Source of the DNA: Branchiostoma floridae
Taxonomy: Eukaryota; Chordata; Leptocardii; Amphioxiformes; Branchiostomatidae
Length of the DNA stretch: 64,000 nt
NCBI RefSeq assembly: GCF_000003815.2
Contig: NC_049991.1
Span: 20,781,762-20,845,761 of the forward strand
Reading direction: 5' to 3'
Shown: positions 1 through 64,000 of the stretch, in pieces
Position numbering within the stretch: the stretch's first letter is position 1
Layout: every line of letters begins with the position of its first letter
Notes under the pieces: model-generated
Told to the model about the DNA's origin: nothing
Seen by the model: only the letters and a program-made list of their open reading frames with translations
Database searches by the model: none
Position numbers and translations under genes: made by a program

Positions 1-791
1 AATAACTTCTTTTAGTATTTTTTACTTAAAACCCAAAATAAACGCTGACATTTTGTTTAGTTTGTAACGATATATACTATACAATAACAATCACTTATAC
101 CAAATATTAAAGATATTGTTTTGATAATCAATCTTTTTCCGACACACAACGCTGAAATTCTCTTTCACCCACAGAACAAAAAGTTCTCTCACTTCGGGAG
201 GCTTCCTTGCCAACCCGGCTGTAGGAGTGAGCGCTTTTTGGAGTCTGAGTGAGTGCGAACTTTTGTCGATGTGAGAGCGCTTTTGGAGTAGTGAAAGAAT
301 AACTTCTTTTAGTATTTTTTCACTTTAAACGCAAAATAAACGCTGATATTTTGTTTAGTTTGTAACGATATACACTATACAATAACAATCACTTATACCA
401 AATATTAAAGATATTGTCTTGATCATCAATCTTTCTCCGACACACAACGCTGAAATTCTCTCTCACCCACAGAACAAAACGTTCTCTCACTTCGGGAGGC
501 TTCCCTGCCAACGCGGCTGTAGGAGTGAGCGATTTTTTGGGTCTGAGTGAGTGCGAACTTTTGTCGATGTGAGAGCGCTTTTGGAGTAGTGAAAGAATAA
601 CTTCTTTTAGTATTTTTTACTTAAAACCCAAAATAAACACTGACATTTTGTTTAGTTTGTAACGATATATACTATACAATAACAATCACTTATACCAAAT
701 ATTAAAGATATTGTTTTGATAATCAATCTTTTTCCGACACACAACGCTGAAATTCTCTTTCACCACAGAACAAAAAGTTCTCTCACTCCGG
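1..791 (-). repeat. Satellite array, inverted arm
   Basis: There are about two and a half monomers of a ~298-bp tandem repeat. The motif AATAACTTCTTTTAGTATTT recurs near 1, 299 and 597. Compared with the block after the N gap, the same monomer is present as its reverse complement, for example AGAACAAAAAGTTCTCTCAC here against GTGAGAGAACTTTTTGTTCT there. Short ORFs in it are repeat-derived and carry no recognisable protein. Confidence 0.9.
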
Positions 792-891
792 NNNNNNNNN
801 NNNNNNNNNNNNNNNNNNNNNNNNNNNNNNNNNNNNNNNNNNNNNNNNNNNNNNNNNNNNNNNNNNNNNNNNNNNNNNNNNNNNNNNNNNN
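792..891. other. Assembly gap (100 N)
   Basis: A run of exactly 100 N, the conventional length for a gap of unknown size. It sits precisely between the two oppositely oriented blocks of the satellite, so the orientation switch could be real or a scaffolding artefact. Confidence 0.98.
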
Positions 892-3800
892 GAACAAAAA
901 GGTCAATGTTTTTTTCCGTTTGAAGAAATAAACCTCCAGGAGAGTTATTCTTTCACTACTCCGAAAGTGCTCTCACATCGAGCAAATTTCGCTCTCACTC
1001 AAACCAAAATAAATCGCTCACTCCTCCAGCCGGGTTGGCGGGAAAAGCCCCCGAGGTAAAAGAACTTTTTGTTCTGTGGGTGAGAGAGAATTTCTGCGTT
1101 GTGTGTCGGAATAAAGTGATTGTCTAGGAAATGTCTATAACATAACAGAATCTGATTGTTAAAATGGTTTATTATTGGAAACTGAAGAAAATGACCCTGC
1201 TCATTCCCCTTTAGAAGTTAAGAAAACTCAAGAAAGTTATTCTTTCACTACTCCGAAAGCGCTCTCACATCGACAAAGATTCGCTCTCACTCAGACCAAA
1301 GTAATCGCTCACTCCTCCAGCCGGGTTGGTAGGGGAAGCCTCCCGGAGTGAGAGAACTTTTTGTTCTGTGGGTGAGAGAGAATTTCAGCGTTGTGTGTCG
1401 GAATAATATGACTGTCGAGGAAATGTCTAAAATATAACAGAATGTCATTGTTAAAAAGGTTTATTAGTGGAAACAAGGAAATTACACTGTTCATTGCCAT
1501 TTGGAAGTTAAGAAAATTCAAGCAAGTTATTCTTCCACTACTCCGAAAGCGCTCTCACATCGACCAAATTTCGCTCTCACTCAGACCAAAAAAATCGCTC
1601 ACTCCTCCAGCCTGATCGGCGGGGAAAGCCTCCGAAGTGAGAGATCTTTTTGTTCGGTGGGTGGGAGAGAAGTTCTGCGTTGTGTGTCGGAATGATATGA
1701 TTGTCGAGGAAATGTCTATAATATAACAGAATGTCATTTTTGAAAAGGTCTATTATTGGAAACTGAAAAAAATGACGCTGTTCATTGCCTTTAAGAAGAT
1801 AAGAAAACTCAAGCAAGTTATTCTTCCACTACTCCAAAAGCGCTCTCACATCGACCAAATTTCGCTCTCACTCAGACCAAAAAAATTGCTCACTCCTCCA
1901 GCCTGATCGGCGGGGAAAGCCCCCGAGGTGAAAGAACGTTTTGTTCTGTGGGTGAGAGAGAATTTCTGCGTTGTGTGTCGGAATAAAGTGATTGTCGAGG
2001 AAATGTCTATAACATAACAGAATGTCATGTTAAAATGGTTTATTATTGGAAACTGAAGAAAATAACACTGTTCATTGCCATTTGGAAGTTCAGAAAACTC
2101 AAGAAAGGTATTCTTCCACTACTCCGAAAGCGCTCTCACATCGACTAAATTTCGCTCTCACTCAGACGAAAAAATCGCTCACTCCTTCAGCCGCGTTGGC
2201 AGGGAAAGCCTCGCGAAGTGAGAGAACTTTTTGTTCCGTGGGTGAAAAAGAAGTTTAGCGTTGTGTGTCGGATAAAGATTGATTGTCAAGACAATATCTT
2301 TAATATTTGGTATAAGTGATTGGTATTGTATAGTGTATATCGTTGCAAATTGAACAAAATGCCAGCGTTTATTTTGTGTTTTAAGTGAAAAAATACAGAA
2401 GGAAGTTATTCTTTCACTACCCCTAAAACGCTCTCACAACGACAAAAATTCACTCTCACTCAGACCGAAAAATTTTCGCTCACTTCTAAAGCCGGGTTGA
2501 TAGGAGAGCCTCACGAAGTGAGAGAACTTTTTGTTCTGTGTGTGAGAGAGAATTTTCGCGTTGTGTGTCGGAAAAAGATTGATTGTCAAGACAATATCTT
2601 TAATATTTGGTATAAGTCATTGTTATTGTATGGTGTATATCGTTACAAACTGAAAAAAATGCCAGTGATTATTTTACGTTTTGCGTAAAAAATACTTAAA
2701 GAAGTTGTTCTTTCACTACTCCAAAAGCGCTCTCACATCGACAAAAGTTCGCACTCACTCAGACCCAAAAAATCGCTCACTTCTACAGCCGCCTTGGCAG
2801 GGAAGCCTCCCAAAGTGAGAGAACTTTTTGTTCTATGTGTGAGAGAGAATTTTAGCGTTGTGTGTCGGAAAAAGATTGTCAAAACAATATCTTTAATATT
2901 TGGTATAAGTGATTGGTATTGTATAGTGTATATCGTTACAAACTAAACAAAAGGTCTGCGTTTATTTTGCGTTTTAAGTAAAAAATACTATAAGAAGTTG
3001 TTCTTTCACTACTCCAAAAGCGCTCTCACATCGACAAAAGTTCGCACTCACTCAGACCCAAAAAATCACTCACTCCTACAGCCGCGATGGCAAGGAAGCC
3101 TCCCGAAGTGAGAGAACTTTTTGTTCTGTGTGTGAGAGAGAATTTTAGCGTTGTGTGTCGGAAAAAGATTAATTGTAAAGACAAAATCTTTAATATTTGG
3201 TATAAGTGATTGGTATTGTATAGTGTATATCGTTACAAACTAGACAAAATGTCAGTGTTTATTTTGCGTTTAAAGTGAAATAATACAGAAGGAAGTTATT
3301 CTTTCACTATTCCGAAAGCGATCTCACATCGACAAAACTTCGCTCTCACTCAGACCCAAAAAATCGCTCACTCCTACAGCCGTGTTGGCAGGGAAGCCTC
3401 CCGAAGTGAGAGAACTTTTTGTTCTGTGTGTGAGAGAGAATTTCAGCGTTGTGTGTCGGAGAAAGATTAATTGTAAAGACAATATCTTTAATATTTGGTA
3501 CAAGTGCTTGGTATTGTATAGTGTATATCGTTACAAACTAAACAAAATGTCTGCGTTTATTTTGGGTTTTAAGTAAAAAATACTATAAGAAGTTGTTCTT
3601 TCACTACTCCAAAAGCGCTCTCACATCGACAAAAGTTCGCACTCACTCAGACCCAAAAAATCACTCACTCCTACAGCCGCGATGGCAAGGAAGCCTCCCG
3701 AAGTGAGAGAACTTTTTGTTCTGTGTGTGAGAGAGAATTTTAGCGTTGTGTGTCGGAAAAAGATTGTCAAAACAATATCTTTAATATTTGGTATAAGTGA

Positions 3801-6800
3801 TTGGTATTGTATAGTGTATATCGTTACAAACTAAACAAAAGGTCTGCGTTTATTTTGCGTTTTAAGTAAAAAATACTATAAGAAGTTGTTCTTTCACTAC
3901 TCCAAAAGCGCTCTCACATCGACAAAAGTTCGCACTCACTCAGACCAAAAAAATCGCTCACTTCTACAGCCGCCTTGGCAGGGAAGCCTCCCAAAGTGAG
4001 AGAACTTTTTGTTCTATGTGTGAGAGAGAATTTAAGCGTTGTGTGTCGGAAAAAGATTGTCAAAACAATATCTTTAATATTTGGTATAAGTGATTGGTAT
4101 TGTATAGTGTATATCGTTACAAACTAAACAAAAGGTCTGCGTTTATTTTGCGTTTTAAGTAAAAAATACTATAAGAAGTTGTTCTTTCACTACTCCAAAA
4201 GCGCTCTCACATCGACAAAAGTTCGCACTCACTCAGACCAAAAAAATCGCTCACTCCTACAGCCGCGATGGCAAGGAAGCCTCCCGAAGTGAGAGAACTT
4301 TTTGTTCTGTGTGTGAGAGAGAATTTTAGCGTTGTGTGTCGGAAAAAGATTAATTGTAAAGACAAAATCTTTAATATTTGGTATAAGTGATTGGTATTGT
4401 ATAGTGTATATCGTTACAAACTAGACAAAATGTCAGTGTTTATTTTGCGTTTAAAGTGAAATAATACAGAAGGAAGTTATTCTTTCACTATTCCGAAAGC
4501 GATCTCACATCCACAAAACTTCGCTCTCACTCAGACCCAAAAAATCGCTCACTCCTACAGCCGTGTTGGCAGGGAAGCCTCCCGAAGTGAGAGAACTTTT
4601 TGTTCTGTGTGTGAGAGAGAATTTCAGCGTTGTGTGTCGGAGAAAGATTAATTGTAAAGACAATATCTTTAATATTTGGTACAAGTGATTGGTATTGTAT
4701 AGTGTATATCGTACAAACTAAACAAAATGTCTGCGTTTATTTTGGGTTTTAAGTAAAAAATACTATAAGAAGTTGTTCTTTCACTACTCCAAAAGCGCTC
4801 TCACATCGACAAAAGTTCGCACTCACTCAGACCCAAAAAATCACTCACTCCTACAGCCGCGATGGCAAGGAAGCCTCCCGAAGTGAGAGAACTTTTTGTT
4901 CTGTGTGTGAGAGAGAATTTTAGCGTTGTGTGTCGGAAAAAGATTAATTGTAAAGACAAAATCTTTAATATTTGGTATAAGTGATTGGTATTGTATAGTG
5001 TATATCGTTACAAACTAGACAAAATGTCAGTGATTATTATGCGTTTAAAGTGAAATAATACTGAAGGAAGTTATTCTTTCACTATTCCGAAAGCGATCTC
5101 ACATCGACAAAAGTTCGCACTCACTCAGACCCAAAAAATCGCTCACTCCTCCAGCCGCGTTGGCAGGGAAGCCTCCCGAAGTGAGAGAACTTTTTGTTCT
5201 GTGTGTGAGAGAGAATTTTAGCGTTGTGTGTCGGAAAAAGATTGATTGTCAAGACAATATCTTTAATATTTGGTATAAGTGATTGTTATTGTATGAATCG
5301 ACCTCCTTCAGACTGAACAAAATGCCAGTGTTTATTTTGCGTTTTTAGTAAAAAAAACTAAAAGAAGTTGTTCTTTCACTGCTCCGAAAGCGCTCTCACA
5401 TCGACAAAAGTTCGCACTCACTCAGACCCAAAAGTTCGCTCACTCCTACAGCCGCGTTGGCAGGGAAGCCTTCCGAAGTGAGAGAACTTTTTGTTCTGTG
5501 GGTGAGAGAGAATTTCAGCGTTGTGTGTCGGAAAAAGATTGATTGTCAAGACAATATCTTTAATATTTGGTATAAGTGATTGGTATTGTATAGTGTATAT
5601 CGTACAAACTAAACAAAAGGTCTGCGTTTATTTTGGGTTTTAAGTAAAAAATACTAAAAGAAGTTGTTCTTTCACTACTCCAAAAGCGCTCTCACATCGA
5701 CAAAAGTTCGCACTCACTCAGACAAAAAAAATCACTCACTCCTACAGCCGCGATGGCAAGGAAGCCTCCCGAAGTGAGAGAACTTTTTGTTCTGTGGGTG
5801 AGAGAGAATTTCAGCGTTGTGTGTCGGAAATAGATTGATTATCAAGACAATATCTTTAATATTTTGTATACGTGATTGTTATTGTATAGTGGATATCGTT
5901 ACAAACTAGACAAAATGTCAGTGTTTATTTTGCGTTTAAAGTGAAAAAATACTGAAGGAAGTTATTCTTTCACTACTCCAAAAGCGCTCTCACATCGACA
6001 AAAGTTCGCACTCACTCAGACCCAAAAAAGCGCTCACTCCTACGGCCAGGTTGGCAGGAAAAGCCCTCGAAGTGAGAGAACTTTTTGTTCTGTGTTTGAG
6101 ACAGAATTTTAGCGTTGAGTGTCGGAAAAAGACTGATCGTCAAGACAATGTCTTTGGTTTAAGTGATTGTTAGTGTATGATGTATATCGTTTCAAACTAT
6201 ACAAAATGTCAGTGTTTAACATGTGTTTGAAGTAAAGAAATGATGAAGGAAGTTGTTCTTGCACTATTCCGAAAGCGCTCTCACATCGACCAAAGTTCGC
6301 ACTCACTCAGACCATAAAAATCGCTCACTCCTCCAGCCGCGTTGGCAGGGAAGCCTCCCGGAGTGAGAGAACTTTTTGTTCTGTGGGTGAGAGAGAATTT
6401 CTGCGTTGTGTGTCGGAATAAAGTTATTGTCGAGGAAATGTCTATAACATAACAGAATGTCATTGTTAAAATGGTTTATTATTTGAAACTTAAGAAAATG
6501 ACACAGTTCATTCCCCTTTAGAAGTTAAGAAAACTCAAGCAAGTTATTCTTCCACTACTCCAAAAGCGCTCTCACATCGACAAAGTTTCGCTCTCACTCA
6601 GACCAAAGTAATCGCTTAGTCCTCCAGCCGGGTTGGTAGGGGAAGCCTCGCGGAGTGAGAGAACTTTTTGTTCCGTGAGTGAGAGAGAATTTCAGCGTTG
6701 TGTGTCGGAATAACATGACTGTCGAGGAAATGTCTATAATATAACAGAATGTCATTGTTAAAAAGGTTTATTAGTGGAAACAAGAAAATGACACTGTTCA

Positions 6801-7000
6801 TTGCCATTTGGAAGTTAAGAAAACTCAAGCAAGTTATTCTTTCACTACTCCGAAAGCGCTCTTACATCGACCAAATTTCACTCTCACTCAGACCAAAAAA
6901 TCGCTCACTCTTACAGCCGGGTTGGCAGGGAAAGCCTCGCGAAGTGAGAGAACTTTTTGTGCTGTGTGTGAGAGAGAATTCTAGTGTTTGTGTGTCGGAA
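892..7000 (+). repeat. Satellite array, main block (~21 monomers)
   Basis: About 21 direct monomers of ~290-298 bp. Each carries TTCTTTCACTACTCC, then CGCTCTCACATCGAC, then GTGAGAGAACTTTTTGTTCT, then GCGTTGTGTGTCGGA. Two monomer classes differ in their second half. Class A (about 900-2260 and 6260-7000) has ATAACAGAATGTCATTGTTA. Class B (about 2260-6250) has TATCTTTAATATTTGGTATA and GTATAGTGTATATCGTTACA. Within class B, blocks of four monomers (~1.19 kb) repeat almost identically, at about 2700-3885 and 3885-5070. No gene is seen in this stretch. Confidence 0.93.
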
Positions 7001-7770
7001 TAAAAATGTCTACTGTATCAAAGAATACTTTGTCTTTGGAAAGAATAATTCGATATGTGTTTGAGAGTTGATTTCTGCAAGTGTTTGAGACAAAAAATTG
7101 TACATTTGTTGACGCAACATATTCTCGTGGTGTCTGCACTATGTGAATAATGCAATCAACCCCCAAAACTTTAAAGTCGTCGTACTTATACATCCGAACA
7201 AGGATCTTTTAAACAGTTCTCTTCAGGGACGGATTTTTTTCCACCTTAAGCTTTCTTACCATATGCATGGGTGACTGACTTTCAGAAACTTCTTGCTGTA
7301 TATGTGAAAAAAAATTCAGCCTCAGTTTTTGGATAATATTTGTTTTTACAGATATCATGTATGACTGCACGAACGATCGGAAAGAGTATCTAAGAAAGAT
7401 ATCCAGCGTGCAAGTTTGAGTCGGTGAAGGACAACTTATATGACATGTGTGCGTGCATTCTATGAATCCAGAGACATTCCAGCTACGGTATATTTCAAAT
7501 ACATGTCTCTATGGGAAAAAGGCAAATCATATAAGCTATATAACAGGTCAAAAGTCAAAGTCATGCTGGCCATTGTATCATTAATGTTTAAATAGAAATG
7601 GATTTGAATACCGGTCACGGTATTCACTAAAACAATATAATAGCCTCTATATTGAAGAATAAAGTACATGTTGAACCGAGAACCCGTCTGTATATGCTTG
7701 CATTTATAACATTTGTGAAGAATGGTATAGGACAACACATGGTAAAAAAATCACCTTTTAAAAATCTGTG
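7001..7770. other. Non-repetitive spacer, no gene seen
   Basis: Sequence after the satellite ends. Only short ORFs without recognisable motifs occur, and no splice-phased exon or RNA gene could be recognised. Confidence 0.5.
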
Positions 7771-7774
7771 ACTG

Positions 7775-7962
7775 TGTGCGAAGTTTTTCAACTTTGGAGT
7801 GAGAGAGAAAAATCTGTCGATGTGTGCGACCTTTTCTAACGGTTGTGTGAGAGAGAAAAATCTGTCAATGTGTGCGACCTTTTTCAACTGTTGTGTGAGA
7901 GAGAAAAATCTGTCTGTGTGTGAGACCTTTTTCAACCCTTCTGTGTGAGAGAAAATTCGTTC
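7775..7962 (+). repeat. 49-bp minisatellite
   Basis: About four imperfect copies of a ~49-bp unit built on GTGAGAGAGAAAAATCTGTC followed by ATGTGTGCGACCTTTTTCAA. The GTGAGAGAGAA core is the same short theme found in each monomer of the neighbouring satellite, but the rest of the unit differs, so common origin is only a possibility. Confidence 0.85.
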
Positions 7963-9281
7963 TATGTATACGTTTAATTTTGCAACACTTGGCCCCCAAT
8001 ACTGGGGATATCGCTGAAAGGAACAGGATCTTTAGGTGCAAGTAAACTTGCACGTTAGAGTTTGAAATGAATAGTATGTCGATATTCATGTACATGTGTG
8101 CTAATCTTACAAGGAGGTTAAATCTCTTTGAGATCTTAGAATGTCTTTAAGTTGTCATGAACAAATCGATAGTTGCTTTGACTCACAAGAGCACTTGAAG
8201 ATAGGTGTATAAGTAATGGTTTGAGAGATAGACTTACAAGTGTTACAATTATATGAAATTGAGGGATTAAAGATGTCCAGAGATCATCAAAGAAAGCAGT
8301 ATGGTTCTTTAATGTGTACTGTCTGGATTCTTCGGCCACATTGACATGATTCCTTCGATATCATCCAAGAGTCCATCACTTTCTAGCTGGTTTTCTTAAA
8401 AAGGAAAAAATTATGCCCCTCAGAACACAGACATTAATTGAGACAATGCTTAAAAACACAAAATAAATGGCTGTATCACTTACATACTATATCCATACAC
8501 ATGTTAAGCGCTAACCAACAAGTTTTTGATCACCTTCTTAACCTGATTTGATCACATGACCTGTGCAGAAAGTATGTCAGCAAGCAGGTACTAGTACAAA
8601 TGAGCCAATATGTTGTTCAAAAACAAAACAACCTTTCTTCTAAAAGGGAGATAACTTCTGTATGACATGACATATTATTTGCTACACCACATTATTTGCT
8701 ATGCACAACCTTTGCAAAAGTCCGGCATCTAATGCCCATCCTTCTTTAACTTCTTGTGCTTGCATCAGTTTGAGGCAGTCAGAGGACGTTATCCATCAAG
8801 TGTGACTGGCTTTATCTGGTAAAGGTCCTGGTGCAACAACTAGCTAAATGTGCTACTGACTCTCTACCACTAACATGTAAAGTAAGTTATGAAAATAGGC
8901 TCTCACGGATGTTCTACGTTTAAAAGTGGCTGATGATGATATCAACCCATCTTACCCTGGTTCATCACATGTTGGTTCACTGTAAGCTTTTCTTTGTAAG
9001 CTTTACTGATATGTGACATCTTGGTGACATATAAATATATATCTCTTCTTTTCTTTAGTAATATGTGTACTTTTGGAGTTTTAATGCTTGGAAATGTGGG
9101 AGGGGGGGTTGCATGACAGCCCCAATGAGAGTGAAATACATCAAGTTACTTTCAACCCTACCCCCAATTGATCCTATCTCCCAACATGTCCTTACAATGA
9201 CTGCTGCCCACAAGATACTCCCTCCACTACACTCTGTCTTCATATGGCTTTACTTTGACTGCTGCCTTTCATAATGCTGTG
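7963..9281. other. Region 3' of the LRR gene, no coding exon seen
   Basis: AT-rich sequence downstream (on the minus strand) of the LRR stop codon, probably including its 3' untranslated region. Part of 8480-8560 resembles one arm of the foldback element described at 27630-27957. No ORF with recognisable homology was seen. Confidence 0.4.
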
Positions 9282-12200
9282 TCACAACATGTCTTCTTCT
9301 GCGTCATCGAACTGCCCATCCTCTACTGTGTACAGGAAGCGTATCCTGGCAACCGGTTCCACATGATCCTCGCACGGCACAAACTGCATCGCGGACGAGC
9401 CCTTGTACCAGCGAGAAGGATGTTGGTAGAACACTGGCGTGTCTGACAGAGAAAACAAAAGATATCAAAAATGGAAGTTCCGCTGCAGTACATTAGCAAG
9501 CTGCTAGGGGGCCCACTATCGAACTTGACCTTCGTTTTCCCGACCCCTACCCACCTACCAAATGGATTCATGCAAGGCTTCTCGAGTTATGCTATTGACA
9601 GACAGACAGACAGACAGACAGACATACTAGCCTAAAACATCACCTTGCCATTCTGGCTAACGTAATCATAAAATACACAAAGAAGTGGAAACGGTGTCTG
9701 TACATGTGTTCTTGCTCTCAGGACACAGCACTGGAGAAGTTTTAAGAAAAAAAGAAACTAATGCTCACTCAATAGAGAATGAGAAGGGTGTTGGTAGAAC
9801 ACCAGCATGTCTGGCCAAGAAAAAAATGAAGAAGCGAAAACGGTAGATTCTGTACATGTTCTGTTGCTCTCCAATGTTCAACAGGGCATACACGTAGCAT
9901 CATTTAGCCTGAGTACCATCCTCTGTAGTGACCGCTGGCTCAATACTTTCACTTGCTCCATGGTTAGCAAGCGATAGTACTGAGCCAGCGGTCACTACGG
10001 TGGATGATACTGATAGGCTACATACTATTGGAGAATTTAAAAAAAATGAAAAAGTAATGCTGACTAAATGGAAAATAGAAGAGCCTGACAGTATTTTCAT
10101 ACACAGCCAGTTTCAGGAAGTGGATACAGTTAATGTTTGATAGACATAGTCTTTAATGTACTGTGTCCCGTACCCATAGGAACAGAAGTACTGTTGCTTT
10201 AGCAGTAGCTTTATTTCATGTTACAGTAGAGTATGTGTACTGTGTGACAGCTTTAAATTTCTTGTGAAGTACCAAAACAGTGGACCAAAATATTTATCTT
10301 GCAGTCCTTTTGCTGTTACAACTAACATTGTAACACCAAAAGGAATGGTAAACTGCCTTAATTGATGTTTCGTACAGTAGGTACCAGAGCCTTGGTGAGC
10401 ATGTACACGTGATTGTACAAACTACATTGTAAAATCTGATGTAGGACATTTCCTTACCCCAAGGACAGGTGTCCTCAATTTCATCTTCCCAGTTTTCTGT
10501 CTCAGGAACAAAGGAGGCTGATGGGAATGTGGGGGACACTGGAGACTCGGGTGTGGTTGTGCCTGCAAAGAAAGGCAACAATTTCAAAGGTTTACTTAAA
10601 ATATGAACTGCAATCATGTACAACATCTCCCCCGATCAGCCTTAGAATGAACTGCAAGAGACCAAAAGTTAGTGGAAAACAAATCAATTTATTGAAAGTG
10701 AGGAAATTAGACTCATTGACAAAAGACAGAAGCTTGGGAAGCTTTCCATGACGGTAATATAAGTTTATAAATTTTTCAGAAAAGATTTATGCTACATTGA
10801 CACCTGGTGCGCACAACAAACCTAGCATGGAGGCAGCGTATATGTCCAAGTGGGGATTGCGATCTGGTAGAATAATGCACATTCTTAATTTATTTATTAT
10901 TAATATTTCTTTCAAGACATTTTAGATCAATGGATTGACTTCAAATCTAGATCTATCGAAGGAAAAATGGACCTGACACATTGCTGGCACTGATCACGAT
11001 CTCTACCGGTAGAATCAACAGTTCTGTCAGTTGGCCATCTCTACGCTAAGATAAACAACATCATACATGCAGCTACAAAGAAGCATGCCTACCTGTGCTT
11101 TCCCCCGTGCTGCCTCCGCCATCTGAAAACTGGCTGTTAAATGCTGGTGGCCCTTCATCAACACTGGTGTGAGACCCATCCACCCTGGTGTGAGACCCTT
11201 CCTCCGTGGTGTACGACCCCTCCACTTTGGTGTGAGACCCCTCCACCCTAGTGTGAGACCCCTCCTCGCTGGTGTGAGACCTCCAGAGTGACATGCTCTT
11301 TGCCATGGCCTGTCTCAGGATGCTGTCGTTCCAGGGGATCGGTCCATCCTTCTCATCCTCCACTTCCTCCTCTTCATCAGGCAGGGGCTCAAGCTGCATT
11401 TGTAGTAATTGTACATCAAAGATTATGTTGATGTAATGAGGTAAAAAATACATGTACACCAAAAAGTAGTTACTGTAAAATTTAATGCAGAAAGTTTCAC
11501 GGTGGTTTAATGTTTGCAGTTTTTGCGGCGGGCGCTTCACCGTGAATTTAAAACCACCGCGACCATTTTTCCTTAACGGTAAGAGACTACAGTGCATGGT
11601 GCTACCGCGAAATTAAAACCACCGCGAAATTAAATCTCTGCAAACTTAAATGCATTTACAGTACTCAAGCAACTGAAAAGAGGCCTGAATTCCGATTTCC
11701 GAGTTTCTCATGAATAAATAAAGGTTCAATTTCAAACAAAGAAAACTGGGTTTTGCAAATGGTCAATATTATGAGGTGTGTGATGGGATCACATCCCACA
11801 TATTATTTCGAGTTTCAATTCTAGGCTGCACACCATAAAAGCCTAGGGACCTCTCTTCTAGGGAATTATTTTTAAGCAAAGTAACCGTGTATGAGTAGAG
11901 AAAAAATTCCTTCAGCTACAAGATCAACTGAGTTTCATTTCTTCAACCTACCATGATAGCAAATTTCTGTAAATTAGAGGAAAAAATATTTCCTTGAAAA
12001 AGAAAATAATGAGCAAATTGTTGGCATTTTGTTGGGATAAATCAATGGAAACGCTTCCACCCAAACCTAATTTTCATTAAAAAAACATCACTTCTTAGAT
12101 TAGAAGTTAGTATTTAATGCCATTTCCCAACAGATGACGAGAAACATGAACCAAAAGCTGGACCCTCCAACCCCTTTTTTCACATTTTTGGGGTGCAATA

Positions 12201-15200
12201 CTAAGTACCATTAAAATGCTAAAGGTGTGGTGCTAATCTCAAACTTGGGAAGAAAAAAGAACTGCCAATTACGTATCCATGGAAACCAGACAACCACAGG
12301 GCTAAGATGTACAAGACATGTTCTCCTGACCTTGACCACCTCGACCTTGTTCCTGTCAGCCCTGTTCCTTCCCCGCCAAGTGTCCTTAAGACGAGGGTCC
12401 CTGGCTGCGTAGGTGGGTTTGAAGATGATGTTGGGCACCAGCTCAGGGGGTAGGCTGAACTTGTTCTGAAACAGAAAAATTCTTATTTAAACAAGCTAAG
12501 AACTTACAGAAGACTTAAGCATACATATGAGCGAGAAAAATATCTCGATATACAAAATTTCTATCACCGCTGAGCCATGACTAAACTAAGAATTAGCGAC
12601 CATTCACTACAAATTGAAGTTGGTAGACACAGCAAGACTCCTCCAAATGACAGAATATGTACATTTTGCAACGATAGATGTGTAGAGAATGAAGTACATT
12701 TTCTTTTAGAATGCCCACTATACACCGAGATGCGCACATCCCTCATAAATACACTACAACTAGATAATGAATATGTGTGTTTAAGCAAGGAAGAAATGTA
12801 TAATTACATTATGACGACTAATAGATACAACGCACTTGAAAAGATTTGTAAATTTGTTCACACATGTTTCAAAAAGAGAGAAGAGACTACGTAGATTTTA
12901 GATGATATAAGATGTAAACTGTTTCACGTATACTTAAGTTATCCAACCCAATGCATTTAGCCCATGGTGGGCAGGAATATGCAATAAAGATCATTGTCAT
13001 TGTCATTTAAGTACCATTAAAGCTCATCTATGTTGGTAGTAATCATAGTACAATGCTAAACTTCCTTCCAACACAAGGCATACACGGATCAAGTTTTCAA
13101 CAACCAGTGTCGCCGTCTTCGGGATCAAAATATTAAACATGTTTAGTGCACAACATGTACAATGTCAGAAAATGATGTGAGTACCTCTCTTCAGGCTTGC
13201 TTCTGAAACTATGACTACTAACTTCAAGATTAGAGTCTTGTATGTATCCAGAGACACATGAAAAACAGGCCGTAGCCTGAGTGCAATTTTTACCCTCAGA
13301 CTGGTAAATAAAATATAATAAAATAAACAAAACAAGCAGCACAGCAAAAAGATTCATTACATATTTTTCTTACACTCAAACACCAAGACCATGCAGCAAA
13401 TTTGACTGGGTGTAACATTACAAATTACTCATTCTTTAAAATGTATTCTAGTAGGTCTCTGGGGCAGTACCCAAATAAACACAGTTGAAGCCCAGAGTTG
13501 GACTCACTGGACAGATCAGCCGCATAGAAGCATAGTGTAAAGACTATCCGACTACTGCCTACCCATGTGACAGGGATCCCAGCAGCAGTATAATCAAAAA
13601 ATGGATACGATACATATAGAATACAACATGGTGTATTCCGTATCGCCCAAGGTGTCAGCCCGACCGCGGGTCGGATCGCCCGAAGGCCGGAGGGAGGGTG
13701 ATCTGACCCGCAGGAGGGCTGAGACCGAGGGTGATGCGGAATACACCGTGTTGTATTTTATTTATGTCATACCCACCTGAGAAAACCACTGTTTTGATGC
13801 GAAATGCGCCAGAAGTTGAACAAATTTGTTGCCCACGAAAAAAAAGCGTTTCAACAGTAATGTTCTAACGTCCGAATCAGGTATTCGAACTTTCGATGGC
13901 GCCGTACTCGGCCCACTCGAAACAGTTCGATTTATCCGAATGGAACCCGTGTGATAAGCCCGGGCCGTACTGAAAGTTATCAGCCGGTCCGGAACATCCG
14001 TATCGAACGTTTTCGCGTCACATGTATGACATAAAATACAAATTCCAAGTTAGGGTGCACAAAATGCAACCTTATAATACCTTATCCATATCGAGCCGTG
14101 TGATACTTGTCAGGTGTTTCAGCGCCCCGGGAACCTCCCTCAGCTCGTTACAGAACAGGTCCAGCGTCCGCAGCTGCCGGAGCTCTGCAAAGGATTCTGG
14201 GAGCTCCCCCAGCATGTTGTTGTCGAGGCGGAGGTCGACGAGCGACGACAGGCGGCCGAAGTTGCTAGGCAACAGCTGCAGGTGGTTTTTGGACAGCTGA
14301 CAGAACTGAGACAGGTACGGTGGAGAGGGAGGGAAAAAAATGAATCACTACATTAAGGCACAACCAGGGAAGGACAAGACATTCCATAACAAGTTGCCAT
14401 TGTAACAGTGTATAGCACTACTATTTAATTGCTTAGGCCTAGGAACAAAAAATGTTGTGTTTCCTGCTCCAGTTCTGAAAAAAGTAGGGTCAGTAGGTGG
14501 TATCTCATCTACTCGTCAGCAAAATACAAGATGTTTATCAGTTTCTGTTGATTTCTAAGAAACCTACCCAAGAATCATTTTAAACAGATGTTGTCAATAT
14601 GGGCTCTATTACATTGGCAACTTAGATCTTGAGTTGCACAAATATCATTAAGTCAAAGTTAGGGAATATTGACTGCAAGTTCAATGACAAAATACAAACT
14701 CAAATAACACTTGGTCACCTTTATCTGCGGTATTTTTTTTAATATTGCAGTTTAATATCACCATCTGTCGACTTGACGTTTCTAAGTAGTGTTTATTCAA
14801 AACAACAGATATAGGTGAACTAGCGTTACATGAGCATAAAATCACAACTGTCAGAAATCCACCTGCAGGTTGCTTAGTTCACAGAAGGAATCGGGGAGTT
14901 CCTTGAGCCAGTTTTGCCCCACGTCGAGGAACTCCAGACTGCCAAGACTGCCGAAACTGCCCGGAAGGTGCGTGAGCTGGTTCTCGTCAAGGTGGAGCGT
15001 CTTGAGGTGTCTCAACCTGCCGAAGTTCTCGGGAAGGGCGCAGAGCCAGTTTCCTGCGGAGTATAAGAAATCACCTACAGGTAATTAAGAGAAAAGAGCA
15101 AACCAAAAAATAAAAGGGGAAAAAAATAAGGCAAGTTTAGACAATGAATCAGTGACTCAAGCAAAGACGATGTTATGTATTGGTGACATTGAAAAAGCAA

Positions 15201-17319
15201 GGCATTTGTTATCACTTGAGTTGAGTGTGGAAATACAGAAGAAGAACTTTACTTGACTTACTTTACAGAAGAACTTTATTGAGTTTTATTGCACAACATG
15301 TAGGAGTAAGTGCTTTTTCTACATAGGGACACTACAGTCCTTACGTTCTTAGCTATAGGACTGGACGTTAAACTACAGCCTGCTGTTCATTGCAGATGCG
15401 TTTCCTGTTTCACTACCTACCTTAGAAAAATCTGATGATCCTAGCCTTTTTCTGAGTGGGCAGTGGAGTCACATAGTTTCCAATTAGAACTTTTTTCCAC
15501 CCACCGTTCTGGAAGTGCCTCCGCCCTGGTTCTCTGATGGCACTCCCAGATGGAAGGTTAGGGTTAGGAGTTGTTTGTTTGTTTGTTTATCTATTTAGGT
15601 TTACTCACCGTTCTGGAAGTGTCTCCGCTCCAGTTCTCCGATGGCACTCCCCAGATGGAGGCTCTCCAGCGACCCCAGCTGACCCAGCGAGGCGGGTAGC
15701 GCCGTGATGAAGTTCCCGCTCAGGTCCAGCAGCCGTAACGTCCGCCCGCTGCGCGCCGGGAAGGACTCTGGGAGCGGCTGGTTCATCAACTTGTTGTCTC
15801 TGGAATTAACAAATGGAAAAATATATTTCAGCACTGAACTTGAGAGCACAAAGTGCAGGGTTTACGTCTCCAGGACCTGTCCCTCCATTCCAGAAAAACT
15901 TGAAAATGACATCAAACTGATGAAAAGAATGTTTTGTAAACTTCAAATGACAGATTCAAGAACAGAATTCAACAACATGCAGGCTCCCAAACAATGCGAA
16001 CAATGTGTGTGACGATAAAAACAACACTTGAACGTTAAAGCTGGAAACAGTCGTGTTTCATATTCATAAGCACTTTTGATCAAGAGCACACAAAATTACG
16101 GAAGAAAGGGGAAGAGAGCGAGAGGAAGGCCGAAAGAGATATGGAGGCGCTGCATAGAGAAGGAGGTGAAGAAGAGGGGTTTCTCTTTGGATGAGGCACC
16201 AAGAGTTGCTGCCGACAGACAACGATGGAAGAACTTCCTGAAGCCTTACGTACCACTAGGTACAGAAGAGGATGGAGTGCGTGAGTGCACACAAAATTAA
16301 AGCTTTGCACCTTATTGCTGACTGTGGGCAACATTTGAAAATACATTGTACTTACTTATTTGAAAATAAACCATAAATATTTCAAGATTTACATGTTGTC
16401 AAGTATTCTGTCTCAATGATCTATTTTCCTTATGAACTATGAAGTTTCTGTTAAAGATGTCTTTAGACTTCTAATTGCCTCACCTCAGTGACATTTCTTG
16501 TATTGATGACAGGTGCCCAACCCAAGGAGGTAACTCCTTCAGCACATTGTTGTCTACATACAGTTTCCTTAAGCAGTGGGAAGATTTCAAGTCTTTGGTT
16601 AAAAAACTTAAGGAGTTTCCAGACAGTTCCACTTCTTGAAGTTGCGGAAGATCTCCAAAACTTTCAGGAAGGCAAGACAGTTTGTTAGTACTGAGGTTCA
16701 AGATTTTAAGACGAGAAAGTCCCCCGAATGACTCTGGCAAGGTTTCCAACTTGTTGTTGGAGGCGTCGAATCTCTCAAGCCTCCTTAAAGACCCGAACGT
16801 CTTGGGCAACTTCTTGAGGTGATTCTCATCAATCATCAAAGTCTCCAAGTGTTCTAGATGACCGAAGTCAGAAGGTAACGTCCTCAACTCGTTGCCAGTC
16901 AGGTAAAGCAGTCTCAAGTCTTTCAGATCTGAGAAGGAATCGGGAAGTTCTTGGAGACAGTTTTCGCCGGCGTGGAGTTCTCTTAGCAAGGTCAAGTTCC
17001 CAAATAAGGTGGGGAGTGTCTCAAGGTCGTTTCCCATGACAGAGAGGACACACAGGTGAGTCAGGGTGTGACATAACTCACCAGGTAGGAAGGTAAGACT
17101 GTTATGGTCTAGTATTAACTTCTCAACATGTGTCAGGTTTAAGACAGACTCAGGGAAAGAAGACAGATCCAGAGACTTCAGACACAAGAGATGGTTCTCC
17201 TCCTTCTCTACATTGTTGCTTGGTGAGAGTTGTTGGTTCTGGAAACTGGACAGGACGGTTTGAAGGCTCCGGTCGGCGGTGAGGTCTGGTTCCTCGTCAG
17301 GGTCGTTCTTCACTTCCAT
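9282..17319 (-). CDS. Leucine-rich-repeat protein, 8 exons, 714 aa
   Basis: Coding exons in transcript order are 16484-17319, 15609-15799, 14863-15053, 14081-14305, 12331-12465, 11093-11393, 10458-10562 and 9282-9442. All junctions are GT/AG and phases agree (2,1,0,0,0,1,1); the sum is 2145 nt including TGA. The start is the first Met of the long exon (MEVKNDPDEEPDL). Residues ~45-480 form about 18 short 23-residue LRRs of the pattern LxxLxLxxNxLxxLPxxFxxL, like the SHOC2/Ras-group cytosolic LRR proteins. No signal peptide or membrane segment is seen, so it is probably intracellular. After the LRRs come a basic stretch (exon 5), an acidic run DEEEEVEDEKDG, five to six SHT(R/K/S)VEGSH-like repeats (exon 6) and a conserved-looking tail ending in EDGQFDDAEEDML. 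I do not recognise the orthologue. LRR proteins of this sort are usually interaction scaffolds. Confidence 0.85.
9470..9630 (+). repeat. Dispersed repeat with (GACA)n tail
   Basis: The segment GCTAGGGGGCCCACTATCGA with following text ends in a GACA microsatellite at 9597-9623. A diverged relative lies at about 44215-44340 (GCTAGGAGGCCCATTATTGA) and a scrap at ~20640-20700. The microsatellite tail suggests a retrotransposon 3' end, which is inference. Confidence 0.6.
9680..10140. repeat. Duplicated segments plus inverted-repeat element
   Basis: Two kinds of structure overlap. Direct imperfect duplication: the text around 9692-9800 resembles 9838-9900 and 10020-10080. Near-perfect foldback: the arms at about 9911-9945 and 9975-10010 carry GTAGTGACCGCTGGCTCA and its complement TGAGCCAGCGGTCACTAC, with TAGCCTGAGTACC at one edge and GATAGGCTA at the other. 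This is a small non-autonomous foldback (MITE-like) element inside the last LRR-gene intron. Confidence 0.7.
11471..11663. mobile_element. Small TIR element (TACTGTAAA ends)
   Basis: The left end TACTGTAAAATTTAATGCA and right end TGCATTTACAGTA are inverted. The interior carries several copies of ACCGCGAAATTAAAACC and complements. The length of ~193 bp and TA at both edges fit a mariner-type MITE. It lies in the intron just upstream of LRR exon 6. Confidence 0.7.
12570..13012 (+). mobile_element. Non-LTR retrotransposon 3' fragment
   Basis: An ORF fragment at 12577-12894 has the CxxC...HxxxxC zinc-knuckle typical of LINE ORF2 C-termini (ICTFCNDRCVENEVHFLLEC). It is followed by ~110 bp of untranslated sequence ending in repeated ATTGTC units (ATTGTCATTGTCATT), a common LINE tail. 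It is 5'-truncated, carries no reverse transcriptase core, and sits in an LRR-gene intron opposite to the gene. Confidence 0.75.
13621..14040. repeat. Nested foldback element
   Basis: The inner palindrome 13621-13756 is nearly perfect: ATACAACATGGTGTATTCCG at the left pairs with CGGAATACACCGTGTTGTAT at the right, around a GC-rich centre. A second inverted pair, TTTTATTTATGTCATAC (13757-13773) and GTATGACATAAAATAC (14024-14039), brackets ~250 bp of GC-richer sequence. It has the look of a composite non-autonomous DNA element in the intron before LRR exon 4. Confidence 0.7.
15489..15557 (-). pseudogene. Partial duplicate of LRR exon 2
   Basis: The segment CCACCGTTCTGGAAGTGCCT onward matches the 3' end and donor side of exon 2 (15609-15670) over ~58 bp with a few substitutions. 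The splice donor context is present, but the rest of the exon is missing and no acceptor is visible, so it is a dead exon fragment ~110 bp downstream of the real one. Confidence 0.75.
16086..16299 (+). mobile_element. Short retrotransposon insertion with 13-bp target duplication
   Basis: A 188-bp insert (16099-16286) is flanked by the exact direct repeat GCACACAAAATTA (16086-16098 and 16287-16299). The insert is open in one frame and encodes a GRPKxxWRRCIE...LDEA...DRQRW tail, the pattern seen at the C-terminus of some LINE ORF2 proteins. It therefore looks like a severely 5'-truncated LINE copy in LRR intron 1. Confidence 0.75.
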
Positions 17320-17364
17320 TTTCCTGGTTCAAGACTCTTCCTGAAATTGTGTAGAGAAATCCGT

Positions 17365-17460
17365 CGATGTAGGTTAGACATCCAGGTAATAAGATTTTCA
17401 AAAACCATATCCAGTTGCTTGAGTAACTTTTTGGTGTAGAGAAATTGATACAAAAGATAA
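17365..17460 (+). mobile_element. Penelope-like element end fragment
   Basis: Carries the family end motif AGGTTAGACATCCAGGTAA, shared with 22045, 29785 and 50665 and inverted at ~23807. It lies just upstream of the LRR start codon (5' leader or promoter). Family assignment rests on the copy at 50.7 kb that retains coding sequence. Confidence 0.6.
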
Positions 17461-19337
17461 TAAAAAATTACGAAAACGAGAACTCCGGTCACTTTGACTT
17501 TAGTGCAAGCATTAACATATTTGCAATGTATTAATTCTGTCATTTAGCGCTAAGCGAATTGATCCACAGAAACATCCTGTCAATAATGTGTAAAAGAATT
17601 ATTGTTGACAGGAAGAGGGACATTGTCAATAGCTGCATGAAACATACGTAACTTTTTTATCTTCCCTGAACAAATAAGAGATCACAAGCTCCAATAACAC
17701 AAGACAATTACAGCTACTGTCTAAAGAAACACAACAGAAAATTTCCGCCCATGATTTGACATCTGGAATAGATTACGACACTTTAAAGTGAAAGTATTTA
17801 GGACGCTGTCTCGGGAAGAACTTCCGATCCGTCTGATCTGGCCCGTAAGCTGTTGAAGTGATCTCCCTCTCTTTTGAACCAGGCGTCACACAATCAGAAA
17901 ATAAACGTACACAGAAGCGACCTTTACGTGTTTCAGAAGTTGTTCGCGCTGTAAACTCACAGAGAAAGCAAAGAAAAAGCAAAATAAACACATTCAAACC
18001 TACCGCTCTCCTGACACAACACAGTCACGCTTGGACACGGCGGCGGTCCCAGCATGCACCGGGACTACCCCAACGCAACCAAACAGACTTGAAATGTGTT
18101 ACAAGGTGATCCCTTCATTAAGATTAAAACGATTTTAGATTTCAGTTAGGATGAGAATAAAATTATGTAAATTTATGACTATATTGATTTATGATATAAG
18201 ATCATTTGTAAGCATATATATTTGATTTGTCTTATTTGTACTGCTGCCATCATTTCTCCGCTGAGGTCAAAAGTGAATGACCTAGCAAACGTTGAACGTC
18301 AGGCCACCGGCCTCAGGTAGGAGTTCTACACTTGAAGGAGGCTTCACAAGGCGTCTTGAGGCTTGACACCTGTCCTGACAACACGGTCGTTTCTGTAAGT
18401 GTTTAGTTATTCAATGTATCGCCCGAATTTGGAGACTGGTCGCCAGATATTCGTAGAATCTTGATTTTTGTGTGTTACATCATCACATCCTTGATGGAAT
18501 AAACTGACCTTGGCTTAAGGTGGCATGACACAGTTTTTCGCCTATGGGTATTTACATCGTTAAGGACCCCAGGGTGAGGAGGTTCCACGCCTAAAAATTC
18601 ATAGCACAGTGTGCACAAGCAATTAACAAGAATCTCATTTGTTGAAGTCCAGCGGCCCTGGTTCAACCTACAAAATCTGAAAATGAGCATAAATTCGAAG
18701 TTGCGAATATTGCCCTTGTTCTCTTGTAACAGCCACATTATTTTACCCCCAGTGGAGGTCATGGAACTGCAGGCGACGCACAGGCAGAGCCCGGTATTAT
18801 AAACAGTATCAAGACGCAAATTCCCGCCGGCCGAAGAAGCAACGTAATCCAACTTATTAAGGTATACAGTCTCAAAACTGATGTATTCCTCTACCATTCA
18901 CCACAGTTTCCACCTTGCTGTTGTATACGAAAGAATAAATGGCCTAAATTGCAAGTACTGTGAGGCACTTCTTCATACTGGAACTTCTATTGAGGACGGG
19001 GGTCGCCCATAAATACTGTGTTATAAACACAACCTTAAAAAGTCATAATTTTATAACTGACTGTGGGTAACTTATTAGAAAATCATGATTTGTGGTATGT
19101 CGACAGTTTTAGTAAATGATAGACACATGTTTAAATAGTACTAATGCACATCAGGAGTTAATTTGCATGATTGAAGAAGTTTTTAAATCTGTTGTATTTC
19201 ATGATAGATTAATGTCTGACAGCTTCTTGCGGCCTTTGGAACTTAACGTTTTAAAAGTAGATGTGAGCATCATTCAGATTGTGAACATTACTAGTAAACA
19301 ACTCAGGCACTTCATACATAATCTATAAAGAATGAAT
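17461..19337. other. Intergenic interval between divergent genes
   Basis: Separates the LRR start (17319, minus) from the hydrolase start (20251, plus). It probably contains promoters and non-coding first exons of one or both genes, but no core-promoter motif is convincing. The minus-strand ORF 18475-18897 (140 codons) has no motif I recognise and no splice context, so it is not called. Confidence 0.4.
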
Positions 19338-19580
19338 GACGTCAACATTGTATCCCTCGATCCCTCGATCTTGGAAGTTAAGCAACGCGCGGTCCGGAAA
19401 GTACTTGGATTGGAGTCCCCCGGTCGGACCAAGGATGTCTGGATTGCTGTAGCCTCATGAAGCTTTCCACGAAATCGTCTTCCAGGAGGGACGTAAAACG
19501 GGGGTCCCGTGCTCGAGGAGGTGCCTCAACCACGTTAAACAGCCCCATTACCCACACTTTGGGTACCTACTGGCTGCAAA
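19338..19580 (+). mobile_element. 5S-rRNA-derived SINE (SINE3-like)
   Basis: Positions 19338-19456 (~119 bp) read as a diverged 5S rRNA. TGGAAGTTAAGCAACG matches the 5S box A region, GTACTTGGATTGGAG the box C region, and it closes with TGCTGTAGCCTC. It is too diverged to be a functional 5S gene. Directly after it, GGACGTAAAACGGGGGTCCC and CACGTTAAA match the body of the tRNA-headed SINEs at 24.9, 33.5 and 58.2 kb. Confidence 0.75.
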
Positions 19581-20250
19581 AATACACCCTTTTATTGCTT
19601 GAGTCCTCATCTTGCAGTTGTTTTCCAGGTAGACAGGGGGCGCTCATCACATGTCCATCAGCCGCAGTATTTCTCTTCTCCGAAGGCTTCAGTTTATTCC
19701 TGTAAGTTTCGAAGTGACTGAATCTGGATTGCAGTTATTATGTAATATATAGTAGGTTCTCTCCAATGACTTACATTATTAACAATATCACTTTTAAACT
19801 TTTTATGTTTCTATGAATAATAGAAATCTAAAACTGAAAGGTTTATTACAACAGCTGTCAGACTTTCTAGTATATTATTATTATACAAGGCTCTATCTGT
19901 TATTGTAATTGATTTTGAATGGAAAGTCAATCAATCAATGAGCCTTCAATTGCACAACAATTACAGCAAGCGCAATGTCTTGCAAGCCATTTATATGTAT
20001 GCTGACCAACAAGCCTACAATCTACACTATTGTTTAACAGCAAGTACTGTATTTGGTAAACAGTCCCTCTCAATACTATTAGGCTGCCTGTAGTTCATGT
20101 TCAGTGGGCCTTTTTCAAGTTTTTGTCACTGTATTGGCTGATATATTGAACGATGGTTTTCATTTTTGTTGGTTAAATATCATAGGAAATGTGCTATTTC
20201 CTCTCCAGACCTTAGTAAAGGCTTCCAGTCGCACAAAGAGCTGCAAAGCG

Positions 20251-23200
20251 ATGGCTATGAGCACAAGTGACGGGGATGTGTACGTTGGGACAACAGAGAG
20301 AGGTATGGTGTGATATACAGAAGAAGAAGAAGAACTTTATTGCACGACAACTGTAGAGGATACAGTGTTTGGCAACTTGTACATACAATACACACAGAAC
20401 AGTTTAACTACTAGTACATGAGTTCTAAGTGACTAATCTATTTTACACATGGTATATAATATTTACAATTAGGCTATCATTATGTGCTGGTTCATGATAG
20501 TATAATAACAAAGTATATTAGTCATTACCAACCACACTATGTACATCTCTCATACTATATTCTTCCCAAATGAAATTGCTAGGGGACCCAAACCCTTCTA
20601 TAGCAATTAGTCACGGCCACATGATCAGAACACAAATTTAAAGTTCTACTGCAGTACTGTAATAAGCAGCTCGGTGTACAAAATCTCAAGCCATTTCCAG
20701 GTCTTTTGGAGACCTGTTTCCAAAATTTATCGGCAGTTGCTTGAGTAGCTGCTATCTTGTAATCTCNNNNNNNNNNNNNNNNNNNNNNNNNNNNNNNNNN
20801 NNNNNNNNNNNNNNNNNNNNNNNNNNNNNNNNNNNNNNNNNNNNNNNNNNNNNNNNNNNNNNNNNNNNNNNNNNNNNNNNNNNNNNNNNNNNNNNNNNNN
20901 NNNNNNNNNNNNNNNNNNNNNNNNNNNNNNNNNNNNNNNNNNNNNNNNNNNNNNNNNNNNNNNNNNNNNNNNNNNNNNNNNNNNNNNNNNNNNNNNNNNN
21001 NNNNNNNNNNNNNNNNNNNNNNNNNNNNNNNNNNNNNNNNNNNNNNNNNNNNNNNNNNNNNNNNNNNNNNNNNNNNNNTTCCCATTTGCCACAGCAAGAT
21101 CTGCTTGGAGATTAGCTATCTTGCAGAAAGTAGACTTGTTTGATCTAAGACTAGCAAGAAATATAATTTAATAGAAAATTACCTCTTTGACTGTATTCCC
21201 AACCCCCCTCCCCTACCCCAGGGTTGACCCAGGAGCTGCAGTTCCCAGTGCCCTGGGGTCACATCGCGGCGAAGGCGTGGGGAGATCCGCTCGGCCGCCC
21301 CGTCCTTGGTCTCCATGGTTACCTGGACAACGCCAACACGTTCGACACCCTGGCGCCGCTGCTGCCGAAAGGTATGAGTTTCTATGACCAGCTGCAGGTT
21401 TTTTTGTTGAATGTTTTGCATGCATGGCTCTTCTTCCGGTAATGTCCAGCTGCCGAAGAATCGGCAATTACTCAGACATGTATATGGGTCAGAGGTCACC
21501 ACTGTGTGGTTTACTCATCAATGGTCACCCTTGAGACGAAGGTGGTCAGAGATGGGCACTGGACAGTGTCCAACCAGATGAAACTATTTACAGATGGTTG
21601 AAGATCCCTTTAATGTTCCTGTTTCAGACCTGTACTTTGTGAGTGTGTTAGTAAGCTGGTTGAAGATCCCTTTGACATTTCTTTTTCATTTCAGACCTGT
21701 ACTTTGTGAGTGTGTTAGTAAGCTTGTTGAAGATCCCTTTGACGTTCCTGTTTCAGACCTGTACGTTGTGAGTGTGTTAGTAAGCTTGTTGAAGATCCCT
21801 TTGACGTTCCTGTTTCAGACCTGTACCTTGTGAGTGTGTGTAGTAAGTTGGTTGAAGATCCCTTCGACATTCCTTTTTCAGACCTGTACTTTGTGAGTGT
21901 GGACCTCACGGGCCACGGGCGCTCCTCTCACCTGCCTCCCGGGATAAGCTACAAGACTTACGAGAACTACCTCGTGGACGTGCACAGGGTCGTGCTAGGT
22001 CTGTTTGTTTGTTTGTTTGTTTGTTTGTTTACTCTTATGTCGATAAAGGTTAGACATCCAGGTTATAAGATACAGGAAATAGCAATTACTCCTGCAACTA
22101 GATATGATTTTGGAAACGGTCAGACATTTCAAGTAGAATCTTTTGTCAGTTATTGAGTGATATTGGTTTACTCTTGGTTTTTTGTTTGCAACTTAGTGAA
22201 TATGCCTGGCTGTAATTCTATAAGTTTGAATAAAACCAAATCTTTTCAAATGACACTGATAATATTGATTTTTGTCTGTACTTTTCAGCTTTAGGTTGGA
22301 AGAAGTTCTCTCTGATTGCACACAGCATGGGTGAGTGTACAAGAACAAACGGTTTAAATGATGAGGTACATCAGGGATAAACAAGTCCACTAGCCCTATA
22401 GTCCCGGGCAAGTGAAAATGCCAATCAGGCAAGTGCATGTCCTTCCCCACTTGTCTGATCGGACAAGTTAGCTTTTCTCCATTGAGTGAGATTTTGATGT
22501 ACTTGCTACTTTTCAAAGTCATGACATCAAGCATTGGTTAACGTAGAAAATAGAGCCAATAACAAAAATTCCATTGAAGGCCATGAATATACGTAGAAAA
22601 ATGTCATTTAGATTTCGGGCAAGTGAAAATTTGGTTCGGGAAGTAAATTTTTTAAGTACTTGCCCGATAGGACAAGTCAATTTTAGAAAACTTGTCCAAC
22701 CCTGTACATGCAGTCACTTTCCAATCTTTTTTTTTGCAAAATTATTGTAAAAACCTATTAAATTATTGCCTAATAACTGCTTTCTCCTCTGTCCACTGTT
22801 ATACGACTCTAGTGGCCAGCACACATAGGAATGGGCACTTTGTTTCTTTTTTTCTTTTTTTTTTGGTTATTGGTCCTTTTCGTGCTGGTATTGTTCTGTT
22901 CAATCACATGTACATGAATTTGTGCATGTAAGAACCCATGCCATAAATTAGAAAAATGGTTGATATTTGATAGTTTGACCATTAATTTTGTTGTGTATTT
23001 TATCAACTTGTTTCTTTTTTTTTCTTGCTCCAGGAGCCGGTATTGCAATGACGGTGAGTCTAGATCTGGTCTTTTATTGTATCAAATAATATAGCAAAAG
23101 GAGTATCATTCTTTTCATATAAAGATTTGTGTCAATAATTGAAGGTTTATATAATTAACTATAATTATTAATCTTTATTTATGTCCCTGCCCATGTGGGC

Positions 23201-26200
23201 TAAATGCAGCAAATCTCATGATGGGATACTAAAGATTAAGTACTATTACATGTAGTATTACAATTGAATAAACAATACATCTGCATCTATGCTATCACTA
23301 TGTCTAACGTTTACATGACTCTTCCCTAATAATGACAATGACAATCATTATGATGTTTATAATGATAAATAAGCTGTTTCTTTTTGTTACCCTGTGCAGT
23401 ACTCTGCAGTTTTCCCAGCCAGTGTAGAAAGACTGACAGTACTGGACCTCTCAGGACCCATATACTACCCGCTGGTAAGGTCTAGTTTAGGCTGTAAAGC
23501 TTGTTTTCATCTGTATTGGCACACAGCATTTGGAATGTCCTCTACATATTTTAGGCTCCATGTGAACAAGTTGAAAGCAAGGTATTTACTCGACAAGCAA
23601 CTTTTGAAACGGGTCAAATCCAAAATCTGACTGTTCACTTATTTTTTTTTTTTTTGAATTCTTCTGTCAATTTGACAGATGAGGAGGCAGACAGACATTT
23701 GCCTGTTTGCCTGACCTGCACATGAATTTTTATGATGAAGGAGGGGTGTGCAATTCCTTCTCCACCCTCTTGTCTGAGTCTCACAGGGGCAACTTATCAC
23801 TTATTACCTGGATGTCTAACCTCCATTGATGTTAACGAACCAAGGTAACTGCTGGCATTATTTTCACTTTCTGAAATTACTCATACTCATACTACTAGTC
23901 AGATACTACCAGAGTTACCAACCTAGGATTGTGTTCAAAAATTCGTACTTTCCCAGAACTATCGTAGAGTGGAACTTGTTATCACCAAGCACAGTAGGGG
24001 CATCTTCTCTGGATAGTTTTAAAGAACGCTTGCAGATAGATGTGCAGAAGTTAGGTGTGACGGATCGTTCAGTGTAATATAACCAGCTGCTGCTGCGCCG
24101 CGTGCCTGCAAAGCTGGTTTGTTATGCCGAAGGGCGGTTATACCGGCTATATAGATACAGATACAGATAGTCAAAGAATGTAAAGCTTTTTTTATTTTAT
24201 TTTGGTCCTATTTCAGGAGGGAACAGTACAAAGACTTGTAGATGCTGTGAAGAGGAAACTTGAAATGGAGAAGACATCGGAACTTCCTCCTCACGTGTAC
24301 AGCAGAGAGGAGGCTCTTCAAAAGTTCGTTATTTTCTGTTGTCGAAAAAGAGGTTGTGTTTTCAGGGCTGCACAAGTCCACTAGCCCTATTGTCCAGGGC
24401 AAGTGAAAGTGCTGATCGGGCAAGTGCATGTCCTACCCCACTTGTCCGGTCGGACCAGTAAGATTTTTCCATGAGGCGGATTTTGAAAGTGTTTTATATA
24501 TTATACCTATCATAGTCATAGCATCAAGCATTGGTCAACACAGAAAAATAGAGCCAATAATAAATTTCAAAGAATTCCATTGATGGAATTGAAAATTAAA
24601 CATATATACAAATGTCATTTAAATATCCGGACAAGTAAAAAGTTAGTTCGGACTAGTAAATTTTCAATGTACTCGTCTGATAAGTGAATTTTACAAAACT
24701 TGTGTCATTTGTTTGTGGATGTGTTTTGTTATTGGGTGGGCCGACTACTCACTCTTTGCAGCCAGGGGCTGAATTGCGAGGAGCTTACAATAGGCGGGGC
24801 TAAATCGCAAGGGTTAGGAGCGAGCTGCCATTCGGCGCCACTCAGGTGACCTCAATACAACTGTCGCAAGTGTCTGGAGCGAGCTGCCATTCGGCGCCAC
24901 TCAGGTGACCTCAAAACGACAGTAATTGCCCCAGGTGCGGCCAAGGTACTGTAGGTTTTGAACCAATCACACAGCACCATCGCACATATGGCGGGTTCTT
25001 TAACATGCCCGGGGTATGGCTCTCCCCAGACACGGGACCTCCATTTAACATCCTATCCGAGGGACGACTCATTTTCACTTGAGTAAAGTGAGGAAAGTCG
25101 TGTAAAGTGCATTTCCCAAGGGCACAAGATCGGCAGCACAGCGGATTCGATCCCGCAACCTCTCGGTCACGAGGCGAACACAATACCACTGTGCCACGCG
25201 GTCCCACTTGAGTGGACACTGTTTGTGGATGTGTTTGTGGACAGTGATAAGTTGAGAAGCTGTGGATGGAATGGAAAAACTGGTCATCAGATCTTACAGT
25301 ATGATTGTGGTGAACCATGTAACTGTCAGACAGTTACTGGTAAATAACTTCAGGGATTGATGAGACAGGGAATTAGTCAAAGTCTATATCTATAAATGAT
25401 TTATATCTATATATTTATCTATACATCTATATCTATCTAATAGTATCTATCTCGTATCTATCAAACTATCTATCTATAATCTATATCTACATATACATGT
25501 ATTACAATACATGTAACGTTATATCTCTCTTTCTATCTCTCTTTCTTTCTCTCTCTCTATATATAGATATATAGATGTCACTAAGATGTGTATTATATAA
25601 CTACAGTAAAAGACAATATTTTAAAATGGATATTTGTAAGATAAGCATCCTCTCACATTCATGGATTTTACCACCTTTCCAGAAAAAGTGGATGTCGGTC
25701 AATCATAGCCTAGAAGTCAACAGTCCAGCATAGAAACAGCTAAGCTTGATGGATGAAAAGTGGATATAATTGTGATTTTTTTCCACTCTTAGGCTACTGA
25801 AAGGGAATATATCTAAACTCACCAGAGAGGCTGGGTCTGTGCTGTTAGAACGAGGAGCCAGAGAGGTCGAAGGGGGTAAGTTCATGATGTCATAATCATA
25901 TAATTCACTGAAAATTGGACATGTCAAAGTGACCAATATTTTCAGGCTAAACTACGCTTCTATCAACTCTTCCACAATTGTTGTTGTGTTAATGTCTTTT
26001 TTAACGTGTGTGGCACTATGAATCTTCAATGGAGACAGCTATATAGCAATAGGTGGAAATTTGGTTCAATTTTACGTGACTGTGTGTGTATATAAACTGT
26101 ATATGTTGATGCGTTTGAATTTGTGAGTGTGCAGCAGTTTGTGTTTGTGTGAGTTTGTGAATCTGTGTGAGAGCGTGTGTGTGTGTGTGTGCACGCACGC

Positions 26201-29200
26201 GTGTGTGTGCACGCGCACGTGTGTGCATGTGTGTGCATGTGTGTGTGTTTGTAAGAGTGTGTGTGTGTCTGTGTATGTGTGTGTGTATTAATGTGTGTGT
26301 GTGTGCGTGCATGCCTGCGTGCATACGTGCGTGTGTGCATGCGTGCATGTATTTTGGTCTTCATATAGCATATATTATGAACTACCATTTACTACATTCT
26401 TGCTTCATGTACAGGTGTTGTGTTTACAAGAGACCTGAAGCTGAAAAGTGTAAGTTCTTAGAGCGATCATTAAAGATAACTTTATTGCACGACAATTGGA
26501 CATGGTACAATGTAAGGCAGCAACTAATTACACAAAGTAAAAGATAGAGGTATAGAATGGATCAAAGCTTAGCATCCTAGTTAACATAACAACATAATTC
26601 TTTGATATAATATTATTTATTAATAAAGTTTATTGCAAATTTTTGCCCGTGGGCTAATTGCAGGAAACATGAGAGATTTAGACAAAGTAAAATCAATATC
26701 AAAGGTGTCTAATCTAGTCTAAAACAAGTAAAAGCTAACTCTAGGTCCTGATTTATTGGGTTCGACTCCTTTTTCGAAGACAGTGGAAGACAAAAGATCC
26801 CACCTTTTCTATTATGTGTGGGTTTTGTGAAGTTAGAAGGAGAATTGTTTTCTATTAAAATACAATAGAGTACTAACATATAGGGTCATCATTAGTTTCA
26901 GCATTCTTTGCAATAACAAATAAAGCAGTTAATATACATGTGTACAATGTGAGTTTAGGAGTTGAAAAACAAATTAACAGTCACAGACATTGAGATTCAG
27001 GCCTAGTTCTGGCTAAATTTGACCCATTAGAGTACTGACAACCAATCTCCAAGAAGCTCTTGCATTTAAAAGAATAATTTGGTACTGCCAGCCAAGACAA
27101 AGTTTTTTCATCCTTACATTTGAGGGCTCAGCTCCAATGTTCAGAGAAAATTCCAAACTACATGAATGTATGAAAAGATATATATATATGATATTGTTCT
27201 ACACATTTGAGAAAAAAGTTGGAAACTCTGTGTTATGAAATTATGTCACATTGTTGTCCACAATGTACATGTACCTGTACAACGACATGTACATACATGT
27301 ACATGTATGTTGGTGTATACCTCGGTGGCATAAAGTCAAACTTTAAGGCAGAAATGATGCACACTTTCAATGCAATTAATTGACCTTTTAATAATAAAGA
27401 TAATAACTACAGGGTTCTATGACTGACTTCTTTGCTTTTTTTGCCTTTGTCTACAGCCGGGCTTTTTTTATCGAACGCCCAAACAAACAGAAGAGATGGT
27501 GAAGGGAATAAAGTGCCCAGTCCTGATGCTCAGGTACATGTTGGTTTGTTTGTTTGTTTATCTGTTTGTTTGTTTGCTTATATCACATAGCTAGTAATCT
27601 TCTTTTGGTATAACATTCCAACTCCAATTATGTAAGTTCATCTGTGACGGCAGTAAAGATAATGTTACAAATTTTAACTTCATATCCGTACACAAAATAA
27701 AGCGCAACCAACAAGCTTTCGATCAGTCCTCTGATCTTTCTCAAGTTCAAATGACCCAAAGCCTAAAACCGGAAGTGTGACGTCAGCAAAGGCTTTAAAT
27801 TAGGCTTCAGGTCACTTCAACTTGTCTTATTGACAAGGATCAGAGGAATGATAAAAAGCTTGTATCATACTATACTAAGGTAAGCGCTTTATTTTGTGTA
27901 CGGAATAAAGTTAAAATTCGTAACAGTATGTTTACTGCCGTCACAGATGAACTTACATTCATACAAGTAATAATTTCTAACTCCAACTTGGTGCTTATAT
28001 AAACTACAGTCAAACCTGTCTATAGCGGCCACTCAAGGGACTGGAGAAATATGGCCACTATAGACAGGTGGCCACTATAGAAAAAATGTTGATTAATTGA
28101 CCATGAGCAAGCTACACATGATTTCATTTCCACTAATCTTTTTCACCAAGTAACATTGTCTCGATCGGTAAATTCACTGACAAAGACTTGCTACCGCCAA
28201 AATGACCCTGTCAGGAACTCCAAATCCTCCAACTACAACTTCAAACTTGGTGCAGGATGACATAAGGCTGCAGTATGCATATGGTTGCAGTAGGCAGTGT
28301 TTCTGTATCAACGGGACCGGAAATCGTGTGGCCGTGGCCGCGTTGGACAGGTGGCCGCTAAGCCTATTTCTTAATCATTACAAATCCAAGGGACCGACAA
28401 AAAAGTGGCCACTATGGGCAGGTGGCCGGTATGCAAAGGTGGCCGCTAATACAGGTTTGACTGTAGTGGACAATGCAGGCTTATAAGCAGTTCTACCAGA
28501 CTAGTCCCAAAAATGTCCCAAGGCACTACAGGGCGCCACAGCACATTGTTTTCGTTTTTGCATGGACAAAAAAAAGTGTCCTATAGGACACGTGCCGCGT
28601 GTCGAACATCTTGGGACTTTTTAGGATTTTTGCCTTGTGTAAACGGGCCTATACAATGTTTGTTTGTTTGTAACGTTGTTTATTTATTTGTTTGTAATCT
28701 AAAAGTGATATTGCAATTATTGTTCCTTGCTCCAGGGCTACAGAAAGCTTGGCATCAGGGTATGAACAGGAACGGGCAAAGAGATTTGTTCCTCTCTTTG
28801 AAGCAAACAGTTGCCAGGTAATGTTAACTTTATAGAATGAAGACTTATATATAATTGCATATTTTTTGCCACACAGGGCTAGTATTATAGTTTAAAACAT
28901 GTTTAAAGGTTGTATAGTAGTGCAACGGCTAAGCAAATGTTACTGTAAGTTATTAGGACATACATTTATTTAATTGTCTATGTTTGAAAAAAAAAACTGA
29001 TGAGGAATTTGAACAGCTGACGAAAAAAGCGTAGTATTAAATCATGTGCACATACATCATTCAACAGAATATCTTAAGAATCTCTGGATGGAGTGCCATA
29101 ATGATATTTGATACATGTAGATGTTAACCTGATGTTTCTCCTGTTGGCTGACTTTGGTACTGCAGCAGACCATTTGTCTTTTGTGCATTTCATGTCCGGC

Positions 29201-29690
29201 GGAAAATATTGGAAATCTCTGGATGATTAGGGTTTTTTTTTTTCAGTTCAGGCGCATTTAAAATCCCAGAACCAGGAAACTGAATTGGTGTGGCCATGTA
29301 ACATGTCCTCTAGTTCAATAATAAGATCACACCATTGGCAAGCACAGTGAGGGCATCTTCACTGGATAGTTCTAAAGAACATTAATTTTACAAGTAAATG
29401 TGCAAAAGCTACGTGTGACAAGTTGTTCAGTGTAATATAACGAGCTGCTGACGCGCCAGGTGCATGTGAAGCTGTGATGTTACGTAGAAGGGCAGTTATA
29501 CCCGATAAACATGTATGTACAATGTAGATGCAAATACAGATTTTTCTTCCTTTCTATGCAGTTCACATTGATACAAGTGGAAGGGAACCACCACGTTCAC
29601 CTGAATCACCCCGAGCGTGTGGCACCTCACATTCGTGCTTTCTTCACACTGGACTCAACAACTCAACCTCAGCCTGATAGTAAACTGTGA
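20251..29690 (+). CDS. SERHL: Serine hydrolase-like alpha/beta hydrolase, peroxisomal, 322 aa
   Basis: The twelve coding exons are 20251-20302, 21222-21371, 21882-21998, 22289-22330, 23034-23053, 23400-23474, 24217-24323, 25793-25875, 26415-26449, 27457-27533, 28736-28817 and 29562-29690. All are phase-consistent, totalling 969 nt with TGA. The N-terminal core ([12 protein letters not shown], then the HG oxyanion motif LHGYLDN at ~48-54) is diagnostic of the SERHL family. The nucleophile elbow AHSMG puts the catalytic Ser at ~119, and GNHHVH supplies the catalytic His at ~290. Length matches mammalian SERHL2 (~314 aa). The last three residues are SKL, a canonical PTS1 peroxisomal import signal, in line with peroxisomal location reported for the mammalian protein. 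The physiological substrate is unknown. The exon 7 donor (GTTCGT) is weak, but the phase and the homology across it are right. A non-coding exon upstream of the Met is possible. Confidence 0.88.
20325..20420 (-). repeat. Dispersed LINE-type 3' end
   Basis: The text AACTTTATTGCACGACAACT recurs at 26471-26500 (AACTTTATTGCACGACAATT) and, more diverged, at ~15270-15300. As the complement it reads like the 3' end of a retrotransposon with a polyadenylation-like terminus. It lies in hydrolase intron 1. Confidence 0.5.
20767..21078. other. Assembly gap (312 N)
   Basis: A run of N within hydrolase intron 1. It does not remove coding sequence, because exons 1 and 2 join in phase. Confidence 0.98.
21590..21905 (+). 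repeat. Minisatellite spanning a splice acceptor
   Basis: Five copies of a ~62-67-bp unit contain TTTCAGACCTGTACTTTGTG. The acceptor AG positions fall near 21627, 21694, 21756, 21818 and 21881, and only the last leads into full-length hydrolase exon 3. Each copy also has a donor-like GTGAGTGTG 11 nt after its acceptor. Confidence 0.9.
22045..22150 (+). mobile_element. Penelope-like element fragment
   Basis: Begins with AAGGTTAGACATCCAGGTTA and continues into GATTTTGGAAACGGTCAGAC, collinear with the copy at 29785-29945. The ribozyme-like core seen in that copy is mutated here. It lies in hydrolase intron 3. Confidence 0.55.
22365..22705 (+). repeat. Dispersed intronic repeat, copy 1
   Basis: Collinear with 24364-24712. 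Both start CAAGTCCACTAGCCCTAT, contain several short GGCAAGTG/CACTTG motifs in both orientations, and end with a degenerate CTTGTCCGATCGGACAAGT-like palindrome. Estimated identity by eye is roughly three quarters. There is no coding content. Confidence 0.65.
23805..24172 (+). mobile_element. Non-LTR retrotransposon 3' end (CR1-like)
   Basis: The ORF piece at ~23890-24077 encodes [20 protein letters not shown] and then SFKERL, the usual C-terminal tail of CR1/jockey-type reverse transcriptases. After the stop comes GCCGAAGGGCGGTTATACCG and a tail of ATACAG repeats. Related 3' ends occur at 29325-29545 and, triplicated, at 53690-53880. Confidence 0.75.
24364..24712 (+). repeat. Dispersed intronic repeat, copy 2
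   Basis: Second copy of the family at 22365-22705, same orientation. It begins about 40 bp after the weak donor of hydrolase exon 7. No coding content. Confidence 0.65.
24946..25206 (-). mobile_element. tRNA-derived SINE
   Basis: Reading the minus strand: a tRNA-like head with GTGGGACCGCGTGGCACAG and a B-box-like GGATCGAATCC, then CTTGGGAAATGCACTTTACA, a body with GGAGGTCCCGTGTCTGGGGA, and the CATGTTAAAGAACCC end. It has the same architecture as 33497-33785 and 58221-58490. Confidence 0.75.
25380..25570. repeat. TATC/TATA microsatellite
   Basis: Low-complexity TATCTATATC-type repeats followed by a CT-rich run. It lies in hydrolase intron 7, with no coding content. Confidence 0.85.
26055..26350 (+). 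repeat. GT/TG microsatellite
   Basis: A long alternating purine-pyrimidine tract of GTGTGT with CACG and GCATGC interruptions. The Cys/Val and His/Thr-rich ORFs on the two strands are low-complexity artefacts. It ends ~65 bp before hydrolase exon 9. Confidence 0.9.
27630..27957. mobile_element. Long foldback element
   Basis: Almost the whole ~330 bp is one imperfect hairpin. The left arm TGTAAGTTCATCTGTGACGG pairs with the right-end CCGTCACAGATGAACTTACA. The arms continue through ACACAAAATAAAGCGC and GCGCTTTATTTTGTGT to a central loop near 27780. It is a non-autonomous foldback element in hydrolase intron 10. Confidence 0.8.
28007..28463. mobile_element. Tc1/mariner-pogo type MITE
   Basis: Inverted termini CAGTCAAACCTGTCTATAGC and the 3' end ACAGGTTTGACTG are flanked on both sides by TA, the Tc1/mariner target duplication. 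Subterminal GTGGCCACTATAGA-like repeats occur in both halves. At 457 bp with no transposase it is non-autonomous. CAGTCAAACCTGT-type ends are typical of pogo/Tigger-related families. Confidence 0.85.
29325..29545 (+). mobile_element. CR1-like 3' end, diverged
   Basis: Collinear with 23985-24170 (GTGAGGGCATCTTCACTGGA, then GAAGGGCAGTTATACC). It ends ~15 bp before the acceptor of the final hydrolase exon, so an old retrotransposon end supplies part of the sequence next to that splice site. Confidence 0.65.
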
Positions 29691-29782
29691 ACACACGAAT
29701 ATCACTGTATGGGCCAGGCTTCGTATGTTAATGTGGCTAATTGCTACACACACAGACAGTAAAGACCAAATTATCAAACATT

Positions 29783-29945
29783 GTTGAAGGTTAGACATCC
29801 AGGTAATATACTTCAAAAAGCAGTTACTCATGAAGCAACTTCCTATTAATAATGATTTTGGAAATGGTCAGACGTTTCAGACAACCATCCAGTACCTTTC
29901 ATCAGTGACAGTCACGAAAAATCTTGTTGGAAAGAGTTTTTATAT
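29783..29945 (+). mobile_element. Penelope-like element end with ribozyme motif
   Basis: Starts GAAGGTTAGACATCCAGGTA and contains GGTCAGACGTTTCAGAC, then CATCAGTGACAGTCACG. On the complementary strand this includes the hammerhead core boxes (separate entry). It lies just 3' of the hydrolase stop codon. Confidence 0.65.
29867..29909 (-). ncRNA. Hammerhead-ribozyme-like motif, copy 1
   Basis: Minus strand: GTCA + CTGATGA + ~20-nt stem-loop + GAAA + CGTC + TGAC. CTGATGA (29905-29899) and GAAA (29878-29875) are the two invariant hammerhead boxes. GTCA/TGAC can form stem I across the putative GUC cleavage site. Stem II (AGGTA...TGTCT, with G-U pairs) has loop sequence including TGGATG. Stem III would be only the self-complementary ACGU, as in dimer-acting hammerheads of Penelope-like elements. 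Activity is not shown. Confidence 0.6.
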
Positions 29946-30829
29946 ATCCTAGCTGTGAACTGATAGGCAAAAGATAACTTTTAACAATACAAATTTAAAA
30001 TCCTTCAAAAGTTCAAGACAAAATATTTATTCCTTGATGGGGTCTACATGTAGTTGGAGAACTGGTTTATCCTAACTTTTAATGAATTTGTATGCAAAAA
30101 GGGGCGGAAATTTTTAGTGGCAAATTAGTCATACTTATAAATCAGTTACTGTATTGTATATGTTAAATTTATCATTTCTTAATATAGAACAGATAGAACC
30201 AATCACATACAATTTAATTGTAAAGGAATAATATATTGAATTTTCCATGATGTTTAAATACGGGAAATTAGGAAACGTATCTTGCATAGAATCAAAGAAG
30301 ACATTTCTCTCAGTCTCAAGTTACACTATTGGCAGGTTTTTTGTTCCAGAGGAATGCAGTTATGTCTGTCTTTTTCAATAACATGAATAATGGAGTTTGT
30401 GTGAGCTACTCCAGAGTTTTCTGATGGCTATATATACTGTGTCGACTGTGTACTGTGTCGAATATTCTTTCACATTTTTCTCCTCATTGTGAGTAGTCAG
30501 TGTACGTTAGACTTTGTAATTTGTTGTTGCTACGCATTTCTGTCGACATGTCACAAAATATTTGAGATAATGTCTTTTAAATTTTGGTTGATGGATGAAA
30601 ATAATGCAAGCATTATATGATTCCCTTAAAAATGTTCATGTATAACATTATGTACTCTCAACTGCTGCACATTTTATCTAGACAGAAGACAGACGATTGT
30701 TCTAGTTTCCTCAAAATGTGCATATGACTACAAACTTTTCATAAAAGATTTGTAAAAAAAAATTAAGTTATTTTGACGTGATATCACTAATCATAATAAC
30801 TATTTCAGGAAATATTGTTTCTCATTTCA

Positions 30830-30835
30830 AATAAA
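30830..30835 (+). promoter_or_regulatory. Candidate polyadenylation signal
   Basis: AATAAA ~1.1 kb after the hydrolase stop codon. It is one of several possible signals in AT-rich DNA, so assignment is weak. Confidence 0.25.
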
Positions 30836-31379
30836 GAATTCTAAATATACTCCAAAAGCGATTGCTTTTTGCGATTACAATTTTTTATATGATACCATTG
30901 GTCGAAGGTTTAGACAGTTTGTTGTTAAATTCCTGAACAGCAACAGCGCTAGCGCGACGAAATCTAACCCAACCCCGTTAAAACTCCCCCGGTCCGCGCT
31001 AATCAATTGCACGGGCCAGCTACAGCACTGTAGCTGTAGAAATAATGGTGACCCCCGATGGTATGGTTACCAGGCTAAACCTGGGCAGGCAACCACCTCC
31101 AGCACACAATAAGCCACATTGAAACAGTCCAGTCTCTTATACATGCACACGTCCATTATCCTATAGTTAACCCCACCCTTTCCAGAACAACCAAATAAAA
31201 TAAAACCAGTTCTCTCAGTCTGACTCTGAATCCAGGTTTGACTGTACTTTGAAGATGTTGTCCCTAAGTCACACTCAATGTCTGAATACAATAAAAATAT
31301 AACTGCTCTCTCACACAAGAAAGACACAGGTGGTTCAGCAAACCAATTAAACTTCATTCAAATCAAAATGTCGACAAAT

Positions 31380-32016
31380 ATTTTGCTGTAGGGTTACCAG
31401 GTACCATTATAAGGTAGAAAATTTTTCAGTCATTAGATTTTATTTTATAAATCATTTGGAAGTTTTTAGAAGAATTTTTCTCATTTTGTGACTTGATAAT
31501 TTTTGCTACAGTCCATTGTGATATCTTTTGTGATTTGATAGTTTTGATGTAATATCATTTGTCAAAAGTTTAGACATCTTACTTAAACTGATAATAGATA
31601 TCTCAACTGGCCTGCTTTTTATTCTAAGCAGGCCATTTTGAAAGTGTAACATGAATTTTGTTTTTAAACTGGATTTAATTTGGTCTGTTATCAAATGAAT
31701 AATTGTCACAAATTTTGTGTATGTTGCTGATTTTTCTTTATATTTCTACTCTACAAGCTTAAGTTTTCATGCAATTTCATCAAGCGAATGCAATAAAAAG
31801 CAGTAGCTTTTCGAACTAACCAAAACCTAGTATAGTGACACCAGTGACGCATCAAGGAACTTCTATAATGTCTTTGGGCATGTTAATCATTATTTACTTT
31901 CCTTTGTTAAGCACAGCCATAACTGTCAGTTCAGGCAATGCAATATGGTATGTATTTGTATCTAGAGGAATGTTTTTCAAAAAAATATTTCCTATTTGTG
32001 ATTAAAAATTTGTTGA

Positions 32017-32051
<35 letters not shown>

Positions 32052-34050
32052 CGTTTATTGACATTTTATTGGCATTATGAAAATAATGCAAACGGCCTTT
32101 TTTTCAATCTGAGCATGCCACTTTGACGTGTTACGTAAAATCATACAAAACTTTATATGGGAACGTTTTCCTTCGATATTATGAACAGTTTTTGGCCTGT
32201 TATTAGATGTTACAAATGTTGTACCCCCTGTTGTTTTTGTATGCCTACTGAGCAAGCTTTCATGCAATTTAATTATGCACACGCAAGTTATAATTATTGT
32301 ACCTGACCAAAAGCTCATAAAGTTAATTATCATGCATAAGGCTATGGCATTGTAAAATGATTCTTGACTTGCCGGAATATTTACTTTCCTATGTCAGAAC
32401 TACTACTTTATGAAGTTACTTCCCAAATTTGTTTCTACTTGTGATTACAAATTTGTCAAAAATTTTGTGGACATGCTACCAAAAATTAAACATGTACGCA
32501 GAGCCTGAAAATGCCACTTTAAAGTGTAAGATGAATAGAAACGATACTTTAAATGGGTACCATTTCCATTGACCTTGATTATTTACATTCCAATGTCTTA
32601 CCTGCCACTGTATATTTTATTTTATACAATACAATAACAGTTATTCTATTTCTTTGTCAAACATAACTACTATTTTAGGCAGTCAAAAATCTTCATACTT
32701 CTTAATTTAACACAGTAAGTCCTGAAAGTTAGCATCTATAAGATAATGTTAATGTACTTAACAAAGTTTTCTCAAACCAGCACATTTACGAAGTCAAATC
32801 TAGAGGATTCTTTTCTCACTTCTCAAGCTTCTTTCTCCTTGCGAAGTTTTTAGATATGTTGCCAATTATGAAAATAATGCGTACGTGTACGTGTAAGATG
32901 AGTAGAAACTATACGTTAAATTGTACCTTTTCCACTGATCTTTTGAATAGAACTGCAACTTCTTTGTTCTTGAGATTATGCAATACTTACATATACATGA
33001 TAACGTTTGTCAAAAATTTAGAGTTTTTTTACATGCTATTCAGAAAACAATACATTTAATGGTCTTGTTTTCCTTCTGAGCTCTCCACTTTAAGTGTAGC
33101 ATAAAGTTGTTTTTATGATTTAAATGGGACATCTATCTTTTAGACTATTAGGGTTGGGAGCTGCCCAAGTCCTACCTACCCCTATTCCGCAAGGAGGCGG
33201 GGGGAGGGGGCAGACTTGGTCACTTTCCATGAACAAGATGGGCTGATAGCCGTCGAAAATTTGGAGGTATGTTCTTTACCTTTAAAACTGTCACTGATAG
33301 AAGAAAATTTGGAGTAACAGTCTTTTTTGGTCTGTTGTAAGAAGATGTTACAAGTTTTGTACTAATTCCAAATACATCTGCTCTGCAAATATTCATGCGA
33401 ATGTAATTATCTCTCTGAGATTTACCACATTTGTGGAAGGGTTGAAACAACTGGTTATTATCACCTTTTCAATATGTCAACCCAGAAACTGGACTGTACG
33501 TCTTCACTCACACCGGGAAGGACCCGTGCTCTTTTTGATAAGTGTTGTGGATTCTTTAACGTGCTCGAGGAGTGGCTTTTCTCAAACACGGGATATTCTT
33601 TTAACGTCCTATCCAAGGGACGGCCCTAACCGAAGCTAGGCACTCATTTCCACCTGAGTAAAGTGAGGAAATTTTCGTAAAGTGCCTTTCCCAAGGGCAA
33701 AAGATCATTGCCATTTAAGCAGATTTGAATCCGGAATCTCAAGGTTTCGGACCAAACATCCTGCCGTAGTGCCACATGACCCCACAATCAAGCACACGCA
33801 ATATTTACAAGCAGCAGTTTGTCTACCTGACCAACATCTTATCAAGTGACAAAGGTGACATATTCAGTACGAGTTATTTAAAATTTACATTTTTGACAGT
33901 CAAAAATCTACCTTTGTATTTTAAAATAAACACCAAGTCCTAAAAGTTCTTGCTTTTTGAAAATATTTCAAATACAAAGCACACATTCAACATGGTAATA
34001 AAAGTACATTTAGTATCTATAAAATAAGGTAAAACTTAAAGTCTTTTCAA
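31380..34050. repeat. Old degenerate direct duplications
   Basis: No gene is seen. Several blocks share order and motifs. GGCAGTCAAAAATCTTC...AGTCCTGAAAGTT...GCATCTATAAGATAA at ~32677-32790 aligns with GACAGTCAAAAATCTAC...AGTCCTAAAAGTT...AGTATCTATAAAATAA at ~33896-34060. TTTCATGCAATTTCATC (~31770) aligns with TTTCATGCAATTTAATT (~32260), and a weaker relative lies near 33395. A GA microsatellite lies at ~32029-32052. Confidence 0.6.
33497..33785 (-). mobile_element. tRNA-derived SINE, diverged
   Basis: Minus strand: a degenerate tRNA-like head near 33785-33720, then CTTGGGAAAGGCACTTTACG, CTCACTTTACTCAGGTGGAA, GGACGTTAAAAGAATATCCC and CACGTTAAAGAATCC. It belongs to the same family as 24946-25206 and 58221-58490, but the internal promoter boxes are more decayed. 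Confidence 0.7.
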
Positions 34051-34323
34051 ACCTGTCCACTTACTGATGACAGAAGTAGACACATCATAGACCCTAGACT
34101 AAATCGCTGATATTACACGCACGAAAACACACAAAAAGTATCAGTAATGGCGGTGGGATCAGTGTAACGTTATACCGGAAATGACCACACCGTGTTTCCA
34201 TCCTTTTGTTCCTTACTTCAATCAGAATAATAAACAGTTTTCCTTAATTCAAAATTTAATCAGTGCAGTCATTTTTGCGCTGCAGAACAGTTTTTTTTCC
34301 TAAACACCACAGTAGCCACATGC

Positions 34324-35377
34324 TCATGTGCCATCCTTGGGAGGGCTGACTGGCAGGCAGTTGACGTGAAAGATCCTGCGGCATTCCTTGCACCTCTTCA
34401 TCCAATCCAGACGTTCACCCTGCTCACAGTGGCAGACCAGCGAGATTTGGTGTGCCTTGGTTAGACCGACCTTCCTGCAGCTGATCTGACGTGGAAACGG
34501 TGTGAGTTTCCCTTGTTTGAAGCACGTCTCCAAATGGCTCCTCATCTTCCTGTCGTCATACGCAACCCTGCTCACGTCTTGCCCCTCTGCGATATCCACT
34601 GCCCAGGCAATGGCGAACAGACCACAATCAAAGACGTTCCCCTGACGCTGTACGTCCGGTGAGATGACAGTCAGGACGTTCCTCGCTTGGTCAGCAAACG
34701 CGGCGTAGGACTGGTAAAGCTGAATCTGCAGAGATGGAGTCATGGCGACGCCGAGGCTGTCATACAGGCGCACCTGTCCGTCTGTACAAGATGATAGGAC
34801 CCAGTGCTGGCTGCCGTTGTGGTGGATTTGTAGCCCATTTCCTGTCATCTTGGCAAACCCGTCCTCACACAGACCAACTGCAGGCCCCTCCAGCCCTTGG
34901 AGTGCCGGGTACTGGCGGCGAAGCAGCATCTGGGCAGCCTGGATGTGGTCGTCTGTCAGCATCTCGCCAAATGTCAGAGCCACCTTGTCATGAGTGCTCA
35001 ACTTGACACTTGGCCACTCCATCTTATGCTCTCCGCTGTGACGAACATGAACAACTTGGGCAAAACGAACTCTCCTGGTTGTCTTCTTGCCACTTTCCCT
35101 CCCTTTGGATAGAACAGACTTTATCTGTCTGACTTGGTTGGTTTGGCGGCTTTCTGGGGTGTCCTCCTCCTTTGACAAGGACCTTGATGTCACCACCACT
35201 AGAGCCTTGCTCTCGGAGCAGGTCGCTGGACTGCCGCTGTCTGTGCAGTTGTTCGGGGAGGCAGGGCGGACCGTGATGACACAGTGGCGACCATCACGTT
35301 CCACTGCTGCAGCATCTGGAACATCTCTGACAGTCGGCACAAACTCAGGCTCTGCCGGGAGGTCCATTTCCTTCATA
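34324..35377 (-). CDS. Ulp1/C48-type cysteine protease with zinc-binding tail
   Basis: One long open exon (350 codons from the internal Met at 35376 to the stop at 34324). A Ulp1-fold core spans ~residues 120-300: HNGSQHWVL supplies His191, VRLYDSL Asp206, and QGNVFDCGLFAIA supplies Gln245 and Cys251 with the usual six-residue Gln-Cys spacing. All four catalytic residues are present. Near the C-terminus is a CHC...CKEC...FHVNC cluster resembling part of a PHD/RING-like zinc finger. Ulp1/SENP proteases cut SUMO-like modifiers; relatives are often carried by DNA transposons. A strong acceptor (polypyrimidine, ACAG) lies directly before the Met at 35377, so an upstream exon is expected. The 35573-35669 exon fits in phase. 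As a stand-alone gene the first Met could be at 35658, giving 379 aa. Confidence 0.8.
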
Positions 35378-35572
35378 CTGTAAAGATAGAAGATTTCAAA
35401 ATGTCAGACATAGAGTGTCCAAACTGTCAAATATGTTCGCGATGAACCTTTCTTTTTATATTCATCGTTAACAATTATCACCATGAAAGTTTCAAGCCAT
35501 TCTAGTTACAATAACGTTTCCGGGAAGATGCATCATGCTAAAGTCGAATTTCTTGTAAGATGTTGTACTGAC

Positions 35573-35669
35573 TTGAGGTTGAAGAGCGACTGTCTCCTCA
35601 GCCATAGTCTCTCCACTTTAATCTCTACATCTATCAGGCTGTCATGTAGAATGTCCATTGCGTCGTCAT
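35573..35669 (-). CDS. Coiled-coil exon linking polycystin to the protease ORF
   Basis: Acceptor GGCTCAG at 35670 and phase-2 donor AA/GTCAGT at 35573. It encodes a short acidic start and an amphipathic helix (LHDSLIDVEIKVERLWLRRQ), the kind of coiled coil found at polycystin C-termini. The incoming phase (1) fits the donor of the polycystin pore exon at 35976. The outgoing phase (2) fits the acceptor of the protease exon at 35377. If unspliced it would end after about 13 more codons. The exon is inferred, not proven. Confidence 0.5.
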
Positions 35670-35975
35670 CTGAGCCAATGCAAACGATTTCGTAAGTTTT
35701 AGTTATCTTTATCTTGAATACGTAAGTAAAGTAAGTAATTTAACTATAATAAAAAGATCATGTTATGACAATCGGCAAAGGAAACTAAGTGGTTTTGGGA
35801 GGGTTGTTCTACAGACAGAATTAACATGTGAAACAAAACTATGCAAGTAGAAAGAGCTTACGATATAGTGCAACCATGCAGTGATCATGGATCTTGGTAG
35901 CCACTTGCAACAAAAGCACGACTAAAACGATGACAGTCTTTCTCGATCATGCACAGTGAAACAACACTACGCTAC

Positions 35976-36665
35976 CTGCGGCTGGTGCTTTCCAGAAGCC
36001 AAAGAAGGCCGTGAAGCGTTCCCACAGCCCCTGGATGAAGTACCGGTCCTGTTCAGGCATGACGTGGTTCCGCACGTCCGGAAGTGCGCTGTTGATGATC
36101 GCAACGGCGATGTTCATCAGCACCAGGAAGATGATGCAAATGAAAGCAAAGAAGTAGATGGGGCCCAGGATGGGGGCTGCCTCCCGCAGCTGACCGTAGT
36201 AGAAGATTCCCAGGGACATCTGGAACAATGTGGAGAAGGACTTGCTGATGGTGCTGAAAACAACAACAACAAATATCAAATCATTGTAATGAGTTGGAGT
36301 ATTTTAAGTCCAAGCACTCCCAACATGCATGATTCTGTTAAAAATGAGAAATCATCCATTTTTATTCACAAGATACATATTAATTTGGCACAAATAGAAT
36401 ATGTTTCCTTACCTGTACTCTGTCACAACAAGGCCAAACTTGAGATATCCGAAGATGCAGAATGCTGACATGCAGAGGAACAAGTAGGCAGAGAAGGAAG
36501 AGAACTCCCACGCCATCCCTCGGAACACGGACATCAGCTTGGCGATGAACGGGTTGAACCTCAGCAGATGCAGGAGCTTCATCATGTTGACAAACGCTAA
36601 GAAGGCCAGGAACCAGCCGTAAACCAGACTAATGTTCATCGCCGATCGGAAATGATGGACTTCAT
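35976..36665 (-). CDS. Polycystin-like gene: S4-S6 and pore loop
   Basis: Exons 36413-36665 and 35976-36253. Spans include [20 protein letters not shown] and [18 protein letters not shown], the pore-loop region [17 protein letters not shown] and the last span [20 protein letters not shown], followed by a short cytosolic tail ending [14 protein letters not shown]... The donor GCAG/GTAGCG at 35976 is a good consensus, so a further 3' exon is expected; read-through would stop at 35947. Confidence 0.85.
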
Positions 36666-39600
36666 CTTTAAAAGAACAGTATAAATATCGTTAAGTACAG
36701 TATTAGTGATAATGATTACCTCATAATGCAATCAGTGTGACCCAGAGCACAACTCCATACTCTCTGGAAACTAAAGGATACCTACAAGAGCATTTTAAAC
36801 ATTTACCAACATTGAGAAATGTTGAATTGAAACTTTCATGTAATTATTGTAATGTTTTTGCATATTATGTGTAACACACCTTTCCCTTCCTTGATCGCCG
36901 CCAGAGCCCTGGAGCTGTTGTATATCTTGAAGCCATACAAGCCAATGACCGTGAATGCCAAGAAGAAGTTGAAGATTTCAACAATATTCCACGGCCCCTT
37001 CAGGTAGGCCCAGCCGGTTGCGCGTGCTTTTTTTGCCTCTCCCCACAGCGTGTAGAGGAGAATGATGATGTAAATGATTTCCAGGACGATGTAGATGTAT
37101 CCGATCGTCCCCGGCCGTTGATGAAGTCGGAAGGTCTGCACGTGGTGACGGGAGAAAACTCCGGCCGTCTCGGAGAATTCGAACACCACCGTCAGCGATG
37201 TGAACAGATCCACGTTTCCGTTGTGGAGTATCGCTTCCAAGAAGATGACCCTCGTGCGCTGGTCGACCCAACGGTTTGCCTTCAGGTCTGCTAGGATGCT
37301 GCGCATCTCGTCTGCTGATTTTCCCAGGTGCAGACCGAAGCCGTCTCCCCAGTAGTGCGTCGTCACACCGTAGATGGGGAGGCTAGGGTAGCCGCTGGGG
37401 AGGTGGATCCATCCAGGGGCCGCTGATTCCATCGCTGACGTATTCCTGACCCTTTTCCATCCCTCCTCAAACGCCCCGGTCTCCTTGTTCTGTTCACCAT
37501 ACGCTAAATAACATTCGTCAAACACGTGCTGCATTGTCACAGGCACCTCGCACAGCCCTGAGATGACAGGAGAATGAAACATCAAAAGCACATCAGTCAC
37601 ATAGTTGCATTGTTATGTCGTGGAGGTTATAGAGCCTACATGTAGGTGCTATAATCTTCTTGGTTATTTTGCTTTGTTAAAACCTCCATCGTTTTTAGGT
37701 ACTAGATGAACATAATAGATTATTTCTTTATAGTTTGAAATAATGATCCTTTGAATTTATAGCTTTTCAAAATACAACATACATTTCCTGTAGTATAATA
37801 AGACTGCATGATAGTGGAATTACATTGTGGTATGCCATGCAACTCAACAGCGAGTGTTCCATGAAAGTGGTTCCACCCACCTGGCTTTACTCGGCCTTGG
37901 ATCAGGCTTGGTGGGTAGACCAGGACCGACTGCATGTCTGTTGTGAAGCCCTTCTCAGACCAGCGGGGCTTGTCGTCATTGTAGGACGTCTCCACGTAGA
38001 AGCTCTGCAGAGCGGTCTCATCCAGCCAAGACCAGAAGGTGAGATGATCATTAACCTGTGGAGAAGCAAAGCGTTGTGTGAGTTTATTCTACTAAGTAAT
38101 TGTAGATTCGTCAGCAAGGGTACAAATGGCACCAATAAATCCATGTCCTGATCCCCATCTATTTTGTCTGTGTCAACATTAATGGATTTTCACTGGCTTC
38201 AAACGTTTTCTAAAGTTTGTCTACAGTTGCCGGGCAGCATGCGCAGAAGGCGGGGGTAGACCCTGAACATCTTGGCTTGAGTATGTCAGGAAATACATCA
38301 AGGTGTACTGCGGCCTTGACAGTGTGAACCCACTGGATAGAGCCACTTGGAAGCGCGGTGTGAAAACTAAGCCGACTGCTGCCGACACCCGTGTCAGCAT
38401 TAAAATAATCAAATACCGGATACCACTACTACTACTGCTGCCCACCCCTGTGTCTGTAACCCACACAGCAGTTACTACTAGTATAATCAAATACTTGATA
38501 CTGCTACTACTACTGTGTCTAATCCGATGTTGCACCTACGCAGAGATCTAAAGATCTATACCAACGCAAGGACCTGGTGTATTAAAAGGAACTCACGTCG
38601 TCCACAGACTGCAGGAAGGTGTTGGTTGTGCTCAGTGTCTGATGGAAACTCTCTGTGGTGTTGTTGTACTCGTTGACGATGCTGAGCACGAGCAGGAGGA
38701 AACAGCAGAACCACGCGATGTCCCACACGGTTTCCCCAAATCTACTGTCCCTGCGCTGCATCATTCTCGCTTGTTTGATGTTGGCAAGGGACCTCAATGA
38801 AAGTCGCTCCATCTTCCTCCTCATGCGAAATGCATTGCCTGTAGTAAGCATGAAAAATATCAAGAGGTTTGTATGGTCTGTATATATTTGTTATAAGGTA
38901 AAAAACTCACAACCTGGACAAAAGACTGAAGCAAGAAGATATAAGATCAATTCAGAATACAGGGTATTGCCGGGAGCACACTGAAACTACACAAAATGTC
39001 TTTCTTCAACCATTGAACAGTTTTCAAACATGCGGTAACATGCGCACAGCTTAATTCTTCATGGTAATTGTTCTTTTCTACAAACTGAAACTTACAGTTG
39101 AAGCCTGCCTCCTTTTGTGAAGACACCACACTGGCTTTAATCAAAGCGGTGCCCTGCTTCTTTTTAAAAATCTTCTTGACGGCTTGCGTCTTGCCAACAA
39201 AGGAAGTCACGATGGTGAGGAGAAATATCTGTAAGATAAAAGCATTAGTTGTTAGAGTTTCTGACAGGATGTGGCTTCATACAAAATGTTCTGAGTAGGT
39301 CAGGTTCTAATAGTAGCAAGAATTTGTCTTGGTGGCCAGATACCTTATACAACTACATCTAATATACATTTTGATTTTTTCCACCAGGTGCCGCCACCAT
39401 TATATCACCACCTCAAAAACGTTGTTATAGAGGCCTTCTCAAGATTGTCTTCAACACCTAAATATCTGAATTGTATTACATTTATTAGCTTTAGGTGTTC
39501 AAGACAATATTGGGAAGACCTCTATACTATTTTGTTTAGGTGTAGCTATTATGTCACCCGGTGGAATTATGAGAGTCAATGTTACAGGTGAAATCAACAG

Positions 39601-42600
39601 AGAGCACGTCCTTACCTTTCCTGGTTGCATGACGAAGAAGTCCGCCCAAAAAGCGATGAAGTACCCAGACAGCCACCTCTCGGACTTGTCCTTGCCCCAT
39701 TCCACACTGTACAGCACGGTGAAGACAGCTGACCCCACGGCAGACAGCAGCACCAGCACCCAGGCCACGTACTTGCACCAGTGCGGCAGGCCCTTGGCTG
39801 GTTCTTGCTGAGTGGGTGCCTCAGCTGAAACACCCGCCTCCACGTCTCGGACCCGGGGGTTGCCTTTGTTGCTGGGTCGGCTGTACTGGAACAGCAAGAC
39901 TATGGCCATGATGACGGGAAGGCAGGTGAGGCTGGCCATGATTCCCGTGTAGACGACATTCAGGGTGAAGGAGAACGGCCCGAGGCTGAAGCTCTGCACA
40001 ACCTGGGTTTTTATTTCGTCCCTTACCCACATGGCGCTAGACACCATGGACAAGAGGAGGAGACTCAGGCAGCAGCCAAGCCTCTGGCTGCGGGTGAACG
40101 TGCTATCTGTAAAGGGAAAAGAGCATTATTCATCAGAACAAGTTGGTTTTATGATAAAGAATGAAAGCAAAGCAACACACTCGATACAATATTGGCAGCA
40201 AGAGGTATTCATGCATGTAAAATACAGTTAAGCCTGATGAATAACTAAATAAAAAATTACTATTATCAGGGAAATTTCAGTCATATCTTAAACCTTCTAA
40301 TATGATTCCCCAAGGTCATATAAGATAAAGTGCAGTAAGCGAAATGTTACCTTCAGGCATGATAGCGATGGACAGGAAGAGGTGCTCCTCTTCCAGATTG
40401 CTCCGCAGACTTGCCGGGAACAGGAACCCCATGGATCGCAGGTCCTGCTCAGAGGCAACAGGAAAGGTCTTCACCACCTGCCCGTCCCCGCGGTCGGCTG
40501 CCAGCCACTCGCCGCAGACGAAATAGGACCTGCAGTTCCAACAAGAGGGAAATACATGTCACCATGTTGGCTGTAAGGTTTCGAAATTTGTAAAGAAAAA
40601 AAAGAAAAAAATACACCTTATCTAGAGAGCTAAACTGGATGAACCTAGACCCACAAGGAAGGTTTGGCTGAACTCACAGTTTGCCTGTGGCGAGATCCTC
40701 CACTGCTGCTCTCTCCACGTGCCACGATGCACGGCTCCCCTCCCCACTGTTGTCGTGCATGAGCTGCAGCTGCTCCACGTTACCCAGCTGTTCTGCTGTG
40801 CTGAAGATCAGAGTCACCTGGCTATCTTGGGTAAAAACCTAAAATAGGAAAAAAAATTCCACCTGTTTGGACTTGCCGTAAATGATTGCAATAAAAGAAG
40901 TCTTCAGTGGATAAAATAGCAACAAAACGTCCACAATAAATGATTGAATCTTCAGGGGAAAGTTGGGCGATGGAATCGTCATAAGTAACGCTAGTGCTAA
41001 ATTTGACGTCCTAACCTTCTCTTCGGTGTCGACCACTCTCACATCGGAGTTTGCTGCATCGCCGAATAGTTTGAAGGTAACGGTGGACTCTGTCCCAGCA
41101 TGCCTAGCTGCACCTGTCCAGATGATCAGGCGGTACCGGTAGCCGTTCTGAAGGTCGTCCAACTTTACAGCGTGATTTAACTGTAACAATGGGTGAGATA
41201 TAGAACATGAATGTACATACTGCCCTGGCCTCTCACAGCAAATTCTATATCATAGTCTAACTGAAGCTGAAGATACCATAGACATTGAAAATATGCACAA
41301 TAGCAAAATCAATTTATGAAAATCTTCCTTGTTCAATGACACATTGTCCTTGTCAGTAGGGCTTTGCGATACTACCCCTTTGTGATTGCTGTTGGTTAAT
41401 TTGGAAGCTCTTGCTGCATGTCTGCCTCTGCCAAATTATATGAATGAACATCAATACTGGAGAAAATGTACTGAAATGATATCCATTTTAAATAAAGGTT
41501 CATCGAGTAAAGATGTTATTGACAGATAAATCCTACTTACCTTCTTTTTCCGTACACGCTCAGCAAATTTGATCACGACTGCTGTGAACGAGTACAGACA
41601 GAGCGCCACAATGATGGTTGCAACAATCGCACCGTTGTCCCTTAAACCGCTGAATTCCAACGCCAAGAAGTACAAGGTGTTCGGCGGTGTGACGAAGTCA
41701 CGTCCGAAGACCGTCAGATGGTTGCAGTGACAGATGGTGCTGGCAATGGTGGACTGCTCGCTTATCTGTGGAAAACAGAGCGAAGTTGAATATGATCTCA
41801 TTTTGCTGGTTCAAACACTCATCATTTGGAAAACACTGAGCGATGTGGTAAATTCTGCTATATTCAATAGGCTTTTATTTTACTATCATTATCACAGTAA
41901 CCATATAATTATAATCCATTAATCTCCATTGCTTTAGATCTGATTGGTTAAACGTGCATGTGGGCTATGGACTGGAATGACAGGTCCAACTTTCACACAT
42001 TAAGTCCCCTGGCCTTACATCAGAGAGGCCTGGAAAAAACAGGATTAACTAGCCCATCTATTCTAAGATTTTAACTATCCCATCATTATGGGAATAGGCT
42101 TATAAATAGTTGACACGTGTAGCTACCTATCAACATAGCTGTCCATGAATATGATTCAGCTGATTATAAGCATATCCTAACATCAAACAGAAACCCCGCA
42201 CCTGGTCCAGTTACTAAAGGGGCGAGTTTACATGTCATGCTAACATAGTACAGATTGTAAACAATGTATAATGCATCTGTTTTCTACATTTAATTTCAAC
42301 AACATGAGGGCGTTATTTTGGAGGGGGGTATGTGCTGAATTATCATACACATGTGTTGTAATGATTGTAAGTTCATAAAAGCTATGAAAACTGTACCCAC
42401 CGCGCAGCCGTCAGTCCTCCAGTCTTCCTGTGCCTCGCTCCAGTAGACGCAGCTCAGACGGGCCCACTGGATCCGGTAGGCGTAGACGTCGTTAGTGCGT
42501 GACTCCTTCTTGTCAGCTCCTTCCTCAATGTCACACTCGGTCACTTGTCCTGAAAAAAGGATATCATAATAGACCTGAGAAGGGTACAGCTAATCAGATA

Positions 42601-45600
42601 TCGCCAGTGCCTCCTGATGTCAATATATCACACGTGTCGTATTTTCTATGAAGATTCCAAAGTCATACGTTTACAAACATCACAGCATCAAAATATTGGA
42701 CACACTTTCTTTGAATCACATGTGCAGTTATGTCAAACCGATGTAGAAAGATGCCATCATTCAAAATCCCTACAGACATCTATCTCTTCACAACAAAAGA
42801 ACAGATATCACAAAACATTCACATTTCAATTCTGTCACGCATTTCGGCGCTTGTGGCATACCTTAAACAACATATTAAGAAAAACTCACTAAGTTCTTGG
42901 ATCTTAACATAGTATAATCCACAGGGCAAACCTCTTGCGAGATGATATCACCAAACATGGTTTAGTATTATGGATAAGACAACCACACTTTATCTGGCAC
43001 ACACCTTTGTGTGGCATCAAACAACATGAAAAAATACTCACCAATCACTTGGACCATGATGTGGTACTCTACAGGCTCATGCTCTCCCGAGATGAACATT
43101 GTCGCTTCTGTCTTCTCTGCGTCATCATCGCCACTCAGAGTTTTCATCAAGGCACACTGCTCGGGTAGGACGTACGTCTCCATGGACATGTTGTAGTTTG
43201 ATCATCAGGGCGGCCGCCGTACCTGCTCCACACGCCGTACACCACGCTTGTGTTCAGCGGGGTGATTGTGACCAGGAATCCTTCAGCGGTGTTGGTGAGG
43301 TTAAGCAGATGGTAGCTCGAACTTTGGTTTCCTGTGGCAGGGAAGGTGACGATTGTCGTTGCTGGTTTGTTTCCTGGGCCGCCCGGAATGGTGATGTTGA
43401 AGTCCTCAGTCAGGTTGTTGAAGGCCACGGGGATGTCGTTCTGCAGGAGTGACAGTTCCATGACAGACGAACGTGCCTGGTACTCCCCGCGCCCCCAGGT
43501 GAATGGGTTCTGTTGAAACTGCGTCAACTGAAAGATAACAAACTAGAGTTCCACGAGACACATACCTTCGCCAAATAATCAAAGCTTAGTATGGAGAGTG
43601 CCTTTATCATTCATGTATTATCAAAGTACCTACCAAAAGTAAACGGCTGCATGAAAGTGCGTATATAGCGGTTGAAAATACCCTTTTATCCATCCCAACT
43701 GACTTCCAGCATCAAAATGATTAGAGCTTAGACAAGGCTACAGAACCAACAGGCTTTCACTTGTCCATGACCCCAGGGCTTCTTCATTTCTTTAGAAAAT
43801 AAACAACACACGCGCAGCTGCACACCCGACTGCATGAGATCACATTGTGTTTGTGTTCCTAACCTACTTAGACCAACCAAAACATGGCAACTGCTGTCTG
43901 CCAAATCAGGTCTTACCATGCACTGGGTGACATTTGTCATTTTCCTTCATTAATTATGTAAATTTGATACATATCAACATAGTTGTAACTTGATTATATA
44001 AATCATCACTCAAACTATCAACACACCCACTATCATGACAATCCGTTCACCCCTTCTTGAGTTATTCTCTTTCAAAGTCTACAACAAAATTGGCCACTGC
44101 AGTTCAAAACAAGTCACCAGGGGGCCCAAACTTACACCACTTACTCCCTGCCCAAAGACGTATCAACTACGTAAAAATCATGAACCTAGCACTTGTGAAA
44201 AATTTTACCACCAACTACGCTGCATTACCATAACTCACCGCTAGGAGGCCCATTATTGAATTTGACCTACATTTTCCCAACCCCCATGTAACTACCAAAA
44301 ACCATGCAAAACGATCCACAACGTATCGAGTTATTTTGTACGCAAACACACACGCAAACACTCTCGCCCCGCTGCAGTGCTCACGAAAAGCTCCAGGTGA
44401 ACCGTTTTCGAACAGGACCTTCGTTTCTGCAACCGCTACTCAAATACCAAATACCACGAATGTACGTCCTCAGCTACTGTATTATATGCTGGTGACCTAC
44501 ATGTAGAGACACAATATCATATATCTACCAAAAGCATAACCATGCCATTCTGGCGAAGGTAAATACTGAATTGCAACTCTTGTACCGAGAGTCCATTATC
44601 TGTCATTGGCCTATTGCAGCATCTGCCATGTGCCTATAAAGAGGAGGTACAGGGTCGTTGCACACCGGGACACAACATGGCACGTACCTTTATAGCGACG
44701 CTGTGTGGTGTATAGTCGCCAAACAGAGCTGCTTTAGATGGAATATGGAAGCTCCCATCCTCTGTCTGCAAGACCTGGCCTCCGAACTGGTCGCCCTTGA
44801 CCTTCTGAGCACTCAAGATGATTCCGCCTTTCTTGATAGTCAATGACGAAGCTCCAGGCCTCATTGCACCGATGATGGCGTTAAACAGACCATCAAGGAC
44901 CTGGCGGCTTTCCTGGACAAGTCTTCCTCTCTGTAAGGAACCGTTAAGAGAGTCTCAGATGATTAGTTCTTTCCTCAACAACATAAGACAATATTATAGA
45001 GCGTAAAATGTATGAAGAAAAATGACATGTAAACAATCAAACCATCCTGTGTTTTTGCCGATTGTACATTCATTTACAGCACAGAAAATACATGCTTTGA
45101 AATCGAACAAGAACGGTTTACAGTGTATGTAATTTACGTCACGATCTGGGGTGGAAGATGGAATCTTGAATAACGGAAAGCTTGTAACACAACATGTCTT
45201 CCTGTTACCTTAGCTTGGTTTTCCTGCTCTTTTTCCTTTGCCCTTTCAAGGCGCTCATTTGGAGAGAGGCTCTGGTCTTCCTCTAGGTCAGATGCAAGCT
45301 TCCCATCATTGCCTTGTGCATCTCTCTCTGGTTCCTCAAGCAGGAAACTGACGGAATCAAGCAGAGCTGCGGTGGAATAGAAGCAAATGTTATCATATCA
45401 ATGAGCACAGAGAACCAGGGACTTCACCAGGGATGCAGTAGAGCAAAAGTAAATGTTAGCATTTAGTGATGAATGGATGATTGATATACCTGAGCAAATC
45501 ATCCACAGACTATGGACCACGAAGATTAAGATTGAACAATTAACCCACATTACAATTTTACATCAAACACTTTTACACGATCTCTAGGGGGCAATCTCTG

Positions 45601-48600
45601 ACACTGATAAGAATTTGATATAGTTTATTACGTGCTTCATAAATTCTTACAGCTGACGAATTCAATATTAATATAATTTTTGTTCTCATACTTAAGTGTG
45701 AGTTTGTTTCATTTGATTTTATATGGACATCACTTTCTTTACATTAATTGTGTCAATGTTAATTTCACATATCAGAAAACATTGAAAGCGCCGTTCAGGC
45801 ATCTTCTGGATTAATAGATAAACTTAAGAAAGTACATAACAAGAAGCATATTGTGACTAATGAACATGACATGGTACTTACATCCTCCTACAGAATTGAC
45901 AGTGGCCGGGTCAGACATGTCCAGTTTGTCCAGTTTGCTGGTGATGGACTTAAGAACACCCACGGCCATGACCTATGGGAAAGCAAAATGTGTGTTAACT
46001 GCTCCTATAGCCTAAGGGTTGTTTAACGCAATTATTATGCAGATTTCAACTTATGAAAAACAGAATCACATGCAGTTGTGATGAAAATGGCTGATAAGAC
46101 ATTTGAAGATTGAGATGTTAAATGCTTAGTACTTTCAAGCATTCGCAAAACGATTAGCTGCCATTTATACGATTGATGTGCCAAACCTCCCATGCTAAAG
46201 ATGTCAACATTGAAAAAAAGATGCTTAAACACAATCATAGTAGTAAGATTAAGTCAAAAACACATGCCAATGCATAACACGACAAGCATATACAGATAAA
46301 CCAGAAACAGATCATTGTTTTCTGCAGAGTTGCATGACATGAGTAGTCATTTCATAGTTGTAGGCAAGGAGTCGAACAGTTCGGCTTTGTAAAAACCCAT
46401 CAGCCACCGTTACCTTATCCTCCTGTGGAAGGCCCGGACAGGACTTAATGACAAGTGATGATAACTCAGAGATCATTTGCACTTCTTGCGGCGTCTGTGC
46501 CCGACCCGTTTCAGACGCCAATGCTTTAATAGCCTTCTTGCATATCTGAATTGAACAACAATGGATAACAAGATTGAACACTTTACAGTTTGTTCTTTAT
46601 CCTGGTCCAAACTCCATAGATCATTTTCAAGTTTCCATGAGAATGAAACAGACTTCCTGAATGTTCCCAATATTTGAACCTTTACAGGTGGTCAAAATTG
46701 CTTACCTGTGCCCTTTCCTCAGCAGCTGATGTTGGCTGCTCCGACACAACAGCATCTCCAGAGACATCAGCATTCTTCTCATTAATAGAAAAAAACATAT
46801 TTTCATAATAAAATAGGTCGTTAACAGCAAAGTTACGTTAAGGGCAAAGAGGTTATATATGATTGATTATGTGTCATTAATGGTCACACACCACAAATTG
46901 AAAAAAGTTTGGTATAAATCAAGAATTAGAAAATTGTATCTATCATAAGGCTATTGGTGACAAAACAAGAACATACTTTCCCTGAAGATAATTGCAGATG
47001 AAATTCAGCCATTAAATTATAGGCAAAACAACATGATATGTCATGATAATAAATAACTTACATCCTGCAGGTTTGCGAGGATGGATGCTGCAAAGATGCT
47101 CTCCAGACTTTTACCAAAACCCTATTGAACGGGGAAAAGGCTCGTATAGTCAAAATACATTCCGACATTTTTTGCGCAAGCATGGTGCAGTGTACACTTC
47201 TATAATAGCACACTCTAATATGTTTTCAACAAACACAATAACTTTATTTTGTCCTTGGTTCTTTGTACCCCCTTTTTTCTCCTGAATACATCTTTGGTTA
47301 CTTGTTGTCCTATATAACATCTATTATCATAATACCGGTACGTTTACGACGATTTCTCTAGCCATACTGATTTGACAAATTGTCAACGCATCATTTTCTC
47401 CAGTTACATGTTGCTGTTATAGCCTACCCTTGCCACTTCTTCTGTGTAACTTTTCTGCCACTCTTGTCCTGCTAAAAGCGTAATATTGTAATTGTAACAC
47501 GCCGCGAAATTACACGGCGAACGGGCGCGTGGTTGGGAGGGGGTAAAAAATACCGGTAGGAAGAAACACGGCACAATTAACTGCCGCTATGTACATTTAT
47601 ACATCCTCTGATGTTCCTTCCTTTTCTGTCAGTAAATGCATAAAACATAAACCTGCATGAGCATACAAAATGTCATGAGAAAACGGACGTATACTGTCAA
47701 GAATTTTCATTTAACTCCTGTCCGTCACAACCGCTATGACGTAACACTTCACTGCTAGCGTAGATATAAAAATGGCGGGAAAATGGCTGCGTACGTTCAA
47801 TTTTGCCCATTCAGTCGTAGATCCGGGCTATTATGCAACGGTTCTTCACACTTTTACATGAGTTGTAGGTCACCAACAGAAATTCAAGATTGTTGTTGAA
47901 TCATGTTCGTCTTGTGCCGTGAGCATGTGTAATTATGATCTATAAATTTGGCAATGAATGTGACAGTGTGTTCGTCCCACGACGAGCTGCCTACCCCGAA
48001 AAAGATACTGAAAACTTTTTGCCTTGTTGTCTTCGAATGCATTGTTATCGATGCTTTGTAAATGATGTATTGGACACCTAGATGTCTGAAGTGTGCACAG
48101 CTCAGATATAACTATTGTTGCATGTGTAGATCTCTTTAAGTTCCAGTATTTTTAATCTACCGGTATAAGTCTTACTACCGGTATTATGCCAATGCATGTT
48201 ATATCCCCTCTCCACCGAGGCAGCTATCGTTGAGCTGTAAGTATGACTTTAAGTTAGAAAATATTTTACATAATACATTTCCTATCTCTGTCAATGAGCT
48301 TTGTTTCAATTGAACTTTATACAAATGCATATTCGGTATAGTTGAACCAAAGTTGATCAACAGAGCTAGAGATAAGTAAGGTATTTGCAAGTTTTACCCC
48401 CAAAATACGACCAGCTGCGGAACTGCGTACCTGGCCTTGCGTTGCTCTGTCCTCCACCGGCGGCCTTCTGCTGGTCTGGGTGGTCTCTGCACAGCATAAA
48501 CGGAAATTTTACTCAATCAATCATAAACGACTTATTTTTGTATATTGTCATGAAGTTGTACTTTTCTGGAAACACTTTTGTACATGGTGGAAAATCAAAA

Positions 48601-51600
48601 CACAGCAAGATCTTAACATAGATGAGAACTTGATTATATATGAAATATCTGAAACCTATAGAGACCACAAGCTTTTACATTGTATCTTTATTGCCAAATA
48701 TGTAATTTACACCTGTTTTTTTAAAGATTTGAAACCAAACTTGAAATACTTTAAAGCTAAAATTGCCAATATGCCAATGATAGATATCCCTTAGATACAC
48801 CTGTTAAGTCAATCATAGACCAATGATCAACGCTTGTTACCCCCCTCTCTCTCTCACCCAGTTTTGTTATACCTCATGTTAATGTTTTTTAAAAATTCCA
48901 TTGTGCTCCAATGGTGTATATGTATGTGCTATAGTGTATTATGCTGAAATATTGAATAAAGTTAAAAAAATGAAATAAAATAAAATAAAATAAACGACTT
49001 CTAATTTTTGTGCATAGTAGCATTTACTTGATGTGGCCTAATTGATGAATACAAACATCTTGTAAAAAGTGTCCAGGTTCATGTTTTTAGTGATATGATA
49101 AACAAATAGAAAACCTACCATTGGCTCCCGATCCTAGTTGTACTAGAGTTGATGGTATTGTGGACAAGGCTGTGGTCATTTCTCTTATGCTATTTCTCTT
49201 CTGTTTAGTTGTAGCAGCGGATGTCGTTGTAACGGCTGTTGAGAAAAATCAAGCATTGAAAAAGTGATGTCTGAAAGTTCTGAGGTAATCACTGACACAC
49301 AGACTGCAGTTCCCATCACGAGAACATCAAGTTCCTTCGGAACAGCTATCACAGTGGAAGAGTTGTTGACAAACTTAATAAAAATTGTCCATTACTTAAT
49401 GGTGGCTTCCTCAATACTATAGTGCTGTTGTGTCAAACATAAGAGAACCTACCATCCCATGCGTGTTGCACAGTCGTTGCTGGTTCGGTGGAAAGGACGG
49501 TGGTCATTCGACTTGTCTGCTTGGTTGTAGCAGCAGGTGCAGGCCTTGTGGTGGGCGTGGCAGCTGGCAGATAGAAGTATTTCACAGTATCAAAAATCTT
49601 TTAATATGAAAAGAATAGCATAGTACTGAGTACGACCGGGCTCCGGTTTGGAAATGTGACGTAGGCCAAAGGGAGGACGTCCCTAACAAAAAAAAACAAC
49701 ACCAACAACTTACCCGTGACCACCTCCATCACTGCTGCGTCACTCTGTGACCTCCAACCGACTGACGAGAACAGGGCTCTCACCCTGATGACGTAAGCAG
49801 TCTCCGGTGCCAGACCAATCACCGGAAACGATGTCTCGTCTGTGCTCTGATTGACAGCTGTCATCATGTCCAGCCCGGACACTACGACTCGGTATCCCTC
49901 AAGGTCAAGGTCAGGATCAGGGGATGGAGACCACGTGACCCTGAACCCTTCATCCGTGATGTCAGTTACTGCCGGGTCCATAGGCGGATCGACAGCTGCA
50001 ACAAAATGATGGGTGTTAAGAAACGTCTTCAGACCAAGTAGCGTCTTGTTGGCGTAACGTCGACATGGGTCTTCTGCCCGGAACCCAGAGGTCCTGGGTG
50101 CGAGTTGCCTGACATGCCACTGTGCCCTAGACACAGTGTGCCCTAGACACAGTGGATAACAACACACTGCTCCTGTGGCCTCAAAAAAGGCTATAATGGC
50201 ACTTCCTTCACCTACCTTTACCTTCAGACCAAGATTTCCCCTATAGGGGGTTAAGTCGGAGCATCACATATGTGACTACAACCTAACATGATCAAGAAGT
50301 TTTAATTCACTGATTGAAATGCTTTGGGACTTTAAATACAGATCTTCCTAAGCAATTCTATATGAGTCCAGTTTATATGCATGTTAGGTTGACAGAGTTT
50401 AGAAATACAGTATATAATATTGATTTTGTGAAACAGAACAACAATGATATTGTCACACACAATACCTTTATCACAAAGCTGTGTTTTCCATCCATCCTGA
50501 CACCAAGTCGAGCAGACACCCGACATCGTGTCACAGTCCCCGACCAGGCAGTGGCCGCACACTTAAAAACAAAGAACCGTTGACTGTGGTAGTATCAACA
50601 CAATAGTAGGCAGTGCAATGCTCCCTGTTTGTTTGTTTGTTTGTTTGTTTGTTTGTTTGTTTCGTTTATGAAGGTTAGACATCCAGGTAAGCAATATTCA
50701 AATACAGTTCAATCTCTACAACTGGATAAAAAACGGATATTTACTTCCGGACGTTTCGAGTGACATCCATCACTCTTCGTCAGCGTCACTAGAATGAACT
50801 AGCAGAACAATTCCATACAAATACAGCTAACTAAAAAAACCCGCGAACGACGGTGGTACGAACGGGGTGTCAGGGAGGCCATCTACGAGCGGATCTACAA
50901 CCCCACCTTAAACCGGAAGGGAGGACTCCGCGTAGAACTTTCCAGTACTTGGGACCCCGCCTTGCATCACAAAGGACGTTAGTTTTTCGTATGGTGTTGT
51001 CTGACCATAGGAAACTATGCTAACATGATTAACATTTGAATAACTTTTTGCATATGATCCTAACGATTTAGTGGTTAAACCAGTTTTTTTTAGTTAGCTG
51101 TACTTGTATGGAATTGTTCTGCTAGTTCATTCTAGTGACGCTGAAGAAGAGTGATGGATGTTGTTGTAGTTGTAGAGATTGAATTGTATTTGAATGTTTG
51201 CTTGTTTATTTATCTATTTATTCGCACCACAAAATACATAAAACAATACAGAAAAGAATGCATAAAAACAGGTGCAGGAGAAGGGGAAAACCGTAAACAG
51301 CTTGTACTATGCCCTCCTGCTCTACACTAAACAAAATGTATGGTAGTCAGTGAATAACAAAGAAGAGTAACACATATGATGTGATAACGATACAAAAAGA
51401 TAATCAAATGATAATGATAATATAAATTGCGAAAAGATAATAACTGACCATATGAGACTAGTTTAAGGGGTTAGCCTGGTTTATGACATGTTTTTTCAGG
51501 GCACTTTTAAACGTAAGAAAAGAAGTTTTTTTGCATAGTTTGTCTAAGGCTGTTCCATATTGTGACACAACTGTATTTTGCGGAGGACTGCGCTAATGAT

Positions 51601-54600
51601 GTGCAGAAGAGAAGAATATTTAGTTGATTTCTTTGCCTGGTATAATAGTTGTGTACATGTGAATTAGGGTTTAGAAAATTTTCAAATATATCGGGGAGAT
51701 TGTTGGAAAGGAAGTTAAACGTGAATATACTAATTTGCAACTTTTTGATATCATGCATATTTAACATTTCTGATTTTAAAAATAGAGGGGCTGTATGTGA
51801 GAGAAAATCAGAGGCAGTGGCTATTTGCGTGAATTTCTTTCGTAGAGTAATAAGAGGGTGTAGGGTTGTACGGCAAGCGCATCCCCAAACTATATTGCAG
51901 TAAGTCAAGTACTGGTATATATAAGGCTGTTGTATATAGTTGTATGAGTCTTTCGAGGGATAATGCATTTGATTTTCCCAATAACACCATCTGTTTTCGC
52001 AACTTTTTTTTATTTACGGTAGAGACATGGGCATTCCAGTTTAGTTTTTCATCTCTTACTCTCCCCCCCCCAAAAAAAAATTAGTTTGTCTCTCCTACGT
52101 TATAGGAACATTCTGTAAGAAAAACTTGGCCTTATTGATATTATAAGTTTTATTGTTACTACAGAAAATGAGGAAATTTTTTTTTTAGTATTTATTGAAA
52201 ATTTATTTCCTTCAAACCATGTAGCTCCTTTACGCAATTCTTGGTTAGCCAGTTTTATCAGAGAGTCAAAATTCTTGTGAGAAAGGAATATGTTGGTGTC
52301 ATCGGCAAACAGTATAAAATGAAGTATTGAGGAGACTTCCGCTAGATCATTGATGTAAATCATGAATAGTAGAGGACCCAAAATCAATCCCTGTGGTACT
52401 CCACATTGAATTTCCTTGTATGTACTAGATTTAATTCCATTTAAAAGTCACGTATTGTTTCCTGTTATGCAGATAACTTTGAAACAGTTCAATGCAGTGT
52501 CAGTAACACCGTATGCAGACTCAACTACTGATTCCCATTTCAACTGTTACAACTAATATTTTCACACCTGTATTTTTAAACTTTCCTAATTAAGCTAAGC
52601 TGGCAGTAATTCTGGGTTAACAAATGTAGTTCGATGAAGGTAAATATCCTCTAAGTCTGCATTGTGAAAATAACCTGTTAATCACCAACTGTTTTGTCAC
52701 TTCACTCAGTCTAGGAAATGTCAGACTGGCAGAGTATAGACCTAAGTAAAATTGATCTTGATCCAGTTTAGCTCACCGAAGATCCACTGGTCTTGACAGG
52801 GAAGACAAATGTTGTGTACGTTCAGTATTTACAGGTTCATTGTACCGGGGAAATTCTCCTAGCTCTTTTCGACAAGCACAATGAACAATGGGATACAGCT
52901 TAATGTCCTTAATTCTAAAGACTGCATCCTTTTCCATTATTCAGTAATGAGATTGGCTTGCTTGCCGGGTGAGTGACAACAGCCGGGGTTTGAACTCACT
53001 GCTTATTGGTCTAGAGGTAGGGCCGCTAACCATTGGACTATGCACGCTCGTGAAAGGACAATCATCTAGACCCTCTGCTGTATAATCTGTAATGATACTG
53101 GCTGTAATATAGAAAGGGTCATAGAATATCTAAAGTATTCACAACTACACTGTGTCATGAGGTAGGAGGTTGAGTTAAAGCGTTACCTGTGCACGTTGTG
53201 CCGTTCCCTGTAAACCCATCCAGACAGACACAGTGGTACGTCCCTGGCTGGTTCACGCAGTAGGCGTTCTCAGGACACGGATGTTCACCGGAACATTCAT
53301 CCACATCTGTCAACAGGAAGGGCAGAAAGATCAGTATTATGTTTCCTGGTCTCTCCTCAAGGGCTTATCGTTTATCAAGCTTTTCAAGCAATATGAAAGA
53401 TTGTCGAAAATCTTCCATGACGTCATATTTTTATATTATATCACATTATGTTATGTTATTTCTATTCTATTCTGTATTTTTGGATTAATTCATCATCACA
53501 ATAATCATGTGATACTGGATTTATTTTCAATACTCGGTAATACTCGAGTATCAAGTGTGCAAATGGTGCAGAAATATGTTAAATGATTCTTCCTTTATAA
53601 TATTTAATACGCTCTTATCTGTCATATAGATGAAGCAATTTTGAAGACCTTGCAATAAAACCTTGCTTTCAGTATAATATTACCAGCTGCTGCACGCACA
53701 AAGTACCTGCAAAGCTGGAAGGTGTATTATGCCGAAGGGCGGTTAAACCGGCTATATAGATACAAGTACAGAAGCTGGTGCGTTACGCCGAAGGGCGGTT
53801 AAACCGGCTATATAGATACAGATACAGAATCTGATGTGTTACACCGAAGGGTTAAACCGACTATATAGATAAAGACCTATATGTTAGACATTGTCACCTT
53901 TACAACCACCTGGTCCTATCTGGAAGCCTGGGAAACACGTGCAGTCAAAGGTTCCATTCAAGTTGACACATTCAGCATTACTTCCACAGATTCCGGGGCT
54001 TACTTCACACTCATTTACATCTGGGTAAACAGTTAAATCAAATTAAACATTTCAAAACATGTTGCAACGTTTCTTTCCTGTTACTGTTCCATCTTCCACT
54101 TGGTATCATCCTTTCCGGTCAACAAACAAACAAACAAACAAACAAACAAACTGTACTTTAATCGCCGTTTCTGTTGATCAGTACACTCAGATATATCCTA
54201 AATATGATGCATTTGCAACTGTTTGATTATCATTAGATATTATCTGACAAATGCTGCATGTGCATGAAGGCTGTCCAATAGTCAAGTGGACTGTCCAAGG
54301 GCCTAACACATTTCAAAGTTACTTACCCTACTTGACTAATAAATCCTATTTCAAAATCTGCAACTTCATGCAAGCATAACGTATAACGTATGTTTAAAAG
54401 GAACAAGGCAATGATCTTAAAGGTTGAGTTTGCAAAACAAAACAAAATACGTGATGTAAGAAAAAGAAAATCATGTGCATGACAACAATAAAGATGTAGA
54501 ACCTGAACATCCTCCGCTGGCGAGACCATCTCCTGTATATCCAGTGTTGCAGGTGCAAGTTGCATCTAGGGCAGGGGCAGGTTTATCCGTACAGGTGGCC

Positions 54601-57600
54601 TGGGCATCACAGGGATTGGCCAGACAGGCATCCACGTCTGAATAATAACACCAAACAGTAGTTAGATGTTGGTACATATCATTCACAAAATGTGCAAGGT
54701 GTACATTGGTTTATATGTGCATGTCATTAGCAACAAAAAACACCTGCACATCCAGTTCCACTAGTGAGACCATCTCCTGCATGTATATCCAGTGTTGCAC
54801 AAAAACAGTATGTAGATGTTGGTATCATTCAGAAAATGTGCAAGGTGTATATTTATCCATATGTGCATATATGTACCTAACAAACTACCTGCACATCCAG
54901 TTCCACTACTGAGACCGTCTCCTGTATATCCGGTGTTGCAGCTACAAGTTGCATCTAGTGCAGGGGCAGGTTTATCCGTACAGGTGGCCTGGGCGTCACA
55001 CGGATTGGCCAGACAGGCATCGATGTCTGAATAGAAACACCAAACAGTATGCAGATTTTGGTATCATTCAGAAAATGTGCAAGGTGTATATTTATCCATA
55101 TGTGCATATCAGTACCAAACAAACTACCTGCACATCCAGTTCCACTAGTGAGACCGTCTCCTGTATATCCAGTGTTGCAGGTGCAGGTTGCATCTAAGGC
55201 AGGGGCAGGTTTATCCGTACAGGTGGCCTGGGCATCACACGGATTGGCCAGACAGGAATCTATGTCTAAATAATAACACCGAACAGTAGGTAGATGTTGG
55301 TATTATTCATTCACAAAATGTGCAAGGTGTATATTGGTCTATATGTGCATGTCATCAGCAAAAAAATACCTGTACATCCAGTTCCACTAGTGAGACCATC
55401 TCCTGTATATCCAGTGTTGCAGTTACAAGTTGCATCTAGGGCAGGGGCAGGGTTATCCGTACAGGTGGCCTGGGCGTCACACGGATTGGCCAGACAGGCA
55501 TCGATGTCTGAATAGAAACACAAAACAGTAGTTAGCTGTTGGTATCATTCAGAAAATATGCAAGGTGTATATTTATCTATATGTGCATATCAGTATCAAA
55601 CAAACTACCTGCACATCCAGTTCCACTAGTGAGACCATCTCCTGTATATCCATTGTTGCAGGTACAAGTTGCATCTAGGGCAGGGGCAGGTTTATCCGTA
55701 CAGGTGGCCTGGGCGTCACACGGATTGGCCAGACAGGCATCTATGTCTGAATAATAACACCAAACAGTAGTTAGATGTTGGTATTTATCATTCACAAAAT
55801 GTGCAAGGTGTACATTGGTTTATATGTGCATGTCATTAGCAAAAAAAAAAACACCTGCACATTCAGTTCCACTAGTGAGACCGTCTCCTGTATATCCAGT
55901 GTTGCAGGTACAAGTTGCATCTAGGGCAGGGGCAGGTTTATCTGTACAGGTGGCCTGGGCGTCACACGGATTGGTCAGACAGGCATCAATGTCTGAATAG
56001 AAACACCAAACAGTATGAAGAAGGTGTTATCATTCAGAAAATGTGCAATGTGTATATTTATCCCTATGTGCATATCTGTACCAAATAAACTACCTGCACA
56101 TCCAGTTCCACTAGTGAAACCGTCTCCTGTATATCCAGTGTTGCAGGTACAAGTGGCATCTAAGGCAGGGGCAGGGTTATCCGTACAGGTGGCCTGGGCG
56201 TCACACGGATTGGCCAGACAGGCATCGATGTCTAAATAGAAACACCAAACAGTAGTTAGATGTTGGTATATATCATTCACAAAATGTGCAAGGTGTACAT
56301 TGGTTTATATGTGCAAATCATTACCAAACAAAATACCTGCACATTTAGTTCCACTAGTGAGACCGTCTCCTGTATATCCAGTGTTGCAGTTACAAGTTGC
56401 ATCTAGGGCAGGGGCGGGGTTATCCGTACAGGTGGCCTGGGCATCACATGGATTGGCCAGACAGGCATCTATGTCTAAATAGAAACACCAAACAGTAGTT
56501 AGATGTTGGTATATATCATTCACAAAATGTGCAAGGTGTACATTGGTTTATATGTGCATGTCATGAGCAAAAATACCTGTACATCCAGTTCCACTAGTGA
56601 GACCGTCTCCTGTATATCCAGTGTTGCAGGTACAAGTTGCATCTAGAGCAGGGGCGGGGTTATCGGTACAGGTGGCCTGGGCGTCACACGGATTGGCCAG
56701 ACAGGCATCGATGTCTGAATAGAAACACCAAACAGTATGCAGATGTTGGTATCATTCAGAAAATGTGCAAGGTGTATATTGGTTTATATGTGCATATCAT
56801 TACCAAACAAAATACCTGCACATCCAGTTCCACTACTGAGACCGTCTCCTGTATATCCAGTGTTGCAGGTACAAGTTGCATCTAGGGCAGGGGCAGGGTT
56901 ATCCGTACAGGTGGCCTGGGCATCACACGGATTGGCCAGACAGGCATCGTTGTCTGAATAGCAACAACAAACAGTACTTATATGTTGGTATAATTTACAA
57001 AACGTGCAAGATGTACATTTATCTATATGTGCATATTATTACCAAACTAGAGTTCCGCGACCTCATATCTCCATGAAATATTTAGAGCTTTACAGATTCA
57101 CATAACTTATGCACTGTGAAGTTCAACATTGATTAGCTTAAACATGTCACAAGTAAAATACCATCATTTACCATTAAGACTTTTTTCAGTTCCTCATTTG
57201 CATGTTTGGTATATGTTCATGTTTCACCAGTCATGAATTACATTAATGATGCAAAATACGTCATTATCTAATCATTTCCAGAGTTCATATTCGACCAGAC
57301 ATGAATTAAATGTGTAACATTTATCGTGGTTCACTTATAGAAAACAATTGAATCATATGAGTTAGTTAAGCTATTTTTATGGACATTATGCAAATAAGCC
57401 CCTCATTTGCATATTCGGTATCTGCTTATGATAATACCTATCAGGTACAGGTTGCATATAGGGCAGGGGCAGGGTTATCCATACAGGAGGCCTGGGCATC
57501 ACACGGATAGGCCAGACAGGCATCCATGTCTTGATGTGCCAATATAACAAATGTATGAACAATGAACATGACAATATCAAAGAACAATGAATCCATAGGA

Positions 57601-60600
57601 ACGCAGCTGTAATCAATCTACAAAATACCTAGCTACACTGTACATAACGTTTTACTGAGTATATATATATACTAATGAGATGGGATCACAGTTTCATTAC
57701 TTACCTCTCCATGCTGCCTAACCCCATAATAAATAGTAATCTGGTTCCAAATGCCCACCATAGCATAATCATTGCTGTTACTACCATATGTGAAATCTTT
57801 ATTGACACCACAAAAGTACAGCGACTTTCGTAAGGTCTATAACAACTACTTACAGTACAACTAAACAGACATATACGAATATCTCTAGGTATGAATAACT
57901 CAACATATTGGGTCTAGCATGTCATTTACACTATTGGTTCTATGATTTAAACATTCGTAGATATATATTTGCCTACACAGTATGGGTTATCGCCTTCCAG
58001 AATGTAGTTGAATTCATCTATCGAACAGAGAGTAGCAAATTGTTTAGAGCAAGTGGAAAGAAATGTGAACAGCTTTGTTTATCATTATATCGTCACCAGT
58101 CGATAACAAAGTGACGTTCGTTCGTCTTCGATATCATTTGGGCAGAATGGACAAAACTTCTGGTTACGGGGAATTTCGGTATACCTTCCGGCTTCTACAT
58201 TTAGTTTGTGACTACTACGTGGGACCGCGTAGCGCAGCGGGACCGTGTTCGGTCCGAAACCGAGAGGTCGGGGGTTCGAATCCAGCTGCTGTGTTACCGA
58301 TCTTGTGCCCTTGGGAAAGGCACTTTACACGACTTTCCTCACTTTACTCAGGTGAAAATGAGTACTTAGCTTCGGCTAGGGCCGTTCCTCGGATAGGACG
58401 TAAAATGGAGGTCACGTGTCTGGGGAGACCCATACCCCAGGCACGTTAAAAAAAAAACATGTGCGATGGTGCGATGTGCGATGGTGCAAAATCCTTCCCT
58501 CTAGAATTGGTGATTCTCTACAAAAATCACCGGACACCAGGAAGAATAGTAACATATCAGTCACTAATGGAGATCTGTATAACCAAACCAAACCAACCCA
58601 AACCAAACCAAACTTATCTTTGTGATTGCTCTAAGTTCAAACCTTTGTACATTCGAAAAATAGTTTTTTGTCCGTATCTTTCCTTTAGGTATTGGAAAAC
58701 TCTTCTTCAAAAGCCTCAAGATAACTATCTCCCTCCCGCAAACTAAAAAGCCACCGAAAACTTAAAGCCATTCACAGTCAACCCAGTACCATAATTCCTT
58801 TCATTGATTAGGGGCATGATAACTTGTTGTAAGTCAAAGTCATATACAAGACAATGTATGGGGAAAATGCAATGCATTCAACCTACACCCACCTTCACAT
58901 CCATGACCATCATCCAATAACGAGAAGCCCTCTCTACAGATGCACCTGTGGCCGTGACGAGTGTGGATACAGACATGGGCACACCCACCGTTTTCTGTTG
59001 CACATTCATCATTGCCTATATACAGTAAAGAGTACAGTTAAGGTATACATTAAGACATTGTATGAAACGTTGAAAAATAAAAAGCTGGTGCATCAAGTAA
59101 GTCAGCTGTCAAGATATATGCTCACCTGTGGAGCCGACACACATTTTGTTCTTCTTTCTACATAATATATACTAGCATCTACGGAGAGGCTCAAATACAT
59201 AGATACTGTAAGCGCCAACTTACAGTTTTGAATTTACCGCCAGGGGGAGTAAGCCAGTGGAGGGAAAGGCAGAACTGCGACAGTCAGTCCAGACAGGGAA
59301 CCGTCTGGAAAGTGACCCGTGCTGAAACAGGTCAGAGGCCTAGAAATAGACAACTTCCAGGAGAAAAGGCAAGACTTCAGGAGTTTCATGAAGGAGATTA
59401 GTGTCTGAGGAAAACTTCAGGAGATCCAGAGGAGGATCAATTGGGCCTGGAAAGGAAACTCCCAGGAAATTAGGAACAGGATGACACAACTCCAAGAAAC
59501 ATGGACGAACTCAGATCGGGTATGTAGGAGACCATACCATGTCTTTATACCTAGAAATCATCTTTGATCACTGTTGGATTCACCACGGACTTACGCAGCA
59601 TATTCGGACACAAGGGATCAGTTAAAGAAATATCAGGACTATCAACAAACGGCGGCTCTGTAATACTAACCCTATGTAGAATAAATACTCAACATATACG
59701 AGTCAAGATAGGTGTCTTTGCTCTCGTTTCTATCAACTCCGGATACAAAGATGAGTTCGGTAAAGCTACCTCCTACCCGAGCTGAGGCAGTAACTAGAAG
59801 ATCTAGAGTTGCTGCGCTAATAGGGCCTTCACACGGAAATCGAATTAGCAGGAATCAAGCCGAACCAGTCGGAATGAAGTATTTGCAAAATTCGTAACAC
59901 ATTCGGGGCCATTCCGAGTTGGAATTCCAAATGGATTTGATATCCCCTTCACATGAAAAGGAATGAGCAAGAATGCCGTCAGAATGAACATTCTTTTCTA
60001 TTCCTGGGAATTCGTAGTGTATTCTAGAAAATCTTACTGCATTCGAGATCTTCTTTTGGCCACATTAGGGAAGGATTCGAAGCGGCTTGCCGTTTTGGTT
60101 CTCCATGGAATGAGATAAGAATGTTTCGAGTAATGTTGGAATGCCACAGAATGCGGTCAGACTGCAGTTAGAATATTAGATATCCACTTGGAATGCCATT
60201 CGATATTTCTACACTTCGAATGCACCTCGACAGTTTTTGACATGTCAAAAACTTTCGAGCCAGCCAAAAGAACGGGGACGAATATCTGGAACGCAGTACG
60301 AATGTTTAGAATACAGTACGAATTGCGAGGAATTTCCACGAATAGAAAAAAAAAATCATTCGGACGGCATTCCGGCTCATTCGTGCTCTCGTGTGAAGGG
60401 GGCTTAACAGATGCCAAAGATTTCAACTCGTATTTTGTCGTCATTGTGGAATTGTGTACATTTGCATGCATGTGACCAGCTGCCATGTGGGTATATTTAT
60501 CCTTAATGAAATCAAAAATTACTTTATTTGGTTGTTAAATTTCTAATGTTACGTTATATGACCTATTCTCAAGCTCTATTTGAGTACACTTGGTGCATAG

Positions 60601-61936
60601 ATAAAGAAGAAAACTGTGGGGAAATAGGAGCAGTTTGGTCAAAAAACTTTTATCGCAAAATTATTTTGAACCAACAGTTACTGTAACAAAAACTTCCACC
60701 ACCACAATTAAATTCGTGTCAAAGAGACGGATGCATTTCTGAAAGCTTGATGATCTGAAATGTAATATTTCCTTTGAAACTCTATAATGTGTACAGTGGA
60801 TTGATAGTCTATAGTGCTAGTGCCAAATCATCGTGACCTACCCGCTGAACCTGCGCACACGGTGTACACAATCCTGTCTCCGCTCCCGTCTCCAGGAAAG
60901 GCCGCTGTTGTCCTGTGCAGGCTCCAGTAACTCCCGCCTATCCCACGTCGGCAGTTCTCGGCGTAACACCTGTAAAAGCCGAAACTCCTGTCCACTGTAG
61001 CCCCGGCTGAGAAAGCCAAGTTCGCCACAACAAATACGCCGACAGACGGGAGACAGCCGAGCACGTTGTTGATGTAGGGGTCGGAGTCGTACTCACTCAC
61101 GCAGCTGGAAACACAATATCAACATCTCTAACATATATCTAAAAAATTGGTCACACTTGACTCCTTTACATTACAAAAGATATTGACAACTAAAAAAAGA
61201 TACCATATGCAAGAAAAGACATCATGCCCATTGCAAGAAAATATATACATAGCTCTCACCAAATATTTGCTCCTTTAGAAGCTTCACCACTGCAAAGATT
61301 CCCTTAAACCAGCGACAAAATCAGAAACCAATATGAATTCATTCAAACGAGCCGTACAATCTGACCTCTGACTCCTCTGATCAAAGGAAGAAATGACCTA
61401 GTATTTTTTCCTTAAATGAGCTTGATGTCGAAAATTGTTGATGTTTCGTTCTATTCATATGATTATGGTTGTGATGAGTTTCCGTAATGAATGATTTTGA
61501 GCTGTTAGTGCTTGAGTTGATAAGTTATTAACGTTAATAATTATCGATTATTAATTTTTAAGTTGAAGGGCTCCCTTGGAAATCAGTTTCTCTAAAACTG
61601 AAGGGATCAGCCTATATGATACAAATAAATAAAAAAAAAGATCACAGGACAGAATTACTACCAGCGTTCACTTTGACTTTTCCACATGTCCCAGAACCTA
61701 CCGGATGTACACGGGGTCGCTGCCTGTCCCACCCTGGACTGCATTATTCTCCCCACAGCCCGTTGGCCTCAGTCCATACCCAGCACAGAGGTTCTGGTAG
61801 TCCCTGCACCAGTTCTCAGTGGCAGACAGACCGTCAGCCGGCAGCCTCGCCTCGATGGCGAAGAAGTCTACTCCTTTATACGTCTGGTTTGCGGTACGGA
61901 GGACTTCAAAGGCGTGGGTTGCTGATGACGACAATA
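35976..61936 (-). CDS. Polycystin-1-like 11-TM protein, partial N-terminus (39 exons)
   Basis: A multi-exon gene of ~2,420 residues as seen, N-terminally open at 61936. The exons, in transcript order, are listed in the block entries below. Domain order is cysteine-rich module, EGF, 10-EGF array, two calcium-type EGFs, EGF-like, FN3, Thr-rich linkers, GAIN with GPS, first membrane span, PLAT, ten further spans including the polycystin (TOP) domain between spans 6 and 7, and a pore loop. This is the PKD1/PKD1L architecture, without visible PKD or REJ repeats. Family members act as large adhesion-type receptors or channel subunits with PKD2-type partners. Phases agree at all 38 junctions except for one missing base in exon 43042-43527. 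If the pore exon is read through rather than spliced, a stop falls at 35947. Confidence 0.85.
36880..40106 (-). CDS. Polycystin-like gene: membrane spans 2-8 and polycystin (TOP) domain
   Basis: Exons 39616-40106, 39096-39228, 38597-38838, 37881-38055 and 36880-37557. Hydrophobic spans include [73 protein letters not shown] and [21 protein letters not shown]. The last begins the TRP-like channel part. The extracellular polycystin domain follows, with [20 protein letters not shown] and the [18 protein letters not shown] signature. Two more spans then lead into the pore module. Confidence 0.88.
40351..41180 (-). CDS. Polycystin-like gene: PLAT domain
   Basis: Exons 41016-41180, 40678-40838 and 40351-40529. 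[20 protein letters not shown] and VTFKLFG mark the start of a PLAT/LH2 domain, [16 protein letters not shown] and YFVCGEWLA its end. In polycystin-1 proteins this cytosolic domain follows the first membrane span and binds phospholipids and trafficking partners. Here it sits in exactly that place. Confidence 0.88.
41541..48486 (-). CDS. Polycystin-like gene: GAIN/GPS region and first membrane span
   Basis: The exons are 48431-48486, 47062-47121, 46706-46777, 46414-46545, 45882-45972, 45209-45366, 44688-44930, 43042-43527, 42401-42549 and 41541-41765. The early small exons are helical and charged. From 44688 on come beta-rich GAIN-type sequences, and in 41541-41765 the GPS signature [13 protein letters not shown] with the HL/T autoproteolysis site, then a hydrophobic span ([20 protein letters not shown]). 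GPS cleavage yields non-covalently linked fragments in this family. Exon 43042-43527 contains a one-base frameshift near 43190-43206: the frame up to RPDD and the frame from [12 protein letters not shown] differ, with no room for an intron. Confidence 0.8.
44085..44560. repeat. Degenerate dispersed/tandem repeat
   Basis: Contains two to three diverged copies of a segment around CACCGCTAGGAGGCCCATTA / CACCAGGGGGCCCAAACTTA, related to 9470-9560. It lies in the polycystin intron before the 43042-43527 exon. No coding content. Confidence 0.5.
47122..48430. other. Large intron, nothing recognised
   Basis: Intron of the polycystin gene between 48431-48486 and 47062-47121. AT-rich; no further exon with matching phase and no recognisable repeat apart from short GC-rich patches near 47500-47530. 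Confidence 0.4.
48534..48989 (+). mobile_element. 5'-truncated LINE with 11-bp target duplication
   Basis: Encodes a LINE ORF2 C-terminal tail ([14 protein letters not shown] ... FRDH-like ... [11 protein letters not shown]) up to the stop at 48794, a short 3' UTR and an AATAA-repeat tail. It is flanked by exact ATAAACGACTT at 48523-48533 and 48990-49000. The insertion is only ~37 bp from the polycystin exon 48431-48486 and opposite in orientation. Confidence 0.85.
49119..49563 (-). CDS. Polycystin-like gene: Thr/Ser-rich linker exons
   Basis: Exons 49453-49563 and 49119-49235, both phase 1-1. They encode related Thr/Ala/Pro-rich segments ([40 protein letters not shown]) that look like duplicates of each other. 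They are probably O-glycosylated stalk. Confidence 0.75.
49714..49995 (-). CDS. Polycystin-like gene: fibronectin type III exon
   Basis: A single phase 1-1 exon of 282 nt encodes one FN3 domain. It starts [11 protein letters not shown], followed by the [20 protein letters not shown] strand pattern (conserved Trp), the [14 protein letters not shown] signature, and closes with VMEVVTG. It is probably an extracellular spacer or ligand-binding module. Confidence 0.9.
50466..50561 (-). CDS. Polycystin-like gene: EGF-like exon
   Basis: A phase 1-1 exon of 96 nt encoding [20 protein letters not shown] and [10 protein letters not shown]. Cysteine spacing resembles an EGF/scavenger-type module. The acceptor is TTTTTAAG and the donor GTATTG. 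It connects the calcium-type EGFs to FN3 in phase. Confidence 0.75.
50664..51202 (+). mobile_element. Penelope-like element remnant with inverted flanks
   Basis: The central ORF piece 50842-50982 ends in TAG and encodes [20 protein letters not shown], the tail typical of the GIY-YIG region of Penelope-like elements. It is flanked by inverted arms: 50693-50841 (AATATTCAAATACAGTTCAA ... ATACAGCTAACTAAA) and 51083-51202 (TTTAGTTAGCTGTAC ... TTGAATTGTATTTGAAT). The left arm starts with the family end motif AAGGTTAGACATCCAGGTAA. It lies in a polycystin-gene intron on the opposite strand. Confidence 0.75.
50742..50790 (-). ncRNA. Hammerhead-ribozyme-like motif, copy 2
   Basis: Minus strand: CTGACGA (50783-50777), a perfect 6-bp stem II GAGTGA/TCACTC closed by the loop TGGATG, then GAAACGTC. 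Both core boxes are intact, and loop II matches the copy at 29.9 kb. Stem I pairing is weak (about two base pairs), so this copy may be inactive. The corresponding place in the right arm (about 51130-51165) has lost GAAAC. Confidence 0.6.
51203..52500 (-). mobile_element. Non-LTR retrotransposon with reverse-transcriptase remnants
   Basis: The minus strand encodes [30 protein letters not shown] and the catalytic-box region [10 protein letters not shown], then a C-terminal portion (51507-51968) ending in an NYYTRQRNQ-like segment. At least two frameshifts (near 52445 and 52100-52190) and in-frame stops break it, and it is 5'-truncated. The catalytic ADD is present, but the copy is not intact. 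It lies in the intron between the EGF and EGF-like exons. Confidence 0.8.
53187..54020 (-). CDS. Polycystin-like gene: two calcium-type EGF exons
   Basis: Exons 53898-54020 and 53187-53306, phase 1-1. Both begin D-V-(N/D)-E-C and carry the N...Y/F consensus of calcium-binding EGF domains with six cysteines ([16 protein letters not shown]..., [15 protein letters not shown]...). Their introns are unlike those of the array, so they are not part of the recent expansion. Confidence 0.88.
53690..53882 (+). repeat. Triplicated CR1-like 3' terminus
   Basis: Three tandem copies, period ~60 bp, of a GCCGAAGGGCGGTTAAACCG - GCTATATAGATACAGATACA unit. The first also has the preceding CAGCTGCTGC...ACCTGCAAAGCTGG. 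It is the same family as 24080-24170. It lies in a polycystin-gene intron. Confidence 0.8.
54503..56953 (-). CDS. Polycystin-like gene: ten-exon EGF array
   Basis: The exons are 56816-56953, 56577-56714, 56337-56474, 56094-56231, 55855-55992, 55609-55746, 55370-55507, 55128-55265, 54889-55026 and 54503-54637. Nine are 138 nt and the last is 135. All are phase 1-1, so modules can be gained or lost without frameshift. Each encodes the same six-cysteine EGF ([14 protein letters not shown]...[12 protein letters not shown]...GC), differing at a few positions. The exon-to-exon period is ~240 bp, and the introns are as similar as the exons, so these are recent genomic duplications. Confidence 0.9.
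54745..54800 (-). pseudogene. Truncated EGF exon in the array
   Basis: The 3' half of an array exon (CACATCCAGTTCCACTAGTG on the plus strand) is fused directly to the intron sequence that should precede the next unit. The 5' half and the acceptor are deleted. The remaining donor cannot be used, so the array skips from 54889-55026 to 54503-54637. Confidence 0.8.
57441..57530 (-). pseudogene. Decayed EGF exon
   Basis: Clearly related to the EGF array ([16 protein letters not shown]) but ends in TGA after ACCTGTACC, lacks the 3' half and its donor, and has AAG in a poor acceptor context. It sits ~490 bp upstream (in transcript terms) of the first intact array exon. Inclusion would truncate the protein, so it is called dead. 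Confidence 0.8.
58221..58490 (+). mobile_element. tRNA-derived SINE, best-preserved copy
   Basis: The head begins GGGACCGCGTAGCGCAGCGG, with an A box at 58230-58241 and a perfect B box GGTTCGAATCC at 58273-58283. Then come CTTGGGAAAGGCACTTTACA, CTCACTTTACTCAGGTG, the body GGACGTAAAATGGAGGTCAC and CACGTTAAAAAAA, ending in GTGCGATGGTGCGATG repeats. It lies in an intron upstream of the EGF array. It is not a functional tRNA, because the acceptor arm does not pair. Confidence 0.85.
58893..59015 (-). CDS. Polycystin-like gene: EGF exon
   Basis: A phase 1-1 exon with six cysteines ([15 protein letters not shown]...RCIC...GC). It matches the LDLR/complement-type EGF seen upstream of many calcium-binding EGFs. 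The acceptor is TATATAG and the donor GTGGGTG. Confidence 0.85.
59819..60410. mobile_element. MITE with CTTCACACG termini
   Basis: The ends AGGGCCTTCACACGG and TCGTGTGAAGGGGGCT are inverted, and both sit next to TAA, suggesting a 3-bp target duplication as in PIF/Harbinger. The interior is packed with GGAATG/CATTCG-type motifs in both orientations, so it folds extensively. No transposase. It lies in the intron between the N-terminal module and the first EGF. Confidence 0.7.
60842..61936 (-). CDS. Polycystin-like gene: N-terminal cysteine-rich module (2 exons)
   Basis: Exons 61702-61936 and 60842-61104, joined in phase 2. The first contains [20 protein letters not shown] and [13 protein letters not shown]. 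The second has a CVSEYDSDP start, [14 protein letters not shown] and a closing IVYTVCAG. It reads as one ~165-residue extracellular module with 8 cysteines that I cannot name; related modules occur in other invertebrate secreted proteins as far as I recall. The 5' acceptor (ATCCTAG) implies an earlier exon with the signal peptide, not identified within 61937-64000. Confidence 0.65.
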
Positions 61937-64000
61937 CTAGGATTCAAGATAAAAATGCAAACTAGAATTCAAAATCGGTTGTGAAGTTTTGCATTTTACG
62001 TAGCCTAGCCGTCGATGTAAACTACAATTTGATAAATGTGGAGTTGTGGGTTTCTGTATTTTTATGACAGTTGTAGTATGCAAAAATAAGTCATGATTAG
62101 CACAATTCATGTCTACTGAGGGTTGAATGCAATTTGCTAATATATAAATTCTATATGATATATCTATTTATTGTAAGTGTAAAATTTCAGTTAAAATGTT
62201 TCCGTTGTAATTTTTCTACCATTAACACTATGGAATATTAAAAAAAATGAAGGCGGGTGAGAAATCTGTCGTAATTTCCTGCCAATGTCCAGAGCGACGC
62301 GCCTATCCTCATTCTCAGGCACCCGCATTCGTGAGGCACTTCCGAGGAGCGAGAAGTGAAGAAAAAATCAGAAAAAGCAAGATATTTCAACCCACACCTG
62401 TGGTAGGGTTGAAACATAGATAGGACAGAGGTGTAGAAGGCGAGAGAGCGAGGGCAAGCAGGTTCACGTAGATGGCGACCAAAAAGGAAGAGTCTATGTT
62501 CGGCATACCATACTCTGTGTGTTCAGTCATTTGTTCAACTTTGCTGATCACTTAGATTTCAGAATGAAATCAAAATTTCATCACATGCTCGCATCAATTT
62601 TTGGGTTCCCAGAGAATGCCATCAATAAAACCGGATCAACATGGCCTTATCTCTTAATACAGCAGTAAGGATATAAAAAGGTTGACATCTTTCTGTAATA
62701 TTACCTTATACATCGTAACAGAAAAAAGGAGTTGAGGAAAACTAAATAATCTTGATAGGGCTCTATTCTCTGTAAAGGTGTTGTCTCTATGTGCTTTTGG
62801 GTCACTGGCATTTCTTCACGTATTGAACCACATGCTGTCGGGCCGGCAATGCCTGTTGGTAAGTTATCAGTCCAGTCATCGAAGTGAAGAAAACCAGATG
62901 TAAACATTGCCTAACAAGCAACGCCTAAAAGAAGTCACGCCAACACGTTAATAGAGTAAAATAAAGAGTGAACACATTTTGTTCGACTTTTAAGTCTAAA
63001 AAAACGTGGAATTAATAGTGATATAATATTAAGTTATCTACGTTATTCGTCGTCTTCGTCGTCTTCTGCGATGGCCGGTCAGTGTAATATTGGAGAACTG
63101 CGCATAATTTCAGGTCGATAGTTTGGGCACCTTTCATTTTTTCACTCGTCAATTTTCATCAACATCACCTTCTACTTAATATTATTCCATGTCTCCAGAA
63201 TTTTGTTCCATCTCTCAAAAGTTTTCAGCAATGACTGATAAAACGTGCGCCTTCTTTTCTTGGACAAATCTTTCGTCAAATTTCTGTCAACTCATAATTG
63301 CTCTTCTAGTTACCATAACATTATAGTTGATGAAGTGGCTTGGTAAGGCCTTCGAGAACATGTTTATATGATAAGGTTTTAGCTTTAAACATACTTTCTG
63401 ATCCGCTATTTATCGCTATGTAGTATATGGTGACAGGAATATCAAAATGCTGGCACGTTTGTTGCCTAGGTTTGGCCGAGTGTATGTTTTTATCCGATCT
63501 GAACGTTATTGATAATTGGCGTAAACACTATGCGTGTATTAAAAAAAGTCATGACTACATAGAATATCACATTATTTCCGCAAAAGAGTATAGATGTAAT
63601 TCGTATCTGTCAAATAACTGTCATATAGATGTCAACTACTCAGCAATCGGTTTATTTTTGGCCCAAAACGCGAAGAGCAAAATTACCTGTACAGCTAGAA
63701 TGCACAGACTTTGTCTTTGATGATATCAAATATTGGCCACGTAGACAAGTTGTAACATAGATGTCAAAAACATGATAGATGCATTTATTACTTTGTGACA
63801 GTCAGTCAGCCATGTCATATGGTATATTACTTTGAGACTAAAGGGTAACCTCCGTCGACATAGTATTGTGAACGGTCTATGTGTTTAGTGTTTGCACCTA
63901 TATCTCTGTTCCGTTTGCCGCATTCGTATGTGGATTTTCATGTCGTCTGTACTCGGTTTTGAAATGATGCACGTTCCTTTCTTTTCGCGGTAGCTGTTGT
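61937..64000. other. Right flank, no supported exon
   Basis: The upstream exon(s) and promoter of the polycystin-like gene should lie here or beyond. The minus-strand ORF 62701-62907 and plus ORF 63427-63720 show no recognisable domain, signal peptide or matching splice phase. AT-rich, nothing else recognised. Confidence 0.4.

Follow-up and report, generated by a model that had tools for sequence, protein, structure and literature searches.

The question raised by this locus is whether a polycystin-type channel gene of the amphioxus Branchiostoma floridae ends in a protease of its own, or whether the protease is merely a neighbour of the channel. The window, i.e., the whole 64,000-nt stretch of NC_049991.1 to which the coordinates refer, carries the following parts of the gene, all on the minus strand:

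53158-54042 and beyond, minus strand: EGF exons, further upstream (EGF_CA 39.9)
40677..50263, minus strand: upstream exons of the same polycystin-1-like gene, with PLAT-like, GPS, and fn3 regions (profile scores)
36881..37558, minus strand: exon of the polycystin (TOP) domain and the first channel helices (PF20519, E 1.9e-26; extent by tblastn)
36412..36666, minus strand: channel exon, S4-S5 region (PF08016 PKD_channel, 28 bits, cut-off 22.4)
35976..36253, minus strand: pore/S6 exon with a phase-1 GT donor (PF08016, 37.8 bits; GT donor in 21 of 22 loci)
35670..35975, minus strand: pore-coil intron, 306 bp
35573..35669, minus strand: coiled-coil exon of the cytosolic tail, 97 nt (tblastn against paralogs, 60-91% identity; splice sites)
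35378..35572, minus strand: coil-Ulp1 intron, 195 bp
35035..35377, minus strand: start of the last exon with a conserved DLPxEPxFVP motif, followed by a variable linker (AG acceptor in 24 of 24 loci; consensus; omega 0.56)
35062..35073, minus strand: RVRF, a motif of the RVxF type (protein phosphatase 1 docking-like), in the linker
34501..35034, minus strand: putative Ulp1/SENP-type protease domain (His 34806-34804, Asp 34761-34759, Gln 34644-34642, Cys 34626-34624)
34327..34440, minus strand: PHD-type zinc finger, the stop preceding its last CxxC (PF00628 in relatives; PDB PHD fingers, E 5e-7)
34324..34326, minus strand: TGA stop, common to the window locus (L018) and its 99% identical copy on the same contig (L027/L044)

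What the window holds is very probably a polycystin-1-like gene with a tail composed of an Ulp1/SENP-type protease and a PHD finger, a cassette that would stem from a MULE/SWIM-type protein, have been multiplied by duplication, and act as an isopeptidase at the channel, judging from sequence comparisons and a predicted fold. The encoded protein would comprise EGF, fn3, GPS, PLAT, the polycystin domain, the pore, and the coiled coil, followed by the CE-clan protease and the PHD finger. The polycystin domain (PF20519, 93.3 bits) and the PKD channel score above their cut-offs, as expected of a polycystin-1-like protein, and are preceded by GPS, barely over its cut-off (22.8 bits vs. 22.5), fn3 (46.4), and PLAT, which at 18.1 stays under its cut-off of 23, so that PLAT by itself says little. 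Eleven transmembrane helices and a cytosolic C-terminus are assumed from the family. The succession of GPS, PLAT-like region, polycystin domain, channel exons, and cytosolic coiled coil is that of the PKD1 family, but while the tail of human PC1 is described as short in PMC10502374, the amphioxus one goes on into the protease and the PHD finger. The window also contains, at 16480-17328, a leucine-rich-repeat frame (LRR_8, 106 bits) bearing no relation to this gene.

A search of the amphioxus genome (513 Mb, 431 contigs) with the 359-aa protein of the window gave at least 58 matches, and a distant protein from contig C19 used as the query gave at least 49, largely at the same loci. At least 30 loci are of the polycystin-Ulp1 type (L018 to L043, L045, L046, L047, and L057; L044 and L027 are one place, counted once). 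Of these, 27 are preceded on the same strand by a pore exon, and they are spread over seven contigs (C13, C9, C12, C3, C174, C5, and C19); the three loci without a pore in the DNA read are L039, L045, and L032, the last with an upstream part consisting mostly of N. Reading still further upstream in four paralogs showed the polycystin domain in all of them and other exons of the channel half in three. With a whole family of polycystin genes ending in an Ulp1-like domain and a zinc finger, the suspected fusion looks real. It is worth mentioning that claims of new domain combinations in amphioxus have been attributed to gene-prediction errors (PMC4967905) and that a false chordin-PKD_channel fusion has been reported (PMC6071037); the present fusion, unlike a single gene model, is supported by many paralogs. 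No description of a polycystin-Ulp1 fusion was found in the open-licence literature searched, and one may exist elsewhere.

Not all loci are intact. At least four look damaged: L025 and L031 carry stops within the frame, the frame of L046 is broken, and L045 is split. L020 lacks one codon beside the catalytic Cys. Partial second Ulp1-PHD pieces lie behind the first copy in L019 (3082-3355), L020 (3085-3361), L021 (3041-3311), L023, and L025, and a further one at C16:18892524-18892797. The 3' end of the window gene is repeated, with the same TGA, ca. 298 kb away (L027/L044, G000:C13:21114046-21118204); the copy, 99% identical and with an assembly gap within the exon, is either a recent duplication or an assembly artefact. 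L004, L007, and L009 belong to a separate Ulp1-type family adjoining long KQPSPARTKQPS-like repeats.

The initial annotation placed the pore exon at 36253-35976, the coil exon at 35669-35573, and the Ulp1 exon at 35377-34324, all on a single minus strand; these positions were borne out, as were the phase-1 GT donor ending the pore exon and the tight introns, measured at ca. 306 and 195 bp, while the PHD finger at the end of the Ulp1 exon is an addition to that account. Splice sites in the other loci were read at positions fixed by alignment to the window. The pore donor is GT in 21 of 22 loci, the remaining one, L047, being out of register there, with a phase-1 GT donor visible in its own sequence. 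The coil acceptor is AG in all 22 loci and the acceptor of the Ulp1 exon in all 24. The coil donor, which reads GTCAGT in the window and had been called not strong, is GT in 11 of 22 loci and GC at the same place in the other 11 (GCGAGT, once GCAAGT; L029, L030, L031, L033-L036, and L040-L043), so a GC-AG coil intron is apparently a conserved trait of one clade. The last exon keeps its frame between acceptor and stop at 21 of the 29 loci read; outside this count, L027 is gapped and no acceptor was set for L029, L032, L045, L046, and L047, while L039 and L041 seem to have one additional intron. In L047 and L057 the coil and Ulp1 form one exon following a phase-1 acceptor. In the 36 pairwise comparisons of nine clade-1 loci, identity is 88% for the coil exon and 89% for the Ulp1 domain, against 48% and 39% for the two introns. 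The proposed joining of polycystin to Ulp1 in matching phase thus recurs, with the same exon order and splice sites, in more than 20 paralogs, and is further backed by the single coil-Ulp1 exon of the distant subfamily and by purifying selection on the protease part.

This selection was estimated by simple Nei-Gojobori counts, with stop codons dropped, on hand-chosen disjoint pairs (12 for the protease and PHD, 10 for the other parts). Omega is lowest in the pore (0.21) and the coil (0.22), followed by the protease (0.30), the PHD finger (0.44), and the linker (0.56), with binomial P for omega below 1 of 4e-30 (protease) and 8e-6 (PHD); over all pairs, omega ranges by clade from 0.20 to 0.35 for the protease and from 0.33 to 0.79 for the PHD finger. 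The Ulp1-like tail thus looks kept by natural selection. A chance open frame was ruled out for the Ulp1 exon, as none of 2000 first-order resamplings of that sequence reached its 359 codons, the longest frame having 298.

The alternative that fares best, though it is unlikely, concerns the usual transcript, which might end in an ordinary short tail, either at the 35947 stop or within the read-through beyond 35573, leaving the Ulp1-PHD exon to a minor isoform. Both read-through stops are present in the sequence, the related polycystin L062 ends soon past its coil, and GC donors, found at the coil exon in half of the loci, are used less efficiently than GT. Selection on the Ulp1 exon, its acceptor, and its frame across the family, however, indicates that the long form is of use under at least some conditions. 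Very improbable is a separate protease gene just downstream of the polycystin, a reading suggested by the confinement of the protease to a single exon and by an ATG directly after the acceptor in most last exons. This ATG is absent from L026 and L041 and is preceded by the acceptor in 24 of 24 loci, the phase matches that of the coil exon, pore and Ulp1 are still paired at 27 of the 30 loci, over seven contigs, and L047 and L057 have the coil and Ulp1 in one exon; the separate gene, raised as a possibility by the initial annotation, was discarded on the splice sites, the phase, and these one-exon C19 genes. Still less credible is that the Ulp1-PHD segments are decaying transposon remnants passively multiplied beside polycystins, as might be suspected from the MULE-type relatives in the genome, the damaged loci, and the partial second pieces, since the omega values of 0.30 and 0.44 (12 disjoint pairs) reject decay and the second pieces of L019, L020, and L021, each with two matching parts in different frames, stand in natural contrast to the open first copies.

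Within the polycystin-Ulp1 gene the nature of the protease is less obvious from the window protein itself, in which Pfam finds no C48 at E up to 1 and whose best phmmer match in the PDB is a bacterial Ulp-type deubiquitylase at E 0.5-0.8. Pfam C48 is found in 5 of the 21 members of the family alignment A1 (E up to 0.1), no SENP appears in the listed 60 of the 117 PDB profile matches, and the predicted fold is that of a CE-clan protease; the Ulp1 assignment of the window exon is supported by the relatives and by this predicted fold. Sequence identity to Ulp1/SENP peptidases (C48, CE clan; NEDP1/SENP8, SENP1, Ulp1) is ca. 15-18%. His, Asp, and Cys presumably form the catalytic triad, with Gln in the oxyanion hole. 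All four residues are present in the window copy and at 19 of 30 loci, while the other 11 each lack one. Unlike Ulp1/SENP peptidases, the amphioxus domain would be anchored in the membrane by the channel, and several copies lack a catalytic residue.

The PHD finger (PF00628) is detected in 19 of 21 A1 members, two of which are MULE-type relatives. All eight zinc ligands, with the final CxxC, are kept in 25 of 30 loci; in the window copy the last two Cys lie beyond the TGA and the C4HC3 set is incomplete. An aromatic residue of PHD fingers serves in reading H3K4me3; at its position, all 27 PHD-bearing loci have Ile or Met and the two MULE-type relatives Trp.

As to function, the predicted activity may be that of a deSUMOylase, of a protease for another ubiquitin-like protein, or of a non-catalytic binder. 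The tail would place an isopeptidase at the channel, where the channel complex or its partners might be stripped of SUMO or of some other ubiquitin-like protein; such removal from the channel or its neighbours is the simplest putative function, while the domain may only bind its substrate in the three subclades from which one of the four residues is gone. If so, one chain would couple ion or ligand sensing to SUMO, NEDD8, or ubiquitin removal in a sensory-type channel, and the repeated loss of catalytic residues would let active and inactive forms be compared within one family.

The linker preceding the protease contains RV[RHTS]F, with a varying x residue, in 8 of 10 readable clade-1 loci and in none of the other loci examined. 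It recalls the RVxF motif of human PC1, important for PP1 according to PMC3366979. There, the motif lies in a membrane-proximal part without a coil, whereas the amphioxus one follows the coil, so the likeness may be a coincidence.

The origin of the cassette is indicated by matches outside the family. There, the protein of the window is best matched by frames on C7, C15, and C17 (E ca. 1e-26, 30-34% across the protease and PHD) and on C1, C8, C10, and C4 (36-38%). The SWIM-Ulp1-PHD proteins of C7 and C15 align with it at 32-34% across these two domains. In the C7 and C15 frames SWIM and PHD score above the cut-off and C48 below, while the C1 frame has YqaJ and C48 above it. Just upstream on C7 another frame has MULE transposase and ZSWIM RNaseH-like domains above the cut-off, and both C7 frames are inferred to be one gene. 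Ginger1 and Mutator transposases with a C-terminal Ulp1 or Ulp1-PHD have been described (PMC2836005) and share the order of Ulp1 then PHD with the polycystin tails. They differ in that the polycystin genes lack the transposase part, no MULE DDE domain being found in the window Ulp1 exon, and in that Trp of the WYH motif in the MULE-type PHD is replaced by Ile or Met. The cassette probably derives from the C-terminus of a Mutator-like (MULE/SWIM) transposase, joined in frame to a polycystin and then spread by gene duplication. The transposon derivation considered in the initial annotation seems to hold for the origin of the protease and fails for a decaying remnant. The family would be a well-supported example of how the tail of a transposase became a part of receptor-channel proteins.

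Whether this happened once is a further matter. In the Ulp1 tree the C19 trio is nearest to the main family (ca. 50% identity), while the pore tree, based on 83 columns, joins it to L062 of C9 with an ultrafast bootstrap of 96. The frame of L062 stops shortly after the coil. No Ulp1 was found at L060-L063 or L051 in the stretches read, that is, for L051 (the C14 pore), within ca. 2.5 kb downstream, where an assembly gap lies. Matches of the A1-built HMM to L049 and L050 were discounted, as both are rows of A1, and a single-protein search was used instead. Two histories would fit, a transfer of the cassette from one polycystin lineage to another or an old cassette that several lineages have lost; the loci with no Ulp1 in the stretches read favour a second capture, though the pore trees have no more than those 83 columns. 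Fragments of the mammalian PC1 tail are reported to reach the nucleus and mitochondria (PMC10063565), which makes a releasable amphioxus protease thinkable. A joint reading, tentative and rather doubtful, would have at least two captures from a Mutator-type transposase (the C19 coil-Ulp1 exon against the plain tail of L062), an Ulp1-PHD part, cleaved off as is reported for the mammalian PC1 tail, entering the nucleus and altering SUMO or NEDD8 conjugates, channels acting as mechanically or chemically gated deconjugases, and residue-less copies serving as decoys or regulators. Lastly, a single long frame of L048 (578-2545) encodes YqaJ and C48 domains, and near-equal matches to it on C8 and C10 indicate that it is probably a mobile element.
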